Shown here one piece after another: positions 1 to 64,000 of a stretch of 64,000 nt of DNA. Where the stretch lies: NCBI RefSeq assembly GCF_016595415.1, contig NZ_JAENIO010000002.1, positions 124,001 to 188,000 of the forward strand, written 5' to 3'. The notes beneath the pieces were generated by a model, which was not told the origin of the DNA, did no database searches, and saw only the letters and a program-made list of their open reading frames with translations. This DNA is from Roseibacillus ishigakijimensis. GTDB taxonomy: Bacteria > Verrucomicrobiota > Verrucomicrobiia > Verrucomicrobiales > Akkermansiaceae. Within the stretch, counting starts at the first letter, position 1; every line of letters begins with the position of its first letter. Both the position numbers and the translations under genes were made by a program.

Positions 1-89
1 GGACTTTTTCTTCGGCATCAAGTGAGAAAGGCCAGCTCCCGGCTTTGACGCGGTAGGTTCGAGCCGGGCTGGGGGAGTATCTGGAGGCG

Positions 90-314
90 GTGGACGCCTT
101 CTTGGCGGACTATGCGGCCCTCCCCGGGGGCGGCCCCAAGGCCTTGGGCGGCTTCGAGTTCCAGCCCGCCACGGTGCTCGCCGGCATCCCGGCCCTCAAT
201 TATCTGCGCGTCATCGGGGCTCCTTTCCAGGGCCTCTATTCCCAGTTGCACGGGCTTCGTCGAGGGCCCGACGGGTGGGCAGCCACTCAAGCCCGTTGTC
301 TTCACCCCTCGTAA
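90..314 (+). CDS. Possible small CDS or remnant at window edge
   Basis: Unrecognised. A GTG-started frame of 74 codons has strongly G/C-biased third positions as far as about residue 60, which suggests real coding on the plus strand. There is no convincing ribosome site. An in-frame TAG at 54-56 closes the frame upstream, so it could be a short gene, or the tail of a longer gene broken upstream. A separate plus-strand frame ending DFFFGIK with TGA at 23-25 may be the 3' end of a gene that begins outside the window. The frame converges on queC and overlaps its last 13 bases. No function is assigned. The rest of bases 1-301 shows nothing else I can support. Confidence 0.25.
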   Translation: MDAFLADYAALPGGGPKALGGFEFQPATVLAGIPALNYLRVIGAPFQGLYSQLHGLRRGPDGWAATQARCLHPS

Positions 315-961
315 GCTGTCGGATCAGCGAGCCCGGCCAAGGCAAAAGCCTCCTTGCGCTCCACACAGGTGCCGCATTTGCCGCAGTGAATCTGGCCCCC
401 CTTGTAGCAAGACCAAGTCTGGGAGAAATCCACTCCCAGTTCGTGACCCCGGGCGGCAATCTCCTCCTTGCGCATGGCGACGAAGGGGCGCAGGACCGTG
501 ACATCCTCGTAAGTGCCTGCAGCAATGGCCCGCGCCATGGGGGCGAGAAAGTCTTCCCGGCAGTCCGGGTAGATGGCGTGGTCGCCCGAGTGGGCGGCGA
601 TGACCAAGCCTTGCGCTCCCACGCTCTCCGCGTAACCAGCGGCCACTGCCAGGAGGATGCCGTTGCGGAAGGGGACTACCGTGCTTTTCATATTTTCCTC
701 TTCGTAATGTCCCTCGGGTATCTCTTCTCCCGATTTCAGCAAACTACTCGTGAAGAGCTTGTTCATGAAGGTCAGGTCTGCACTTTGAAAAGGCACCCCG
801 GCTTGCCCGGCTTGCCAACGGGCCAGCGGAAGCTCGCGTCCATTGTGCTTGGAGCCGTAATCCACTCCCAAGCAGGCCGCCACCTCGTGCCCCGCTGCCA
901 AGGTGTGCCAGAGCGCGACGGTGGAATCCATCCCGCCCGAGAGGAGAACAATTGTTTTCAC
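302..961 (-). CDS. queC: 7-cyano-7-deazaguanine synthase QueC
   Basis: This enzyme converts 7-carboxy-7-deazaguanine to preQ0 with ATP and ammonia, a cytoplasmic step of queuosine synthesis. The start is taken at GTG 961 because it gives VKTIVLLSGGMDS, with the ATP-binding PP-loop SGGMDS at residues 8-13, and a 219-residue protein of normal family length; the frame stays open upstream without family-like sequence. The C-terminal zinc site is complete, with Cys185, Cys193, Cys196 and Cys199 in the CxxxxxxxCxxCxxC pattern. The gene is divergent from the large secreted-protein gene at 1200, and the 238 bases between them must hold both promoters. No queD or queE is seen in the window, so the pathway partners lie elsewhere. 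Confidence 0.95.
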   Translation of the reverse strand: MKTIVLLSGGMDSTVALWHTLAAGHEVAACLGVDYGSKHNGRELPLARWQAGQAGVPFQSADLTFMNKLFTSSLLKSGEEIPEGHYEEENMKSTVVPFRNGILLAVAAGYAESVGAQGLVIAAHSGDHAIYPDCREDFLAPMARAIAAGTYEDVTVLRPFVAMRKEEIAARGHELGVDFSQTWSCYKGGQIHCGKCGTCVERKEAFALAGLADPTAYEG

Positions 962-1199
962 GGCGGAGACTCTTGGCTGTGGCTCGTCTTTTGACAAGAT
1001 TTGGAACCGCAAAAAAATGACCACCGGCGTCTTGAGGAGCTGGGTGGCAAGACGGGGAATTCCATTGGCTGCGTCTGCAAATGGAGAAAAAGCATGGAAG
1101 CAAAAATGACAAAACACGTCATTATGTGTCTTTTTTATTGATATTTAACAATAGTACTCTTTGGTAGTTGCGGCTGCGAGAATTGGCGCAAGAGAGAAA

Positions 1200-4130
1200 A
1201 TGAAAGCGAGAAACGGATTTAAGAAAAAAGTGGTTTTGTCCCTGGCGACCGGGCTATCGATCTTTTCAGTACCAGCATGGGCGCAAACCGTGATCATTGG
1301 GGCAGGGGTGCGCAATGGAGACTTCGAGGAGGATACGTCAACCACGGATAGCCGCACCTACGCGGAAACGCCAATCTGGGAAAACTTTGGCACCAGCGGC
1401 TTGGGCCAGGAAGACACCGCCACCCGCTTGAATCTGGCTTTCAACGGCACACGAAATTTGCTCGTCAGCACGGGGGACCATCGAATCGGAGGTCAAAATA
1501 CCAAGCACATCGTCTCGGCCGGGGAAACGTTGGCCTTCAGTCTGCAATGGCGTGATGCCTACATTTGGGGAGCGGATGATCAAATTGAGGTGCAGCTTTT
1601 CACCACCAGCGACAATACGGTCACCGGAGAACGGGCGGTCATCGGGACCTTTCGGGCCAGCGAGACGGTCGACCTTACCTATGAGCTGTTTGAGGGGAGC
1701 GCGCTCGCTAGCGCGGTTCATGCCGGGCGCGAGCTGTTTTTCCAAATCGGCGGCATTGGGGAATCGGGGTTCAGCCGGGTGGACAATGTCGAGTTGACTG
1801 GCACGCTGGCCCCGGACCCCAGCCTTTTTGTCATGGAGGGGGATTATGTTTTTGGCGAGCTGGTCCATCTGGAGGCCACCGATAGCACGTCCAAAACGAT
1901 GCGTTTCATCAATTATGGTGCCGAGAATGGTCTCCTGTTGGATGGAATATCCCTGAGTGATGATGCCGACGGGCATTACTCCATCGTCTCCGCCCCGGCG
2001 GCAGGGACGGAAATTGCTCCCGGGGCTTCCTTCGAGGTCGAAGTCGCCCTCACCGGGGGAGGTGGCTACGAGAACTACGAGGGGGAACTGGTCATCGACA
2101 CGGCTGATGACAGCTTGAACTTGACCTTGCCTCTGAGCGCCTCGGTCGTGACCACTGGCGACCCCTTCTATATTGTGGAGAACTGCTTCTTCGAGGAAGG
2201 GACCTCATCCTGGGGCGGGGGAGAGGCGACCAGCGGCTTGGCGAGCGCGAGCGGCATTCGCGTCCGCGGCGTGGGTGATGCCAGTGATGTCGAGGCCGAG
2301 AGTGTGGGGCAGGTATTCTCCATTGGAAATTCGCCTGATTTCAATCTCTCCGTAACTTTCGCGGTGGGTGATATCGAAGAAGTCAGTGGCCTGGCTCCCG
2401 ACGCAGCCTACAATGACCGGAGTTTCCACCTCTTGGTTTATGGCAATGAGGTCGGCGTCAATGGCGCGGTCAACGACAGCAAGAATGCCTCGGCCATCAT
2501 CGATCTTTTCTACTTTCCTGCAGGGAACGAGGACTCCAGCGAGGAGGGGTTCTATCTCTATGATGGGGTCAGCGAGAGCTTTGTCCATCTCCCCGGCTTG
2601 GGCACCATCGAGCCCTCGACCGGGCTGAATGAAGATGGCTCGCCGCCGCTCAATGTTCATTATTACCAATTGACGATCGCGGGAGAAGGATTTGGCACAG
2701 CCTCTGCCAGCTACGACCTCAGTATCTCGCAGGCCAATGACACCACGGTGGCTGCCACGGTGGAAGACTTGAATCTTTACCATGGACTGAACCCGATAGC
2801 GGCGACGGCCCGGGCGGTGGTGCTGACCACCAATGACGATGTCGCGGCCTCGGTGACCAATGCGGGCGCTTCTCCCGGGGCGAACCAGACTTCATTTTGG
2901 GTCGACGAACTTTGTGTGAGCACGGGAGCCACCATCCCCTTTGCCTTGACCCAGGTGAGCGAGCCCCTTCCTGCCTCCCATCACTTGCTGACGGGGACTC
3001 GTGAGGAGCTTGCCTTCACCCTTGGGAATGTCGGCTTCGCCAAGGACCTGACGATTGAAAGCCTCGATCCTGGAGACCCCAGTCTCTCGCTACTCAGCCC
3101 TAGCCTGCCAGTGACCATGGCTCCGGGCGAGGCGCTCGAGTTCACCCTGGCAGTGGATGCTTCTTTGGAAACGGCGACCCGGACAAATGAGGTCTCGCTC
3201 ACTTGGGCGAGCAACGACGATTCCGCGCCTGTCGGTTCTCTTTCCTTCAATCTGCAAATTCTCGCTCCCGAGGGCATCATGTTGGTCGATTACGACGACG
3301 GCCTCAACAATGGCATTCACGAGGCGTCTCTGCGCAATGGCGGCTTCGAGGACGATCCCGCTGGCACGACCTTTGGCGAAGCCAGTTTCTGGACCCCTCG
3401 ATTTGCGGAGGCCGTAGACGAAGTGCTCGTTTCGGATGCCGACCCGGCCACCGGCAGTGTGCACGGTGTGATTTCGGGCTTCCAGGGAGAAGGAAACCGG
3501 GCCCATCCGGCTAACATTTTCACCCTGTCGGACTGGATTATCCGCCCTGGCGATCAATTCGAGGTCACTGTGGACTGGAAGCCCGGCGTGAACTTCGTAG
3601 AAGGGGATCAGCTGCAAGTGGCGGTTGAGGTGTTCAGCCCTGACGGCACCGGATTACTTTACGATGCCACGGATCCCACCGGGGTTGCTTCCCGGGTGAT
3701 GAGCAGCCGTTTCCTGCCTACAGGGGAGACTGGCTATCAGAGCGTCACTGCCCTCTCTGCCCGGGTCAGCGAGACCTCCGGTTGGATTGGGGGGCGTCCA
3801 GTCCTGCGCTTTTTAACGGGTGGCACCCGGGATAGCTCGGCCCTCATTGACAACGTATCCCTGCGGGCCTTTATCCAGCCAATCAGGGAGGAATTAGTCA
3901 TCACCCAGCTTTCACTTGATAAGGAGAATGAGCAAGTGGGCTTGCGCTGGACCGATGCCGGCTACACCACTTACGTCATCCAGGCCTCGGCCGATCTGGA
4001 CTTTTCGGAACCGATTGAGGTTCCTCTCGATGGTTCCGAGGACAGCACAACTTACCCTGGAGAGATCGAGTTCTTTTTCGATGCCGCCCTCACTTCCGAC
4101 AAGCTTTTCTGGCGGGTCGCTGGCGAGTAA
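1200..4130 (+). CDS. Large secreted multi-module beta-sandwich protein
   Basis: Unrecognised as a whole; 976 residues from ATG 1200, chosen over TTG 1161 because it begins a clean signal peptide (MKARNGFKKK, then a hydrophobic core, then VPAWA with cleavage near residue 28). Three modules open with related motifs near residues 36 (NGDFEED), 325 (ENCFFEE) and 711 (RNGGFEDD), typical of galactose-binding-like jelly-roll modules. Between them are two Ig-like stretches resembling choice-of-anchor D/ASH domains, near 220-320 (FINYGAENGLLLDGISL, then APGASFEVEVAL) and 597-690. The last 75 residues carry a YxxxxSxDL motif and end LFWRVAGE, a terminal module also seen in other secreted proteins here. 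There are no catalytic motifs, so an adhesive or glycan-binding surface role is inferred. It is probably monocistronic, since a strong terminator follows. Confidence 0.8.
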   Translation: MKARNGFKKKVVLSLATGLSIFSVPAWAQTVIIGAGVRNGDFEEDTSTTDSRTYAETPIWENFGTSGLGQEDTATRLNLAFNGTRNLLVSTGDHRIGGQNTKHIVSAGETLAFSLQWRDAYIWGADDQIEVQLFTTSDNTVTGERAVIGTFRASETVDLTYELFEGSALASAVHAGRELFFQIGGIGESGFSRVDNVELTGTLAPDPSLFVMEGDYVFGELVHLEATDSTSKTMRFINYGAENGLLLDGISLSDDADGHYSIVSAPAAGTEIAPGASFEVEVALTGGGGYENYEGELVIDTADDSLNLTLPLSASVVTTGDPFYIVENCFFEEGTSSWGGGEATSGLASASGIRVRGVGDASDVEAESVGQVFSIGNSPDFNLSVTFAVGDIEEVSGLAPDAAYNDRSFHLLVYGNEVGVNGAVNDSKNASAIIDLFYFPAGNEDSSEEGFYLYDGVSESFVHLPGLGTIEPSTGLNEDGSPPLNVHYYQLTIAGEGFGTASASYDLSISQANDTTVAATVEDLNLYHGLNPIAATARAVVLTTNDDVAASVTNAGASPGANQTSFWVDELCVSTGATIPFALTQVSEPLPASHHLLTGTREELAFTLGNVGFAKDLTIESLDPGDPSLSLLSPSLPVTMAPGEALEFTLAVDASLETATRTNEVSLTWASNDDSAPVGSLSFNLQILAPEGIMLVDYDDGLNNGIHEASLRNGGFEDDPAGTTFGEASFWTPRFAEAVDEVLVSDADPATGSVHGVISGFQGEGNRAHPANIFTLSDWIIRPGDQFEVTVDWKPGVNFVEGDQLQVAVEVFSPDGTGLLYDATDPTGVASRVMSSRFLPTGETGYQSVTALSARVSETSGWIGGRPVLRFLTGGTRDSSALIDNVSLRAFIQPIREELVITQLSLDKENEQVGLRWTDAGYTTYVIQASADLDFSEPIEVPLDGSEDSTTYPGEIEFFFDAALTSDKLFWRVAGE

Positions 4131-4154
4131 GCACCAGTAGCTTCTTGGTAAAGT

Positions 4155-4208
4155 CCTTCCATCTCACCCGATTTTTGGTCTTGGGCGAGGTGGAGGGCTT
4201 TTCTGTTT
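4155..4208 (+). terminator. Rho-independent terminator after the large secreted protein gene
   Basis: The arms at 4155-4169 and 4183-4197 form a 15-bp stem with one mismatch and two G-U pairs around a 13-nt loop, followed by the T-rich tract CTTTTCTGTTT. It lies 25 bases after the stop codon at 4130 and just before the next gene, so it separates the two transcription units. Confidence 0.8.
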
Positions 4209-4269
4209 CCGGGAAAGAGGTGTTGATAGATTGGGCGAGTCGCCCCGTAGCTCCATCACCATTTTTCCC

Positions 4270-6618
4270 ATGCAGCATTGGCTCAAATTTTTCTTCATTT
4301 ACTGCCCGGGTGTGTTCTTGTTGAACGCGGAGGAAATCCGCTTCAATCAAGACATTCGTCCCATTTTGTCCAAAAAGTGCATCCAATGCCACGGCCCGGA
4401 TGGCGACAAGGGGCGCAAGGCCGACCTGCGGCTGGATACGGCGGAGGCGCCGGACGGCGCTTATCGGGTGAGTGATGGAGTGGCGGCCATTAAGCCGGGG
4501 GACCTCGCCGCTAGTGCGGTCTGGCAGCGCATCATCGCCGAGGCTCCCGACGACATCATGCCTCCCCCGGAGGAAAAATCCCATGTCAAGCCGCTTACAG
4601 AAGAGGAGAAGAATCTTCTGAAAGAATGGATCGAGCAAGGGGCAGAGTATGAAGCCTTCTGGTCCTTCGAGCCGCCCCGCGAGAGCGAGCCGCCCGCCGT
4701 GCAGCTGAGCGACTGGGCCACCACTCCTATCGATCGCTTTGTGCTCGCTCGCCTGGAGGAAAAGGGCCTGCAACCCAGTGAAAGAGCGGATCGTCGCACC
4801 TTGATACGGCGACTGACCTTTGATTTGACCGGGCTTCCGCCCACTCTGGATGAGATCGACGCCTTTCTTGCTGACGAAAGTCCCCAGGCCTACGAGAACC
4901 TCGTCGATCGCCTCTTGGCCAGCCCTCGCTACGGCGAGCACATGGCCAAGTATTGGCTCGATTTGGTCCGTTTTGCTGATACCAATGGAGCCCATCACGA
5001 TCACTACCGTGACTTCAGCCCCTACCGGGACTGGGTCATCCGGGCCTTCAATGACAATCTGCCCTACGACCAGTTTGCCAGTTACCAATTGGCTGGCGAT
5101 CTCTACGAAGAGCCGACAACGGACCAGCTGGTGGCCTCGGGATTCAATCGTCTACACATCATCATCGATGTCGGCACGGCCTTACCGGAAGAGAGTTTCA
5201 CAAAAAACGTCATCGACCGGGTCGCGGCGGTGGGGACCGCGTTCATGGGGCTCACTCTGGAGTGCGCCGTTTGTCATGACCACAAATACGATCCCATCAC
5301 CCAGCGGGACTTCTTTTCGATGTCCGCCTTTTTCAACAACTTCGATGGGGAACCTGAGACTGGTCGACGGGGCACCCCGGACTTCAAGAAAGGATTGCAG
5401 CCGCCCTACCTCATGGTGGGAACGCCGGATCAGGAAGCCCGGGTGGCGGAAATCGAAGCCCGGCTTGCCACACTGCCCCCCGATGCTCCCCAGCGGCCTG
5501 CCTTGGAAAAAGAGCGGGAAGAAATCCGCCAGACGTATCGTGGCGCGATGGTGATGCGAGAGCGGGCGGAGGCTAGGCCTGCCCACATTTTGATCCGGGG
5601 AGCCTATGACAATCCCGGGGAAGTGGTGCCCCGCGAAACCCCGCATTTCCTCCCTCCGATAGAGAAAGATGGCCCCAAGAGCCGCCTCGACCTGGCCGAG
5701 TGGCTGACCGCGCCCGAGAACCCGCTCACCGCCCGGGTGGCCGTCAACCGCTTCTGGCAGCAGCTCTTTGGTGTGGGGCTAGTGAAAACTTCGGAGGACT
5801 TTGGCGCACAAGGGGAGTGGCCCAGTCATCCCCAGCTTCTCGACCACCTGGCTCTGCGCTTCATGGAATCGGGCTGGGACATCAAAGCCCTGATGAAGTC
5901 ACTGGTCCTCACCGAGACCTATCGCCAACAATCGGCAGCACCCGAGGAGGATTTCGTCAGCGATCCGAGTAATCGTCTGCTGGCCCGGGGCTCCCGTTAT
6001 CGCTTCGATTCCGAGGTCATTCGCGACCAGATTCTGGCGGTGAGCGGGCAGCTCAACCCGGAGATGGGAGGATATAGTGTCAAGTTTCCCCAGCCGGAGG
6101 GTTTGTGGAAAATCGTCACCATGCCCTCGTCCTTTCCCCGCACCTTCCAGCCCGCCGAGGGAGATGAGATTTATCGTCGCAGTGTGTATTCCTTTTGGAA
6201 ACGGGGATTGCCGCCTCCGCAAATGACCATTTTCGACGCTCCCAACCGGGATGCCTGTGTGGCTCGCCGGGAGCGCACCAATACCCCTTTGCAAGCTCTC
6301 GTGATGATGAACGAGCGGGAGTATTTTGCGGCAGCCAAAAAGCTAGCCGAAGGATTGCTCACCCAGCGGGAAACCTCCCAAGAGGAGCGCCTCAGCCGAC
6401 TTTATGAGACCCTCACCGCCCGGGAGCCCGATGAAGAGACCCAGAGCCGCATGGAGAAGGCTCTGGCGGCCTTCCGGGAGCTCTACCGGGAGGATGAGGG
6501 CGCGGCTGTCGAGCTCTTCCCGGCCTTGCCGGATGCTGCCCAGCGGGGGGAATACGCGGCCTGGACTCTTCTCGTGCACAGCCTTTTCAATCTTGATGCC
6601 ATTCGCAATCGCGACTGA
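4270..6618 (+). CDS. PSD1-type cytochrome protein (PSCyt1-DUF1549-DUF1553)
   Basis: Secreted protein of the family abundant in Planctomycetes and Verrucomicrobia; biochemical role unknown. ATG 4270 is preferred over TTG 4231 because it gives a signal peptide (MQHWLKFFFIYCPGVFLLNA) and a 782-residue product. The cytochrome-like domain follows, with CIQCH (Cys37, Cys40, His41) in the context FNQDIRPILSKKCIQCHGPD. DUF1549 spans roughly residues 150-360 and contains the second CxxCH-type motif CAVCHDHKYDP (Cys332, Cys335, His336). DUF1553 fills the C-terminal third (NPLTARVAVNRFWQQLFGVG near 490, then NTPLQALVMMNE near 680). It is followed after 9 bases by a DUF1501 gene, the usual partner, and the two presumably act on the same extracytoplasmic substrate, perhaps polysaccharide-linked. 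It is paralogous to the C-terminal part of the protein at 49414. Confidence 0.93.
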   Translation: MQHWLKFFFIYCPGVFLLNAEEIRFNQDIRPILSKKCIQCHGPDGDKGRKADLRLDTAEAPDGAYRVSDGVAAIKPGDLAASAVWQRIIAEAPDDIMPPPEEKSHVKPLTEEEKNLLKEWIEQGAEYEAFWSFEPPRESEPPAVQLSDWATTPIDRFVLARLEEKGLQPSERADRRTLIRRLTFDLTGLPPTLDEIDAFLADESPQAYENLVDRLLASPRYGEHMAKYWLDLVRFADTNGAHHDHYRDFSPYRDWVIRAFNDNLPYDQFASYQLAGDLYEEPTTDQLVASGFNRLHIIIDVGTALPEESFTKNVIDRVAAVGTAFMGLTLECAVCHDHKYDPITQRDFFSMSAFFNNFDGEPETGRRGTPDFKKGLQPPYLMVGTPDQEARVAEIEARLATLPPDAPQRPALEKEREEIRQTYRGAMVMRERAEARPAHILIRGAYDNPGEVVPRETPHFLPPIEKDGPKSRLDLAEWLTAPENPLTARVAVNRFWQQLFGVGLVKTSEDFGAQGEWPSHPQLLDHLALRFMESGWDIKALMKSLVLTETYRQQSAAPEEDFVSDPSNRLLARGSRYRFDSEVIRDQILAVSGQLNPEMGGYSVKFPQPEGLWKIVTMPSSFPRTFQPAEGDEIYRRSVYSFWKRGLPPPQMTIFDAPNRDACVARRERTNTPLQALVMMNEREYFAAAKKLAEGLLTQRETSQEERLSRLYETLTAREPDEETQSRMEKALAAFRELYREDEGAAVELFPALPDAAQRGEYAAWTLLVHSLFNLDAIRNRD

Positions 6619-6627
6619 TTCCCACCT

Positions 6628-8073
6628 ATGAAAGCTCTTTTTCCCGAACAGGATTTCCTCAATCGCCGCCAATTTCTCAACACCACTGGCATGGGGCTGG
6701 GGGCGGCGGCCATGGGCTCCTTGCTCTCCCAGGTCCAGGCGGCCGGGGGAAAGGCCGGCGATGGCCCCCACCGGACCCCCAAGGCCAAGCGCGTCATCTT
6801 CCTTTTCATGGCGGGTGCACCCAGCCAAATGGATCTTTTTGACTACAAACCCGAGCTGGCCGCACGCTTCAAGGAGCCCTTGCCTCCAAGTGTGACCAAT
6901 GGCCAGCGGGTGACGGCAATGACCAAGGGCAAAGCCCAGCTCATCGCGCCGTCCATGTTCAAGTTCCACCGCCACGGGAAAAACGGAACTTACTTGAGCG
7001 AACTCTTGCCCCATCATGGTTCTATCATCGATGACATCTGCCTGATCAAATCGACCCAGACCGATGCCATCAATCACGACCCCGGAAAGACTCTCTTTTG
7101 CACCGGCAACGAGATTCCGGGCAAAGCCAGTCTGGGTGCCTGGTTGAGCTACGGGCTGGGTCGCATGAACGAAAATTTGCCTGATTTTGTGGTGCTGAAT
7201 TCCGCTTTCTGGACGGGAGGCACCAGCAATGTGCAAGCTCTCTACAGCCGCTTGTGGGGTTCGGGTTTCCTGCCCTCCAAGCATCAGGGAGTGGCCTTTC
7301 AGCCTTCCGGGGATCCCGTGCTCTTCTTGTCCAATCCCGCCGGGGTGACCCGCAAGGTGCGCCATCAGATGCTCGATTTTGTCACCGAGATGAATGAGAG
7401 CCACCTCGCCCAAGTCGGTGATCCGGAGATTCAAACCACCATCGCGCAGCAGGAAATGGCCTTCCGCATGCAGATGTCGGTGCCCGAATTGGCAGACTTG
7501 TCCGATGAGCCCAACCACGTTCTCGACCTCTACGGTCCCGAGGTTCACAAAAGCGGCTCCTTCGCGCGCAATTGCCTTTTGGCCCGGCGGATGGCTGAGC
7601 GGGATGTGCGCTGCATCCAGCTCTTTCACCGCGGCTGGGACCACCACGTGCGTTTGCCCAAGCAGATTCGAGGTCAAGCCTACGACGTCGACCAAGCCTG
7701 CGCGGGTCTCATTCAGGATCTCAAGCAGCGTGGGTTGTTAGAGGACACCCTCGTCGTCTTTGGGGGCGAGTTCGGTCGCACCACCTACTGCCAGGGCGAG
7801 TTGGCCCACGACAATTATGGCCGCGATCACCACCCGCGTTGTTTCTCCACCTGGATGGCGGGCGCAGGGGTCAAAGGTGGCCTCGTCCACGGCGAAACCG
7901 ACGAATTCTGCTACAACGTGGTCAAGGACGGAGTCCATGTGCGCGATTTCAATGCCACCATCCTCGACCGCCTTGGGCTCGACCACAACAAGTTGACGTT
8001 CCCTTTCCAAGGACTGGACCAGAAACTCACCGGGGTCAATCCCGCCCGGGTGGTGCGCGAGATTCTGTCCTGA
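6628..8073 (+). CDS. DUF1501 exported protein
   Basis: 481 residues with a twin-arginine-like export signal ([19 protein letters not shown] near residues 12-30) and then the DUF1501 domain, a sulfatase/alkaline-phosphatase-superfamily-like fold. Visible hallmarks are [24 protein letters not shown] near residues 51-74, a metal-site-like region around GWDHH, and [12 protein letters not shown] with [13 protein letters not shown] towards the C terminus. It lies 9 bases after the PSD1 gene and is almost certainly co-transcribed; this pairing recurs across the phylum. A hydrolytic role in the periplasm is inferred from fold and context only. It is closely paralogous to the gene at 47390. It converges on the SGNH hydrolase gene with 10 bases between stops. 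Confidence 0.92.
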
Positions 8074-8083
8074 AGACGGCTTT

Positions 8084-9514
8084 TTACTCCTGCGGCCGCG
8101 CTTCCAGGCGCAGAAAGCCACGAGTCCTTTCGAGGGGGAGACGAGCTCGGAAGAGTCCGTCGCTACCCTCGGCCGGCAAGGTGACAAAATCGCTGAAGCC
8201 TGTGGCCAGGTCGGCGGTGGATTGAGGCATCAGAGTGACATGGCTGGAAGCGGGGTAGCGCAGCGGGTAGGCGATTTCGAGAAAGGAGTTCCCCTCCACT
8301 TCGACCTGAGTAGAAGTGATTTTTTCTGAGTCAGAGAGTTGAGGGTTGAGGCCCAAGGCAAATTCGAGCCCCGCCGTCAAACCGTCGCCATCGCTGTCAT
8401 CGTCCTGTGAGAGTTCGGGTAGAGAGTAACTGATGGCCCATGTCGGGAAGTCCATATCGACAGCCGACGGATCGCGTCGCAGTAGGGTGGTGAGCGCTTC
8501 TTCTGCTCCCAAGGGTCGCAGGGCGGTGCCGTATTTCTCGTTGAAGGCGCCGACGATTTCGTTAGCAATGAGAATTTGCGCCGAGGTGTTGGGATGAAAA
8601 TTCATCGAAAAAGGACCATCCAACCAGACAAAATTCAAATCGCCCTCCGCCGAGCCCGCATTGGCAAATGGCACCCCGTAGACGGAAAGGGCCTGCTCCC
8701 CGAGTAGGGGGAGGGTGGCAGAAAAAATATCGGCATAGCCAATCCCTCGCGACTGGGCGAGCTCCGCCAGTTGCCGGTTGAGTTCGCCGAAAAACGCCGT
8801 CGCCCGACCGGTCTTCACTTCATCAGTGGGGTGGGCTTCTTTGATGAGCGGCGTGATGCCCACATGGGGCAGATTCACCAGCACAATGGGCAAATCCGGA
8901 TTGAGTTCTTGCACCCGGTCAAGAATCGCAGCGGAATCAGCCAGATAATCGCTGATAAAATCGGCAGGAGGATTTCCCTCGTAGACGAGATGGTAGATGG
9001 AGTCCGCATCATTGCCACCAATGAAAAAGACCAGGCGACCCTCTGAGTTCGCAATTTGCTGCTCCATTTCGGTGAGCTCGAATTCGAAGTCAGTCGTTGC
9101 GAGGATGTCGGCAAAAGCCGCGAAATCCTCATCCTCCGCAATGAGTTCCAGCAAGGTCGCTTCATTATCCAAGAATCGTCTCAATTGGTTGATTTTCAGA
9201 CCAGGGACGGCCCAGTTGTGATCCTGGCGAAAGTAGAGATCGTAGGAGAAAAAGCTGAAGTCAGCAGTCAAAGTTTGCCGGGCTCCCAGGTCAAAATCAG
9301 GCGACCGTTCCTGATGAAGAATCTCGGCCCAATTTTTCACTTCTTCGGGGTCAAAGCCATCGCCATAGGTCTCACCGAAAGGAATGGAAATCTGGAACCC
9401 GAATTCCGCCTCATAAGCAAAAGTTAGTGAGTCTCCCAGCGTGATCAGCTCGGTCTGCGCGCTGTTTGGGAGCGATGTGGCCAGTAGAAAGGCGGCAGCG
9501 AAGGCTTTCATCAC
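8084..9514 (-). CDS. Secreted SGNH/GDSL-like hydrolase with calcium-repeat C terminus
   Basis: 476 residues with a signal peptide (MMKAFAAAFLLATSLPNSAQ). Block I is ITLGDSLTF with candidate nucleophile Ser29, block III is FIGGNDADS with Gly and Asn of the oxyanion hole, and the block V-like FSMNFHPN carries a candidate catalytic His but lacks the usual Asp-x-x-His spacing. The fold suggests an ester- or acyl-hydrolysing enzyme acting outside the cytoplasm; the substrate is unknown. After about residue 365 comes a DDDSDGDGL repeat of thrombospondin type 3 type, expected to bind calcium, then a beta-rich tail with SxxDL ending FLRLEARPQE, a module like those ending or interrupting other secreted proteins in this window. 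The gene stands alone on the minus strand. Confidence 0.85.
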   Translation of the reverse strand: MMKAFAAAFLLATSLPNSAQTELITLGDSLTFAYEAEFGFQISIPFGETYGDGFDPEEVKNWAEILHQERSPDFDLGARQTLTADFSFFSYDLYFRQDHNWAVPGLKINQLRRFLDNEATLLELIAEDEDFAAFADILATTDFEFELTEMEQQIANSEGRLVFFIGGNDADSIYHLVYEGNPPADFISDYLADSAAILDRVQELNPDLPIVLVNLPHVGITPLIKEAHPTDEVKTGRATAFFGELNRQLAELAQSRGIGYADIFSATLPLLGEQALSVYGVPFANAGSAEGDLNFVWLDGPFSMNFHPNTSAQILIANEIVGAFNEKYGTALRPLGAEEALTTLLRRDPSAVDMDFPTWAISYSLPELSQDDDSDGDGLTAGLEFALGLNPQLSDSEKITSTQVEVEGNSFLEIAYPLRYPASSHVTLMPQSTADLATGFSDFVTLPAEGSDGLFRARLPLERTRGFLRLEARPQE

Positions 9515-9629
9515 TCCACCCTAGCTTCTCCGCCTCGAAGCGCAATCTCCCTCTCTCTTGAGATTGGAGCAAGGAAAACCTATCGCGACAAAATCTTCTC
9601 CCTAGTTGAATGGCTCTGGTTGGGATGAG

Positions 9630-10580
9630 TTAGTCGAGCCATTGGATATCGGCGATGAGAGGGCTGTGGTCGGAACCGCATTTGGGGCCAATGCGGTAAT
9701 TGCGGATGAGCCAGTGGTCGCTGGCGAGAATATGGTCGATGGGGATGCCCAGCAGGGGGTGCCAGCGTCGCCAGGTGGCAGAGTAGCCCCGGCCGGCGGC
9801 CCCTTGGCGAAGGTCCCGGGTCAGGGGGGCGAAGGCGGGAGAGAAGGGGGTGCAATTGAAGTCTCCTGCGAGAATGAGAGGATTACTGGCGTCGGTGAGG
9901 TGGAGCAGGCTGCGAAGGGTGGCGTTGCGTCTGCGGGCATTGGCTGCACTGGATGGAGGGGCAGGGTGGGCTCCGGCGAAGGTGAAGGTGCGGGCGGGAT
10001 CGTCGGGCCAGGCCAAGGTGGCTATGACAAAGGGGCTGCCGACCTCGGGGCTGATGTGGACTTTTGACTTGGTGATGGGGATCTTTGAAAGAAGGAGAAA
10101 GCCGAAGTTGCCGTGGCGAGTCTGGGGCACGGAATGCGGGTAGCCTCGGGCGAGGTCGGCGAGGGCGTTGCTCCATTGGAAGTCGATTTCCTGTAGGAAG
10201 ATGAGGTCGGGGTCTTCGCGGATGATGAGGGCGTGCACTTCGTCATAGCGCTCGTTGGAGGAAAGGACGTTGAAGGCGAGGAGGCGAAATCCCGGGCCGT
10301 GGGCGGGGCGGCGGTCGCGGGCCCCAGGCCAGTAATGGGGGGCGAGGGCGAAGAGATGGGGCAGCAGGGCGAGAACGAGGAGGGCGGCCCTTTTTTGGAA
10401 GCGAAGATGGAGCAGGATGATGAGGAGAAGGAGGTAGCCCAGCGCGTAGGGCAGGCGGAAGTGAGTGAGGATTTCCAGTTGCCAGTGGAAGGCGCCCAAC
10501 AGGGTGGCGAGGGTGAGAAGCAGGGCACCCAGAAGGGCGAGATTGGGCAAAGCCGGGACGAGTGGGGCGGGATGTTTCAC
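9630..10580 (-). CDS. Membrane-anchored endonuclease/exonuclease/phosphatase-family protein
   Basis: 316 residues. The N terminus (about 10-85) holds three hydrophobic segments, followed by an EEP (DNase I-like) domain from about residue 95. Catalytic signatures are present in order: AFNVLSSN, FLQEIDF with the metal-binding Glu, FAGAHPAPPS with the His, LAGDFNCTPFS with Asp/Asn, IDHIL, and GSDHSPLIADI with the terminal Asp-His pair. EEP domains cut phosphodiester or phosphoester bonds in nucleic acids, lipids or small molecules, so the substrate cannot be named. The membrane anchor and its position 12 bases after lptF suggest an envelope role. It is the last gene of the minus-strand run starting at xerD. 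Confidence 0.85.
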   Translation of the reverse strand: MKHPAPLVPALPNLALLGALLLTLATLLGAFHWQLEILTHFRLPYALGYLLLLIILLHLRFQKRAALLVLALLPHLFALAPHYWPGARDRRPAHGPGFRLLAFNVLSSNERYDEVHALIIREDPDLIFLQEIDFQWSNALADLARGYPHSVPQTRHGNFGFLLLSKIPITKSKVHISPEVGSPFVIATLAWPDDPARTFTFAGAHPAPPSSAANARRRNATLRSLLHLTDASNPLILAGDFNCTPFSPAFAPLTRDLRQGAAGRGYSATWRRWHPLLGIPIDHILASDHWLIRNYRIGPKCGSDHSPLIADIQWLD

Positions 10581-10592
10581 ATTGGCCGGGGG

Positions 10593-11687
10593 CTACAAGC
10601 GGCTTGCCTTGCGTAAAAGGACAAAGCCGATGCTGAGGCAAAGGAAGTTGGGGAGCCACATCATGAGGGAGCAGAGGACGGGGTAGTCCTCGAAGTTCTC
10701 CGCAGTGATGAGGAGGACGAAGTAGATGAGAGCGACGATGAGGGCGGTGACGAGGCCTGAAACGGTTTCACGACGCCGGGAGGTGATGCCGAGGGGGATG
10801 CCGATGAAGGCGAAGGCCACGCAGGCAAAAGAGAGAGCGTGGCGTTTTTGCAGTTCGGTGGAAATGCGGTTGAAGTCTCGTTGGGAGGGGGAGTCGGCCA
10901 GTTGGCGAAAGAGCTTGAAATTGGTGCGGTAGCTGGGCTTGTCGGGGATGCGTTGGGCCGGGAAGGCAAGGGGCCAAGGCTCGGCGGTGGAGGCGGTGAT
11001 GAATTTGCTGCCACCTCCTTCTTCTACCGGAACGATCTCCTCGATGAAGGCGTCTTGGAACGAGAGGATAAAACTGTCGATCTTCTTGTCGATCTCAAGG
11101 TCTACCGAGGTGGCGTAAACGTAGGTTTCGGGCTTGGCATTGCGTTCCTGACCCGAAAGCTGGTAGAGGTGGAAGCCCTTGAGAGTGTCCCCTTCCTTTT
11201 CGGTCACAAAAGCTTGAAAACCGGGCAACTTGGTCTCAGAGCGTGCCGCCAGAAGGGAAAGGGGGTCGTTTTTCAGCGTCTCGTCAATCAGTTCCCGGGA
11301 GTGGAATTTGGCCAAGGGAGAGGCCAGCCCGGAGAGAAACCAGCAAAGAAGGCTGAAGAAGAAGGCGAGAACAAAGATGGGGCGGGTGAGACGAACGAGG
11401 CTGACCCCGGAGGTGCGGAAGCCGACGAGCTCATTCTGGCTGGAGAGTCGGCCAATGACGAGGAGCACGGTGGTAAGAAAGCCGACCGGGAGAGCGAACA
11501 TCAGCGGGTAGGGCAGGCTGTAGAGAAGGAATTTCGCCACCAGAGCAGGGGGGGCCTGGAACTTGACGAGGAGTTCGCGAATCTCCTGGAAAAGAATCCC
11601 CATGATCAAGATTACGCAGAGCAGGATGACGCCCATGAGAGTGCCGGTGAAGACCTGGCGGCCGAGGTAGCGGTCGGAGATGCGCAC
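10593..11687 (-). CDS. lptF: LPS export permease of the LptF/LptG (YjgP/YjgQ) family
   Basis: Inner-membrane permease that, with LptB, extracts lipopolysaccharide for export to the outer membrane. The 364-residue length is normal. The first transmembrane segment follows ISDRYLGRQVFTG, and the family hallmarks are visible: an early membrane block (residues about 10-115), a periplasmic beta-jelly-roll region (about 130-265), and three C-terminal segments from about 280 (LSFACVAFAFIGIPLGI onwards). LptF and LptG cannot be told apart with certainty from sequence alone, so the symbol is provisional. It lies 11 bases after miaA and 12 before the EEP gene, in one operon. Its presence argues for an LPS-bearing outer membrane. 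Confidence 0.88.
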   Translation of the reverse strand: MRISDRYLGRQVFTGTLMGVILLCVILIMGILFQEIRELLVKFQAPPALVAKFLLYSLPYPLMFALPVGFLTTVLLVIGRLSSQNELVGFRTSGVSLVRLTRPIFVLAFFFSLLCWFLSGLASPLAKFHSRELIDETLKNDPLSLLAARSETKLPGFQAFVTEKEGDTLKGFHLYQLSGQERNAKPETYVYATSVDLEIDKKIDSFILSFQDAFIEEIVPVEEGGGSKFITASTAEPWPLAFPAQRIPDKPSYRTNFKLFRQLADSPSQRDFNRISTELQKRHALSFACVAFAFIGIPLGITSRRRETVSGLVTALIVALIYFVLLITAENFEDYPVLCSLMMWLPNFLCLSIGFVLLRKASRL

Positions 11688-11698
11688 GGGGAAGGGTC

Positions 11699-12604
11699 CT
11701 ACTTTGGTTCTTGAAAATCAAATCCGAAAAGTGCGGCCTCTGTCTGCTGCGAGAGCTCGTTGCGCTGGCAGGGGGTCAGCCAGCCTTCCTTGCGGAACCA
11801 GGTGCGCTGCCGTTTGGCGTATTGCCGGGTGGCAATGGTGATCCGCTCTCCCGTTTCGGCGAGTGAGTTTTTCCCGTGTAAATAGTCCTTGATTTCCTTA
11901 ACGCCAATTGCTTTGGAGGATGTCGTTGCGTTGGAAGGGAGGGCGGCCACTTCTTCAATGGCTCCCCCAGCCAACATCAGTTCGCTTCGTTGGGCGATGC
12001 GTTGGGCGAGTTCTTCGCGAGGCCAGTCGAGATAGATTCCGCGCAAGCCGGGGGGCGGGGGCTGTTTCCAGTCGCGGCGCAATTGGGAGACGGGTTTGCC
12101 GGTGAGGAGGCAGAGTTCCAAGGAGCGGGTAACGTAGCGCCGGTTTTGTCGGTTGATAGAGGCGGCTTCGGCGGGGTCGAGCTCCGTCAATTCGCGGAGA
12201 AGGTCCTCCAGCGGACGCTGGTCAAGGGTTTGGCGAAGCGCGGGGTCGCCGGGGGGCACGGGTGAGGGGCCGTGGGTGAGAAACTTGAGGTAGAGTCCGG
12301 AGCCACCGACAACGAGGGGAATGCTGCCCCGCTCTTGAATAGCGGCAATCACAGGTCGGGCCATCTCCCGGTAGCGGTGGGCATCGAGGCTGGCGGAAAG
12401 GTCGAGTTGGGAAAAGAGGTGGTGGGGGACCTCCCTTTGCTCGGCTGCGGTGGGGCTGGCCGCAAGGGTCTCCAAGCCACGGTAGAGTTGGTAGGCATCG
12501 GCATTGACGATCTCGCCATTCCATTTCTTGGCCAGGGCGATGGCGAGGCCGGTTTTCCCGGAAGCCGTTGGTCCGCAGAGGTAAATCGGGTCAAGAGATG
12601 GCAT
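11699..12604 (-). CDS. miaA: tRNA dimethylallyltransferase MiaA
   Basis: Transfers a dimethylallyl group to N6 of A37 in tRNAs that read UNN codons, in the cytoplasm; the product is then methylthiolated by MiaB, whose gene is at 14739. 301 residues, typical length. The P-loop is GPTASGKT at residues 11-18, followed by VNADAYQLYRGL (the Asp-Ser/Ala-x-Gln region that binds tRNA and substrate), VPHHLFSQLD, and VVGGSGLYLKFL. The C-terminal QYAKRQRTWFR segment is the standard tRNA-contacting helix. It lies 58 bases after xerD and 11 before lptF. Confidence 0.96.
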   Translation of the reverse strand: MPSLDPIYLCGPTASGKTGLAIALAKKWNGEIVNADAYQLYRGLETLAASPTAAEQREVPHHLFSQLDLSASLDAHRYREMARPVIAAIQERGSIPLVVGGSGLYLKFLTHGPSPVPPGDPALRQTLDQRPLEDLLRELTELDPAEAASINRQNRRYVTRSLELCLLTGKPVSQLRRDWKQPPPPGLRGIYLDWPREELAQRIAQRSELMLAGGAIEEVAALPSNATTSSKAIGVKEIKDYLHGKNSLAETGERITIATRQYAKRQRTWFRKEGWLTPCQRNELSQQTEAALFGFDFQEPK

Positions 12605-12662
12605 TTGGAAGGAAAGGATGGTCGGGTGAGGGCGGTGGCAGGGGAAGGGCGCACTCCGTCAG

Positions 12663-13553
12663 TCAGGCCCGAGGGTGGTGAGTGCGATGAGTCTGCTGGA
12701 GATGTTTCTGGTCGAGGTGGGTGTATATCTGGGTGGTGGAGATATCGGCGTGGCCCAGGAGCTCTTGGATGACCCGCAAGTCGGCCCCGCCCTCCAGCAA
12801 GTGAGTGGCAAAGGAGTGGCGCAGCAGGTGCGGGTAGATATTTTGAGGGAGATTGGCCTCGCGGGCCCGCTGCTTGACGATTTGCCGCACCCGGTCGGGG
12901 GAAAGGGGGCCGCCGCGCACGGAGAGAAAGAGGTGGGAGGAGGTCTTCCCGCTCTTCACCAGGTTTGGGCGCTCGTCGCGCAGGTAGTGCGCAATGGCCT
13001 GGAGCGCCCGCCCCCCGATGGGCACCAGACGGGTCTTGCTGCCCTTCCCGGTCACGCGTAACAAGCCCTCCTCGTCGTCAAAATGCTCCATGCGCACCCC
13101 GCAGAGTTCGGAGAGACGCAGGCCCGAAGAGTAGAAGAGCTCGAGCATGGCCAAGTCGCGTTTGCCTAGAGGGCGGTCGGGATTGATCCCGGTCAAGAGC
13201 GTCTCCAAATGGGTGCTGGAAAGAGTCTCGGGCAAGCGCGCCGGTTCCTTGGGGGTGAAAATCGGTTCAGCCGGATCTTGATCCAGACCCTGGCGGGTGA
13301 CGAGGAAGCGAAAAAAAATTTTCAAGTGCACCACCAGGATTCGTTGTGAAGAGGCCGAGAGGCCTTCTTGGCGCCTATGAGTGAGAAAATTGGTTAAATC
13401 TGTGGTGTCTAGCTCTCCGGGATATTTTTTTCCCGTTGTTTCCCCCCATCGGGCAAGGCTTTCCAAAGATTGGCGGACTGAGAGTTGGTAGGCCGGAGAG
13501 AGGCCCCGCTCAGTGGCGAGGAAAAGAAGAAACTGGTCGATGGCAGGTAACAT
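12663..13553 (-). CDS. xerD: Tyrosine site-specific recombinase XerD-like
   Basis: Chromosome-dimer-resolution recombinase acting at dif, with the second Xer protein at 57300 as likely partner. 296 residues with a SAM-like core-binding domain (about 1-90) and a catalytic domain. The catalytic set is complete: Arg in SSGLRLSELCG, Lys in VTGKGSKTRLVP, His-x-x-Arg in HLLRHSFATHLL, His in ELLGHADISTTQIY, and the terminal Tyr nucleophile in QIYTHLD. The normal length, housekeeping neighbours and absence of phage genes argue against a phage integrase. Which of the two copies is XerC and which XerD is provisional. It appears to be the first gene of the run towards the EEP gene. Confidence 0.9.
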   Translation of the reverse strand: MLPAIDQFLLFLATERGLSPAYQLSVRQSLESLARWGETTGKKYPGELDTTDLTNFLTHRRQEGLSASSQRILVVHLKIFFRFLVTRQGLDQDPAEPIFTPKEPARLPETLSSTHLETLLTGINPDRPLGKRDLAMLELFYSSGLRLSELCGVRMEHFDDEEGLLRVTGKGSKTRLVPIGGRALQAIAHYLRDERPNLVKSGKTSSHLFLSVRGGPLSPDRVRQIVKQRAREANLPQNIYPHLLRHSFATHLLEGGADLRVIQELLGHADISTTQIYTHLDQKHLQQTHRTHHPRA

Positions 13554-13601
13554 GACGGGAATAGCGAAGGATCGAATTCGTGAGAATTAGTCAAGAAAAG
13601 T

Positions 13602-13630
13602 TTGATTTTAGTTTATCGATAATTTATAAA
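13602..13630 (+). promoter_or_regulatory. Sigma-70-like promoter for the outer-membrane barrel gene
   Basis: TTGATT at 13602-13607, then a 17-base spacer, then TATAAA at 13625-13630: a good match to the vegetative consensus in an AT-rich island unlike the surrounding GC-rich DNA. Transcription would start near 13637 and give a leader of about 110 bases before ATG 13746. Confidence 0.6.
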
Positions 13631-13677
13631 AATTTCCGTGGCCAATTGCCCCATTTTGTGACTCTGTCTCCGCGACG

Positions 13678-13718
13678 GCCCCTTAGGCAGTTCTTTGTGG
13701 AGACTCTGCCCAAGGGGC
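13678..13718 (+). other. Stable hairpin in the leader of the barrel-protein mRNA
   Basis: The arms 13678-13690 and 13706-13718 can form a 13-bp stem with one mismatch around a 15-nt loop, in the predicted leader and ending 27 bases before the start codon. No T tract follows, so it is not a terminator. Leader hairpins of this kind stabilise some outer-membrane protein mRNAs; that role here is inference. Confidence 0.55.
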
Positions 13719-13745
13719 GTTGAACTCATCCCAAGAAAAAATAAA

Positions 13746-14363
13746 ATGAAAAAATACGCAACACTCCTCGTCGCGGGAACAATCGCGACCACTGCGGCTG
13801 CCTATGCCGGTAGCGTGGTGAACGACGGCGTCGGTCTCCAGCAGACTGGCGGAAATTCCGGCTTCATGAACGTGGCCAACGATTCCCTTCCCATGCTTTC
13901 CGCAGGCACGCAGGAACTTGGAGTAGGTGGCAGCCTCGACCTGGAAGACGGCGTGGCTTGGGACCTTAACCTCACCTACGGTTGGTTCCTGCGCGACAAC
14001 TGGGAGGTTGGTTTCTCCATCGATTGGGCCGGTGAAGATGGTGACATCCTTCGCGACAGCCGTTTCGGTCTTTTCACCGAATACAACTTTGCCACTGGCA
14101 CCAAGTGGGTTCCCTACATCGGCGCGGGTGTTTCCTACGCGGCTTCCGGCGATAAGTTCGACTCCGTGAATAACCAGGAAATCGGTGGCGAGGACGGCTT
14201 CGCCTTCTCCGGTGAGCTGGGCGTGAAGTATTTCTTCCGTTCCCACATGGCCGTTTACGGCGGTGTGAACTTCTCCTGGTCTCCCGACGATGTCTTCGGC
14301 GTGGCTGACGAAATCAGCGACAACCTGACTCAGATCGAGATCGGGATGCGCTTCTACTTCTAA
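13746..14363 (+). CDS. Outer-membrane beta-barrel protein
   Basis: 205 residues from ATG 13746, which begins a signal peptide (MKKYATLLVAGTIATTAAAYA); the frame is open upstream but has no better start. The mature chain alternates polar and hydrophobic residues in strands such as ELGVGGSLDL, WDLNLTYGWFL, WEVGFSIDW, WVPYIGAGVSYA, FSGELGVKYFF, MAVYGGVNFSW, and ends IEIGMRFYF. The terminal Phe is the usual signal for the outer-membrane insertion machinery. It resembles the OmpW/OmpX-like small-barrel superfamily; the exact family is uncertain. A strong promoter, hairpin leader and strong terminator frame it as an isolated, probably highly expressed gene. Confidence 0.88.
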   Translation: MKKYATLLVAGTIATTAAAYAGSVVNDGVGLQQTGGNSGFMNVANDSLPMLSAGTQELGVGGSLDLEDGVAWDLNLTYGWFLRDNWEVGFSIDWAGEDGDILRDSRFGLFTEYNFATGTKWVPYIGAGVSYAASGDKFDSVNNQEIGGEDGFAFSGELGVKYFFRSHMAVYGGVNFSWSPDDVFGVADEISDNLTQIEIGMRFYF

Positions 14364-14393
14364 GCCGGAGCGAAGCTTCTGATTTTCTAGAGA

Positions 14394-14423
14394 AGAGCGG
14401 GGGAGAAATCCTCCGCTCTTTTT
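14394..14423 (+). terminator. Rho-independent terminator of the barrel-protein gene
   Basis: An 11-bp stem (14394-14404 with 14409-14419, one G-U pair), a GAAA tetraloop and a run of five T (the last stem base plus four) beginning 31 bases after the stop codon. It is the clearest terminator in the window. Confidence 0.92.
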
Positions 14424-14438
14424 GCGCTTGGGGAAAAG

Positions 14439-14651
14439 GAACCGCGAAAACGCGGAGACGCGAAGGTTTTTTTGGACCAGAAGGGATGGGACTTGAGGTG
14501 GTTTTGTCCTTTTTGACGCAGAAAGGGCACAGAGGACTGTCTTTTTGAGAAAGGGCTTCTTTGACCGGACTTTGTGGCTTTGCGGTTCATTTCAAATCTC
14601 AAAGCCCCGGTCTCCGCGATTCCTCCCCGCCCTTTGCGACTCGGCGGTTCA
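14439..14651. repeat. Decayed intergenic repeat cluster
   Basis: The only gene-free stretch above 300 bases (14424-14738) holds four degenerate copies of one unit. One copy is at 14439-14466 (GAACCGCGAAAACGCGGAG and onward), a second in the same orientation at 14515-14535 (GACGCAGAAAGGGCACAGAGG), and two are inverted: CTTTGTGGCTTTGCGGTTCA at 14570-14589 and CTTTGCGACTCGGCGGTTCA at 14632-14651. The last two match at 16 of 20 positions. Units of this GAACCGC...GCGAAG type are scattered between genes in many environmental bacterial genomes. No gene or tRNA is seen in the stretch. Confidence 0.6.
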
Positions 14652-14738
14652 GTGAAGACCCTGACCCCTCCTTCGCAATCGGCTTGCTTCCGGTATTGAA
14701 TTTTCTCCAAAAGCCGCTAAACCCTCGCCTCCCGCCCC

Positions 14739-16184
14739 ATGCCGAAAGTATTTATCAAGACCTACGGATGCCAGATGAACGAACGCGACTCCGAGCAAGT
14801 GGCTCGCGAGTTCGTGGACGGTGGCTACACCTTGACCAAGGACGAGGCTGATGCTGACGCCATCCTCGTCAACACCTGCTCGGTGCGTGATCAAGCTGAG
14901 CAAAAGGCTCTGGGCAAGATGGGCATGATGGGCAAGCACCGCGAGGAGCGCTCGCATGTGGTCTATGGCTTCATGGGCTGCATGGCGCAGAGCCGGGGCG
15001 CGGAGCTCTTCGACCGCATTCCCCACCTCGACGTGGTGGTGGGCACCCAGAAGTATCACCGCGTCTTCCACCATGTGGACGGGATTTTGCGCAGCCGCCT
15101 GGTCGACCGCATGGACGAGGTGGGAGGCGAGATGGTCACCACCCGCGTGGAGGACGAGGTCTCCATCCGTCCCCTCGGGGGCAATGGCAAGCCCAAGCCG
15201 CTCTCGGCAGGACTGGTGGATATCGAGGAAGAAGAGGGGAGCCAGAATACCATCCGGGACCACATTCCTTCCCAGAAAAAGGGGGCCAGCTCTTTTGTCA
15301 GCATTATGCAGGGCTGCAACATGCGCTGCTCCTTCTGCATCGTGCCCGATACCCGGGGCCGCGAACGCGGGCGGCCCATCCGGCAGATTGTCGATGAGGT
15401 CAAGCAGCTCCGTGACCAGGGAGTGAAGGAGGTGACCCTGCTCGGCCAGATCGTGAATCTCTATGGGCGCACCGAGTTTGAGAAAGTGGACGGCAAATCG
15501 CCCTTCGTGCAGCTCCTGGAAGCCGTGCACGAGGTGGATGGCATCGAGCGCATCCGCTTCACCAGTCCGCATCCCATCGGCTATCGCGATGATCTGGTGG
15601 CGGCCTTTACCTATTTGCCCAAGCTTTGCTCCCACATTCACTTCCCCATGCAGAGTGGCAGCGACCGCATTCTCAAGGCCATGCGCCGCCCTTACAAGAA
15701 CGAGAAATTCATTGCCATTTGCGAAAAAATGAAGGCCGCACGGCCTGACATGGCCATCACCACCGACATCATCGTGGGCTTCCCGGGCGAAACGGAAGAG
15801 GATTTCTTGGCCACGGTCGATTGTGTGAAGCACATTGGCTTCGATAACAGCTTCATTTTCCGTTACTCCAAGCGCAAGGATACTCCTGCCGCCGAGATGG
15901 AGGGGCAACTCTCCGAGAAGGTCAAGGAAGAGCGCAACCAGGAGCTGCTGCGCATCCAAGGTGAGATCACCAAGGCCAAGAACGCGGCCCTCATCGGCAC
16001 CCGGCAGCAAGTGCTTTGTGAAGGAGCGAGCAAGACCAACAAGCAACGCCTCAGCGGGCGCACCGTGCATAATAAGATCGTCATCTTTGACGGCGATGTT
16101 GACCGCATGGAAGGGGAAATCTTCGATGTTCTCGTCGAGGATTCCACTGGCTACACCCTCTACGGGCGGCCGGACTTGGGCTGA
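14739..16184 (+). CDS. miaB: tRNA-2-methylthio-N6-dimethylallyladenosine synthase MiaB
   Basis: Radical-SAM methylthiotransferase that adds a methylthio group to i6A37 made by MiaA. 481 residues with all three regions: an N-terminal domain with auxiliary cluster ligands Cys11 (TYGCQMNERDS), Cys47 (NTCSVRDQAE) and Cys81 (GFMGCMAQ); a radical-SAM core with CxxxCxxC at Cys193, Cys197 and Cys200 (GCNMRCSFCIVP); and a C-terminal TRAM domain. ITTDIIVGFPGETEEDF is a further family signature. A loop of about 45 residues before the core (near 125-185) is somewhat long. The gene stands alone; miaA is about 2 kb away on the other strand. Confidence 0.97.
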   Translation: MPKVFIKTYGCQMNERDSEQVAREFVDGGYTLTKDEADADAILVNTCSVRDQAEQKALGKMGMMGKHREERSHVVYGFMGCMAQSRGAELFDRIPHLDVVVGTQKYHRVFHHVDGILRSRLVDRMDEVGGEMVTTRVEDEVSIRPLGGNGKPKPLSAGLVDIEEEEGSQNTIRDHIPSQKKGASSFVSIMQGCNMRCSFCIVPDTRGRERGRPIRQIVDEVKQLRDQGVKEVTLLGQIVNLYGRTEFEKVDGKSPFVQLLEAVHEVDGIERIRFTSPHPIGYRDDLVAAFTYLPKLCSHIHFPMQSGSDRILKAMRRPYKNEKFIAICEKMKAARPDMAITTDIIVGFPGETEEDFLATVDCVKHIGFDNSFIFRYSKRKDTPAAEMEGQLSEKVKEERNQELLRIQGEITKAKNAALIGTRQQVLCEGASKTNKQRLSGRTVHNKIVIFDGDVDRMEGEIFDVLVEDSTGYTLYGRPDLG

Positions 16185-16272
16185 GGCGGTGATCCCGGAC
16201 GAAGCCATCGGGACCTTTTCGCCAGAGGGGCAGCTAGTCACGGGAGATTTCTTTCGCCGGGGGCGGAGAATA

Positions 16273-16307
16273 TTGTCACCCTGTTAAAATTTTGACAAAA
16301 GTGACAA
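16273..16307 (+). promoter_or_regulatory. Inverted repeat upstream of the sulfatase gene
   Basis: TTGTCAC at 16273-16279 and GTGACAA at 16301-16307 form a perfect 7-bp inverted repeat spaced by 21 AT-rich bases, with a further TTGACA at 16292. It sits 24-58 bases before ATG 16331. It could be an operator or part of a promoter, but no convincing -10 could be paired with it. Confidence 0.35.
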
Positions 16308-16330
16308 GCAGGAGGCGTTTCCTGTCCTTC

Positions 16331-17719
16331 ATGAAACTGATTTCTCTTTCCCTTGGTTTGGCCGGGGTTCTGTGTGCTGAGAAGCCCAACATCGTGCTGA
16401 TTTATTGTGATGACCTCGGCTACGGGGACTTGAGCTGTCAGGGCGCGGAGGGCTGGGAGACCCCGCGTATCGATCAATTGGCAAAGGAGGGGATTCGCTT
16501 CACCGATTTTCATGTCTCGCAAGCGGTGTGTTCGGCTTCGCGGGCGTCTTTGCTCACGGGCTGCTATGCCAATCGCATTGGCTTTGCGGGGGCGCTGGGG
16601 CCCAATGCCAATCAGGGCCTTCACCCAGAGGAGGTGACCTTGGGGGAAATCTGCCAGCAGGCAGGCTATGCCACCGCTGCTTATGGCAAGTGGCATCTGG
16701 GACATCACCGCGAATTTCTCCCTGTTCACCATGGCTTTGATGATTACCTGGGCTACCCCTACTCCAACGACATGTGGCCTAGTGGTCCGGTGGAGAAAGG
16801 AAAAAACTACCCCAAGCTGCCCTTGATCGAAGATGACGAGGTGCTCTTCCGGGTGGAGGACCAGACCTACATGACGAAGTGGATCACGGAGCGTTCGGTG
16901 CGCTTTATCGAGGAGAATCGGGAGCAGCCCTTTTTCCTCTATCTGGCTCATCCCCAGCCGCACGTGCCGCTCTATGTTTCACCCGAGCGGGCGGGGAGTT
17001 CGGCTCAAGGGCTCTACGGGGATGTCATTCAGGAGATTGACTGGTCCACGGGGCAGATTTTGGACAAGTTGGCGGAGCTGGATTTGGCGGAGAATACCTG
17101 GGTCATTTTTACCAGCGACAATGGTCCTTGGATGACCTACGGGAATCATGGTGGCGGGGTGGGACCTTTGCGCGGCAGCAAAGGGACCAGTTGGGAGGGC
17201 GGGGTGCGCGTGCCCTGTGTGATGCGTTGGCCGGCCCGGTTGGCCCCCGGTCAGGTGCGGGACGAGACCTGGATGACCATTGATCTGCTTCCCACGGTGG
17301 CGGGCTTGTTGGGAGTGCCTCTCCCGGAGCGAAAAATCGATGGCGTCGATGCCTGGCCCATGCTCTCGGGCGAAAAAGAAGGTCCAGTGCAGGACGCTTA
17401 CTTTTTTTACTACGGAAAGAACAATCTGGAGGCGATGCGAATGGGGCCGTGGAAGCTGATTTTTCCCCACAAGTGGCGGGAAGAGCGCAAGAATCCGGGG
17501 CAGGATGGCCGTCGTGGGAAATACCATTGGCCGCAGGTGGGATTGGAGCTTTACCATCTGGGCGAGGACGTGGGGGAATCACGCAATGTGATTGCGGAGC
17601 ACCCGGAGGTCCTGGCCAAGATGCAGGCTCTCGCGGAAGAGATGCGGGCTGACTTGGGTGATGATTTGCAAAAGCGGCCGGGCCCGGGGAGACGGTCGGC
17701 GGGGACACTGGGACGTTGA
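16331..17719 (+). CDS. Secreted sulfatase (formylglycine type)
   Basis: Hydrolyses sulfate esters, probably on a polysaccharide, outside the cytoplasm. ATG 16331 is chosen over TTG 16292 because it begins a signal peptide (MKLISLSLGLAGVLCA); AGGAGG lies 15 bases upstream. 462 residues. Metal ligands Asp27-Asp28 are in NIVLIYCDDLGYGD, and the formylglycine motif is CSASR with Cys67 as the residue to be oxidised, followed by ASLLTG. GKWHLG, the VIFTSDNGPW metal site and RGSKGTSWEGGVRVP are also present. The C-terminal part (LELYHLGEDVGESRNV) is standard. Formylglycine maturation needs an enzyme not encoded in this window. The specific sulfatase subfamily cannot be set by eye. Confidence 0.95.
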   Translation: MKLISLSLGLAGVLCAEKPNIVLIYCDDLGYGDLSCQGAEGWETPRIDQLAKEGIRFTDFHVSQAVCSASRASLLTGCYANRIGFAGALGPNANQGLHPEEVTLGEICQQAGYATAAYGKWHLGHHREFLPVHHGFDDYLGYPYSNDMWPSGPVEKGKNYPKLPLIEDDEVLFRVEDQTYMTKWITERSVRFIEENREQPFFLYLAHPQPHVPLYVSPERAGSSAQGLYGDVIQEIDWSTGQILDKLAELDLAENTWVIFTSDNGPWMTYGNHGGGVGPLRGSKGTSWEGGVRVPCVMRWPARLAPGQVRDETWMTIDLLPTVAGLLGVPLPERKIDGVDAWPMLSGEKEGPVQDAYFFYYGKNNLEAMRMGPWKLIFPHKWREERKNPGQDGRRGKYHWPQVGLELYHLGEDVGESRNVIAEHPEVLAKMQALAEEMRADLGDDLQKRPGPGRRSAGTLGR

Positions 17720-17753
17720 AAATTGAAAATCTCCGAGTCTTGAAACCCGGGAT

Positions 17754-18830
17754 TCAGCGGGTTTCCTCGCGCCCTTTGGGGGGCTGGGGGCGGAAGTAGT
17801 GGCATTCCCGAGAGCCGCCGGGCAGAGTGACCGCGTAGTCGGAAAAGGCGGGATTGGCGGTGGGGAAGTCGGTGCTGATGTATTGGGCTCCACTGGCAAA
17901 GGCCCGCTCGCGGCGGGTGGTGTCGTTGGCCCGGGCTTCGCGGGTGCCGGCATCGGCGCGGGTGCGAATGAGGAAGCCCTTTTGAGAACGCGCTTTGATG
18001 AGAGCGAATTCGTTGATGGGGTCGTTCATCTTGAACCAGGCGGCAGCCGGATGCCGTTCGTCCGGACAGGAGGGAAAGAGCAACCGTCCCTTTACGGTCT
18101 CATCCGGGGCGAGGTAATGGGTGAGGACCTGGTTGGTATTGTCGAGGGCGAGCATGATCTTGCCCTGCGCCTGGGCCAGGGAGGGCCAACCGTCACTGAG
18201 CACGGCGGCGCGTAGGGTTTCGTGCTGGCCCCGGACATCGTCGGGAGTCAGCAGGTGCTCCCGGGGAATGATGGCGAGGATTTCTTCTTCCAAGGCGGCC
18301 AAAGCCTCCGGTTGCCAATCCTCGCTGGAGCCCTTGAGCTCGAGAAGCACGAAGAGGGGAAAGTGGTCAGGCTGGGTGCGGGACCAGTCGCGCACTTCGC
18401 TGAGTGCCTGTTGCAAGGTCAGCACGGTGGTGCGGAAGTCAACGTGGGGAAAGTGAAGAATCTTGGTGCCGGGCTTTTCCAGAAGTCCCTCGGGGTCGGA
18501 CTGGGGCTGGAAAGGGATTTTGAGAAACTCCGCGAGTTCCTGGGCGGCCGGACGGGCATAGCGGCCTCCTTCCGGATCCGCGAAGCAGTCGAGTTCAATT
18601 TGGCGAATGCCAGCCGCGAATTGGTCCCGCAGGGGGGGGTGACTGTATTCCAGGCTTTCCACCTGCGCTTCGCTCTTGAGGGCTATGAGTTTGCGCTCGG
18701 CTTCGTGAGGAGCCAGGTGGTAGGAGTTGTGGGTGCCGATGACCTGAAAGTGGTTGATGGGAGTTTGGCGGAGAGAGGTTTCTGCCAACAGGGACTGGGC
18801 GAGAACAAGAAGGGTAAGAAGGAATTTCAC
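17754..18830 (-). CDS. Exported calcium-dependent PI-PLC-like phosphodiesterase
   Basis: Belongs to the PLC-like TIM-barrel phosphodiesterases, closest in motif to the Ca2+-dependent phosphoinositide PLC group known from actinobacteria. GTG 18830 is chosen because it gives a signal peptide (VKFLLTLLVLAQSLLA) and 358 residues; the open upstream frame (to 19058) looks non-coding and crosses the divergent gene's start. Catalytic-type motifs are VIGTHNSYHLAP (His34, Asn35) and IRQIELDCFADPEGG (Glu79, Asp81), then LLELKG, IMLALDNT and FLIRTRADA. It would cleave phosphodiester-linked lipids or glycerophosphodiesters. Bacteria of this phylum are not known for phosphatidylinositol, so the substrate is open. 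It is convergent with the sulfatase gene. Confidence 0.82.
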   Translation of the reverse strand: MKFLLTLLVLAQSLLAETSLRQTPINHFQVIGTHNSYHLAPHEAERKLIALKSEAQVESLEYSHPPLRDQFAAGIRQIELDCFADPEGGRYARPAAQELAEFLKIPFQPQSDPEGLLEKPGTKILHFPHVDFRTTVLTLQQALSEVRDWSRTQPDHFPLFVLLELKGSSEDWQPEALAALEEEILAIIPREHLLTPDDVRGQHETLRAAVLSDGWPSLAQAQGKIMLALDNTNQVLTHYLAPDETVKGRLLFPSCPDERHPAAAWFKMNDPINEFALIKARSQKGFLIRTRADAGTREARANDTTRRERAFASGAQYISTDFPTANPAFSDYAVTLPGGSRECHYFRPQPPKGREETR

Positions 18831-19048
18831 GAGCAACTGGGATGAATTGAAGGCTGAGGTGGAGAAAGGAGCTAACCGTTCCCGGCAAACCTTGGCAAGA
18901 GCGGGCCAGAGGCGGCCAGGTGACAAAATCGTGACGCGAAGAGTCAGGAAGGCCAATTTGCGAGACAGGCTCGCCTGAGTTTGTCGCTTTCCTCCCTGAA
19001 TAACCAGTTGCCAGCCGCGTCTTATGGCCGAACACTTCTCTCCACGAT

Positions 19049-19768
19049 ATGAAAACAACCCTCCTCACCACCGTTTTGTTCCTGCTCAGTATGCTGGGAT
19101 TGCAGGCTCAATTGCCTGCGGCCGATGATATTCTGCGCACGGCCCGCTACGTGGCCACCCTGCAAGACACCAGTCTGCGCGGCACCTTGCAGAAGAATGG
19201 CCGGCCCGGCGAAGTGCCCATCGCACTTTTTCTTCACGAGAACGAAGGGGTTGAGTTCCAAGTCTATGACAACAAGGTTTGGAACAAATTCCAGCTGAAG
19301 CTGGCGGACAACGAGTATGATCTCTTCGAGGGGGTCGGGAACAAGATCAGGCGCTTTGACAAAAAGAAAATCACCGCTCCTGTGATGGGGACAGATTTGA
19401 CTTATGAAGACCTCGCGATGTCGTTTCTTTACTGGCCCAACGGAGAGACCTTGGGAGAGGAAAACCTGGGAGTCGGGCGTGATGCCTGGAAGGTCCGCCT
19501 CGTCAATCCCAAGGCGGTGGGGCGCTACAAGACCGTCGATGTCTGGGTTCACAAAAAGTCGGGAGCTCTCATGCAAATCAATGGCTATCGCGCTGATGGC
19601 AAGTGCATCAAGGTCTTCAAAGTGACGGAGATCATGCGGGTCGGGGGCGGCGAATACTCCATCAAGACCATGAAAGTGCAGTCCTACGGCGAGGACGGGC
19701 GCACCACTGGGATCACCTCTCTGGAGTTCGAGAAGCCCAAGGCTACCGCTCCCACTGGATTGCGCTAG
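19049..19768 (+). CDS. LolA-like outer-membrane lipoprotein-sorting protein
   Basis: 239 residues with a signal peptide (MKTTLLTTVLFLLSMLGLQA). The chain ADDILRTARYVATLQDTSLRGTL then alternating strands, with FDKKKITAPVMGTDLTYEDLAMSFLYWP and AWKVRLVNP, fits the uncharacterised LolA-like/LolB-like half-barrel group annotated as outer-membrane lipoprotein-sorting proteins. LYWPN and VWVHKKSGALMQINGYRADGK are typical of that group. A periplasmic lipid- or lipoprotein-handling role is inferred. It is divergent from the PI-PLC-like gene and convergent with the VKOR fusion, three bases from its stop. No LolCDE genes are nearby. Confidence 0.8.
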   Translation: MKTTLLTTVLFLLSMLGLQAQLPAADDILRTARYVATLQDTSLRGTLQKNGRPGEVPIALFLHENEGVEFQVYDNKVWNKFQLKLADNEYDLFEGVGNKIRRFDKKKITAPVMGTDLTYEDLAMSFLYWPNGETLGEENLGVGRDAWKVRLVNPKAVGRYKTVDVWVHKKSGALMQINGYRADGKCIKVFKVTEIMRVGGGEYSIKTMKVQSYGEDGRTTGITSLEFEKPKATAPTGLR

Positions 19769-19771
19769 TTT

Positions 19772-20914
19772 TTACAAGCCCAACTGCTTGGCTATCGTGG
19801 CCACAAAGGCCTCCGTTGATTTACTGAGCCCATGCATCACGGAGGCTCCGTCGATGACGAGCTTGGGCATGCGGGCAGTGCGGGCGGTCATACGCCGGTA
19901 ATCTTCGGTGTGGGCCTGGATGCGTTGGTCGGCCCAATCGTCTTGCAGTCCTTCGGCCAGGGCTTCCCGGGGGAGATACTCCTTGAGCTTGGCCCGCGCC
20001 TGGGTCGGGGTGGGTGATTGGAAGAGAAATTCGTGAAAAGCCGGGAAATCGTCCGGGGCGTATTTCCAGGCGATGAGGGCCAGCTTGGCGAGCTCGCAGG
20101 CTCCCTCGTGATCCATCATTTGCGGGCTCAGATACTTGTTGCAAGCACGGTTGAGCGGGGTGGGGAGAACGACGACGGTCACTTGACCGGGGTAGGTGGC
20201 TTGCAGCTGGGCCAGATCCTTGTGCATGTCGCGACAGGAGCCGCAGGTGTAGTCAAAGTATTTCACCAGCAGGTGGGGGGCGTCCTGAGGGCCAAAGTGG
20301 GGAAGTTCTTTCAGCGGCAACCGGTCCTGCCGGTCGGGGAAGCCAATCAAGCGCTCACCAGCTTTCCGTTCGCTGGCGGGTGTCACGCCCGGGGCCTTTT
20401 GGTCGGTGGGGCTGGAGGTGAGGAGGTGGGTATCCGGAGTGGGCCCCACGAGTTGGCCAAGGACCAGGCAGAGAATCCCTCCGGTGGCGAGAGCGAGGGA
20501 AGGTGAGGCCGGTGAGCGTTCCGTGCGGCTGCGCAAGAGGGCGATTCCGGTCGCCACTCCGGTGATGTGGGTCGCCAGACACCAGGGGCAAAAGGTTTTT
20601 AGCAAGAGGAGTTGCAAGCCCATGAACCACGCGGCTGCGGCGAAGAGAAGGTAAGCGGCAGCCTGGATAAGAACGGGATGGGGGCGGAAGGTGAGGGCGA
20701 AAATGCCACCGTAGCACGCGAGGGCGAGGGCGCTGACGGGGAGGTGAAACACTTGGGACCAGCGTGAGCCGAGGACGTTGGCGCAACCACTCCCGTCTCC
20801 GCAGCCCGCGATGGAGCTGATCTGTCCGGTCGCTTTCAAGATGACGAGATAAGCGCTGATCGCCATGCCCAACCCGGCCAAGAGTCGCACCCACAAAATT
20901 CCCTTTTCCTTCAT
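19772..20914 (-). CDS. VKOR-thioredoxin-like fusion, disulfide-forming membrane protein
   Basis: A single chain joining a vitamin K epoxide reductase domain to a DsbA/thioredoxin-like domain, known to drive oxidative folding of exported proteins in bacteria lacking DsbB. ATG 20914 gives 380 residues; upstream in-frame Met codons add only a non-hydrophobic stretch. The VKOR part has four or five membrane helices, loop cysteines Cys38 and Cys44 (GCGDGSGCANVL), and the active pair Cys109-Pro-Trp-Cys112. A Pro/Thr-rich linker (about 155-185) leads to the thioredoxin-like domain with Cys224-Gly-Ser-Cys227 (DYTCGSCRDMH) and a cis-Pro-type MPKLVIDG near the end. The quinone is the expected electron acceptor. 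It converges on the LolA-like gene. Confidence 0.93.
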   Translation of the reverse strand: MKEKGILWVRLLAGLGMAISAYLVILKATGQISSIAGCGDGSGCANVLGSRWSQVFHLPVSALALACYGGIFALTFRPHPVLIQAAAYLLFAAAAWFMGLQLLLLKTFCPWCLATHITGVATGIALLRSRTERSPASPSLALATGGILCLVLGQLVGPTPDTHLLTSSPTDQKAPGVTPASERKAGERLIGFPDRQDRLPLKELPHFGPQDAPHLLVKYFDYTCGSCRDMHKDLAQLQATYPGQVTVVVLPTPLNRACNKYLSPQMMDHEGACELAKLALIAWKYAPDDFPAFHEFLFQSPTPTQARAKLKEYLPREALAEGLQDDWADQRIQAHTEDYRRMTARTARMPKLVIDGASVMHGLSKSTEAFVATIAKQLGL

Positions 20915-21083
20915 TGCGGATAGCAAAGGGCTTTCCCCGCAGAGGGGCAATCTCATTTTGCTCGCTGCGACGAACCCTTTCCGGAGGCGGACCGGCAGCG
21001 CCTTCAGCTCCAATCCGCCGTTGGCTCGATCCCGGTGGTGATGAGACTTGAGTTTTTCCGTCGCTTACGTGAATAGTTGCGCC

Positions 21084-22448
21084 ATGAAACGAGAACTGAT
21101 TCGGAACGTCCTGGCGAGTGATGCTGAGCGCAGCGGGGTCGAGGTGGCTGGTTGGGTGCGCACCCGCCGCGATGCCAAGGGATTTTCATTTCTGGAAATC
21201 AATGATGGCTCTTGCCTGGGCAGCTTGCAGGTGGTGGCCGATGAGGGTATTCCCGGCTGGGAGGATTTGAAGCGGCTGACCACGGGGGCATCCCTGACCC
21301 TGGTGGGTGATTTGGTGACTTCGCCAGCCAAGGGGCAACAGTGGGAAATGCGGGCTACCGCGCTCAAGCTGCTGGGAGAAGCTCCCGAGGACTACCCCTT
21401 GCAGAAGAAGCGGCACTCTGCCGAGTTCATGCGCGAAATCGCGCACCTGCGTCCCCGGGCGAATCTCTACGGCGCGATTTTTCGAGTGCGCAGTCGGCTC
21501 ACCCAGGCGGTGCATCGCTTCTTTGCCGAGCGGGATTTTGTCAATGTGCACACTCCCATCATCACCGCCAGCGATTGTGAGGGCGCGGGGGAGATGTTTC
21601 GGGTCACGACCCACGATCCCTTGGCCGGAGGCGGTAAGCCGGAGGAGGACTTCTTTGAAAAGGCGGCCTATCTGACCGTGAGCGGGCAACTGGAAGGAGA
21701 GACCTTCGCCTGTGCGCTGTCGAATATTTACACATTTGGACCCACCTTTCGGGCGGAGAACTCGCACACCTCGCGCCATGCCGCGGAGTTCTGGATGATT
21801 GAGCCCGAGGTCGCCTTTTGCGATTTGGCGGGAGACATGGATTTGGCAGAAGAGTTTGTTCGTGAGATGGTCCGGGAGGTGGTGGAAGGGATGCCGGAAG
21901 ACTTCGCCCTCTTTGCCAAATTTGTCGACAAGGGCCTGGCCGGACGTCTGCAGCAGGTTCTTAATAAACCCTTTGTGCGTGTCAGCTACACTGAGGCGGT
22001 CGAGATTCTCCAGAAAAGCGGCGAGAAATTTTCCTATCCCGTAGCCTGGGGGGAAAATCTTCAGAGTGAGCACGAGCGTTATCTCACTGAAAAGCATTTC
22101 CAGGCGCCGGTGACCGTTTACAACTACCCTTCGCGGATCAAGCCCTTCTACATGAGGCAAAATGATGATGGTGAGACCGTGGCGGCGATGGATTTGCTGG
22201 TGCCGGGGATTGGGGAATTGATCGGGGGCAGCCAGCGGGAAGAGCGCTATGAGCGCTTGAAGGCGGCCATGGACGAAGAGGGTTTGAGTGAGGGGTATAA
22301 TTGGTATCTGGATTTGCGCAAATACGGTAGCGTGCCCCATGCGGGCTTCGGCCTGGGCTTCGAGCGACTGGTCATGTTCGTCACCGGGGTGGGCAATATT
22401 CGCGACGTCATTCCCTTCCCACGCACTCCGGGAAATTGTGAGTTCTAG
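21084..22448 (+). CDS. asnS: Asparaginyl-tRNA synthetase
   Basis: Charges tRNA-Asn with asparagine in the cytoplasm. ATG 21084 begins MKRELIRNVLAS; the frame is open for 12 codons upstream but has only TTG there. 454 residues, normal length. The N-terminal OB-fold anticodon-binding domain (VEVAGWVRTRRDAKGFSFLEINDGS, residues about 17-42) is followed by the class II core: motif 1 around RVRSRLTQAVHRFF, motif 2 TFRAENSHTSRHAAEFWMIEPE, and motif 3 GFGLGFERLVMFVTG. The Asn-specific features (TPIITASDCEGAGEMF and YLTVSGQLEGE) separate it from AspRS. It is convergent with the DUF1501 gene, six bases apart. Confidence 0.97.
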   Translation: MKRELIRNVLASDAERSGVEVAGWVRTRRDAKGFSFLEINDGSCLGSLQVVADEGIPGWEDLKRLTTGASLTLVGDLVTSPAKGQQWEMRATALKLLGEAPEDYPLQKKRHSAEFMREIAHLRPRANLYGAIFRVRSRLTQAVHRFFAERDFVNVHTPIITASDCEGAGEMFRVTTHDPLAGGGKPEEDFFEKAAYLTVSGQLEGETFACALSNIYTFGPTFRAENSHTSRHAAEFWMIEPEVAFCDLAGDMDLAEEFVREMVREVVEGMPEDFALFAKFVDKGLAGRLQQVLNKPFVRVSYTEAVEILQKSGEKFSYPVAWGENLQSEHERYLTEKHFQAPVTVYNYPSRIKPFYMRQNDDGETVAAMDLLVPGIGELIGGSQREERYERLKAAMDEEGLSEGYNWYLDLRKYGSVPHAGFGLGFERLVMFVTGVGNIRDVIPFPRTPGNCEF

Positions 22449-22454
22449 CGGGCG

Positions 22455-23900
22455 CTAGGCGAGGAAACCGAGAGGGCCGCCATCGGCGAAATTGGGGAGA
22501 TTGGGGAGGACGGCGGGCATATCCGCGCTGGAGACGCCGAACCAAGTGGCCATTTCGCCGAAAAATTGGTCGATGGAAGTGGAGGGGAGCATGCGCCCGC
22601 CCAGACCGATATCGTCCGCGCCCCCAAGGGTGAGGTCGGGGAAGTGGCCGTGGACTTTGCCCGCTTGCACGGGGGCCCCCCAGACCAGCTGATTTCCTCC
22701 CCAGGCGTGGTCGGTGCCGCGGCCATTGGAGCGCAAGGTGCGCCCGAAGTCCGAGGCCGTGTAGCTGATGACGTTCTCGGCCACCCCGAGGTGTTCCAGA
22801 GCCAGCTGATAGGCTGCCAGGGCGGGGGAGAGTTCGGCCAACATCCCGGCCTGAGTGTTGAGCAGTTCGCCGTGGTGATCCCAGCCCCCCCGCTGCACAA
22901 AAATCGTGTTTCGCCGCAGGCCGAGGGCTTCCCGGGCTTTGATGGTCTTGGCTGCGGCGAGAAGGTTGCGTCCTATTCCGCTGGCAGTGAGAGGGTTGAT
23001 GACTTCTTCGGGAATGCCGGAGATGTCGATGGCATCGTAAACGCCCTTGAAGGCTTGCTGGGCCTCGAAGGAGGTTTCCATGTGGGAGGCGAAAGAATCT
23101 TGCAGGAGGTTGTTGTAGGTAGCGCTGAGCAGGCTCTCCAAGGCTCGGTTCTTTCGTCCGGAGGTGCTCTGCAGGCTCGGCTGGTTTCCACTGGGTAAGA
23201 GTGCGCCCTCCGGGGTGATGGCGAACTGTTGGGTCGCTTTGCCGATTTGAAAAACGTTGTTACCGGCGAGGGAGATGGACATCGAAGTCGCTCCGCTGTT
23301 GTATTGCGAGTGCAGTAGATCGGCCATGCGTCCAGCCCAGCCGGTGAGTTCGGCCGCTCCCTGGGGAAGAGAGGTTTGCCATTGGTTGATCTGGTCGATG
23401 TGGGAGAAAAGGGACTTGGGAAGAGGCACCGAACCCTCGCGGTAATCACGTAGGGTGGTGGGTTGAATCAAGGTCCCCAGATTGGCTACGAAGGCGAGGC
23501 GGCGGCCGTGGCTGGAGAAAGCTCCCGTGCCATTGAACATTTCCGCCAGTTCCGGGCAGGAGGGATGGAGCCCGTAGAGGTGGCCGTCATTTCCGGAGAT
23601 TTGATTGAGGGGGAGGAGGGCGTCCGCCCCGCCCGCGTTGTGGCCGAGGGCCATGTTGCTACGGGATTGGGCGTAGGCTTGGTAGCCGTCATCCCGGCGC
23701 ACGAGGAGATTGTAGGAATCGCAGCCGCCCGCGAGGAGGAGGCAGACCAGGGTTTTGCAATCGTTCCCGGCTCCCAGGCTGGCGGCGGCGGCCTGATTGG
23801 CGAGCTTGAGATTGAGAATGCTGCTCAGGGTGGAGACACAGCCGATGGTGGCACAGGAGGCTTCTCCAAGAAATTGGCGGCGGGTTTTGACGGGTTTCAT
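22455..23900 (-). CDS. DUF1501 exported protein, DUF1800 partner
   Basis: 481 residues from ATG 23900, which gives a twin-arginine-like signal (KPVKTRRQFLGEASCATIGCVS). The DUF1501 domain shows LVCLLLAGGCDSYNLLVRRD, LYGLHPSCPELAEMF, RLAFVANLGTL, QRGGWDHHGE and ISYTASDFGRTLRSNGRGTDHAWGG, which contains the likely metal-binding residues. It belongs to the branch that pairs with DUF1800, unlike the two DUF1501 proteins at 6628 and 47390 that pair with DUF1549/DUF1553 proteins. It starts 27 bases after the DUF1800 stop, so the two are one transcription unit. Function is unknown; both are exported. Confidence 0.93.
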   Translation of the reverse strand: MKPVKTRRQFLGEASCATIGCVSTLSSILNLKLANQAAAASLGAGNDCKTLVCLLLAGGCDSYNLLVRRDDGYQAYAQSRSNMALGHNAGGADALLPLNQISGNDGHLYGLHPSCPELAEMFNGTGAFSSHGRRLAFVANLGTLIQPTTLRDYREGSVPLPKSLFSHIDQINQWQTSLPQGAAELTGWAGRMADLLHSQYNSGATSMSISLAGNNVFQIGKATQQFAITPEGALLPSGNQPSLQSTSGRKNRALESLLSATYNNLLQDSFASHMETSFEAQQAFKGVYDAIDISGIPEEVINPLTASGIGRNLLAAAKTIKAREALGLRRNTIFVQRGGWDHHGELLNTQAGMLAELSPALAAYQLALEHLGVAENVISYTASDFGRTLRSNGRGTDHAWGGNQLVWGAPVQAGKVHGHFPDLTLGGADDIGLGGRMLPSTSIDQFFGEMATWFGVSSADMPAVLPNLPNFADGGPLGFLA

Positions 23901-23927
23901 GGCGAGAAAGGGCGGGGGCAAGGAGAG

Positions 23928-26900
23928 TTATTTGAGGCAGGAGCCCTCCGGAGAATTGAGGGTGAGGAAGAGAGCGAGGCGGGCCCGGTTTTCCAAATTG
24001 GGCTCCGAAGCCAGCACCTCGCTGATGGTGGCCCGGGATTCCGCGCTCAGTGTGCCACCACAAACCAGGAGGGACAGTCGATCGAGCAGAGCGGGGATAT
24101 CCGGCGCCAAGGCGGTGAAGGGGGCGAGGTCGGGAGGAAAGGTCTTGTCGGCGTAGAAGCGGTCGCCATTGGGGTGCTCCACCCCTTCCTGACAAATTTT
24201 CCAAAGATAGTTGGGGAACGAGACCGAGGAGTAGGAATTGACGATGCCCAGCGCGGGGGAATCGAGCTGCCTTTCCGCCAGGGGACCAAAAAGGCGGAAA
24301 TCCGGACGATAGAAATTGAAAACGGAGGGGGCTCGCATGGGTTCCTGCAAGCTTTGGTCGGCGTAGTAGCCCCAGTCCCACCAAAGAATGTCGCGGTGGC
24401 GGTCAAGTTGCAGTAAGCGCATAAGGTGGACCGTGCGCACGGTGGGTTCGCGGAACTGCCCGAAATGCGCGGTGGCCAGGTGTTGCAGGGGATCGCGCGC
24501 CTCGGGGTCCAGCAGGAGGGCCCGCACCACGGCTGCGAGATTGCCGGTCGTGCCCGTGCCGTCGTCGGAGAAGACCGCCGCCACCCGGGCTACATAGGCC
24601 GGGGAGGGATTGGAGGTGACGAGGAATTGAATCAACTGGCGCGAGACGAAGGGAGCGCAGTTGGGGTGATGCACCAGGTGGTGGACGAGGTCCTGGACAT
24701 CTTGCCGGGCGTTCTCGTCCGTAGCGGCCCGGGCGGGGATGGTCTGGTAGTGGCGTTCTCCCGCCGGGGAAAGACCAAAAGGCACTTGTTTGGGGGTGAA
24801 GTCATGATGGGAGGCAAAGATTTTCATGGGAGTGGTCATCCACTGATCGTTGCTGTCGCCATCGTCGCGCCAGCCGCCTCCGAAGTTGTTGGCGGCGTAG
24901 TTCACTCCGGTGAAGACCTTGGCCACTTCGGTGATTTCGTAGTTGCCGTAGGTGGCAATGGGTTCGCCATTGGCGTCCAGGCGCCGGGTGCCATCGGGAT
25001 GGAGTTCCCAAAGGCCGATGGAAAAGAGCTGCATGATCTCGCGGGCGTAATTCTCATCGGGATAGCGCCCGATGGCGGGATCGGCTTTCTGATTGCCGAG
25101 GTGGCTGAGGTAATGGCCCATGTAGGGGCTGAGCGAAATGGTGAGGAGAAGGTCTTCGTAGTTGCCGAAGGCTCCCTTCACCAAATGATCGTAGTAGTGG
25201 GCGGTGGCGCGCCCCTGGTTGGCGAGTCCGGTGCCATCGCGGGAGGCGACGAGAATCTGGGAAAGGGCAAAGGCGACGCGCTGGCGAAGTTGGTCGGGCC
25301 CCTGCAATGTGGCGCGCAACCAGGCCGTCATGAAGTTGGTGCCACTGATGAAGGGGGAACCGCCGCCCCCTCCGTTCACATAGTAGCCGGCCAGCTTGTC
25401 ATCGCTTTGTCCGGACGCGAGGTCGGCCTTGATGGCGTCGAGATAAGGTTGGGTCAAGCTGGGAGGCTGGGCGAGTTGCTCGGACAGCCAGACGTCCGCC
25501 CCCATTGCCGCGACCCGTTGCACTTCGCTGAGGGAGGCGGGGCCAAAGGTGCCTTGGAGCAACAAGCGCGCGGCCTGCGCTTCGGTGAGAGCTTTGCCTT
25601 CTTCGGGGCGGCGGTAGATTTCGTTCAAGGCCGCCAAGTCTCCACTCAAGGTGACATCCGGGCTGCCGTCACCATCGGTGTCATAGGATTTCGGGCCGCC
25701 AGCGGATTGGTTTCCCTGGTTTTGGAAAGAAAAGCCCAGGGCCGGTTCCATCCAGTCGGGAAGGCCATCGCCATCGTCGTCCTTGGCCAGAGTGGAGACT
25801 CGGAAAAATTGCCTCGGTTCGTTATCGGTGATTGCCAGCTGCCAGAGGCCTTCCTCCCGGATGGCTTGGCCAGGATAGTCCTGCCAGTCTCCATTTGCGC
25901 CAAGATCGAGGGAACTTTCCACCGCGCTCGTCCTTTGAAAGAGATCGGGCCAGGAAAGGAGGAGGCTGGAAGGGGCGGAGGAGAGGGAGGCTGAGAAAAG
26001 GCTGGCGTCATCCAGCGGATCGGTGCCGGCCAGTGCTTCTTGTGCATTTGTGTAGCCGTCGCCGTCGCTGTCGGCCTCGGGGGAAAGAGTGAAGGAGCCC
26101 GCGAGGGCTTCCCAGAGATCGGGCAGGCCATTGCCATCCTGATCGTCGGTGGCGGGATGGAGGGTGAGGCCGTGGGGAGGAAGCGCGTTGCTGACGACTT
26201 CTCCGGGGGTGGAAAAGCGGAAGTTATCCAGCGAGAGATTGCTCACGCCCCCCGCGGCGAGCACGTGAAAGTCATTGGATTCCACCCAGGGCACTGCGAT
26301 GCCAGCGTGGAGGGTTTGTTCACCATCCCAAGCGAAGGTGGTGCGGCGCGCGGTGGTGATGGCATAGATGACTTCGCCCGCGCTGTTGCGCACGCGGCCG
26401 GTGCTGTCCCATTGATTGCCCGAGTGGTGTTTGAGGATGAGCTCGAGGGTGGCCCAATCACTGCTCGCGGTTTCCCCCGGATTGGGGAGGCTGCCGGGCA
26501 GGCCCAGCACATGCTGGGGTTCCCACCCCGTCGCTTTCCAACTGGCTTCTTCCGCCCCGTCGCCGATGCCATTGCTACCAAAGCGAGTGCCCTCACCGCG
26601 CCGGAGGAGGTTGAAGGCTACAGTGTTGTTATTGCTATTGACCTCCCACCACTCCGAGCCGGTGGAGAGGAAAACACCGAAAAGGGCGTGGTTGGCTTCG
26701 CTCGGTGGCACATGGGTGATGCTCAGTTGAAAGTCCACCGAGACAGTGAACTCCCTGGCCGTCAGCGCAGTGGCATGGACCACACGGTAGCTGCTACGGA
26801 GGGTTCCGGTTTCTCCTGCGATCCCCCGGGAGCCCTGGCGGCCCGCGCCGTTTGCTACCGTGAAGAGTTGGTGCTGGTCACCATTGCCGCCCTGATTGAA

Positions 26901-27032
26901 AGATTCGCTCCAGGGAGGGTTGGGGAGAGCTCCTGGGGCCGTGGAATCGAAAGAGTCGCTCACTTCTCCGCTGAAGGCGGGAAGGAAAAGAGCCGGAGAG
27001 AGGAGGAAGGGGAGCAATGAGCGCATAACCAT
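23928..27032 (-). CDS. Large exported DUF1800 protein with binding and calcium-repeat domains
   Basis: 1034 residues from ATG 27032 (MVMRSLLPFLLSPALFLPAFSG signal peptide; ATG 27026 is an equal alternative). Order: an N-terminal beta-sandwich (about 25-290, FTVSVDFQLSI, jelly-roll or LamG-like); a DQDGNGLPDLWE plus ADSDGDGYTNAQEAL repeat pair of thrombospondin type 3 type (about 300-350); a short beta module with SSLDL and RQFFRV (about 355-425); another repeat pair (DDDGDGLPDWME, DTDGDGSPD); and DUF1800 from about 490 (LTEAQAARLLLQGTFGPA, NYAREIMQLFSIGLWELHPDG, VSRQLIQFLV, PSVFNFYRPDF). Calcium binding is expected from the repeats. The catalytic role of DUF1800 is unknown. It is followed by its DUF1501 partner. 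Confidence 0.92.
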   Translation of the reverse strand: MVMRSLLPFLLSPALFLPAFSGEVSDSFDSTAPGALPNPPWSESFNQGGNGDQHQLFTVANGAGRQGSRGIAGETGTLRSSYRVVHATALTAREFTVSVDFQLSITHVPPSEANHALFGVFLSTGSEWWEVNSNNNTVAFNLLRRGEGTRFGSNGIGDGAEEASWKATGWEPQHVLGLPGSLPNPGETASSDWATLELILKHHSGNQWDSTGRVRNSAGEVIYAITTARRTTFAWDGEQTLHAGIAVPWVESNDFHVLAAGGVSNLSLDNFRFSTPGEVVSNALPPHGLTLHPATDDQDGNGLPDLWEALAGSFTLSPEADSDGDGYTNAQEALAGTDPLDDASLFSASLSSAPSSLLLSWPDLFQRTSAVESSLDLGANGDWQDYPGQAIREEGLWQLAITDNEPRQFFRVSTLAKDDDGDGLPDWMEPALGFSFQNQGNQSAGGPKSYDTDGDGSPDVTLSGDLAALNEIYRRPEEGKALTEAQAARLLLQGTFGPASLSEVQRVAAMGADVWLSEQLAQPPSLTQPYLDAIKADLASGQSDDKLAGYYVNGGGGGSPFISGTNFMTAWLRATLQGPDQLRQRVAFALSQILVASRDGTGLANQGRATAHYYDHLVKGAFGNYEDLLLTISLSPYMGHYLSHLGNQKADPAIGRYPDENYAREIMQLFSIGLWELHPDGTRRLDANGEPIATYGNYEITEVAKVFTGVNYAANNFGGGWRDDGDSNDQWMTTPMKIFASHHDFTPKQVPFGLSPAGERHYQTIPARAATDENARQDVQDLVHHLVHHPNCAPFVSRQLIQFLVTSNPSPAYVARVAAVFSDDGTGTTGNLAAVVRALLLDPEARDPLQHLATAHFGQFREPTVRTVHLMRLLQLDRHRDILWWDWGYYADQSLQEPMRAPSVFNFYRPDFRLFGPLAERQLDSPALGIVNSYSSVSFPNYLWKICQEGVEHPNGDRFYADKTFPPDLAPFTALAPDIPALLDRLSLLVCGGTLSAESRATISEVLASEPNLENRARLALFLTLNSPEGSCLK

Positions 27033-27098
27033 GCCAGCCGATTTGGCCAGCAAGGTCATGTGCCCGGGGATGGGGGCTGTGCAAGATTTTGCCGAAGG

Positions 27099-28190
27099 TC
27101 AGCTCTGTTCCTTGTGGAAGTAGACCTTGATGTAGCTCATCTTCCGCTCTTCATCATAGCCTTTCTCCAACACCTTGCCGGGCTCGGCGACCACTTTGGG
27201 CTTGAGGCGGATTTCGACCCCAGTGTCGAGCTTCATCACCGATTTCATGAGCTTTTTCGCCTTGGAAGCATCTTTCACCGAGATATCGAAACCGTCATCG
27301 AAGGTGACGCCGCTTTCCTCCTCCAGTTGTTTGCGTTTTTCTTTGAAAGCGGCTTTGGCCTCCGGAGTGCGCAGGGCCTGTTCCTCGAACTCGGCCATGC
27401 TGAAGTGGTTTTTGTTATCGAAATAGGCAAGTGCTTCTTTGGCCGCCGCATTCACCTCCCAAGGGGGGGTATCGTCCTCGCTTTGTTCATCGCGTGGGGT
27501 GGCGGCGGAGCTCTCTGCCACTGCTGAGACCGCCATTTCCGCCACTTTCTTGGACAAAAGGGCATTGTCCGGGATGGCGATGACGCCGAGGAAGTCCTTG
27601 ACCCAGAAACGGCTCTCCGAGCTGCCGCGGTCGAAGGTCAGAACGTAGAAGCCCTTGCGCGAAAAGTGGTTCACGATGAGGCAGCCCTTATCGATTTTCT
27701 CGGGATTGATGCCGTGTTCAGTGCTGAGCTGGAGGTCGCCATCGCGGGCGGAGATGCTGAGGAAGGGAGTGACGCTCTCGGACTTGAGGATGCAGAGCGC
27801 GTCCACGGTTTCCTCCCCCACCTGCACGCCCGTGATGTGGGAGATGCAGAGGTCGCCAGATTTGATATTGGGGTGGGTGGATTTGCTGTGCAGGCGGGTG
27901 GCAATTTGGCAGCCCTTGTCGAGCAGGGTTTGGGGGTCTTCGAAGATGGCGGCCGCGCAGTTGTTGATCTCGTGATCCTCGAGGGAATTGTGGTGGTGGA
28001 ATTTTTGCCCGATGAGGGAGAAGCTGCGGAAGGGGCGCAGGAAAATGTTGGTCAGGGTGGGCTGATCGTCTTCCTCGACTTCGAAAAGTTGCTTGGAGGT
28101 TTGGAGGGGTTCATCGCGGGAGGGATTACCCACTTTGGCGAGAACGAGTCCGGCGATGGCCGCATTGGCGAAGTCGAGTTTGATAGTCAC
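27099..28190 (-). CDS. NdpA/YejK-family nucleoid-associated protein
   Basis: 363 residues from GTG 28190 (VTIKLDFANAAIAGLVLAKVGNP), since the only upstream start is a TTG leading a Pro-rich stretch. Matches the nucleoid-associated protein family (NdpA/YejK): HHHNSLEDHEINNCAAAIF near residue 65, an acidic central region, KGCLIVNHFSRKG, and a C-terminal WEVNAAAKEALAYFDNKNHFSMAEFEEQA that resembles the family's basic/alpha-helical end. The E. coli member binds DNA and associates with the nucleoid; its task is poorly known. It lies 66 bases upstream of the DUF1800 gene on the same strand, possibly read through. Confidence 0.82.
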   Translation of the reverse strand: MTIKLDFANAAIAGLVLAKVGNPSRDEPLQTSKQLFEVEEDDQPTLTNIFLRPFRSFSLIGQKFHHHNSLEDHEINNCAAAIFEDPQTLLDKGCQIATRLHSKSTHPNIKSGDLCISHITGVQVGEETVDALCILKSESVTPFLSISARDGDLQLSTEHGINPEKIDKGCLIVNHFSRKGFYVLTFDRGSSESRFWVKDFLGVIAIPDNALLSKKVAEMAVSAVAESSAATPRDEQSEDDTPPWEVNAAAKEALAYFDNKNHFSMAEFEEQALRTPEAKAAFKEKRKQLEEESGVTFDDGFDISVKDASKAKKLMKSVMKLDTGVEIRLKPKVVAEPGKVLEKGYDEERKMSYIKVYFHKEQS

Positions 28191-28325
28191 GGCCCGTCCA
28201 TAGAGTGAAGGGAGGGAGGGGGGCAATCGATTTTGTCAGCCTCTTGGCAAAAGGGGGCAAGGGACGGATTTCTTTGGCATTGACGCAAGCTTGCTTTCCC
28301 AGTGACGTAGGGGGGCACGCAAACC

Positions 28326-29333
28326 ATGAAGAAAACGATTTTTGCCGCAATGATGGCCAGCACGATGATTGGCCAAGCTCATGAAGGTCACGAGCATCCT
28401 CCCGCTGGAAAAGTAGTCACCAGTGTGCAGGAGACCGGGAACGGTCAGTTCCGCTTCGCCACGGTGCCGGGCTTTGCCGCCATGCCCGACGGAGCCAATG
28501 TGGGCCCGACCCATGGCGGTATCGCGGTTGATGGCGAGGGTTTTGTCTACGTCAGCACCGAGGCCGATCACGGGGTGGTCAAGTTCGACCAAGACGGAAA
28601 ATTTGTCACCAGCTTCGGTCCTGAGACCAAGGCCCTGCACTCCCTCGCCACCGTGGGAGAAGGGGAGCAGGAGGCCCTCATCGGAGCGGCCGTCTCTGCC
28701 GAAAAAGTGCTCAAGCTGGACCGCGAAGGCCAGATTCTCCTGACCATTCCTAATGAGAACACCGGCGAGATCCCGGGCGGATTCAAGGGGGTGACTGCGG
28801 TGACGGTTGGCCCCGAAGGACACTTCTACGTCGCCTGTGGCTATGGCTCGAACCTCATTCACAAGTTCGATGCCAGCGGCAAAATCCTCAAAACCGCAGG
28901 GGGGCGCGGAGCCGAGGACGGCAAGTTCACCACATGCCACGGCATCTCCCTCGATACCCGGGGTGAGGCTCCACTCCTGCTGGTCTGCGACCGCGAAAAC
29001 CGTCGTCTCGTGCACCTTGATCTCGAATTGAACTTCAAGGGAGTGCACGCCACCCATCTGCGCCGCCCTTGTGCGGTTTCCATCTGGGGGGAACATGTTG
29101 CGGTGGCTGAATTGGAGGGTCGCGTGACCATTCTGGGCAAACATGGCCAGCCGCTTGCCTTCCTGGGTGATCAGCCCGACAAGAATCTCTGGGCCAAGAA
29201 ACCCATCCCGGCAGAGCAACTCTACGATGGTCTCTTCACCTCTCCCCACGGTCTCAGCTGGGACAACGAGGGTAATATCATCGTGCAGGATTGGAACGCC
29301 ATCGGTCGCGTGACCAAGCTGGAGCGACTCTAA
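28326..29333 (+). CDS. Exported NHL-repeat beta-propeller with His-rich N terminus
   Basis: 335 residues. The signal peptide (MKKTIFAAMMASTMIGQA) is followed at once by HEGHEHPPAGK, a His-rich patch likely to bind metal. The rest is a six-bladed NHL-type propeller; blade cores are visible as GGIAVDGEGFVYVSTEADHGVVKF, ALHSLATVG, VTAVTVGPEGHFYVACGYGSNLIHKF, TCHGISLDTRG, PCAVSIWGEHVAVAELEGRV and PHGLSWDNEGNIIVQDW. It resembles propellers annotated as peptidyl-alpha-hydroxyglycine lyase-like in planctomycetes and verrucomicrobia, but the catalytic residues cannot be confirmed by eye. corA starts 14 bases after its stop, so the two are likely co-expressed. Confidence 0.82.
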   Translation: MKKTIFAAMMASTMIGQAHEGHEHPPAGKVVTSVQETGNGQFRFATVPGFAAMPDGANVGPTHGGIAVDGEGFVYVSTEADHGVVKFDQDGKFVTSFGPETKALHSLATVGEGEQEALIGAAVSAEKVLKLDREGQILLTIPNENTGEIPGGFKGVTAVTVGPEGHFYVACGYGSNLIHKFDASGKILKTAGGRGAEDGKFTTCHGISLDTRGEAPLLLVCDRENRRLVHLDLELNFKGVHATHLRRPCAVSIWGEHVAVAELEGRVTILGKHGQPLAFLGDQPDKNLWAKKPIPAEQLYDGLFTSPHGLSWDNEGNIIVQDWNAIGRVTKLERL

Positions 29334-29347
29334 CCCCCGCGTTCTCC

Positions 29348-30412
29348 GTGTATCTCAAGCACCTCCTCACCCAGTCCACCTTCGAGAGCATCCTCAATGA
29401 GCAGGAGCTGGTGGAGGGCCGGGCGGCTGAGGCGAGCGGGGTGCTGACTTGCTACAATCGGCAGGAAATTTCGCGCTTACCCATCACGGGGGTGCGGGAT
29501 TTGCCGGAGGAGAACAGCGCAGCGGGCATCACCTGGTTCCACTGGAATGGCCTGGGTGATGCCACTCAAATGGCTCGCCTCTTTTCCCACTTCGGCATCC
29601 ATCCGCTGACCGGGGAGGATATTCTCAATGTGGAGAGCCGCACCAAAATCGATGAAGTTTCCGACAGTTTTTTCATCGTGCTCAAGGTGCCCGTGGCCAT
29701 GGATGAGGATGGCGAGATCGAGGCCGTGCACTTTTGCCTCCTCTATGAGGAAAATCTTGTCCTCACTTTCTCTGAGATTCCTCTCAAGTTTCTCACCGAT
29801 TTGGAACGACGCCTCGATCAGCCAAAACGGAAAATTCGCAGTCTCGGGGCGGACTATCTGGTGTGGGCCATCCTGGATTTGATTTCGGATCACAATCTGC
29901 GCTTCGTCGATCACTTGGGCGACAAGGTCGAGAATCTCGAGGACCGCATCATTGCCGATGAGGGGGATTCGGTGGCCATGGCGGATATCCATGGGGTCAA
30001 AAGTGAAGTTTCCCAGGCCTATCGGCTCATTCGTCCCTCCCGGGAAGTGGCCCTCCAAATCTGCAATTCCGACTCCGCCTTGTTGCGGGAGAGTTCCCAT
30101 CGCTACTTCCGCGACCTGCACGATCATGCCGTGCAGGCCGTGGAGCAGGCCGATCATTTGCGGGACACCGCAGCCAGTTTGCGGGATCTCTATTACACTC
30201 TGATGAGCCATCGCATGAATGGGGTGATGAAGGTTCTCACCTCTCTCTCGGCGGTTTTCCTGCCGCTGACTTTTCTGGCGGGGATTTACGGGATGAACTT
30301 TGCCCATATGCCGGAGCTGAGCTGGCCCTGGGCTTATCCGGTTTTCCTCCTCTTCCTCCTCACTCTCGCGATGGTCCTCTGTCTCTACTTCAAGCGCAAA
30401 GGCTGGCTATAG
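29348..30412 (+). CDS. corA: CorA-family magnesium/cobalt transporter
   Basis: Homopentameric inner-membrane channel for Mg2+ (and Co2+). GTG 29348 gives 354 residues; the open frame upstream overlaps the propeller gene's end. The cytoplasmic N domain (about 1-285) has the alpha/beta fold and the long stalk helix (LVWAILDLISDHNLRFVDHLGDKVENLEDRI). Two membrane helices close the protein: the first ends with the selectivity signature YGMNF (LAGIYGMNF), the second is YPVFLLFLLTLAMVLCLYF, and a positively charged end (KRKGWL) follows. It is translationally close to the His-rich propeller gene. A Mg2+-transport role is well supported by the GMN motif. Confidence 0.95.
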   Translation: MYLKHLLTQSTFESILNEQELVEGRAAEASGVLTCYNRQEISRLPITGVRDLPEENSAAGITWFHWNGLGDATQMARLFSHFGIHPLTGEDILNVESRTKIDEVSDSFFIVLKVPVAMDEDGEIEAVHFCLLYEENLVLTFSEIPLKFLTDLERRLDQPKRKIRSLGADYLVWAILDLISDHNLRFVDHLGDKVENLEDRIIADEGDSVAMADIHGVKSEVSQAYRLIRPSREVALQICNSDSALLRESSHRYFRDLHDHAVQAVEQADHLRDTAASLRDLYYTLMSHRMNGVMKVLTSLSAVFLPLTFLAGIYGMNFAHMPELSWPWAYPVFLLFLLTLAMVLCLYFKRKGWL

Positions 30413-30415
30413 ACT

Positions 30416-30847
30416 CTACTCCGGCCGGGGGCAGGAATCGGTGCAGGTGGAGGGGGCTCTTTGCAGTTTATGGCGCAACTCCTCATTTTCCAATTGAAGC
30501 AGGTGGGCCAGGCGGAAGCGCTTTTCTGACAAAAGTTGGCAGGCCCGGCTGGCCATGGGAAGCAGAAGAGGAGAAGCGAGGCGCCGGGCCAACGAGCGAT
30601 AGCGGGGGAGCACCCAGAGACAAGTGAGCCAAGCCGGGGGACCCTGCCACCAACGGCCATCCTCGCTGAGCACCACCAGATCCTTGCCGGCGTCGAGGTC
30701 TTTGAGAAAAGGAAATCGCTTCTCCGTCGCGGGACTCTGATAGGGCAGGAAGTGGAGGGAGACGATGCTATCCTGCCTCTCGAGCCAGCGGCGAAAGCTT
30801 CGGCAGAGCCCGCACTCGGAATCGGTGAAGATGAAGAGTGTGTTCAT
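30416..30847 (-). CDS. DCC-family thiol-disulfide oxidoreductase-like protein
   Basis: 143 residues. The N terminus reads MNTLFIFTDSECGLC, with the family motif Asp9-x-x-Cys12-x-x-Cys15 that names the DCC (DUF393/YuxK) group, a thioredoxin-like fold with probable redox activity. A hydrophobic stretch (about 74-105) holds the WVLPRYRSLARRLASP segment common in the family. AGGAA lies a few bases before the start codon. The gene is 23 bases after the small membrane protein at 30871-31257 and presumably belongs to its operon. Redox partner and substrate are unknown. It converges on corA. Confidence 0.85.
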   Translation of the reverse strand: MNTLFIFTDSECGLCRSFRRWLERQDSIVSLHFLPYQSPATEKRFPFLKDLDAGKDLVVLSEDGRWWQGPPAWLTCLWVLPRYRSLARRLASPLLLPMASRACQLLSEKRFRLAHLLQLENEELRHKLQRAPSTCTDSCPRPE

Positions 30848-30870
30848 TGTTAGTTTCCTGGAGTTAGGCC

Positions 30871-31257
30871 TTAGAGGTGTCCCTGAGGAGGCAGAGGGGG
30901 TGCGAACTCATCGCTGATCCGCTTCTTCCGGGTGCGCGTGAAGAGAAAGATGTTGAAGAAATGCATCGCCCCAAGAACGAGGAGCACGATGCCCAATTTG
31001 CCCGCGAGGGCTTCAAAGACGTCGCGGGCATTGAGGACCGCCTGGTTGAGCTTGAGGTAGAGGGCCACGAAGCCGATGTTGACAAGATAAAACCCGACCA
31101 CGAGGAGATGATTGACACTGTCTGCCATCTCTTCGTCCTCGTGAAAACATTTCACAAGAAAGACGCGTCCGTTTTTATGCAAAGTGCGCGCCACCCAGAT
31201 GGTGAGGGGAATCGCGATACAAAGATAGAGGCTGTAGGTCAAAATGAGTGGATTCAT
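30871..31257 (-). CDS. Small integral membrane protein of unknown function
   Basis: Unrecognised. 128 residues from ATG 31257; ATG 31302 in the same frame would add 15 polar residues. Three hydrophobic segments are visible: LILTYSLYLCIAIPLTIWVA (about 4-23), HLLVVGFYLVNIGFVALYL (about 50-69) and LGIVLLVLGAMHFFNIFLF (about 89-107), ending in a basic tail (TRTRKKR). A cytoplasmic stretch HKNGRVFLVKCFHEDEEMADSVN lies between the first two. It is co-directional with the DCC thiol protein gene 23 bases downstream. The region upstream holds a candidate promoter and a perfect 18-bp palindrome, so the pair may be a small regulated unit. Confidence 0.75.
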   Translation of the reverse strand: MNPLILTYSLYLCIAIPLTIWVARTLHKNGRVFLVKCFHEDEEMADSVNHLLVVGFYLVNIGFVALYLKLNQAVLNARDVFEALAGKLGIVLLVLGAMHFFNIFLFTRTRKKRISDEFAPPLPPQGHL

Positions 31258-31323
31258 CAGATGATTTTGGTTTCCGGTTTGTGGTCGATTCCTCCTGTTC
31301 ATTTTTGTCAGTCAGTTTCGATG

Positions 31324-31341
31324 TTTCAGTATTTACTGAAA
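31324..31341. promoter_or_regulatory. Operator-like perfect palindrome
   Basis: TTTCAGTATTTACTGAAA: perfect 8-bp arms around a 2-base centre. On the minus strand it falls about 10-30 bases downstream of the transcription start predicted from the promoter at 31360-31389, where a repressor would block transcription of the membrane protein/DCC pair. Confidence 0.55.
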
Positions 31342-31359
31342 AACCAAGACCTGGGCAAG

Positions 31360-31389
31360 ATCATTTTTTTCCTTCTCTCCTTTTGTCAA
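31360..31389 (-). promoter_or_regulatory. Candidate sigma-70 promoter for the membrane protein/DCC operon
   Basis: Reading the minus strand, TTGACA (31389-31384), an 18-base spacer and AATGAT (31365-31360). The -35 is perfect and the -10 matches 4 of 6 bases. The next gene on this strand starts about 100 bases further on. Confidence 0.4.
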
Positions 31390-31416
31390 CGGGGGAGGGA
31401 AATAATCCAGCGGCCC

Positions 31417-32688
31417 CTACCGCCAGGCGCGGTCGGGCTGGTGGATGAGGGCGTTGGCTTTCTCGTTGTTGGTGATAGCCAGAGCTTCCGGATCAAAGAC
31501 GAGATTGCTATTGGTGCGGTGGGCGATTTTGCCAAGGTTCACCAAGGTGCAGGAGTGGAAGCCGTTGATTTCGTTGAGAGCGAATTTTTTCTTTTCGCGG
31601 ATGGCTTGATGGAAATCCGTGAGTTGCGCTGGTGGCTCGGGGAGTTGTTCGACCTTCTCTTGGAAGCCAGTGATATCAGATTGGAACCCTTTGAATATTT
31701 TACCTTCCGGTCCTTCGATGAAGGCCGCTTTCTGATCCTTGTTTTCGCCATCTAGGACGATCTCGCAGCCATCGGCATATTTGTAGGTGATGCGGCGCCA
31801 GGTTCCCACTGCGTCGTCGTCCTGGGGGTCGGCATCAATCTCGACCGAGACGGGCAGTTCTTCGTCTTTGCCCAAAATGTATTGCACGGGGTCGAGATAG
31901 TGTTGGCCCATGTCGCCCAGGCCGCCGCCATCGTAATCCCAATATCCACGGAAAGTGCCGTGGGTGCGGTGGGGGTGGTAGGGCTTGTAGGGAGCGGGTC
32001 CGAGCCAGAAATCGTAGTCAAAATGGGCGGGCACTTTTTCTTCCGTGAGGTCGGTGCGGCCCACCCAGTTGAATTTCCAGTTGAATCCGGTGACGCCACT
32101 GAGGGTGACCTTGTAGGGGCCGGCACCGAGGAGTCCGCCCGCTACCGCGCGCCGGATTTGGCGGGCCGGGATTCCCATTCCATAAAAATCGTCGCGAAAG
32201 CGGAACCAGGTATTGAGGCGGAAGGCGGTGCCTGCCTTCGCGATGGCTTCTTTCATGGCGAGCCCTTCGCCGATGGTGCGCGACATGGGTTTTTCCCCCC
32301 AGACGGCTTTCCCTGCTTTCGCTGCGGCGATGGCCATCTCGGCATGCCAATGGGGAGGGGTGGCCACGTGGATGATGTCGATGTCTTTCCGGGCGATGAT
32401 TTCACGAAAGTCCTGGTAGGCCTTCACCTCTTTGTTGCCGCTTTCCTTCACCTGATTGAGCCGGGAAGCGAGGCGGTGACGGTCGACATCGCAGAGGGCG
32501 AGCAATTTGCCGGGCATCTGGAGATGAGAAGCGCTGATGCCGCCGCAGCCGATGATGGCGCGGGTGAGCTGGTTGCTGGGCGCGGTGGCCGAGGCGAGCA
32601 GGCGGCTGGGAGTGAAGGTCACTGTCGCCATCGCGGCGAGACCTTTGAGAGCTTGGCGGCGAGAGAGGGTGGTGGATGAGTTGGTCAT
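31417..32688 (-). CDS. Exported Gfo/Idh/MocA-family oxidoreductase
   Basis: NAD(P)-dependent oxidoreductase, probably on a sugar or sugar derivative. ATG 32688 gives 423 residues and a twin-arginine-like signal (TTLSRRQALKGLAAMATVTFTP), so it is expected to be exported with its cofactor bound. The Rossmann motif (RAIIGCGGISASH, near 40-52) and the hallmark EKP motif (AVWGEKPMSRT, near 108-118) are present. The C-terminal alpha/beta domain includes YDFWLGPAPYKPYHPHRTHGTF and WDYDGGGLGDMGQHYLDPVQY, typical of the secreted verrucomicrobial/planctomycetal branch. It starts 10 bases after the esterase gene, in one operon. Confidence 0.92.
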   Translation of the reverse strand: MTNSSTTLSRRQALKGLAAMATVTFTPSRLLASATAPSNQLTRAIIGCGGISASHLQMPGKLLALCDVDRHRLASRLNQVKESGNKEVKAYQDFREIIARKDIDIIHVATPPHWHAEMAIAAAKAGKAVWGEKPMSRTIGEGLAMKEAIAKAGTAFRLNTWFRFRDDFYGMGIPARQIRRAVAGGLLGAGPYKVTLSGVTGFNWKFNWVGRTDLTEEKVPAHFDYDFWLGPAPYKPYHPHRTHGTFRGYWDYDGGGLGDMGQHYLDPVQYILGKDEELPVSVEIDADPQDDDAVGTWRRITYKYADGCEIVLDGENKDQKAAFIEGPEGKIFKGFQSDITGFQEKVEQLPEPPAQLTDFHQAIREKKKFALNEINGFHSCTLVNLGKIAHRTNSNLVFDPEALAITNNEKANALIHQPDRAWR

Positions 32689-32698
32689 GGAGTGAGTC

Positions 32699-33544
32699 TT
32701 ACTTGGTGGTGGATTGAGTCTTGGTGAGAAAGGTGTTGATGGCGGCACGGGCAGGGTCGCCGGCGTTGGCGATCTCGAAGGCGATGGAGCCGTGGTCGCG
32801 ATTCGCGATCTGCAGGCCGGTAATCTCGGTTTGTCCCGCTCCCTTCAGCAGGGCGACCAGATAGGCATTTTCTTCCGCGCGAGCTGGCATGTCGTTGTCA
32901 GCCCAGAGGACGAGGAGGGGAGGGATTCCGCTCCGGGAGGCGTAGTGGACCGGGGCGGCCGCGTCGGCAGTGATGGAGAAAGGATCATCGGAGCCAAAGC
33001 GCTCTTCACGCACGGTGTAGTGGGTCATGGTCTGCCCGCTGACCGGGATGAGCCCGGCCAGATCGCTTCTGACGAGCTGGTGGGCTTGCAGCCAGCGTGC
33101 ATCCATCCCGACCATGAGGGCGAGGTAGCCCCCTGCCGAGTGCCCGCCGAGGTAGATACGGTTCGGGTCTCCGCCGTGTCGGGCGATTTCTTTTTTCGTC
33201 CAGGCCACGGCTGCGGCGGTGTCCTCGAGGTAGGCGGGGTATTTGGCCCGGGGGCTCAGCCGGTAGTTCACCATGGCGACTGCGATGCCATCCTCGGCCA
33301 GCGCCCGGGCAATGGCTTGGTCGGCCTCGCCATCTTTGCGGCCTCCTTTTAAGCCCCCGCCATGCAGCCAGATGAGGGTGGGAAAGCTTTTGCTCCCGGG
33401 GAGATAGAGGTCCAGTTGGCAGCGCTCCTGACGATAGGGGTCGTCGTCGTCCTCGAGATAGGAGATGTTTTTCAGCGGTTGAGGGAGGACGGGCTCTGCA
33501 AGAAGCGGGAGGAGACTGGCGAAAAGGAGAAGAAAGGTTTTCAT
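32699..33544 (-). CDS. Exported alpha/beta-hydrolase (BD-FAE/carboxylesterase-like)
   Basis: 281 residues with a short signal peptide (MKTFLLLFASLLPLLA). Alpha/beta-hydrolase signatures are LIWLHGGGLKGG (oxyanion hole His61-Gly64), VNYRLSP, and the nucleophile elbow GGHSAGGYLAL with Ser136. The acid/base residues are probably the Asp in LLVLWADND and the His in NRDHGSIAFE. The family includes esterases that remove acyl, feruloyl or acetyl groups from plant or algal polysaccharides, and an extracytoplasmic deacylating role is inferred. The stop lies 10 bases before the Gfo/Idh oxidoreductase start, so the two probably act on the same carbohydrate. Confidence 0.9.
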   Translation of the reverse strand: MKTFLLLFASLLPLLAEPVLPQPLKNISYLEDDDDPYRQERCQLDLYLPGSKSFPTLIWLHGGGLKGGRKDGEADQAIARALAEDGIAVAMVNYRLSPRAKYPAYLEDTAAAVAWTKKEIARHGGDPNRIYLGGHSAGGYLALMVGMDARWLQAHQLVRSDLAGLIPVSGQTMTHYTVREERFGSDDPFSITADAAAPVHYASRSGIPPLLVLWADNDMPARAEENAYLVALLKGAGQTEITGLQIANRDHGSIAFEIANAGDPARAAINTFLTKTQSTTK

Positions 33545-33619
33545 GGTCGAGAAGCCTGGCGGGCGCTAGGACCACGCCAAGATCGTCATAAAAACGCATC
33601 GCCTTCGTGAAATCTACCG

Positions 33620-33645
33620 TCAAAAACGCAAAAAAGCGTTTTTGA
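33620..33645. terminator. Candidate bidirectional terminator
   Basis: A perfect 10-bp inverted repeat (TCAAAAACGC and GCGTTTTTGA) around six A. It lies between rluD and the esterase gene, both on the minus strand, and read on that strand it should end the helicase-rluD transcript. The stem has only three G-C pairs, so strength is uncertain. Confidence 0.5.
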
Positions 33646-33682
33646 TGAATTTGGCGGTCGGCTCCGGAGGGTTCCGCGGGGC

Positions 33683-34600
33683 TCACCCTTCCCGCGTGGA
33701 AGAATCCAGCCACGGTTGATATTGCGCGGGGAAGGGTGCTTCGCAGCGCAGTTCTTGTCCCGTGGCCGGGTGGGTGAAGGCAAGGACGCGGGCGTGGAGC
33801 ATGAGGCGACCGGGGTCGGGAAGGCCTTTACTGCTGCGGCCGTAGATGGGATCGCTGAGGATGGGGGCCCCGACGTGCTTAAGATGGACGCGGATCTGGT
33901 GGGTGCGTCCGGTGTGGAGGGTGCACTTCACCAGACAGGTCCCGTCCTCATGGCGGGCCTGCACTTCGTAATCGGTGATGGCCGCTTTTCCCGAGCCGGG
34001 ATCGACCACGGCCATTTGCTGGCGATTGACGGGATGGCGGCCGATGTTGGTGAAAATAGTGTCGGCCTCCTTGAGCGGGGGGCGGGAGGTGACCGCGTAG
34101 TAGATCTTGGTGGTGGTCTCGCGCTCGGCGAACTGGGTGAGGAGGGACTTCATGGCCCGGTCAGTCTTGGCGGCAACAATGCAGCCCGAAGTGTCCTTGT
34201 CGAGGCGATGCACGATCCCGGGGCGCTCGACGCCGTTGATGCCGGCCAACTGCCCGTTGCAGTGGTGGAGGAGGGCATTGACGAGGGTGCCGTCCTGATT
34301 GCCATTGGCGGGGTGGACGACCATGCCATGGGCTTTGTTGAGAACAATGAGGTCTTCGTCTTCGTGGAGGATGGCGAGGGGGATATCCTGGGGGACGAGC
34401 TCCAAGGCCACGGGTTCGGGAATAGTGACGCTGATCAGATCGCCAGGATTAAGGGCCTGCTTAGGCTTGGCCCGGCGGTCGTTGACGAGGATGTGGCCTT
34501 CCTTGACGAGGGTCTGCAAGCGGGAGCGGGAATGCTCCTTGAGCCGGCTGGCGAGGAAGGCATCGAGGCGGGGCTGGGGGCTGTCGACTTCGAGGGTCAT
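33683..34600 (-). CDS. rluD: 23S rRNA pseudouridine synthase, RluD-like
   Basis: Isomerises uridine to pseudouridine, in the best-known case in helix 69 of 23S rRNA. 305 residues: an S4 RNA-binding domain (about 10-55, RLDAFLASRLKEHSRSRLQTLV and GHILVNDRR) and the RsuA/RluD catalytic domain with the family motif ERPGIVHRLDKDTSG; the catalytic Asp is residue 134. KCTLHTGRTHQIRVHLKHVG and DPIYG close the core. The start lies 21 bases after the DEAD-box helicase stop, so the two form an operon. RluD versus RluC specificity is a guess based on the S4 domain and motif. Confidence 0.93.
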   Translation of the reverse strand: MTLEVDSPQPRLDAFLASRLKEHSRSRLQTLVKEGHILVNDRRAKPKQALNPGDLISVTIPEPVALELVPQDIPLAILHEDEDLIVLNKAHGMVVHPANGNQDGTLVNALLHHCNGQLAGINGVERPGIVHRLDKDTSGCIVAAKTDRAMKSLLTQFAERETTTKIYYAVTSRPPLKEADTIFTNIGRHPVNRQQMAVVDPGSGKAAITDYEVQARHEDGTCLVKCTLHTGRTHQIRVHLKHVGAPILSDPIYGRSSKGLPDPGRLMLHARVLAFTHPATGQELRCEAPFPAQYQPWLDSSTREG

Positions 34601-34621
34601 GCGCGGACCGTCAAGGAAGGG

Positions 34622-35872
34622 CTAGCGGCGACGGCGCTTGGGGGCGGCGGGGCGCTTCTTGCGCACGGGCTTGGGAGGGGAGTCGTCGAGGAGAGCGGTG
34701 TAGATGTAGTTGAAGTCCTCCAGCTTCTTGCGCTCGATCTTGCGGCTGATGAAATTTTCGATGGAGGTCGCGCTATCCAGCTCATCGGCGGTAAGGATGG
34801 TGAAGGCGTCGCCTTCCTTCTCGGCCCGGCCCGTGCGGCCGATGCGGTGCACGTAGTCCTCGGCATTCTCGGGCACGCGGTAGTTGATGACGTGGGTCAC
34901 GCCGGAGACGTCGATGCCGCGGGCGGCCACGTCGGTGGCGACGAGGATGTCGTAAGTGCCGTCCTTGAAGCCGGCGAGGGCTTTCATTCGGTCGCGCTGA
35001 TTGATATCGGAGTGCATGGCAGCGACTTTGTCATGGCCGGAGCCCTTGAGCATGGCGGTGACCGAGTCCGCTTCCTTGCGGGTGCGGGTGAAGACCATCA
35101 CGGAGGCAAAGTCAGTTTGCTTGAGGAGAGCCAGCAGGAGTTCATCGCGCTGGTCCATGGAGACGGGGTAGAAGGCGTGGGAGACGGTGGAGGCGACCTC
35201 GCGGCGGGCGATCTGAACTTCGGCGGGGTCGGTGAGGCACCATTTGGCGAATTGCTCGATGGCGGGGGGCATGGTGGCCGAGAAGAAAAGGGTCTGGCGA
35301 TCGGTGGCGGGGGCGGCCGCCCGTTTCGCTTCTTCGTCGGCTTCCTCGGCAGGCATCTTCCATGGGCAGAGGTTGACGATTTTGCGCACGATGGGGAGAA
35401 AGCCCATGTCGAGCATGCGGTCGACCTCATCCAGAATGAGGATTTTCACTTCTCCAAAGCGCATGGTGGCCCGGTAGAAGTGGTCGACGAGGCGACCGGG
35501 GGTAGCGACCACGATATCGGCCTCTTTCATGTCCTGGTCCTGTTTGCCATAGCCGACGCCGCCGTAGAGAAGGGCGACTTTCAGGCCGGTGTGCTTGCCG
35601 TATTCTTCGAATTGCTCCGCGACCTGGTGGGCGAGTTCGCGGGTGGGCTCGAGAACGAGAATCTGGGGCTTGCCCATTTTTTCGATGCGGGAAAGAGAGG
35701 GCAGGGCGAAGGCGGCGGTCTTGCCGGTGCCGGTCTGGGAGGCTCCGGTCAAATCCCGTCCTTCCAAGATGATGGGAATTGCTTGCGCCTGAATAGGAGT
35801 GGGTTCGGTGTAACCTTTTTCGGTGACAGCGCGCAGGATGGGTTCGGAGAGACCGAGATCAGCAAAAGACAT
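34622..35872 (-). CDS. DEAD-box RNA helicase, RhlE-like
   Basis: ATP-dependent RNA helicase involved in ribosome assembly or RNA turnover. ATG 35872 gives 416 residues beginning MSFADLGLSEPILRAVTEKGY, the expected Q-motif start. Motifs in order: Q motif with PTPIQAQAIP, Walker A ASQTGTGKT (44-52), PTRELA, TPGRL, DEVD in LILDEVDRMLD, SAT, VFTRTRKEAD, ARGIDVSGV and HRIGRTGRA. A spacer rich in Glu/Ala (about 175-195) sits between the DEVD and SAT motifs. The tail is strongly basic (PKRRRR). It is the first gene of a unit with rluD. RhlE, DbpA and SrmB-type roles cannot be separated by eye. Confidence 0.95.
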   Translation of the reverse strand: MSFADLGLSEPILRAVTEKGYTEPTPIQAQAIPIILEGRDLTGASQTGTGKTAAFALPSLSRIEKMGKPQILVLEPTRELAHQVAEQFEEYGKHTGLKVALLYGGVGYGKQDQDMKEADIVVATPGRLVDHFYRATMRFGEVKILILDEVDRMLDMGFLPIVRKIVNLCPWKMPAEEADEEAKRAAAPATDRQTLFFSATMPPAIEQFAKWCLTDPAEVQIARREVASTVSHAFYPVSMDQRDELLLALLKQTDFASVMVFTRTRKEADSVTAMLKGSGHDKVAAMHSDINQRDRMKALAGFKDGTYDILVATDVAARGIDVSGVTHVINYRVPENAEDYVHRIGRTGRAEKEGDAFTILTADELDSATSIENFISRKIERKKLEDFNYIYTALLDDSPPKPVRKKRPAAPKRRRR

Positions 35873-35923
35873 TGCGACGGGGTTTAGTGCCCCGGTGGAC
35901 AACTAGCAAGACTTGAAAGAGGC

Positions 35924-35982
35924 TTCGTGACAGCAAAGAGCCTTTGCGGGGCGAGCTATTTTTTCCTATCAGGAGTCACGAA
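35924..35982. repeat. Inverted repeat between helicase and nadE genes
   Basis: TTCGTGAC (35924-35931) and GTCACGAA (35975-35982) form a perfect 8-bp inverted repeat spaced by 43 bases in the divergent promoter region. A 10-base direct repeat, CCTTTGCGGG, occurs at 35941 and again at 36031. It may be regulatory for one or both genes. Confidence 0.35.
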
Positions 35983-36053
35983 AGAGGGTTTCGTTGCGGG
36001 CGGGACCCGCTATCGTGCCCCTGACCTGCCCCTTTGCGGGTCGACTTGATGCT

Positions 36054-37691
36054 ATGAAGATTGCCTTGGTCCAAATCAACGCGGTGGTGGGAGATTTTCC
36101 TGGAAATGCCAAACGCATTCTGGCGGGTTACCGCGAAGCTCTGGAGAAAGGAGCCGAGCTGGTGGTGACTCCCGAGATGTCTCTGGTGGGTTATCCTCCC
36201 CGGGATCTGGTTTTTAAAAGTCAATTCGTGCCCAAGTGTCTGCAAGCGCTCGATTACTTGAAGAGTGAAGTGGGGGCGGTGCCGCTGCTGGTGGGTTACG
36301 TTGATCGCTCGGGCAAAAGCCCTGGACGCGCCTTTCGCAATGCGGTGGCCTGGCTGGAGAAGGGACAAGTCCGCGAGCGCATCTGGAAGACCTTGCTGCC
36401 AACCTATGATGTGTTCGACGAATGGCGCTATTTCGAGCCGGGTGAGGAATGCCGGACCGTGATGTTTCAGGGAAAAAGAATCGGAGTCACCATTTGCGAA
36501 GATATCTGGACGGAGGATTTCCTCTACCGTCCGCTCTATGAGCGCGATCCGGTGCATGAGCTGGAGGAAGCGGGGGCGGATGTCATCGTCAATCTCAGTG
36601 CCTCGCCCTTCGCCCTCAACAAGCCTGTGGCGCGGCGCGACCTCTTTGCTTCGGTGGCCAAGCGCAAGGGGCTGCCGCTGGTGTATTGCAATGCGGTCGG
36701 TGGGCAGGACCAGCTCATCTTCGACGGGCACTCGGCGGTGGTGGACGGCCGGGGCGGAGTGATAGCGAGCTTGGCAGGATTTCGAGAAGAGGTGGCCGTG
36801 GTCGATGTCGGAGTGACGGGAGAAGGGGTGATCTGGCCCGAATTGGATGAAAACGAACAGCTCTATGAAGCCCTCGTTCTCGGGCTGCGCGATTACGTGA
36901 CCAAATGCGGTTTTGAAAAAGTGTGTCTGGGCCTCAGCGGGGGAATTGACTCCGCCTTGACCGCAGCATTAGCGGTGGCGGCCCTGGGGGCGGAGAATGT
37001 GCGGGGGCTGACCATGCCCAGCGCCTTCAGCTCGGCGGGTAGTGTGAGTGATTCCGAAGCGCTGGCCCGCAATCTGGGCATGCGTTGCGAGGAAGTGCCT
37101 ATTGGCGAGGTTTTTGCGCAGGTGAAGGAAGCCTTGCAGCCCGTCTTTGGTGGGGCTCCCGAGGATGTCACCGAGGAAAACATGCAAGCCCGCATCCGGG
37201 GGCTCTTTTTGATGTCGCTTTCCAACAAGACGGGGGCCTTGCTGCTGACCACTGGCAACAAGAGCGAGCTCGCGGTGGGCTACTGCACCATGTATGGCGA
37301 CATGTGCGGCGGCTTGGCGGCCATCTCCGACTTGCCCAAGACCCGGGTTTACGAGCTGGCCCGGTGGATCAATCGCGACCGCGAAATCATTCCCTGGAAC
37401 ACGATCGACAAGCCGCCCAGTGCGGAGTTGGCCCCGGATCAGAAGGATCAGGACTCCCTGCCGCCGTATGAGGAGCTTGACGCTATCCTTGAACTTTACG
37501 TTGAACAGCAAATGAGTGCTTCCGACATCATCGAGTGTCATGGTCACGACGAGACCATTGTGCGCTGGGTGCAGAGGAGAGTTGACCTCAATGAATGGAA
37601 ACGCCATCAAGCGGCTCCGGGATTGCGGGTCACTTCGAAAGCTTTCGGAGTGGGTCGTCGCATGCCCATTGTGCAGAATTTCCAAGGCTGA
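36054..37691 (+). CDS. nadE: Glutamine-hydrolysing NAD+ synthase
   Basis: Last step of NAD synthesis: amidates nicotinic acid adenine dinucleotide with ammonia from glutamine. ATG 36054 gives 545 residues beginning MKIALVQINAVVGDF. The nitrilase-type glutaminase domain has the complete Glu-Lys-Cys triad: Glu41 (TPEMSLVGY), Lys112 (RIWKTLLPTYD) and Cys148 (GVTICEDIW). The synthetase domain starts near 270 with the ATP pyrophosphatase loop SGGIDS (295-300), then NKSELAVGYCTMYGDMCGG and PPSAELAPDQKDQDSLPPYEELD. It is followed after 23 bases by the beta-helix protein gene. Confidence 0.97.
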   Translation: MKIALVQINAVVGDFPGNAKRILAGYREALEKGAELVVTPEMSLVGYPPRDLVFKSQFVPKCLQALDYLKSEVGAVPLLVGYVDRSGKSPGRAFRNAVAWLEKGQVRERIWKTLLPTYDVFDEWRYFEPGEECRTVMFQGKRIGVTICEDIWTEDFLYRPLYERDPVHELEEAGADVIVNLSASPFALNKPVARRDLFASVAKRKGLPLVYCNAVGGQDQLIFDGHSAVVDGRGGVIASLAGFREEVAVVDVGVTGEGVIWPELDENEQLYEALVLGLRDYVTKCGFEKVCLGLSGGIDSALTAALAVAALGAENVRGLTMPSAFSSAGSVSDSEALARNLGMRCEEVPIGEVFAQVKEALQPVFGGAPEDVTEENMQARIRGLFLMSLSNKTGALLLTTGNKSELAVGYCTMYGDMCGGLAAISDLPKTRVYELARWINRDREIIPWNTIDKPPSAELAPDQKDQDSLPPYEELDAILELYVEQQMSASDIIECHGHDETIVRWVQRRVDLNEWKRHQAAPGLRVTSKAFGVGRRMPIVQNFQG

Positions 37692-37714
37692 AGCTCTGGA
37701 GCCCTTTTTCCCCC

Positions 37715-39589
37715 ATGACAGCAACCAGCGAACTCTCGCGTGAGGAAGCCCTCACCATTCTCGGACTCACCGCCAAGGACGATTTGACTCGTTCGCGGGC
37801 TGCCTTGGAGGAAGTCCGGGCTCATTTGCGCCGCCTGCGGGATGAAGCGACCACTCCCGACAAGCGCATTCAATATGAGGTCGAGCTGGTTCGCTTTGAG
37901 GAAGCCTTGCACGTCCTCTATGCCCCCCGGAAAAAGCGGATTTGGCCTGTGGTGGTGGGTCTGCTTCTGCTTCTCCTGCTCGGGGGAGGAGGTTACTCGG
38001 CCTATCGCATGGTGGTGGAACAAGAGCGGTTGCAAGCGCAGGTCGAGGCCTTGCTGGGGCAGGCGGCCAGCGCGGTCGCGGACCGCAATTGGGAGGAAGC
38101 GGAAGGTCTTTTCGCCCGGGTTGAGGGCTTGGATTCCGAGAACCCGGCCGTGCCTCAGGGTCGGCGACAAATTGAAGAGGGCCGCGAGGAAGAGCGGCGT
38201 ATGGAAATCAACTTCGCCTTTGGCAAGGTGAAGGAGAAGATCGAGATTCAGGCTTGGGGAGAGGCGGAAGAAGCCCTCGCCGCTGCTCGTGACCTCGCTC
38301 CGGAAGACGAGCGGGGCCCGCAGTTGGAAAGCGACTTGCGAGCCGAGCGCCGACGGGAAGAGATTCGGCAGCTGGTGGAGGGCATTGAGCAAGCTCACCG
38401 GGAAGAAAATTGGCAGAAGGTCATTCATGACAGCGAGGAACTCGCCGTGCTTGCTCCGGAGCACGAGAGACTCGCCGACTTGCAGGAGAAAGCCCGGGAG
38501 GCGGAATTGATTCTTCGTAATCTGAAGAACGTGGCGCAGGCCCTCTATGGGCGGGCTCGTTCGCTGGACGATGGCGAGTATTCGGCCGAAGCCCTGGAGC
38601 TCTTGCGCGAAGCCCAGCGGCTGGCTCCCTCTGAGGCAGCGGGCGAACTCTACGAGAAAATGTCGGGCTATGTGCAGACCATCGAAGTCCCGGAGGAGGC
38701 GGAAACTCTTGCGGATGCGCTGGCTCAGGTCCGGCCGGGGGACAAGGTCCTACTCGGAGAAGGGGTCTTTCAGGAGTCGGTATTGGTGCCGGCTGGAATC
38801 ATCTTGGAGGGACAGGGCGAGGGCAAGACCGTGCTTGAGGTCCCGGCCGACGCTGGCAGTGTGCTCGTTATTGCGGGCGAGGGACCGGCGGTGCGACTGA
38901 GCCACCTCACCCTGCGCCATTCTGGCTTTACGGATGCCAGCGAACGTTATCCAGTCGTTTTGCTGCAGGAGGCCCAGGCCGAGCTGGAGAATTGTGTGAT
39001 TGAGTATGGGGCCGGACACGGCCTCGCGGTCACCGGGGGCGGTCGGGCCACTCTTCTTGCTTGCGAGGTCAAGGCCTGTGGCTGGGATGGGATCGCGGTC
39101 ACTGGGAAAGGCAGCCAGGTCACCTTGGAGGAGGTGCGCGCGCTGGCCAATCTCCAGCACGGGCTCGATGTCTGGGACGGTGCTCACGCCCGGGTGGCTC
39201 GATCCCGCTTTCAGGACAATGGTCTCACCGGCATCTTTCTCACCGCCACAGGTGAAAGCTCGCAGGTGGAGAGCTCGACAGTGGAGCGCAATCGCGAAGT
39301 CGGAGTGATGCTCAGCAAAGGGGCGGTAGCCGTCATTAGCGGGAACCTCATTGCCGATAACACGCTGGGCGGGGTGGTGGCCCGCGACGGGGGCAGCCGC
39401 TTGCAGGTGACCGGCAACACCATCGAGAAGAATGGGGAGGCCGGTCTTGTGGTGGGCAAAGAGGTCCTTTTGGAAAAGGAGGAAGGAAACGTCGCGACCA
39501 ATAATCAGGGGCGGCAAAAGTGGCTCAATGCCGACTTCTCCCAGATGAAAACCGGAAGACCGGTTCTCAAGGCCTTGCCCGTGGAATGA
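37715..39589 (+). CDS. Membrane-anchored protein with J-like N terminus, helical stalk and beta-helix
   Basis: Not assigned to a known family. 624 residues from ATG 37715. The N-terminal 70 residues (SREEALTILGLTAKDD, then a helical pair ending ALHVLYAPRKKR) resemble a short J-domain-like helical module; a single membrane helix follows at about 77-97. The extracytoplasmic part has a charged, TPR-like helical stalk (about 98-335; repeated ERRREEIRQL and similar) and then a right-handed parallel beta-helix (about 345-610) in which short turns recur (ENCVIEYGAGHGLAVTGG, KACGWDGIAVTG, RSRFQDNGLTGIFLTA, GNTIEKNGEAGLVVG). Beta-helices of this type bind or cleave polysaccharides or act as scaffolds; no catalytic residues are evident. 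It lies directly after nadE. Confidence 0.8.
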   Translation: MTATSELSREEALTILGLTAKDDLTRSRAALEEVRAHLRRLRDEATTPDKRIQYEVELVRFEEALHVLYAPRKKRIWPVVVGLLLLLLLGGGGYSAYRMVVEQERLQAQVEALLGQAASAVADRNWEEAEGLFARVEGLDSENPAVPQGRRQIEEGREEERRMEINFAFGKVKEKIEIQAWGEAEEALAAARDLAPEDERGPQLESDLRAERRREEIRQLVEGIEQAHREENWQKVIHDSEELAVLAPEHERLADLQEKAREAELILRNLKNVAQALYGRARSLDDGEYSAEALELLREAQRLAPSEAAGELYEKMSGYVQTIEVPEEAETLADALAQVRPGDKVLLGEGVFQESVLVPAGIILEGQGEGKTVLEVPADAGSVLVIAGEGPAVRLSHLTLRHSGFTDASERYPVVLLQEAQAELENCVIEYGAGHGLAVTGGGRATLLACEVKACGWDGIAVTGKGSQVTLEEVRALANLQHGLDVWDGAHARVARSRFQDNGLTGIFLTATGESSQVESSTVERNREVGVMLSKGAVAVISGNLIADNTLGGVVARDGGSRLQVTGNTIEKNGEAGLVVGKEVLLEKEEGNVATNNQGRQKWLNADFSQMKTGRPVLKALPVE

Positions 39590-39617
39590 GGGTCGGCTCG
39601 GCACCGACTACCGCTGC

Positions 39618-40253
39618 CTAGCGCAATTGGCAGACCTCGAGGAGGTCAGCGGGGCGCTTCAGCATGTAGTTGGGGTTCTGCCGATGAAGGGCATCGGGGG
39701 AGTTGAAACCCCAGGTGGCGGCGGCGACATCCACTCCCGCACGGTGGGAGGCCCGCACATCACGGGTTTCGTCTCCGATGTAGAGCATTTGTGAGCGCTC
39801 CAGGGAAAAGGTTTTTTCGATGGCCCGCAGATGCTTGTGTTTGCCCGAGAGCTTGGAGGTGCTGGAAATGAAGGTGAAAAGTTCGCGCAAGCCTTTTGCT
39901 TCCAGAAACGCTTCCACATTTTCGGTGGAGTTTGAAGTGAGGATGCCGAAACAGGTGCAATGCTCGCGGAGTTGGGGGAGCAGTTCGGCCATTCCTTCGT
40001 TGAGGGAAAGAGTGGTGATGTCTGCCCGCAAGGCTTTGCGCCCCCGGGCCAAGAGCGAAGGGACGCGCATCTTGGAGACACCGAGATGTTTGAGCAGTTC
40101 CTTGAGCTCAAAATCCTGCAGGCTGGGAATCTCTTCCATGGAGACCGGCCGCAAGGAATAGGTTTGGGCCAGGTCGTTGTAGACCCGCACGGCAGCGGCG
40201 AGAGTGTCGGCCAGGGTGCCGTCGAAATCGAAGATGAGAGCGGGATAACGCAC
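39618..40253 (-). CDS. HAD-family phosphatase, phosphoglycolate phosphatase-like
   Basis: Soluble haloacid-dehalogenase-type phosphatase. GTG 40253 gives 211 residues and places the first motif at the N terminus (VRYPALIFDFDGTLADT, nucleophile Asp9, acid/base Asp11). Motif II is GILTSNSTENV, the Lys of motif III is in LSGKHKHLRAI, and motif IV is YIGDETRDVRASHRAG. The helical cap lies between about 20 and 85. Phosphoglycolate phosphatase and pyrophosphatase-type activities are both possible; sequence alone does not decide. It is the last gene of the DUF255-M48-tsaD-HAD run, 31 bases after tsaD. Confidence 0.88.
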   Translation of the reverse strand: MRYPALIFDFDGTLADTLAAAVRVYNDLAQTYSLRPVSMEEIPSLQDFELKELLKHLGVSKMRVPSLLARGRKALRADITTLSLNEGMAELLPQLREHCTCFGILTSNSTENVEAFLEAKGLRELFTFISSTSKLSGKHKHLRAIEKTFSLERSQMLYIGDETRDVRASHRAGVDVAAATWGFNSPDALHRQNPNYMLKRPADLLEVCQLR

Positions 40254-40284
40254 GAGTCGGGATGGTTGGTGGTTGTGAGGGCTG

Positions 40285-41292
40285 CTAGGCCAGTTTGAGA
40301 TTGGGGTCGATGTCAGTGGTGAGCGATGAGGTCTGCCCGGCCCGCAGGCGGTGATGGGCGGCAAAGGCAATCATGCCCGCATTGTCGGTGGAGAGGCTGG
40401 GCGAACAGGCGCGAAATGTCAGCCCGGCAGCGTGACAGGTGGCCGCCAGTTGCTCGCGCAAGGTGGCATTGCAGGAAACGCCGCCGGAGAGGGTGACCAG
40501 CGTCTGCCCCCTCAGGCGGGCGGCCCGTAGGGTCTTGGCGATGAGAACCTCGAAAACGGCGGCCTGGAAGGAGGCGCAGAGGTCGGCGAGGTGGTCGCGC
40601 GGGGAGGGCAGCTTTTGCAGGGTGTAGAGCACAGCGGTCTTCAGTCCCGAGAAGGAGAAATCGAGGTGGTCCTCCTGCAAGAGGGAGCGGGGAAAGTCGA
40701 AGGCATCGGCATTGCCTTCCCGGGCCCGCTTCTCAATTTCCGGTCCGCCGGGATAGGGGAGATCGAGCATTTTGGCGACCTTGTCAAAAGCCTCGCCAGC
40801 GGCGTCGTCGAGGGTCTGGCCGAGAAGGTGGTAGCTTCCCACGGTCGTGACTTCGATGAGCAGGGTGTGCCCGCCGGAAACCACGAGCGCGAGGTGGGGC
40901 GGGATGTCTTCTTCGCCCACGAAGGGGCTGAGGAGATGGCCCTCCATGTGGTTGACCGAAAGAAACGGCTTCCGCGTGGCCAGCGCCAGTCCTTTGGCAA
41001 AAGAATGCCCCACCGCTAGCGAAGAAGCGAGACCGGGACCGCCAGTCGCCGCGAAGGCGGAGAGCTGGTCGAGGGTGAGCCCGGCCTGGGCCAGGCAATC
41101 CCGCACCAAAGGCTGGATGCGCAGGGTGTGATTGCGAGAGGCCAGCTCGGGCACGACCCCACCGAGGTCTTTGTGGAGTTCGATTTGCGAGGAAATGACC
41201 GAAGCGAGTAATCCGGGAGGAGAGCCAGCGGCGCGGCCATAGATGGCGACCGCCGTTTCGTCGCAAGAGGATTCGATGGCAAGAAGTGGCAT
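40285..41292 (-). CDS. tsaD: tRNA N6-adenosine threonylcarbamoyltransferase TsaD
   Basis: Transfers the threonylcarbamoyl group to N6 of A37 in tRNAs reading ANN codons; universal and usually essential, working with TsaB and TsaE. ATG 41292 gives 335 residues. The Kae1/TsaD signatures are complete: LAIESSCDETAVAIY (N-terminal ASKHA phosphate loop), VVPELASRNHTLRIQPLV, the metal-binding NHMEGHLLSPF, VSGGHTLL, the characteristic LGQTLDDAAGEAFDKVAKML, and VTLSGGVSCNATLREQL. It starts 8 bases after the M48 peptidase stop, so it is part of that operon. Confidence 0.97.
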   Translation of the reverse strand: MPLLAIESSCDETAVAIYGRAAGSPPGLLASVISSQIELHKDLGGVVPELASRNHTLRIQPLVRDCLAQAGLTLDQLSAFAATGGPGLASSLAVGHSFAKGLALATRKPFLSVNHMEGHLLSPFVGEEDIPPHLALVVSGGHTLLIEVTTVGSYHLLGQTLDDAAGEAFDKVAKMLDLPYPGGPEIEKRAREGNADAFDFPRSLLQEDHLDFSFSGLKTAVLYTLQKLPSPRDHLADLCASFQAAVFEVLIAKTLRAARLRGQTLVTLSGGVSCNATLREQLAATCHAAGLTFRACSPSLSTDNAGMIAFAAHHRLRAGQTSSLTTDIDPNLKLA

Positions 41293-41300
41293 GGGCTCGG

Positions 41301-42068
41301 TCAAGGGCGATACTCGCGACGGGCAATGGGAAGGAACTCGCGCAGCGCGGAGATGCGGGTCTCGTTCAAGGGATGAGTGCGCAGAAATTCCGCGCCCTGA
41401 CTCCCCCGGGCGTTGTTGTAGTAGGCAAAACGCTGCCACATCGCGATGGCTTCCGCCGGGTCGTATCCCGCCCGGGCCATGAAGATGGTGCCGATGCGAT
41501 CGGCCTCCAGTTCCTGCGAACGCGAAAAGGTGAGGCCGAAGGCGATGTTGCCCGCGCTGCTCAGGAGCTCGGTGGCGGAATTGGCATTCTCTCCCCCCAG
41601 CACGCTGCCCAGCACGGCGGCTCCCAGGCCGATGGTGCTTTGGTTGCGGATGCGGGCATCGGCATGATTGGAGGTCACGTGAGCAATCTCATGCGCGAGG
41701 ACGGTAGCCAGACCCGCGTCGTTGCGGGTGATTTGAAAGAGTCCGCTATTGATGCCCACTTTTCCGCCCGGCAAGGCGAAGGCGTTGGGAGTCGCGTCTT
41801 CAAAAACGACAAATTCCCACTGCGCGCCGGGCAGGTCGATGACCCGGGTGAGCCGGGCCGCTACTCGATTGACTTGGTCCCGATAAGCATCATTGGTGGA
41901 GAGTCGGTTCTGGTTCTTTAGGGTGCGGAAGGCGGTGGCGCCTTCTGTGACCAGACTGGGGGAAGATTGGCGAATCTGCACCGAGCCATCGGGGCCGAGG
42001 GCACTGGGCGCGGCACAAGAGAGAATGGCCAGTGGCAAGGCCAGCGGGAGAATGCGGCGGAAATTCAT
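41301..42068 (-). CDS. M48-family metalloprotease, lipoprotein
   Basis: 255 residues from ATG 42068, with a lipoprotein-type signal (MNFRRILPLALPLAILSC, acylated Cys18), so it is predicted to be membrane-attached in the periplasm. The peptidase domain has the zinc site AHEIAHVTSNHADARI with the HExxH motif and the third ligand Glu in SRSQELEADRIG. NAFALPGGKVGINSGL is another family signature. Related proteins (BepA/YfgC, LoiP) handle outer-membrane protein quality control. A long open frame upstream of ATG 42068 has no coding character. It lies 53 bases after the DUF255 lipoprotein and 8 before tsaD. Confidence 0.93.
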   Translation of the reverse strand: MNFRRILPLALPLAILSCAAPSALGPDGSVQIRQSSPSLVTEGATAFRTLKNQNRLSTNDAYRDQVNRVAARLTRVIDLPGAQWEFVVFEDATPNAFALPGGKVGINSGLFQITRNDAGLATVLAHEIAHVTSNHADARIRNQSTIGLGAAVLGSVLGGENANSATELLSSAGNIAFGLTFSRSQELEADRIGTIFMARAGYDPAEAIAMWQRFAYYNNARGSQGAEFLRTHPLNETRISALREFLPIARREYRP

Positions 42069-42121
42069 GAGGACACCTTGGAAAGTGGGTTCCGGTCTGT
42101 CAATTTTCGACCCTGCCGATC

Positions 42122-44332
42122 TCAGCGTTCGGCGAGGTCCTGGCGGAGCGCGGGCAGGATTTCCTCCGGCGAGGCAAATTCCGCCACCACTTCTCCCCCG
42201 GCGAGGAGGATGGCCGCCTTTCCCTCCGGCTGGGGCAGGCCAGGCCAAGACTTGGGGGCGGGCAGGGCCCGCACGGCATCGAACTCGGCCGTAGCCAGCT
42301 GACCGCGCAATTCGGCCATCGCCGACGGCTCCAGAGTGGGAGAAAGGATGAGCACGCGGTTTTCCAAATGGCTGACCGCAGCATGGAGGAAGTCGGTGTG
42401 AATGACCGGAAAGCGTTGCAGGGAGGCCTGCAAGATCGGGGTGATGGCCGCCAGCATCTCGGAGGTTCCCTCGGGGGCGAGGGCGAGATTTTGCAGGTGG
42501 GTCAAGGCTCCATAGCTCGTTCCCCAGGTGGAGGGGCCGAAGATCATCTGATTGCCATAGACCGGGAATACGTGCAGGGGAGATTCTTTTGTCTGCTCGG
42601 TGAGGAAATGGTTCCGGTCGCTGAACTGACTCACGAGAGTGTGGGCCAACTTTTGGCAAGTGAGGAGGAGCTCCTCTTCCCAAGTCAGGCGGTGCCAGGC
42701 CAGGAGGGCCTCCAAGGTGACCGCGTAGTCAAAGGCGGAGCCCGGGATGGCCCGCAGGTTGTCTTTGTGAGGAAAGCGCCAGAGCTGGTCCCCACTATGG
42801 AGATACTGGCTGGTGATCGTCTGGCCGACCTTCTCAATGAGAGCGAGAGGGGCGGCCTCCGGAGCGACCTGATGGGCCCGGGTGAGGGCGGTCAATTGAC
42901 GGGCCAAGCTGGCCAATCCCACCCGATCCTCGACAAACAAGGCTTCGTGCTCCGCCAGCCGTTCCTGCCGTTTCGCGAGGAGTTTCTCTTGCAAGCGGGC
43001 GAGAATTTCTTCCGCTTCGGTGATAGAATAGCCGGTGGCTTCCGCGAGTTCGGAGTCGGTTCTTTTCAGTCCCAGAGAATTGAGACGGAAGAAACGGCCC
43101 TCGGGATCGTCTCCTTTGGGCACATTGCCTAGAGAGCGCAGCTCAAAGGCGCTCTCAGCCACTTTCATTTCACTTTCAGACAAGAATTCCTGCAGATCGC
43201 TGACATTCCAAAAGTAACCCAACTGGCCGTCCTTCTTCAGCTTGACATGGCGGGTGGTGAGGGGACTTGCTTCTTCGCTGGCCAAGAGCTGCCGCAGGGC
43301 GCGTTCGCCTTCCAGGTGGGGCGGCACGCTGGCGAGGGCGGAGAGCATTTCAGCCTGCGTCTCGGGTTCTTTGCTCAGCACCGGAACCGCGAAGGAGTGG
43401 CTGCCCCGGCGGGCAAAAAAAGTGCCATCGAGGGGATCGCGCACCGCCGAGGTGACAAGGTGGATGCTGGCATCGACCAAGGCTTCTTTCGTCTTTTCCC
43501 GCAGCCGCTGCGGGCAGGCGGGGTGGTCGGTGAGGCGACCGAGGGTGGTGAGCAGGTTGCCGGGGGGAATCCCTCCGGTATTGTCGAAGGTGTGGCTGAG
43601 CGGGTCATGCAGATCGGTGAGCGCCTGCATGGTGAGAAAGAGCATTCCCCGGCTCATTTCGTTTTCTTCTTCCGCGAAACTGTCCTGATAGACCTTCTGG
43701 ATGCGCTCGAGGCGCTGGGCGTTGTCCCGGCGGCTATTCTCGATGACGTAGCGCTTTGATTTTTCCTGCACGGCTTGCACGACCTCGGCGGCCCGGCGAA
43801 ATCCGGTCAACTGGCTCTCCAGGCTCTGGTTGTCCAGCGGAGCCCAACCCACGGGATTGCCCTCGTGGCTCAGCCACAGCAGGAAGGGAAAGGAGATGGG
43901 TTTGCCGATTTCGCTGCTCAGCTGGTGACTCATGAGAGCCAGGGCTGGATCGACGGCCGTGTCGGCCAAGACGGGGACAAATTCCTCGTTGAGGGTCCCG
44001 GCATGATCGGTGGCCAAGTGCTCTACGAATTGCGCGGATTCGCGATGATTGCCACTGCCCAGGCAGAGGAAAATGAGGCGCTGGGACTTCTCCGCGATGG
44101 AGAGGACTTCGGGGGTCCAGGCTTGCCAGTGGATGGCTGATTCGGCCTGGCTCCGCAGAAAAACGGTGGGCTCTTCGGCGAGGCGGTTTTGCTTGAGCTG
44201 GTCCACCGTCTCGACGGGGGTGGAGAAGAAGCTTTCCTCCTTCTTGCTCTCTGACGAGGGAGCGGGGGTTTTGTCGCGACAGGAGGTCAGCAGCAGGGGG
44301 AGCAAACAAATGAGGGAAAGAAGTCGAGACAT
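42122..44332 (-). CDS. DUF255/YyaL-like lipoprotein lacking the CxxC
   Basis: 736 residues from ATG 44332 with a lipoprotein signal (MSRLLSLICLLPLLLTSC, Cys18). The chain follows the plan of DUF255/YyaL (spermatogenesis-associated protein 20-like) proteins, a thioredoxin-like N-terminal domain then a (alpha/alpha)6 barrel of glycoside-hydrolase type. In the family the N-terminal domain reads SIGYSxCHWCHVM; here the same position reads FLCLGSGNHRESAQF (residues 88-102), with both CxxC cysteines absent. The barrel region is recognisable (DGTFFARRGSHSFAVPV, YFWNVSDLQEFLSE, QLTALTRAHQ), but substrate residues cannot be judged. It heads an operon with the M48, tsaD and HAD genes. Confidence 0.8.
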   Translation of the reverse strand: MSRLLSLICLLPLLLTSCRDKTPAPSSESKKEESFFSTPVETVDQLKQNRLAEEPTVFLRSQAESAIHWQAWTPEVLSIAEKSQRLIFLCLGSGNHRESAQFVEHLATDHAGTLNEEFVPVLADTAVDPALALMSHQLSSEIGKPISFPFLLWLSHEGNPVGWAPLDNQSLESQLTGFRRAAEVVQAVQEKSKRYVIENSRRDNAQRLERIQKVYQDSFAEEENEMSRGMLFLTMQALTDLHDPLSHTFDNTGGIPPGNLLTTLGRLTDHPACPQRLREKTKEALVDASIHLVTSAVRDPLDGTFFARRGSHSFAVPVLSKEPETQAEMLSALASVPPHLEGERALRQLLASEEASPLTTRHVKLKKDGQLGYFWNVSDLQEFLSESEMKVAESAFELRSLGNVPKGDDPEGRFFRLNSLGLKRTDSELAEATGYSITEAEEILARLQEKLLAKRQERLAEHEALFVEDRVGLASLARQLTALTRAHQVAPEAAPLALIEKVGQTITSQYLHSGDQLWRFPHKDNLRAIPGSAFDYAVTLEALLAWHRLTWEEELLLTCQKLAHTLVSQFSDRNHFLTEQTKESPLHVFPVYGNQMIFGPSTWGTSYGALTHLQNLALAPEGTSEMLAAITPILQASLQRFPVIHTDFLHAAVSHLENRVLILSPTLEPSAMAELRGQLATAEFDAVRALPAPKSWPGLPQPEGKAAILLAGGEVVAEFASPEEILPALRQDLAER

Positions 44333-44414
44333 GGCAGGGGGAGGTGATGCCAATTTCGCCTGCAGGTGTCAACGGCTAGTGCCCCGAATGAGAAAAGGCT
44401 TTCTCCCGTGGGCG

Positions 44415-44441
44415 ACTTGGTTGAGAGTTCGCCGACCAAGT
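44415..44441 (+). other. Inverted repeat overlapping the ParA start codon
   Basis: ACTTGGT (44415-44421) and ACCAAGT (44435-44441), a perfect 7-bp inverted repeat with a 13-base loop. The second arm includes the first two bases of the GTG start at 44440. As RNA it would fold over the start; as DNA it could be a binding site. Confidence 0.45.
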
Positions 44442-45219
44442 GATCACGATAGCGGTTTCGAGTCAAAAAGGAGGAGTGGGCAAGACCACCCTCAGTGTCA
44501 ATCTGGCCCATGCCTTTGCCCGGGCCGGGCGGCGCACCTTGCTGGTGGATGCCGATCCCCAGGGCTCGGTGGGCTTGTCGTTGGCCAAGAAGGCGGGGGA
44601 TTTGCCCGGATTCTACGATTTCATGGCGGATCCTTCCTTGCCTCTGGGGCAGCTGGTGGTGCCGACCCGGCTCCCGACCTTTTCCCTTATGGCCGCCGGG
44701 CAGTCCAGTGATTATGAGCAGGGCGCGGGGGCGGAGGGCGAGGTGCCCTTGCGGATGAAGGAGTTTCTCCGCACCGTGAAGGCGGGGGGCTACGAACTCT
44801 GCCTCATCGATACCGCAGCCGGGCTTTTCGGAGTCACGGCGGAGATTTTGACTGCCTCCACCGCAGTCATCGTCCCCCAGCAAGCCGAGCCCCTGGGCAT
44901 TCGCTCCGTGCCCAAGTTGCTCTCCTTGTTGGCCCGCATGCGGGAAAAAAATCCCCGGCTCACGGTTTTGGGCATCCTTTTGACCATGATGCAACCCCGG
45001 CTGGCCGAGAGTCGTGAGGCCGCTCGGGGCGTGAAGGAGATTCTTCCGCCCGAGCTTCTCTTCCGCACCACCATTCCGCGCGACGATTTATTCCTGCGGG
45101 CCAGCGCCCGGGGCGTGCCGGTGGGTGCGCTGGAGAATGGCAAAGGCGCGATGGCAGTCTTCGATCGGGTGCGGCGGGAAGTGGAGGACAAGCTCGCGGC
45201 CCGCGCCCGCAAACGCTGA
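44440..45219 (+). CDS. Orphan ParA-family ATPase
   Basis: 259 residues from GTG 44440. Deviant Walker A box KGGVGKTT at 10-17, followed by LLVDADPQGSVGLSLA (Walker A' with Asp), and CLIDTAAGLFGVTAEI (Walker B). The family moves plasmids, chromosomes or protein clusters using ATP-dependent DNA binding. No parB or other companion is visible: the next gene is on the other strand, its stop adjacent to this one. It may position a chromosomal locus or envelope machine, but the partner is unknown. The C terminus is basic (VRREVEDKLAARARKR). The start codon sits in an inverted repeat. Confidence 0.9.
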   Translation: MITIAVSSQKGGVGKTTLSVNLAHAFARAGRRTLLVDADPQGSVGLSLAKKAGDLPGFYDFMADPSLPLGQLVVPTRLPTFSLMAAGQSSDYEQGAGAEGEVPLRMKEFLRTVKAGGYELCLIDTAAGLFGVTAEILTASTAVIVPQQAEPLGIRSVPKLLSLLARMREKNPRLTVLGILLTMMQPRLAESREAARGVKEILPPELLFRTTIPRDDLFLRASARGVPVGALENGKGAMAVFDRVRREVEDKLAARARKR

Positions 45220-46071
45220 TCACTTGGCCTTCTCGCTTTCCCGGGCGAAAAACTCCTCCAGATCCAACTTGAGAAGTTTTTCCCGCAGGTCGGGACGATC
45301 GAGAAGGTTTTGCACCCGCTCATCGGCAAAGAATTTTTGGAAATCTCCCTCTTCGCAGAGGCGACGCAAGTCATCGGCGGCCACCGTCAGGGCCGTCACT
45401 TCCGGGATTTCCAGAATGTCCCGGTTGTCTTCCTCCCGCAAGGTCTTGGCCAAATCCTGACGATCACCGGAGACCATGAAGAGTTTGGCTAGATTCGAGC
45501 GGGCACGCTGCTCGGCGGTGTTGAAGAAATCGAAGCGCTCCTGCCAGCTGGCGATGGGGGAATCGTCCACCCATTGCTTGAGCTTGATCACGAAGGGAAG
45601 GTTTTCCGCTTTTTCCGCTCCTTTGGAGACATAGGTCTGCAGATGTTGGAGTTCGGCTTCCCCGCCATAGTAGCGCAGGGCGGAAAGGCCTCCGTAGAGA
45701 GCGAGAGCCCCAATGACCAGCCCGAAGAGCGCGGAGAGAAGGCCGCCACTCTTGCGCTCCTCGCCATCGCCACCTTTGCCGGAAAAAATGCCCAGAACAA
45801 ACTGGAAAACCATCATTGCGAGCACTGCGCAGACCCCACCGGCGACCAACGGCATCCAGCCCACGGCCTCCGGGACGAGTTTCTCGATGTGGGGAGGCGA
45901 TTGCTGGTAGCCGAAAAAGAAGGCGACCACTGCCACGGCGAGCCCGAGGAGGGAGAAAAGGGTGCGAAGGATGCCTTTAATGATGGAAATCACCATAAAA
46001 AGCACCACCACGGCCACCATCCCAATCGTCAGGGCCGTTTGGTCGAAAGGAAGCTGATCAAGAAAATCCAT
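45220..46071 (-). CDS. CvpA-like integral membrane protein
   Basis: Tentative. 283 residues with about four hydrophobic segments in the first 130 (LTIGMVAVVVLFMVISII, TLFSLLGLAVAVVAFFFGY, VAGGVCAVLAMMVFQFVLGIF, LLSALFGLVIGALALYGGL), separated by a GKGGDGEERKSGG loop. The layout recalls CvpA/colicin V production proteins, but the long acidic cytoplasmic tail (about 135-283) is not typical. The tail has many charged helices (RQDLAKTLREEDNRDILEIP, LRRLCEEGDFQKFF). It lies 60 bases after aroC on the same strand. Function is unknown. Confidence 0.6.
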   Translation of the reverse strand: MDFLDQLPFDQTALTIGMVAVVVLFMVISIIKGILRTLFSLLGLAVAVVAFFFGYQQSPPHIEKLVPEAVGWMPLVAGGVCAVLAMMVFQFVLGIFSGKGGDGEERKSGGLLSALFGLVIGALALYGGLSALRYYGGEAELQHLQTYVSKGAEKAENLPFVIKLKQWVDDSPIASWQERFDFFNTAEQRARSNLAKLFMVSGDRQDLAKTLREEDNRDILEIPEVTALTVAADDLRRLCEEGDFQKFFADERVQNLLDRPDLREKLLKLDLEEFFARESEKAK

Positions 46072-46131
46072 GGCGTGAAGCTAGCTCGTTTTCTGGCAAG
46101 CGAAATGGAAAAAACGTAAGGTCGGTTGGCC

Positions 46132-47214
46132 TTAGCCGCATTGGGCCCGTTGGCGCAGGAGATGGTCGAGGACCACGAGATTGGCCATGGCTTCCACCAT
46201 TGGCACCGCGCGGGGGAGGACGCAGGGGTCGTGGCGCCCCTTGCCTTTCAGTTCGGTCTCTTCTTTGGCCGAGGAAACGGTCTCCTGAGAGGTCATGATG
46301 GTGGCAACGGGCTTGAAGGCCGTGCGGAAGACGATGTTTTCGCCGTTGGTGATGCCGCCTTGCACTCCACCGGAATTGTTGCTGCGGGTGCGCACGCGCT
46401 CGCCCTCCATGTAAAAGGGGTCGTTGTGCTCGCGCCCGGTGAGGTAAGTGCCGGCAAATCCAGAGCCGACTTCGAAGCCCTTGGTCGCGGGCAGAGAGAG
46501 CATGGCCTTGGCCAAATCGGCCTCCATGCGGTCAAAGACGGGAGCGCCCAAGCCCACCGGACAGTTGCGAATAACGGCTTCCACCACTCCGCCAATGGAA
46601 TTGCCTTCCGCGCGGGTGGCCTTGATGAGGGCGATCATCTCGTCCACTTTGGAAAGATCGCCGGTGCGCACGATGTTGGACTCGATGGCTTCCGCCGTCA
46701 CTGTGTTGGCGTCCACTTTCGCCTCCAAATCCTTGATGCGGGCCACCCAAGCGAGGGTTTCAAGCCCCGGGGCCAGTTCCTTGAGCACCTCCTTCGCCAC
46801 CGCTGCTGCCGCCACCCGGCCAATGGTCTCGCGAGCGGAGGAGCGCCCGCCGCCATTGGGATTGCGACGGCCAAACTTGGCGTCGTAGGTGAAGTCGGCG
46901 TGGGAAGGGCGATACTTGACCGCCATTTCATCATAGGACGAGGGGCGGGCGTCCTTGTTGCGGACGTGGATGGAGATGGGGGTGCCCAGCGAGTAGCCCT
47001 CGTGGATGCCGGAGAGGATCTCGCAGGCGTCCGCCTCGTTGCGGGGAGTGACGATCTCGGATTGACCCGGGCGGCGTCGATCGAGTTCATGCTGAATCAT
47101 TTCCTGCGAGAGTGCGATGCCGGGAGGGCATCCGTCGATGATGACGCCCACTCCGCCACCATGGGATTCGCCAAATGTCGTAATTCTAAAAAGGGTGCCG
47201 AAAGTATTGCCCAC
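46132..47214 (-). CDS. aroC: Chorismate synthase
   Basis: Makes chorismate from 5-enolpyruvylshikimate-3-phosphate, using reduced FMN as catalyst; the last common step to aromatic amino acids. 360 residues from GTG 47214 ([21 protein letters not shown]). Signatures: [83 protein letters not shown] and [16 protein letters not shown]. These cover the three recognised family motifs. The gene is divergent from the DUF1501-sigma operon and is followed by the CvpA-like gene. Confidence 0.97.
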
Positions 47215-47389
47215 GGGCAGAGCCTAACGAAATCCGGAGAAGGGGCAAAAGCCCATTTCTGTCCTATCACCCCCTTTTTTCCGCCCGGGAGTTCTCCGAG
47301 CGGGGCCTTTTCCACAGAAAAAGTGAAATTGACCGTTAAATGCGGCCCGGGAGGGCTATTGATAAGTGTAGAAAGACCCCTAGCGACCT

Positions 47390-48841
47390 ATGACCGATCC
47401 ATTTCTCGAATCCAAGTTGATGCTGAATCGCCGCCACTTTTTTGGAAAGTCGGCCAAGGGCATCGGGGTGGCCGCTCTGGCCAATTTGCTCGGACCAGAT
47501 TTGCTGGGGGCCGGGAACCCGGCGGTCGCGCACCGCTTTCCCACCGTCGCCCCTAAGGCCAAGCGCATGATTTATCTCTTCCAGAGTGGCGCTCCCTCCC
47601 AGCAAGAGCTTTTCGACTACAAGCCCAAGCTGGACCAGTATTTTGGTCAGGAACTCGCGGATCACGTCGAGATGAATCAGCGGGTCACCGGGATGACTGC
47701 CGGGCAGAAGAGCTTTCCACTCGCCGCTTCCAAATACAAATTTTCCCGGCATGGGCAATCGGGGGCGGAGATCTCCGAATTGCTGCCGCACATCTCCGGG
47801 GTGGCCGACGATATTTGCATCATCCGTTCCATGTATACGGAGGCCATTAACCACGATCCCGCGATCACCTTTTTCCAGACCGGGTCGCAGATTCCTGGTC
47901 GCCCCAGCATGGGTTCGTGGATGTCTTATGGTCTCGGTTCGGCCAACAAGGATCTGCCCGATTTCGTGGCCATGGTCTCGCGGGGCACGGGTCGGCCCAA
48001 TTGCCAGCCGCTCTACGATCGCCTGTGGGGCTCGGGCTTCCTGCCCACCCAGCATGCCGGGGTGAAGTTCATGAGCACGGGCGACCCGGTCTTGTATCTC
48101 TCCAATCCGAAAGGATTCTCGCCCCAATCCCGCCGCCGCATGTTGGATGACTTGGCTGCGCTCAATGAGAAGAAGCTGCAGGAATTCGCCGATCCCGAGA
48201 TCGCCACCCGCATTAAGCAATATGAATTGGCCTATCGCATGCAAACCTCCGTGCCGGAGCTGACTGATTTCAGCAACGAGCCGGAGAGCGTGCTGCAAAT
48301 GTATGGGCCCAACGTGCGCAAGAGAGGCACCTATGCTTACAATTGCCTCATGGCCCGGCGTCTGGCCGAGCGCGACGTGCGTTTTGTGCAACTTTTCCAC
48401 ATGGGCTGGGACCAGCATTTCACTTTGCCCAAGCAACTGCCGGGTCAATGTGAAGACACTGATCAACCCACCGCGGCTCTCATCAAAGACCTCAAGATGA
48501 GGGGGCTTCTTGATGATACCCTCGTGGTGTGGGGAGGCGAATTCGGGCGCACCGCCTACTGCCAGGGCACCCTGAAGCGCGACAATTATGGTCGCGATCA
48601 CCACCCCCGTTGCTTCTCCATCTTTGCCGCTGGGGGAGGGATCAAGCCGGGCATGACCTACGGGGCCACCGATGATTATTCCTACAACATCACTGAGAAT
48701 CCGGTTCATGTGCACGACTTGCACGCCACCCTTTTGCACCTCATGGGGGTCGATCATGAGCAACTGACATACCGCTTTCAAGGGCGGCAATTCCGCTTGA
48801 CCGATGTCCATGGGCATTTGGTGAAGGATATCCTCTCCTAA
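47390..48841 (+). CDS. DUF1501 exported protein, first gene of the sigma-factor operon
   Basis: 483 residues. An export signal with twin arginine-like LNRRHFFGKSAKGIGVAALANLL (about 12-34) follows a polar start. The DUF1501 domain shows RMIYLFQSGAPSQQELFDYKPK, YTEAINHDPAITFFQTGSQIPGR, RDVRFVQLFHMGWDQHFTLPKQL and VVWGGEFGRTAYCQG with [13 protein letters not shown]. Close similarity to the 6628 product is visible throughout, so the two are paralogues. Here the gene stands upstream of the ECF sigma factor (36 bases) rather than after its PSD1 partner. The catalytic role is unknown. Confidence 0.92.
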   Translation: MTDPFLESKLMLNRRHFFGKSAKGIGVAALANLLGPDLLGAGNPAVAHRFPTVAPKAKRMIYLFQSGAPSQQELFDYKPKLDQYFGQELADHVEMNQRVTGMTAGQKSFPLAASKYKFSRHGQSGAEISELLPHISGVADDICIIRSMYTEAINHDPAITFFQTGSQIPGRPSMGSWMSYGLGSANKDLPDFVAMVSRGTGRPNCQPLYDRLWGSGFLPTQHAGVKFMSTGDPVLYLSNPKGFSPQSRRRMLDDLAALNEKKLQEFADPEIATRIKQYELAYRMQTSVPELTDFSNEPESVLQMYGPNVRKRGTYAYNCLMARRLAERDVRFVQLFHMGWDQHFTLPKQLPGQCEDTDQPTAALIKDLKMRGLLDDTLVVWGGEFGRTAYCQGTLKRDNYGRDHHPRCFSIFAAGGGIKPGMTYGATDDYSYNITENPVHVHDLHATLLHLMGVDHEQLTYRFQGRQFRLTDVHGHLVKDILS

Positions 48842-48877
48842 AACCCTTCTTTCCCGCTGCTCCCAACCTGAATACCA

Positions 48878-49417
48878 ATGTCTGTGGCTGAAAATGACAC
48901 CTCTCTCCACTGGTTTGATGACGAAATCAAAACCGTGCAAACGCGTTTGAAAAGTTATCTCCAGAGCTCTCTGGGCAATCGCTCCGATGCCGAGGACGTT
49001 CTGCAGGAAACCAACCTTGTTCTCTGGCGCAAGCGGGAGGATTTCGAACGGGGCACTTCCTTCTGGGCCTGGGCCCAGCGGGTGGCCTTTTTCCAGCTCA
49101 TGGCTTTTCGCAAAAAGCGCAGTCGCAGCCGCTTGGTGCTCGATGACGAGGTCGTGCACCTGTTGGCGGTTGAGGCTCCCGAAGTTTTTGCCGGGCAAAG
49201 AGATCCGCGCGAAAAAAGTCTACAAGCCTGTCTAGCTAGTTTGCCCGAGCGGCAGCGTGAACTCATCACCCGTCATTATTTTCAACGGGAAAGCCTCAAG
49301 ACGCTGGCTTCCGCCCATTCCTCCAGCGTGGCCGCTATTGGGCAAACCCTCTATCGCGCCCGCCACAATCTCCAACTTTGTCTCCAGAAAAAGAACCCCA
49401 ACTCCTCTGAATCATGA
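48878..49417 (+). CDS. ECF-type RNA polymerase sigma factor
   Basis: 179 residues. Region 2 is at about 10-75 (LQSSLGNRSDAEDVLQETNLVLWRKREDF and FWAWAQRVAFFQLMAFRKKR), typical of the Rhodopirellula/Verrucomicrobium-type ECF group. Region 4 is at about 118-170 (LPERQRELITRHYFQRESLKTLA, then SVAAIGQTLYRARHNLQLCL, the helix-turn-helix). Regions 1.1 and 3 are absent, as in ECF factors. Its last four bases overlap ATG of the following gene (ATGA), so translation is coupled to the anti-sigma-like fusion, the expected regulator. The regulon is unknown; autoregulation of this operon is a fair guess. Confidence 0.93.
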   Translation: MSVAENDTSLHWFDDEIKTVQTRLKSYLQSSLGNRSDAEDVLQETNLVLWRKREDFERGTSFWAWAQRVAFFQLMAFRKKRSRSRLVLDDEVVHLLAVEAPEVFAGQRDPREKSLQACLASLPERQRELITRHYFQRESLKTLASAHSSSVAAIGQTLYRARHNLQLCLQKKNPNSSES

Positions 49418-52400
49418 CCGACCAAGATCGCCTGCTTATTTCCAGCTATCTCGCGGGGGCACTCGATTCGTCCCAAGAGAAAGCCCTCAATGATCTTTTG
49501 CGCCGCAGTCCCGAAGCGCGGGCTGAGCTCTTGCAGCAAGCTCGGGTGGACTCCCTCTTGCACGAATTGGGAGGGGAGAGGCCCGCACAGGTCGTTCCTT
49601 TCAAAGCGATTTCGCCGGAAGAGCCTTCCCGCCGGGCCCGTTGGCCAGTCTGGACGGCCACGGCGGCTGCCGCGTTAACCATCGCCGGGGTCGTTCTCTT
49701 CGCCGAGCGCCCTCAGTTGCTGGCCCCTGAAGTGGCTGTCGGACAAGAGAATCCACGTCCTCTGGAGCGGAAATCCTTGTCCCGGGAAGAAACCTATTCT
49801 CAGGCCATTGCCAAGCTGCAGGAAGCCGGCAGTCAGAAGCGGGCGGTGGCACAGAGTCCGGCCCTGGCTGCTGCTCCGGGAGAAAGAATCAGCTACAACC
49901 AGCACATCCGGCCCATTCTTTCCGAGAATTGCTTTCACTGTCACGGGCCGGACCCCGCTACCCGGGAGGCTGATATCGCGCTCCACGAGCCCGAGTTTGC
50001 TTTCGCCGAGATGGACGGAATCGCGCCCATCGTGCCGGGGGATGCCAAGGCCAGTGAAGTGGTGGCCCGCATCCTGGATCAGCACGATCCCATGCCACCC
50101 AAGGATTCCAATCGCTCGCTCACCTTTGAAGAGAAAGAGCTTTTGCAGCGTTGGATCGACGAGGGGGCGGAGTATGAGAAGCACTGGGCCTTCGTGCCTC
50201 CCGTCAAGCCCGAGCCCCCGCAGGTCGGCGATTCCGGAGCTTCTGTGCACAATCCCGTGGACCAATTTGTGCAAGCCAAGCTCGCAGAAAAAGGGCTGGA
50301 GCCCGCTCCTCCTGCCGAGCCCGAGGTATTGGCCCGGCGGGCCAGCCTCGCCCTCACCGGTCTGCAGCCGGACCTCGCTCTGCTGGACGCCTACCTCGCC
50401 GATCCCTCTGAGGCGGCCTACGAGAGGTTCGTGGACCACTTGTTGGCCTCCGATGCCTACGCCGAGCGCATGGCTCTCTTCTGGATGGATGCCGCGCGTT
50501 ACGCCGATACCGACGGCTATCAGAATGACCATGGCCGCACGAACTGGCCTTGGCGGGACTGGGTCATCCAGGCTTATCGCGAGAACATGCCCTTCGACCA
50601 GTTCACCATCGAGCAGCTGGCAGGGGACATGTTGCCTCAGGCAACCGCTTCTCAGCGCCTCGCCAGTGCCTTTAACCGCAATCACCGCCAGAATAACGAA
50701 GGCGGGGCCTTGGCGGAAGAATTCCTGGTGGAGAATGTCATCGATCGGGTGGAGACCACTTCCACCGTGTGGCTAGGCCTGACCACCGGGTGCGCCCGTT
50801 GCCATGACCACAAATACGACCCCATTTCGCAGCGGGAGTTTTTCCAACTCTACGCCTACTTCAACAACATCAACGAGCGCGGGATCGGGCGTGGCACGGA
50901 GGCCAAGCCCGTGGAAGAGTTCACTTCGCCCTTGTTTGAAATCCCCGCCGGACTCGCCGAGCGCTTGGAGCACGCACAGGCTCAGCTGGCGAAAGCCCGC
51001 CAGGAAACCGGAACCCGTTTCCGGAACTGGGTGGCGTCCCATCGCCCGACGAGCGAAGCGCCCGATTCTTGGGAACCGGTTTCCCTGCTTTCGGCCCGGG
51101 TGCCGGACAATCAGGGCGAATTGACGGCCTTGCCCGATGGCAGCTATCTCTTTGAAGGAAACAACATCACGCGCACTAGCTATCAGCTGGCCTTCGAGTG
51201 GCCGGCAGGCAAAACCCTCTCCGCCCTTCGCGTGGAAGCCCTGCCGCACGAGTCTCTCGTCCGCCTCTCCCTGGCCAACAACGGCAACTTCGTCCTCACC
51301 GAGGCGAAGGTGAGCTTCCGTCCGTCGGAAGAGGGGCAGGCCAAGTCCTTGCCCCTCGCCCGTGCGGCTGCCAGCTACGAGCAATCAAACTACCCCGCCA
51401 GCCAAGCCATTGATGGCAAGGCAAAAACGGGGTGGGCGGTGAATGGCAACCCCGGGGAGAGCGCCTCTCTCTTTCTGGCTTTGGCTGAGCCGCTGAAGGA
51501 TGCGGCCGGAGGCACGGTGGAAGTGACCCTGGAATTCTTCTCCTCCTTCACCGACCATAATATCGGGCGCTTGCGGCTGGCCACTTCCCAGCAAGCTGGA
51601 GCCCTGGGCCGAGAATTGATTTTGGCCAACCAGGAGGTGCGGGCAGCATTGGAAAAAGAAGAAGCCGCTTGGACCGGGGCCGAGCGCAAGCTGCTTCGCG
51701 AGCACTTCGCGACCATCGATTCCGTGCTGGGCAACGCTCAGGCCCGGGTGGCGGCCGTGGAAAAAGAGCTGGCTCGAGCAGGCTTTGCCAAGGTGCCGGT
51801 GATGGTGATGAGTGAGAAGAGCGGAGAGCCCGCTCCCGCCTACCTGCTGAACCGCGGCCAATACAACGAACCCGATACCTCCGAGGCCCTGCCCCGGCGC
51901 ATGCTGGAGGCCCTGCTGCCGGGAGAAGAACATCCCCAGGACCGCCTCGAACTCGCCCGCTGGCTGGTCAGCCGCGAGAATCCCATCACGGCCCGGGTGG
52001 TGGTCAATCGCATGTGGCAGCGCATGATGGGCATCGGCTTGGTGAAAACCTCCGAGGATTTCGGTTCCCAAGGAGAGCTGCCGGTCAATCAGGACCTTCT
52101 CGACTGGTTGGCCATGGAGTTCATCGACTCCGGTTGGGATGTGAAGGGGCTTTACCGCACCATCGTCACCAGCCATGCCTTCCGGCAATCCTCCCGCACC
52201 AATCCAGGGCTGCAGGAGGTCGATCCGGAGAACCGGTATCTGGCCCGCGGACCCCGCTACCGCATGGACGGGTTTGCCATTCGCGACCTTGCGCTCAATG
52301 CCTCCGGCTTGCTCTATCCCAAGGTAGGGGGAGCACCAGTGAAGCCCTACCAGCCGGCCGGTTTGTGGGAGAGCGTGGCTGCCAATGCCGGCACCCGCTA

Positions 52401-52884
52401 CGTCGAATCCAAGGGGAAGGATCTTTTCCGCAAAAGCATGTATTCCTACTGGAAGCGCGCAGTCAATCCGCCCCGGCAGAACATTTTCGACGCCTCGGGG
52501 CGCGAGGTGTGCAATGTGCGGCACAAAATCACCAATACGCCGCTGCAGGCCCTGGCGCTGATGAATGACGAGACCTTCGTGGAAGCGGCCCGTCATCTTG
52601 CCGCCCGGGGTTTGCGGGAGGGAGGAGCGACAGCCAAGGAGCGGCTGGCCCACATCTACCGACTCGCGACCGGGTATTCCGCCGATGAGGAGGAGTTGGC
52701 CATCTTCTTGCAAAACCGCCGTCACTTCGCGGAGCACTTTGCCAGTCATCCTGCGGAAGCCCGCGACTTTCTCTCCATTGGGGCCACTCCCCGGGACGAG
52801 GACCTAGATTTGATCGACCATGCCGCCGATACCGCGACCGCCCACCTCATCCTCAACTTGGATGAGACCATCACGCTGGAGTGA
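49414..52884 (+). CDS. Anti-sigma-like domain fused to a PSD1 cytochrome protein
   Basis: 1156 residues. The first 75 residues (MTDQDRLLISSYLAGALDSS, ALNDLLRRSPEARAELLQQARVDSLLHEL) resemble cytoplasmic anti-sigma/FecR-type N termini; no zinc-binding HxxxCxxC is visible. One membrane helix follows at 78-97. The outer part has a coiled linker, a cytochrome-like domain with CFHCH (Cys173, Cys176, His177), DUF1549 with CARCHDHKYDP (Cys460, Cys463, His464), a discoidin-like insertion (about 560-750, ASYEQSNYPASQAIDGKAKT), and DUF1553. The gene is translationally coupled to the ECF sigma factor. It would sense outside with the haem/DUF part and hold or release the sigma factor inside. It is paralogous to the protein at 4270, which lacks the N-terminal part. 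Confidence 0.9.
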   Translation: MTDQDRLLISSYLAGALDSSQEKALNDLLRRSPEARAELLQQARVDSLLHELGGERPAQVVPFKAISPEEPSRRARWPVWTATAAAALTIAGVVLFAERPQLLAPEVAVGQENPRPLERKSLSREETYSQAIAKLQEAGSQKRAVAQSPALAAAPGERISYNQHIRPILSENCFHCHGPDPATREADIALHEPEFAFAEMDGIAPIVPGDAKASEVVARILDQHDPMPPKDSNRSLTFEEKELLQRWIDEGAEYEKHWAFVPPVKPEPPQVGDSGASVHNPVDQFVQAKLAEKGLEPAPPAEPEVLARRASLALTGLQPDLALLDAYLADPSEAAYERFVDHLLASDAYAERMALFWMDAARYADTDGYQNDHGRTNWPWRDWVIQAYRENMPFDQFTIEQLAGDMLPQATASQRLASAFNRNHRQNNEGGALAEEFLVENVIDRVETTSTVWLGLTTGCARCHDHKYDPISQREFFQLYAYFNNINERGIGRGTEAKPVEEFTSPLFEIPAGLAERLEHAQAQLAKARQETGTRFRNWVASHRPTSEAPDSWEPVSLLSARVPDNQGELTALPDGSYLFEGNNITRTSYQLAFEWPAGKTLSALRVEALPHESLVRLSLANNGNFVLTEAKVSFRPSEEGQAKSLPLARAAASYEQSNYPASQAIDGKAKTGWAVNGNPGESASLFLALAEPLKDAAGGTVEVTLEFFSSFTDHNIGRLRLATSQQAGALGRELILANQEVRAALEKEEAAWTGAERKLLREHFATIDSVLGNAQARVAAVEKELARAGFAKVPVMVMSEKSGEPAPAYLLNRGQYNEPDTSEALPRRMLEALLPGEEHPQDRLELARWLVSRENPITARVVVNRMWQRMMGIGLVKTSEDFGSQGELPVNQDLLDWLAMEFIDSGWDVKGLYRTIVTSHAFRQSSRTNPGLQEVDPENRYLARGPRYRMDGFAIRDLALNASGLLYPKVGGAPVKPYQPAGLWESVAANAGTRYVESKGKDLFRKSMYSYWKRAVNPPRQNIFDASGREVCNVRHKITNTPLQALALMNDETFVEAARHLAARGLREGGATAKERLAHIYRLATGYSADEEELAIFLQNRRHFAEHFASHPAEARDFLSIGATPRDEDLDLIDHAADTATAHLILNLDETITLE

Positions 52885-54585
52885 TTAGCGGGAGCGCTCG
52901 AACTCCCGCGCAGCCTCTTCCGCAGCCTCCTCGGCCGCGCGCTCTTCGCGCTGGATGCGGGCGACCCGCGCCAGGGTGGTGAGGAGGGCGGTGGCGTTCT
53001 CAGCCAGTTTGGCGGCCTCCGGCACATCGGCGGGCTCGTCGTAGCCCAGCCAGAGCGCGACCGCGAGGTCGGGGCTGCTGTGCAGCGCCCACAGGTCGTT
53101 GCCCGGATGGTTGAGTGCGCTCCAGGTGGGTTTGCCCAGGATTTCGAAAGGGCTCTGCGCGGCAAAGGAATCGAGGGCCGGTTTGCCTTGCGGCTGCTGT
53201 TGGAACAAGAGCTCGCCCTCGGAGTCGGTGAGGGATTCCACCAGATAGGTGCGTGGCTCGCGACCCTCATTGGCCAGAGTCGCCAACGCGGTGGCCACCT
53301 CTAGAGTGGTGGTTTGGAGATTGCCCCGGGCGAGCTCGTCACCCGTGGTGAAGGGCCCCCCGAAGCCGATGCGGCGGGCGAGCCGCTCCAAATCCCCGGG
53401 AGCCAGCTGCCGCGCGGTCTGGATGGGCTGATTGGGGATGGGCAAGTGCCCCCTTTCGGCCGAAAAGGCATAGATGAAGGGCTGGAAGGCAGGCCCGAGC
53501 TGGCGGCGGGTATCGAAGGCGCGGTTGAATTGGGAGCGCTCGGCGTCCCGAGCGGTGATGACCGCCCGCATGGCCCCGGTGGCAGGGTCCAGAGCGACGA
53601 GGGCGGCTTCCAGCTGGGCAAAGGGGGCCAGGATTTCGTCGATGCCCTGGCGGGCCAGGCGCTGCATTTCGCGGTCGATGGAAGAGGTCGCGGTGAGCCC
53701 TCCACTGGCAAAATCATTTTGATCCAGAAGCTCATTGAGATGGCGGCGCACGCAGCGAATGGCATCCACCTGCTCCTCACGAGCGGGGAGGAGGTGAAGC
53801 GGAGCCTGCAAGAATTCGTCGCGTTGCTCCGGGGTGAGGTGGCCGTCAATGGCCATATTGCGGAGCACGTCATTGCGCTCGCGGAGGGCGGCCTCTTCGT
53901 CGTTGCGGGGAGAAAAAGCGTGCGGGGCCCGGATGATGCCGACCAAGAGAGCGGCTTCCGGCACCGAGAGATCCGCCGTCGGGCGTCCGAAATAGCTCTG
54001 GGCCGCTTGCTCGATACCGAAGGCACCCGCGCCGAAATAAATGCGATTGAGATAGGCGGTGAGAATTTCCTTTTTGTCGAAATTGGCCTCCAAGCGATAA
54101 GCGAGGGCCATTTCCAGCAGCTTGCGATGGAAAGACATCTCCCTCATTTCGAAAGTATTGCGAGCCAGCTGCATGGTGAGGGTGGAGGCTCCCTGAGTCA
54201 TGCTGCGATCGCGCAAATTGCGGAGGGTGGCCCGGGCCACGCCCCGAAAGTGGACGCCCCCGTGTTCGAAAAAGTCCTTGTCTTCCCGGGTGGTGAGGGC
54301 GTTGATCAGGTGACTTGGCAGGTCCTCGTAGGTGATGAGGCGGCGGCGCGAGCCGTGGATGGCCGCCAGCTCCTGGCCTTCCCGGTCGAGCAGAAGAGTG
54401 CGCTCAGGCATTTTTTCCACCTTGGTGAGGTCGAATTGCGCCGCTTGCAACCAGTAGAGCAGGGCCACCACTACCGCGAGGAGACAGCCGATCCCCACCA
54501 CCCGCAAGAAGATGCGTCCCATTGCAAAAACCCAGGAAGGGAGCTGCTCCCAGAGCCCGGGTTCGTCGTTTTCCAGCCAAGTCAT
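52885..54585 (-). CDS. Class A penicillin-binding protein with a degenerate transpeptidase
   Basis: 566 residues. A membrane helix (about 25-47) leads to a full GT51 glycosyltransferase domain (about 60-240) with TTREDKDFFEHGGVHFRGV (catalytic Glu101), GASTLTMQLARN, KLLEMALAYRLE, KEILTAYLNRIYFG and AALLVGIIRAP. The transpeptidase domain is recognisable (ALVALDPATGAMRAVI, LWLGYDEP) but all three motifs are altered: SxxK reads GPAFQP (Pro365 for Ser, Gln368 for Lys), no SxN is evident, and KTG reads KPT (485-487). So it should polymerise glycan strands without cross-linking them. The C terminus is a short charged helix (REERAAEEAAEEAAREFERSR). Convergent with the sigma operon, adjacent stops. 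Confidence 0.9.
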   Translation of the reverse strand: MTWLENDEPGLWEQLPSWVFAMGRIFLRVVGIGCLLAVVVALLYWLQAAQFDLTKVEKMPERTLLLDREGQELAAIHGSRRRLITYEDLPSHLINALTTREDKDFFEHGGVHFRGVARATLRNLRDRSMTQGASTLTMQLARNTFEMREMSFHRKLLEMALAYRLEANFDKKEILTAYLNRIYFGAGAFGIEQAAQSYFGRPTADLSVPEAALLVGIIRAPHAFSPRNDEEAALRERNDVLRNMAIDGHLTPEQRDEFLQAPLHLLPAREEQVDAIRCVRRHLNELLDQNDFASGGLTATSSIDREMQRLARQGIDEILAPFAQLEAALVALDPATGAMRAVITARDAERSQFNRAFDTRRQLGPAFQPFIYAFSAERGHLPIPNQPIQTARQLAPGDLERLARRIGFGGPFTTGDELARGNLQTTTLEVATALATLANEGREPRTYLVESLTDSEGELLFQQQPQGKPALDSFAAQSPFEILGKPTWSALNHPGNDLWALHSSPDLAVALWLGYDEPADVPEAAKLAENATALLTTLARVARIQREERAAEEAAEEAAREFERSR

Positions 54586-54703
54586 GATCGTGTTTCTGTC
54601 GCAGAATCTCTTCCGTCGGGGTTTTTAGCGGTTCATTTCCGAAAAAAAGTTTCTCTTTTCCATCAAGAAGAGGGGTTGGCGATAGCCTTGATCTGCATTA
54701 AGG

Positions 54704-57298
54704 ATGTTTGAAGTGAAACGATTTCTTTTTTCCGTTTTTTCCGGGATCACGGCAAGTTGGTCTCTCGGTCAGGGGGCCATGGAGTCTCCCCCGGCCCAAG
54801 GGTTGGGGGCCGAGGACTTTGCCCGGCGGGAAGAAGCGGTGGAAAATCTGTGGGCCCGGGGGGAGGAGGCGCTGCCGGAATTGGAGGCCATGCGCGATTC
54901 TCCCGATCCCGAAGTTGCTTGGCGAGCCCGCCGCATACTGCGTTGGATTGACTTGGAACTGACTCCGGAAACGCCTCCGGCAGTGGTGGCGGCGGTGGAG
55001 GCCTATCGCCGGGCTGACAATGGGGTGGAGCGCAATCGCCTCTACGAATTCCTCCTGGCCCAGGAGGCTTATCTCACCCTTTTCCGTCTCCCGCGCCATA
55101 TTCCGGATCCGGAAGTGGCCAGCCATTTGAGCGAGCAAGTGGACGAATTGGCTGAAACAGTTGCCAAAGAGAAGATTCGGCAAGGAGAGGATGAAGAAGC
55201 CTTTGCCATCCTCACCGACACCCGCAAGTCCGAGCTGGGCACTCTGCGCTGGCTGACCCTGGCGGAGGCGTTGGGGAAAAGCGAAGCTCTCTGGGATGAG
55301 CTGAGTGAGGGCGACCGCTTGAAGCTGGCGCGCTGGAGGGGTGATAAGGAGCTGATTGAGAAGCTGGCCCCCGACGACCATGAAGTCCGCCTCTCTTTGA
55401 ACTTGGTCAATGGGGAGCTCGGAGACTTTTTGGACAAGCAGATGCGGCGCGGCGATCGGCGGGGAGCATTGGCCAAACTCATCTCTGCCCGCTGGGGAGG
55501 CAAGGTCTCGGCGGAAGAAGCTCAGCGGCTGCGGGAAGAGCTGGCTGCTGATGTCGAAGAACAAGAATTGAATTGGAAAGAAGCGGTCGGGATTCTGAGT
55601 CTCACCGGAGCTTACGAGGAACTCCGTCCCCATTTGGAAACACTCTTTCCCAGGGAGCTGGCATTGGAACTGGAGTCCTATGAGCGAGTGGAGGAAGCCT
55701 TTGCCCTGCTGGGATTGGAGGTTGGCGAGCCCCTCCCCGAGGACTGGATCACCGGGCAGCTCGGACGGGTCGAGGGAGAATTCGATATTCTCAATGACGG
55801 ATGCGCCAATCTCCTCGATCTCGCCTTTATCCTGAGCGAGAGGGGACGAGAGGAGGATGCGGAGCGCATTTTCGATGCCTTGGGGAGCCAGATGAAAGAG
55901 TTCTCCGAAGAGGATTTTGGCGAGTATCTCTTTTACCTCACCGGGCGCAGTCGGTTGCGGGCCAGTCAGGGGGCGATTGAGTATGCCCTGCGGCAAGCCC
56001 GGGCCGAGGAAGAGGAGCTCTTCACTCCCACCGAGTTTCTCAATGAAGCTTTTTACGAAGATGAGAGCGTGCTGCGGCTGAATCGTTTTCTGCAAGGGGT
56101 GGAGCCTGACAAGTCGGATTGGGAGATTGTTGAACTCGTCTTTGCCCTCCGGGGGCGGCCCGTTTCCCTTCCTTGGGAAGAGGTGGCGGAGGCGCTGCGC
56201 CAGTTGGAAGAGAGTGCAGCCGAGCGCGAATCGGTTGAACAATGGAATCTCTTATCCGAATGCGCTTTTGCTTGCGGGGAACTCGCCGTTGCCGAGCGAG
56301 CCGCCCGGGCACTGGCTTCGCTTGACAAAAAGGACGAGGGCTATGCCTTGGAGCTGGCTTATTTCCAGTTTTTGAATGGCGACTACGACGAGTCCGCCGA
56401 CCTCTTTCTCCCCACTCTCCGGGAGGACATGCTCGCCACCCGCCTGCATGCGGTGGTGGCTCTGGAGTTGTGCGGGCGCTCGGCGGAAGCGGCCGAGCAG
56501 TGGAGTTTCCTTGAGAAAATTGCCTTGGGAGATGGTTCTTGGTTGGTGGAAGTGGCCACCATTTTCGGTCGCTGCGGCGAGTATGAGCGCCAGCGGGAGC
56601 TTCTCGAGCGAGCCCTTCTGATGTTGCCTGCTGGTGAGGGGCGCTGGTTTTCGACCTTGATTCAGCTCGGCGAAGCGGCCCGTCTGGCGGGGCACTGGCA
56701 GCAGGCCGCAGTCTGCGGGGAAGCCTTTGTGCTGCTCATGAGTTATGATGACGAAAGCCGCTACAGTGCCAATCTCCATTTGCGCGCGGAGATCGACTTT
56801 GCCCATGCCATGGCCGCCCTGACGACGGGTGATCGCGAGCGGGGACGGGCCTTGCTAAGCGAGCTGCGCGGTTACGGGGGCTTCTACGGGCTGGTGGCCA
56901 ACGAGATTTTTCTGAAGCTTCGGCAAGGTGGATTTCACGAGGAAGCGGAAGAATTCTGGCGGGGGCTGGCTCCGACCTATGAAGAATCGCTGCGCTTTTT
57001 TCCCGAAGCGGCCAATGCCCACAACACCGCTGCCTGGGTGGCCTCGCGCGCGGCCTGCGACTTGGTAAAAGCCAATGAGTGGATCGAAATTGCTCTCTCC
57101 ATCAGTCCCCGATCGTCGGCTTATCTGGACACGCGGGCGGAGGTCTATTTCGCCATGGGGGAGCGGGAGAAAGCGATCCAGTGGTCGGAGAAGGCCTGCC
57201 TCCGCAGTGATGATTTGATGGAACTGGAGCAACTGCGGGTGCAGCATCGCCACTTTCTTGCCGACCCCTTTCCTCTCCCTGAACCAGCCTCCGAGTAG
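54704..57298 (+). CDS. Large exported TPR-like repeat protein
   Basis: Unrecognised beyond its repeats. 864 residues from ATG 54704; GTG 54713 is a fair alternative, with AAGGA 8 bases before it. A signal peptide (KRFLFSVFSGITASWSLGQG) leads to a nearly all-helical, Glu/Arg-rich chain of TPR-like pairs, clearest in the second half (YALELAYFQFLNGDYDESADLFLP, VVALELCGRSAEAAEQWSFLEK, EWIEIALSISPRSSAYLDTRAEVYFAMGEREKAIQWSEKA). The first half has HEAT-like features (PDPEVAWRARRILR, typical of repeat contacts). Such proteins are scaffolds; the partner is unknown. It is divergent from the PBP gene and convergent with xerC. Confidence 0.8.
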   Translation: MFEVKRFLFSVFSGITASWSLGQGAMESPPAQGLGAEDFARREEAVENLWARGEEALPELEAMRDSPDPEVAWRARRILRWIDLELTPETPPAVVAAVEAYRRADNGVERNRLYEFLLAQEAYLTLFRLPRHIPDPEVASHLSEQVDELAETVAKEKIRQGEDEEAFAILTDTRKSELGTLRWLTLAEALGKSEALWDELSEGDRLKLARWRGDKELIEKLAPDDHEVRLSLNLVNGELGDFLDKQMRRGDRRGALAKLISARWGGKVSAEEAQRLREELAADVEEQELNWKEAVGILSLTGAYEELRPHLETLFPRELALELESYERVEEAFALLGLEVGEPLPEDWITGQLGRVEGEFDILNDGCANLLDLAFILSERGREEDAERIFDALGSQMKEFSEEDFGEYLFYLTGRSRLRASQGAIEYALRQARAEEEELFTPTEFLNEAFYEDESVLRLNRFLQGVEPDKSDWEIVELVFALRGRPVSLPWEEVAEALRQLEESAAERESVEQWNLLSECAFACGELAVAERAARALASLDKKDEGYALELAYFQFLNGDYDESADLFLPTLREDMLATRLHAVVALELCGRSAEAAEQWSFLEKIALGDGSWLVEVATIFGRCGEYERQRELLERALLMLPAGEGRWFSTLIQLGEAARLAGHWQQAAVCGEAFVLLMSYDDESRYSANLHLRAEIDFAHAMAALTTGDRERGRALLSELRGYGGFYGLVANEIFLKLRQGGFHEEAEEFWRGLAPTYEESLRFFPEAANAHNTAAWVASRAACDLVKANEWIEIALSISPRSSAYLDTRAEVYFAMGEREKAIQWSEKACLRSDDLMELEQLRVQHRHFLADPFPLPEPASE

Positions 57299-57299
57299 C

Positions 57300-58199
57300 C
57301 TACTTGGCCCGGGGGTGAGCGGCGCGGTAGGCTTCTTGCAGGCGGGTTTTGCTCACGGCGGTGTAGATTTGCGTGGTTGAGAGGGAAGCGTGCCCGAGGA
57401 GGGATTGCACCGCCCGCAAGTCGGCTCCGCTATCCAGCAGATGGGTGGCAAAGGAGTGTCGGAGCTTGTGGGGAGTGACGTCGAAGGGAATCTCGCTTTG
57501 GCGCAGATACTTCTTCAAAAGCTGATCAACGGCCCGGGGAGACAGGCGTTTGCGAAGTTTGGAGAGGAAGAGCGGACCCTCGTGCACACCAGCCTGGTGG
57601 CGATACTGTTGCACCGCCCGGCAGGCATAAGAGCCCACAGGGACCAGGCGTTCCTTGGCGCCTTTTCCCAGGACCCGCAGGCTGGTGGTGGTGCTCTCCA
57701 TCTGCTCTGCCTGCAAGCTCACCAGCTCGGCGAGGCGGAGACCGGTGGAGTAGAAAAGCTCCAGGATGGCGGTATCGCGATAGGGGAGCCAAGCGGGGGC
57801 TTGGCGGGGCAGGGGCAGCTGGAGGGGCAGGGTGAGGAGGTGCTCCACTTGTTGGAGGCTGAGGGTGACGGGGAGCTTTTTCTCGGCTTTGGGGAGCTGG
57901 ACCTCGGCCAGGGGATTTTTTGGCAATCCCTGCCGGTAGGTGAGGTATTTGTAGAATGAGCGCAGGGCGGCGAAGCGGAGACGGATGGTGGCCCGGGCTG
58001 TTTCCGCCTTCATCAGTTCGAACAAGTAGGCGCGGAAGTGATCGGCAGTGAGCTCGCGCCAGCCGGGAAAGTCCTCGCCCAGGCTTTCTCGAAAAAGCCG
58101 CAACGAGCGCTCGTAGTTCTCTTGCGTATGGGGTGAGGCGTTTTTCTCGATGGCGAGAAATTCCAGGAAAGTCTCCTCAAGTTGTTCTGCGGCGGGCAT
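57300..58199 (-). CDS. xerC: Tyrosine site-specific recombinase XerC-like
   Basis: 299 residues from ATG 58199 (MPAAEQLEETFLEFLAIEKNA). SAM-like core-binding N domain (SPHTQENYERSLRLF), then the catalytic set: Arg in STGLRLAELVSL, Lys in VLGKGAKERLVP, HKLRHSFATHLL, LLGHASLSTTQIY with His and the Tyr nucleophile. It is a second Xer protein in the window, the probable partner of the one at 12663 for chromosome-dimer resolution. The naming of the two is provisional. Normal length and lack of mobile-element neighbours argue against a phage or transposon origin. Confidence 0.88.
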   Translation of the reverse strand: MPAAEQLEETFLEFLAIEKNASPHTQENYERSLRLFRESLGEDFPGWRELTADHFRAYLFELMKAETARATIRLRFAALRSFYKYLTYRQGLPKNPLAEVQLPKAEKKLPVTLSLQQVEHLLTLPLQLPLPRQAPAWLPYRDTAILELFYSTGLRLAELVSLQAEQMESTTTSLRVLGKGAKERLVPVGSYACRAVQQYRHQAGVHEGPLFLSKLRKRLSPRAVDQLLKKYLRQSEIPFDVTPHKLRHSFATHLLDSGADLRAVQSLLGHASLSTTQIYTAVSKTRLQEAYRAAHPRAK

Positions 58200-58284
58200 T
58201 ACTTGACATAAGTTAAACAAATGAAGTGGTCCTGACAACTCTTCTCTCTTGCCATTCCCGCTCCCTCAGCGAGTCTCTCGAGTC

Positions 58285-59148
58285 ATGAAATTCGCCTCTT
58301 GTCTTCCCTGTGCTCTGAGCATTCTCGCTTTTTCTTCCTCCGCTTGGTCCGCCGAAGAGGTCTTCTTTCAGCTCAAGTTTGAACCGGGAAAAACGTATCT
58401 CATCGAATCAAAGATCGAGCAGAAAGCCACGATGCCCATGGCTGGGCAACAGATCGAGACGGAATCAACGATGACCCTGGTGACTAGCCAGCAGGTCAGC
58501 AAACACGAAGAAGGACTGGCGGTAGTGCAAAAGTCGGAGTCGCTGCTAGTGGACATGACGGTGGGCGGAATGGCCCTGAGCTACAACTCCGCGAAGCCGC
58601 AAGGCCCGGCCGCTGCCATGTTTGCTCCCATGCTGGAGGCCAGCTCCACCCTGGTGCTGGGCGAGAAGGGAGAGGTGATTTCGGTGACCGCCCAGGTGCC
58701 GGTGGGTTTGGAAGCCATGGGGATGGGGGAAGCCGAGGTGAAGCAAAGCGCTCGGGAAATGGTCGATCTGATGGCCAATAAGAAAGTGAAGGAAGGGGGG
58801 AACTGGCTGGTGATCTCCTCTTTTCCGCTGGGCGGAATCGTCGAGAAGCCCGTGCCAGTGGTTTACACGCTGGTTTTCGAGAAGATGGTGGATCAGGACG
58901 AGCGGCGGCTGGCCAAGGTGCGGGTCTCTGGGGAAGTGAAGCCCGAGCCCGGCCCACTGACTGTGACCGCCAAGGAGATGGGCGGCTACTTTTTGTTCGA
59001 CCCCGAAATCGCGCAGGTGCGGGAGGCGGTCCTGACTTATGATTTCGAGATCGGCCTCCCGGAGGGAACGCCTCTAGCTCCTGGCGCGGCTGGCAAGATG
59101 CCCCTGAAAATGAAGTCACACTCCGTCTTGAGCGAAATCAAGCCGTGA
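58285..59148 (+). CDS. Exported protein of unknown function (DUF6263-like)
   Basis: 287 residues from ATG 58285, which begins a signal peptide (MKFASCLPCALSILAFSSSAWSA). The mature part is beta-rich: FFQLKFEPGKTYLIESKIEQKATMPM near residues 26-52, TMTLVTSQQVSKHEEGLAVVQKSESLLVDM, and LVISSFPLGGIVEKPVPVVYTLVFEKM. This plan resembles DUF6263-type exported proteins common in this phylum and in planctomycetes; the assignment is tentative. No catalytic residues are seen. It ends overlapping the convergent ACT-domain gene by 11 bases, so the two 3' ends share sequence. Confidence 0.7.
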   Translation: MKFASCLPCALSILAFSSSAWSAEEVFFQLKFEPGKTYLIESKIEQKATMPMAGQQIETESTMTLVTSQQVSKHEEGLAVVQKSESLLVDMTVGGMALSYNSAKPQGPAAAMFAPMLEASSTLVLGEKGEVISVTAQVPVGLEAMGMGEAEVKQSAREMVDLMANKKVKEGGNWLVISSFPLGGIVEKPVPVVYTLVFEKMVDQDERRLAKVRVSGEVKPEPGPLTVTAKEMGGYFLFDPEIAQVREAVLTYDFEIGLPEGTPLAPGAAGKMPLKMKSHSVLSEIKP

Positions 59149-59659
59149 CCTTGGCGACCGTCACCTGCAGGTCGGGGGAGAGGGCTTCCAAACCCTGCCC
59201 GAGATTTTCTGGGGAGCCCTCGTCTTCCAAGGCCACAGTGGCGATGGTGTGGAAAATGGGTTGCCCGGACTGCGGAGCGGGCTCGAGCCGGGTCTCCATG
59301 GCCACGATATTGGCGTGGTGCGCGCGCAGGGCGCGGGAGACTTCGGAAAGAATGCCGGGGCGATCGTTGCCGAGGACGTCCAGAAGGTAGAGCGTCCGCT
59401 CTGTGTTGGGGGCCACTTCCTCTTCACGGGCGACAGAGATCTGCAGGTTCTCACTCGCCTGCGCCTGTAATGCTTGCGCCAAGTTGTCGGCTTGCTCGCG
59501 GGGACAGGTCACCTTCACGATACCGGCGAATTGTCCGGCCAGGCGGGCCATCTGGGACTCCTGCCAGCTCCCTCCCCGTTCGTTGACGGTGGTAGCGAGG
59601 CTGTCGACGATTCCCCGGCGGTCAGGACCCAGAATAGTGAGGACGAGTGTTTCTTGCAT
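59138..59659 (-). CDS. Double ACT-domain protein, GcvR-like
   Basis: 173 residues holding two ACT domains and nothing else: ETLVLTILGPDRRGIVDSLATTVNERGGSW (about 3-32) and TLYLLDVLGNDRPGILSEVSRALRAHHANI (about 88-117), each with the Gly-x-Asp-Arg-x-Gly-Ile ligand-binding turn. This is the layout of GcvR, which represses the glycine-cleavage operon in E. coli by binding glycine. Amino-acid sensing is a reasonable inference; the target here is unknown. It is convergent with the DUF6263-like gene. Confidence 0.85.
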   Translation of the reverse strand: MQETLVLTILGPDRRGIVDSLATTVNERGGSWQESQMARLAGQFAGIVKVTCPREQADNLAQALQAQASENLQISVAREEEVAPNTERTLYLLDVLGNDRPGILSEVSRALRAHHANIVAMETRLEPAPQSGQPIFHTIATVALEDEGSPENLGQGLEALSPDLQVTVAKVTA

Positions 59660-59768
59660 GGGTGAAACTTGGCCACAATTTTGCGAATCCGTCTACCTTC
59701 AATGCGTGGAGAAGGGGGATGCTGAATTCCCGGCTTGTTCTCCGGGGTAGGCAGGGCAAAGTGGGCAA

Positions 59769-60872
59769 ATGGCTCAACAGGTGCAACCTTTGCAAACTCC
59801 CGTCGAGCGGGATTTTACGGCGGGCATGACCCGCTCTTTTTCTTGTTCGCATGTGGGCTCCACTGGCGAGGCTGACCTCGATGAACGCATCATGACTTTG
59901 GCCAAGGAGATTTCGCCAAGGGAAAATTCTTGTCTCTTGGCGGAGATGTTCACGACCGCCGTGCGCATCGCCCGCGGACGGGTGGGGGATTCCGCTTTCA
60001 AGCTCATGAATCGGGCTCTCAAGGAGATGCGTGTCTCGGAGGAGGTCTTCCATCCTTATCGCAATTGCCGCAAAGTGGCGATCTTTGGCTCCGCCCGCAC
60101 CCGACCGGAGGAGCCCGAATACCAGACTGCGGTGAGCTTTGCCCGCCGCATGCGCGAGGAAGGTTTCATGGCGGTGACGGGCGCGGGGCCGGGAATCATG
60201 GCCGCCGGTAACGAGGGAGCGGGTCGGGACGATTCCTTCGGACTCAATATCTCCCTACCCTTTGAGGCCACCGCCAACGAGTTCATTGCCGGTGATCCCA
60301 AGCTCATCGATTACAACTACTTTTTTACCCGCAAGCTGGCCTTCGTGAAGGAAGTCGATGCCGCAGTGGCTTGTCCGGGAGGGTTCGGCACCATGGACGA
60401 GATATTCGAGGCTCTCACTTTAATTCAGACCGGGAAAGCCACCGTTTACCCCATCGTTCTGCTCGATGCCCCGGGGGGCACCTACTGGAAGTTTTGGAAG
60501 CAGTTTGTGCAGGAGCATCTGCAGCGCTTGCGGTTAATCTCGGACCACGATTTCGCTTTGTTCAAGGTCACTGACGATGTGGAGGAGGCGGTGTCCGAAA
60601 TCACCAGTTTCTATCGCCGTTACCATTCCTATCGTTATGTGGGGGACAAGATCGTGATTCGATTGCGGGACAATCTGGCCGAAAATCGTCTCCCGCTCTT
60701 GCAAATGGAGTTCGCAGACCTCATTGCCGCTGGCGAAATGGAATTGCGGGGAGCCTTGTCCGAGGAGGATGACGAACCGGCCTTGGCGGAATTGCCCCGT
60801 CTTGTCTTTCGTCACCGTCGGGGCAGCTTTGGCCGTCTGCGACTTCTCATCGATGCGATCAATCAAGAGTGA
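59769..60872 (+). CDS. LOG-family protein (TIGR00730-like nucleotide hydrolase)
   Basis: 367 residues; longer than usual, with an N-terminal extension of about 90 residues before the core. The LOG signatures are KVAIFGSARTRPEEPEYQ, GAGPGIMAAGNEGA, and the phosphoribohydrolase motif CPGGFGTMDEIFEALTL. Members act as cytokinin-riboside-monophosphate or other nucleotide phosphoribohydrolases. The C-terminal part (about 250-367) is another extension of unknown role. ATG 59769 is followed by an alternative ATG at 59826. Its stop overlaps the tlyA start by four bases (GTGA), so the two are translationally coupled. Confidence 0.9.
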   Translation: MAQQVQPLQTPVERDFTAGMTRSFSCSHVGSTGEADLDERIMTLAKEISPRENSCLLAEMFTTAVRIARGRVGDSAFKLMNRALKEMRVSEEVFHPYRNCRKVAIFGSARTRPEEPEYQTAVSFARRMREEGFMAVTGAGPGIMAAGNEGAGRDDSFGLNISLPFEATANEFIAGDPKLIDYNYFFTRKLAFVKEVDAAVACPGGFGTMDEIFEALTLIQTGKATVYPIVLLDAPGGTYWKFWKQFVQEHLQRLRLISDHDFALFKVTDDVEEAVSEITSFYRRYHSYRYVGDKIVIRLRDNLAENRLPLLQMEFADLIAAGEMELRGALSEEDDEPALAELPRLVFRHRRGSFGRLRLLIDAINQE

Positions 60873-61591
60873 AGGAACGAGTTGACAGTCTATTAGTGGC
60901 GCGGGGTCTTTGTGAGTCCCGCGAGGTGGCCAAGCGCCTGGTGATGGCCGGGGAGGTCTTTCTCGGCACCGAGCGGGTTTCCAAGGCGGCCACCAAGGTG
61001 CCCGTCGACGCGGACCTACGGGTGCGCGAGAAACCCAAGTTCGTGGGCCGGGGCGGATTCAAGCTTGAGGGGGCTCTCGAGCATTTCGGCATCACGGTCA
61101 CCGATTTCACTTGTCTCGATACCGGTTCTTCCACTGGAGGTTTCACCGATTGCCTTCTGCAGCGGGGAGCGGCGAGGGTCCATGCGGTGGACGTGGGGAC
61201 CAACCAACTGGTCTACAAATTGCGCACCGATCCGCGGGTGATCGTGAAGGAAAAGTTCAATTCACGAAACCTCACGGTCGCGGATTTGGGGGAACGGGTC
61301 GATCTGGCCGTGCTCGATCTCTCCTTCATCTCGCTGACCAAGGTCTTGCCCGCCATTTTTTCCGTCCTGAAGGAGGATGGTCAGGTGGTGGCTCTCATCA
61401 AACCTCAGTTTGAGCTCTCTCGCGATGAGGTGGGCAAGGGGGGAATCGTGCGGGGAAGTGACTTGCATGAAAAAGCGGTGGAGAAGATCCGCGCCTTCGT
61501 GACGGAGGAGGCGGGTCGGCCGTGGCGGGGGGTGATGGAGAGTCCCATCCAGGGCACGGACGGAAATGTCGAATTCTTAGGGTGGTTTTAG
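60869..61591 (+). CDS. tlyA: TlyA-family rRNA methyltransferase/haemolysin-like
   Basis: 2'-O-methylates rRNA (in mycobacteria 16S C1409 and 23S C1920). 240 residues from GTG 60869. An S4 RNA-binding domain (ERVDSLLVARGLCESREVAKRLVMAGEVFLG, about 3-33) leads to an FtsJ-like Rossmann methyltransferase: FVGRGGFKLEGAL, SAM motif LDTGSSTGGFTDCLLQRGA, VDLAVLDLSFISL and LIKPQFELSRDEVGKGGIVRG. It is translationally coupled to the LOG gene and 28 bases ahead of nadK, as in many bacteria where tlyA and nadK are neighbours. The label haemolysin is historical. Confidence 0.94.
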   Translation: MKERVDSLLVARGLCESREVAKRLVMAGEVFLGTERVSKAATKVPVDADLRVREKPKFVGRGGFKLEGALEHFGITVTDFTCLDTGSSTGGFTDCLLQRGAARVHAVDVGTNQLVYKLRTDPRVIVKEKFNSRNLTVADLGERVDLAVLDLSFISLTKVLPAIFSVLKEDGQVVALIKPQFELSRDEVGKGGIVRGSDLHEKAVEKIRAFVTEEAGRPWRGVMESPIQGTDGNVEFLGWF

Positions 61592-61619
61592 GGGCGAAAG
61601 TGTTCACACTCGTCGCGAA

Positions 61620-62471
61620 ATGAGACTGGGGGTATTTGTCAATCCACGGAAGGCGGACGTCGTCGCGGCTTTTGGACGCGTGAGGGAGGCCTTTGAGAAA
61701 CGCGGTTGGGAGGTCGTGCTGGACCAAGAAGGGGGAGAAGCGGTCGGATACCCCGGGGTGGAAAAGTTTTGGCAAGGCGCTGATCTCGTCATTTCCATCG
61801 GGGGCGATGGCACTTTTTTAGAGACTCTTCACCGTATGGGAGGCTGCCCGTGCCCGGTGGCGGGCGTCAATATCGGTCATCTCGGCTTCCTCACTGCCTG
61901 CCAGGATGAAGAAGTGGACCAACTGGCCCAGGTGGTCACTGCAGGCGAGCACCTGGAGATTGAGCGGGCCATGCTGCGGGTGCGCATGAGGGAAGAAGGG
62001 GGGAGCGAACATGAATTCCTCGCCCTCAATGAAGTGGTGCTGATGCGGGGTGAGACCGGTCGCCTGGTCTCCCTCGAGGCTTGGGTGGATGGGGAATTGC
62101 TCAACGAGTATCGGGCGGATGGTCTCATCGTGGCCACCCCCACGGGGTCGACCGCCTACTCCCTTGCTGCGGGTGGTCCCCTCGTCGGCCCCCGGGCCGA
62201 GGTCATGGTCATCACCCCCATCTGTCCGCATACTCTCAGTGGACGGCCCCTTGTGCTGGGGGACGATTCCCGCATCGAGCTCGCCCCCAGCGGGGATAAT
62301 CCCGAGCCCATTCTCTTCACCGTCGATGGGCGGCAGATTCTCCGCGTCGCACCCGAGAGCACGGTTGAGGTGGACAAAGCGCCCGCTCCGCTGCGGGTGG
62401 TTCGGTTGCCCGGTCATTCCTTCTACGAAACCTTACGCAAAAAGCTCTCCTGGAGTGGGGGAGGGCTGTGA
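61620..62471 (+). CDS. nadK: NAD kinase
   Basis: Phosphorylates NAD to NADP in the cytoplasm. 283 residues. MRLGVFVNPRKADV begins the N domain; the conserved GGDGTFLET is at 61-69 (Asp63), and GVNIGHLGFLTAC follows. The Asn-Glu of the second motif is in LALNEVVLMRG, and the sugar site is YRADGLIVATPTGSTAYSLAAGGPLV. It completes the LOG-tlyA-nadK operon. A second NAD-related gene, nadE, lies 24 kb upstream. Confidence 0.96.
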   Translation: MRLGVFVNPRKADVVAAFGRVREAFEKRGWEVVLDQEGGEAVGYPGVEKFWQGADLVISIGGDGTFLETLHRMGGCPCPVAGVNIGHLGFLTACQDEEVDQLAQVVTAGEHLEIERAMLRVRMREEGGSEHEFLALNEVVLMRGETGRLVSLEAWVDGELLNEYRADGLIVATPTGSTAYSLAAGGPLVGPRAEVMVITPICPHTLSGRPLVLGDDSRIELAPSGDNPEPILFTVDGRQILRVAPESTVEVDKAPAPLRVVRLPGHSFYETLRKKLSWSGGGL

Positions 62472-62591
62472 GGAAAGACCCCGGCAGAAGCGCCTGCGTA
62501 TTCTGGCACATCTGGGGTTGTGAGTCATTTTTTGCTGGAAGTGCTTTTTGCGCTTTGGTTTCGGCATAATTGCTGCTTCTCTTCGGTTGTT

Positions 62592-63293
62592 ATGAAAACC
62601 GACTTTTTCTCAATCCTGCTGGCGGGGAGCTTGTTCACTGGAGCTGCTTCCGGGGCTTCAATCTTCTCTTCGAGCTTCGATGCCCACGGCTCTGCCGATG
62701 GAGCCACGAGCTTTTCGGGTCTCACTTGGGTGACCAATGGGGTGACCATTGCCTCCGATACGCTGGCGCTCAGTGCGGGGGAAGTGCAGACCAGTGGCGC
62801 TCCGGAGAATGCGGATCGTCTGGCGGTGGCCCGCAATATCGACACTGCGGGTCCTTGGAGTATCGAGATCGCGTTCTCGACGGTGACCAGCACGGTGGTG
62901 GCCGATTTCACTTTTGATTATCAGTTTATCAGTGGCGGCGGGGCCAACCAGGGTGCGCCCCATCCCGGCAGTGGCGTGGTCAATGTCGCCTTATTGGATG
63001 GCGCGGGCGCGGTGACCTTGAGCGAGGTCACTTTACCAGCTTTGGGTGATGAAACGGCGGCTTCCAACAGCGGCACGGGCATTGTGGCGGACCTGCCCGA
63101 TTTCGCACTCGTGGCCGGGACGGATTATGTGCTCCGTTTCACCGTTTCCAGCGAGGCGACTTCGGGTAATAATTTTGCCCTCGATACTGTGAGCTTGAAT
63201 AGTCTGGTCATTCCCGAGCCTTCGACGGCCGCTTTGGCTCTCGTGGCCGGCCTGGGACTGCTGCGTCGTCGCCGTCTGCTCGTTGCTCAGTAA
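62592..63293 (+). CDS. PEP-CTERM surface protein
   Basis: 233 residues from ATG 62592 (signal peptide MKTDFFSILLAGSLFTGAASGA; upstream frame is open but has only non-ATG codons). The mature chain is a beta-sandwich of low complexity (ASIFSSSFDAHGSADGATSFSGLTW, NIDTAGPWSIEIAFSTV). The C terminus has the PEP-CTERM sorting signal: VIPEPSTAALALVAGLGLL followed by RRRRLLVAQ. Exosortase would cut there and attach or release the protein with the extracellular matrix. No exosortase gene is in the window. It sits between nadK and a sulfatase gene. Confidence 0.9.
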   Translation: MKTDFFSILLAGSLFTGAASGASIFSSSFDAHGSADGATSFSGLTWVTNGVTIASDTLALSAGEVQTSGAPENADRLAVARNIDTAGPWSIEIAFSTVTSTVVADFTFDYQFISGGGANQGAPHPGSGVVNVALLDGAGAVTLSEVTLPALGDETAASNSGTGIVADLPDFALVAGTDYVLRFTVSSEATSGNNFALDTVSLNSLVIPEPSTAALALVAGLGLLRRRRLLVAQ

Positions 63294-63328
63294 AACTGAT
63301 TCCTATCCCGTCGAATTTTCAAATCGCC

Positions 63329-64000
63329 ATGCCTTCCTCTCTGAAGAGTTTTTTGCTGTTCGTGTTCATGTTGTCTTCAGAGGGGAGGGCGGCACCCAAT
63401 ATCATCTTCGTCCTCTGTGATGATTTGGGATTTGGAGATTTGTATGGTTTGCATCAGCACACCCGCGACAATGGCGCGGGCGGCGGGGTGGCCGGGGATG
63501 GCAGAATCAATGGGACGGAGGAGCCATTCATCTACACTCCTTTTCTCGACCGGATGGCGGCGGAAGGAGCGCAATTGACCCGCCACTACACCAGTGCTCC
63601 GGTGTGTGCGCCCGCGCGGGGTTCGCTCTTGCAAGGGCGGGACCAGGGGCATGCCAATATTCGCGACAATTCCTTTGATAAAGTGCTGGAGGACAATCAC
63701 ACCTTGGGCACGGTGTTGCAGGAGGCCGGCTACTTCACGGCCTGTGTGGGCAAGTGGGGGGTGGGGGGCAGTGGCGAGCCCTTTGCCGGTCATCCCAATC
63801 GGCGGGGATTCGATTATTTTTATGGCTATCTCAAGCATATTGATGGTCACCAGCATTACCCTGGCAATGGGGGCACGATTTACGAACAGGAAGCGCCGGT
63901 CACCAGTGGCCTGGAGCATGCCTACACCACTGATTTGTTCACCGCAAAGGCTAAGCAATTGGTGACCGAACGGACCCAAGTGGCCGAGGATCAACCCTTT
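63329..64000 (+). CDS. Secreted sulfatase, 3' end beyond the window
   Basis: The first 224 codons of a sulfatase; the frame runs off the window edge. Signal peptide MPSSLKSFLLFVFMLSSEGRA, then NIIFVLCDDLGFGDLYGL with metal ligands Asp31-Asp32. The formylglycine motif is CAPARGSLLQGRD (Cys93). GTVLQEAGYFTACVGKWGVGG and GFDYFYGYLKHIDGHQHYP follow the family order. An insertion (about 42-66, HQHTRDNGAGGGVAGDGRI) precedes the motif. CAPAR differs from the CSASR of the sulfatase at 16331, so the two belong to different subfamilies. Confidence 0.9.
   Translation, partial: MPSSLKSFLLFVFMLSSEGRAAPNIIFVLCDDLGFGDLYGLHQHTRDNGAGGGVAGDGRINGTEEPFIYTPFLDRMAAEGAQLTRHYTSAPVCAPARGSLLQGRDQGHANIRDNSFDKVLEDNHTLGTVLQEAGYFTACVGKWGVGGSGEPFAGHPNRRGFDYFYGYLKHIDGHQHYPGNGGTIYEQEAPVTSGLEHAYTTDLFTAKAKQLVTERTQVAEDQPF

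Follow-up and report, generated by a model that had tools for sequence, protein, structure and literature searches.

A class A penicillin-binding protein paralogue of the Akkermansia family with an intact glycosyltransferase domain and a probably non-catalytic, selectively retained transpeptidase-fold domain

The window, the whole 64,000-nucleotide stretch of Roseibacillus ishigakijimensis DNA analysed here, carries the gene of a class A penicillin-binding protein (PBP) paralogue, hereafter psPBP, in which the GT51 glycosyltransferase domain is intact and the transpeptidase (TP) domain is devoid of its motifs. In textbooks, class A PBPs appear as bifunctional enzymes that beta-lactams target. 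We consider it probable, at roughly 0.7, that psPBP is an anciently duplicated class A PBP that now serves as a dedicated glycan polymerase and keeps, under selection, a TP-fold domain without catalytic activity. The sequence-only reading of this DNA had proposed a protein that polymerises but does not cross-link peptidoglycan and retains a pseudoenzyme domain, and this is the best supported account, given that the GT51 residues are preserved in 77 of 77 orthologues, the TP motifs in 0 of 77, and that the pseudo-TP domain evolves under purifying selection. The gene and the parts of its product lie in the window as follows.

52885..54585 (-), psPBP gene, an ORF of 566 aa: class A PBP paralogue with intact GT51 and motif-less TP domain
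54442..54537 (-), N-terminal membrane helix, residues 17-48 (AF2 model and hydrophobic stretch in the sequence)
53854..54378 (-), GT51 peptidoglycan glycosyltransferase domain, residues 70-244 (PF00912, E 2.5e-59)
54283..54285 (-), codon of Glu101, the catalytic Glu of GT51 (invariant in 77/77)
53011..53733 (-), pseudo-transpeptidase domain, residues 285-525 (AF2 superposition, motif scan, dN/dS ~0.11)
53482..53493 (-), lost SxxK site, Pro365-Ala-Phe-Gln368 (outgroup alignment; K in 0/77 orthologues)
53416..53433 (-), approximate deletion junction, residues 385-390, where ~39 residues including SxN are gone (paralogue alignment)
53116..53133 (-), lost KTG site, residues 485-490, KPTWSA (K of KTG gapped in 77/77; motif scan)

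A pattern scan of the whole chain for S..K, S.N and [KRH][TS]G found none of them in the 566 residues of psPBP. When the protein was aligned with 24 distant class A PBPs of other phyla, the set that served both as outgroup and for the fold alignment, at least 90% of rows had Ser, the nucleophile, and Lys, the general base, in the columns occupied by P365 and Q368, so that the earlier assignment of the replaced SxxK motif is borne out. Across the 77 psPBP copies the Lys position never holds Lys, the Ser position holds P, S, D, E, A, T or another residue, and the commonest pair at the site is SxxE (16 of 77 copies). The absence of SxN, also noted from the sequence, reflects the deletion of a block rather than its mutation, the SxN columns being gapped in 77 of 77 psPBPs in a joint alignment with active PBPs. 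This block corresponds to residues 474-512 (~39, SxN-bearing) of the active paralogue L002 and is absent in more than 90% of psPBPs; a short stretch before the KTG Lys is gone as well according to the alignment, and the stretch from the first motif to the third is short by 60-65 residues altogether. Owing to the deletion of the whole SxN block, the SxxK-to-KTG distance comes to about 120 residues in psPBP, versus 184-189 in the family's own active class A PBPs. The KTG Lys is likewise gapped in 77 of 77 copies of the joint alignment, and the site is variable, with KRT, QET or ATG in relatives where P0001, the label of the window's own psPBP protein, has KPT (485-487). The loss of KTG thus stands, as no KTG-like motif occurs in the chain, but 'KPT' is one reading of a variable site from which the Lys has been deleted. 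The pattern scan likewise placed intact SxxK, SxN and KTG nowhere else in psPBP.

The glycosyltransferase part presents the opposite picture. The claim of a complete GT51 domain with Glu101 held, with a PF00912 match at E 2.5e-59 and the Glu in place, and E101, D102, H108, S134, Q139, K155, E158, K171, Y178 and N180 are invariant in all 77 psPBPs. Over 102 psPBP pairs of 70-98% identity, which are not independent, the median pairwise dN/dS (Nei-Gojobori) was 0.10 for GT51 and 0.11 for the pseudo-TP domain. By this codon-based measure both domains are shown to be under purifying selection, and a value of about 0.11 argues that the pseudo-TP domain is not a passive remnant. In addition, a set of residues is conserved in psPBPs and not in active PBPs, namely D362, L363, T390, R392, R405, G410, F412, D417, L418 and R420, which by sequence position fall on the former SxxK site and about the junction left by the deletion; P0001 departs from them with Q362 and E417. 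These residues may make up a new binding site, or may do no more than close the fold again.

The overall TP fold is likely retained, as judged from modelling. An AF2 model of psPBP reached a mean pLDDT of 82.5, mostly 80-97 in the TP region, and superposed on TP domains of solved class A PBPs, among them M. tuberculosis PonA1 (5crf) with Z 29.0 and 2.6 A over 279 residues. The input alignment consisted of P0001 and 24 PBPs, mostly active class A, so the model was guided by active relatives, and residues 265-535 folded from the single sequence gave pLDDT 43 and no usable model; for these two reasons fold retention is put no higher than likely. The structure prediction recommended earlier came out divided, with a TP fold when a PBP alignment was supplied and none for the domain alone without one. 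The statement that the rest of the fold is kept is only partly right, in that it applies to the overall fold in the AF2 model, but not to the deleted SxN block and the spacing of 120 instead of 184-189 residues.

The pseudo-TP protein is a family trait. With a profile of the pseudo-TP domain alone, 113 of the 145 Akkermansia-family genomes each showed one strong match (E at most 1e-40); in genus g3 (Akkermansia-type) psPBP is more divergent and ~600-635 aa long, and the family genomes without a match are mainly small ones (genera g4, g5, g6 and g15) together with some g12 drafts. Outside the family, the 142 genomes searched in the order include a single carrier, G186, a fragmented draft, 77% complete, of another family, and since its copy (L168) nests inside the Akkermansia-family psPBP clade, contamination or horizontal transfer is suggested. 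In a scan of 288 genomes of the phylum, the other strong matches among those listed were split around the SxN block, as expected of ordinary class A PBPs, and are taken as such. In a maximum-likelihood tree of GT51 domains, psPBPs form one side of a branch with support 100/99, and psPBPs together with the family's active class A PBPs form one side of a 99/94 branch. A first tree had the very long-branch outgroup OUT_L053 beside the psPBPs, which broke the clade, and the final tree was built without long branches. Its topology is explained by a single duplication, and at the level of GT51 sequence it shows that the psPBP state has a single origin, a duplication of the active class A PBP at the family's base.

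The genome of the window encodes three GT51 proteins, psPBP, L002 (781 aa) and L008 (888 aa), of which L002 has intact TP motifs (SLFK / SRN / KTGTT); in this genome and in one g3 genome, only one of three class A PBPs possesses all TP motifs. L008 (contig C103, 286-2949), with TxxL in place of SxxK, belongs to a second group of TP-defective paralogues, here class 3 (L008, L129-L144; ~810-1200 aa), whose clade is separate from psPBP (98/84). In all 17 class 3 copies Thr stands in place of the SxxK Ser and the Lys is gone, SxN is mostly SxI or SxN-like without the Asn, and the K-x-G motif is retained. Class 3 is not confined to the Akkermansia family, being present in further families of the order and of the class, and such a TP-defective PBP may be a wider Verrucomicrobiota feature. 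The same genome further encodes three class B PBPs, two SEDS proteins and 10-11 YkuD enzymes. A link between psPBP and an expansion of L,D-transpeptidases was considered and rejected: the counts range from 3 to 21 across all families of the order, are high throughout and equally so in relatives without psPBP, so psPBP carriers are not singled out, and L,D-transpeptidases are possible, not specific, partners of psPBP.

The gene neighborhood offers further hints to partners. In 21 of the 39 loci with enough upstream sequence, an active class A PBP lies directly upstream of psPBP on the same strand, with a gap of -47 to 157 bp. It is not adjacent in the window's own genus nor in g3, and an operon-type partnership is therefore not universal. 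In g3, psPBP directly follows a secreted TPR protein of ~810-850 aa with a short gap or overlap (L146 705-3134; also L104, L145 and L147-L151), which is a candidate regulator or partner. In the window, positions 54704-57298 (+) encode an 864-aa secreted, weakly TPR-like protein divergent from psPBP, a pairing that recurs in two of three further genomes of this genus. On the other side, at 49414-52884 (+), a PSCyt1-PSCyt2-PSD1 (DUF1549/DUF1553) protein is convergent with psPBP, the stop codons abutting with no spacer. Some g13 genomes have a DUF1287 protein just upstream of psPBP instead of the active PBP (L077 2393-3994, L069 5845-6591).

In the explanation we prefer, the membrane-anchored GT51 domain of psPBP would polymerise lipid II, and the pseudo-TP domain, predicted to be refractory to beta-lactam acylation, would act structurally by positioning the GT domain or by docking onto a partner. 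Across much of the family this partner could be the active class A PBP encoded alongside, and in g3 perhaps the TPR protein. Cross-links between the glycan strands would be made in trans, whether by the active class A PBP, by class B PBPs or by L,D-transpeptidases; candidate partners in the window's own genome are L002, the three class B PBPs, the two SEDS proteins and the 10-11 YkuD enzymes. A precedent for such a division of labor exists in E. coli, where PBP1b S510A polymerised lipid II without TP activity and where, with an L,D-transpeptidase as the sole cross-linking enzyme, PBP1b can sustain chain elongation by its glycosyltransferase activity alone (PMC5089857).

Other explanations differ in what they make of the altered domain. 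Loss of every catalytic motif and deletion of a block would be compatible with recent gene decay, in which the TP domain is the eroding, functionless remnant of a bifunctional PBP, but the identical state in 77 of 77 copies across many genera with a single origin, a domain dN/dS of about 0.1 and the lack of stop codons in nearly all copies make this highly improbable; the 77 copies, their single origin and the dN/dS likewise ruled out sequencing error as the source of psPBP. The tandem with an active PBP in many genomes could also indicate that the whole protein is a pseudoenzyme, GT51 being inactive too, which only scaffolds the active PBP. This is unlikely, considering that none of the GT51 residues checked, the two catalytic Glu among them, varies across the 77 psPBPs and that the GT51 dN/dS is low.

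A more serious alternative overlaps with the polymerase reading and goes one step beyond it. Here the pseudo-TP domain would have gained a new ligand-binding or regulatory role, in which it gates GT51 activity, in psPBP itself or in a neighboring active PBP, according to whether it senses stem peptide, a partner or a lipoprotein activator. It is consistent with psPBP-only conserved residues surrounding the former active-site sequence blocks, with strong purifying selection on the domain and with the conserved gene pairs, formed with the active PBP in much of the family or with the ~810-aa TPR protein in g3. On the other hand, these residues may only stabilize the fold after the deletion, and the conserved D362 is Q in the window's own protein, and we hold a sensing or gating role to be possible but do not favor it. 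Extended to the whole family, and just as tentatively, the pseudo-TP domain might be a repurposed sensor or activator: a partner or nascent glycan would bind in its remodelled cleft, and the domain would control the paired active class A PBP, the wall then growing via a pair of a polymerase-only and a bifunctional enzyme.

From these sequences, it appears that the Akkermansia family maintains a class A PBP which beta-lactams should be unable to acylate. If this is true, polymerisation has been separated from cross-linking by gene duplication and not by domain loss, and psPBP represents a natural system for asking what a TP domain gives to a GT51 polymerase besides catalysis. No report of natural TP-dead class A PBPs or of Verrucomicrobiota PBP studies was found in the literature searched, which included few subscription journals and is weak evidence in this respect.

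Compared with known systems, psPBP shares with bifunctional class A PBPs of the PBP1a/PBP1b type (PF00912 and PF00905) the order of anchor, GT51, linker and TP-fold domain, the GT51 Glu (EDxxFxxHxG) and, in the model, the TP fold; it differs in the absence of SxxK, SxN and KTG(T/S), in the deletion of the SxN block and in a PF00905 match below the Pfam cut-off that covers only residues 419-471. All class A PBP family models that match it over the full length score well below their curated cut-offs, the best being TIGR02074 (PBP_1a_fam) with 325 against a cut-off of 509. The monofunctional glycosyltransferases MtgA and SgtB (TIGR02070) resemble it in predicted activity, i.e., a GT51 polymerase without cross-linking, yet psPBP scores 123.4 against their cut-off of 182.65 bits, carries a C-terminal TP-fold domain of ~240 residues and arose when a class A PBP was duplicated within the family. 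Class 3 (L008) is similar in combining an intact GT51 Glu with a lost SxxK, but it constitutes a separate clade, keeps the K-x-G strand motif and the full domain length and is found beyond the family. Like psPBP, the E. coli PBP1b S510A laboratory mutant joins GT51 to a folded, catalytically dead TP domain, and it polymerises glycan (PMC5089857), whereas psPBP is natural and ancient, has lost all motifs in addition to the deletion and is maintained by selection.
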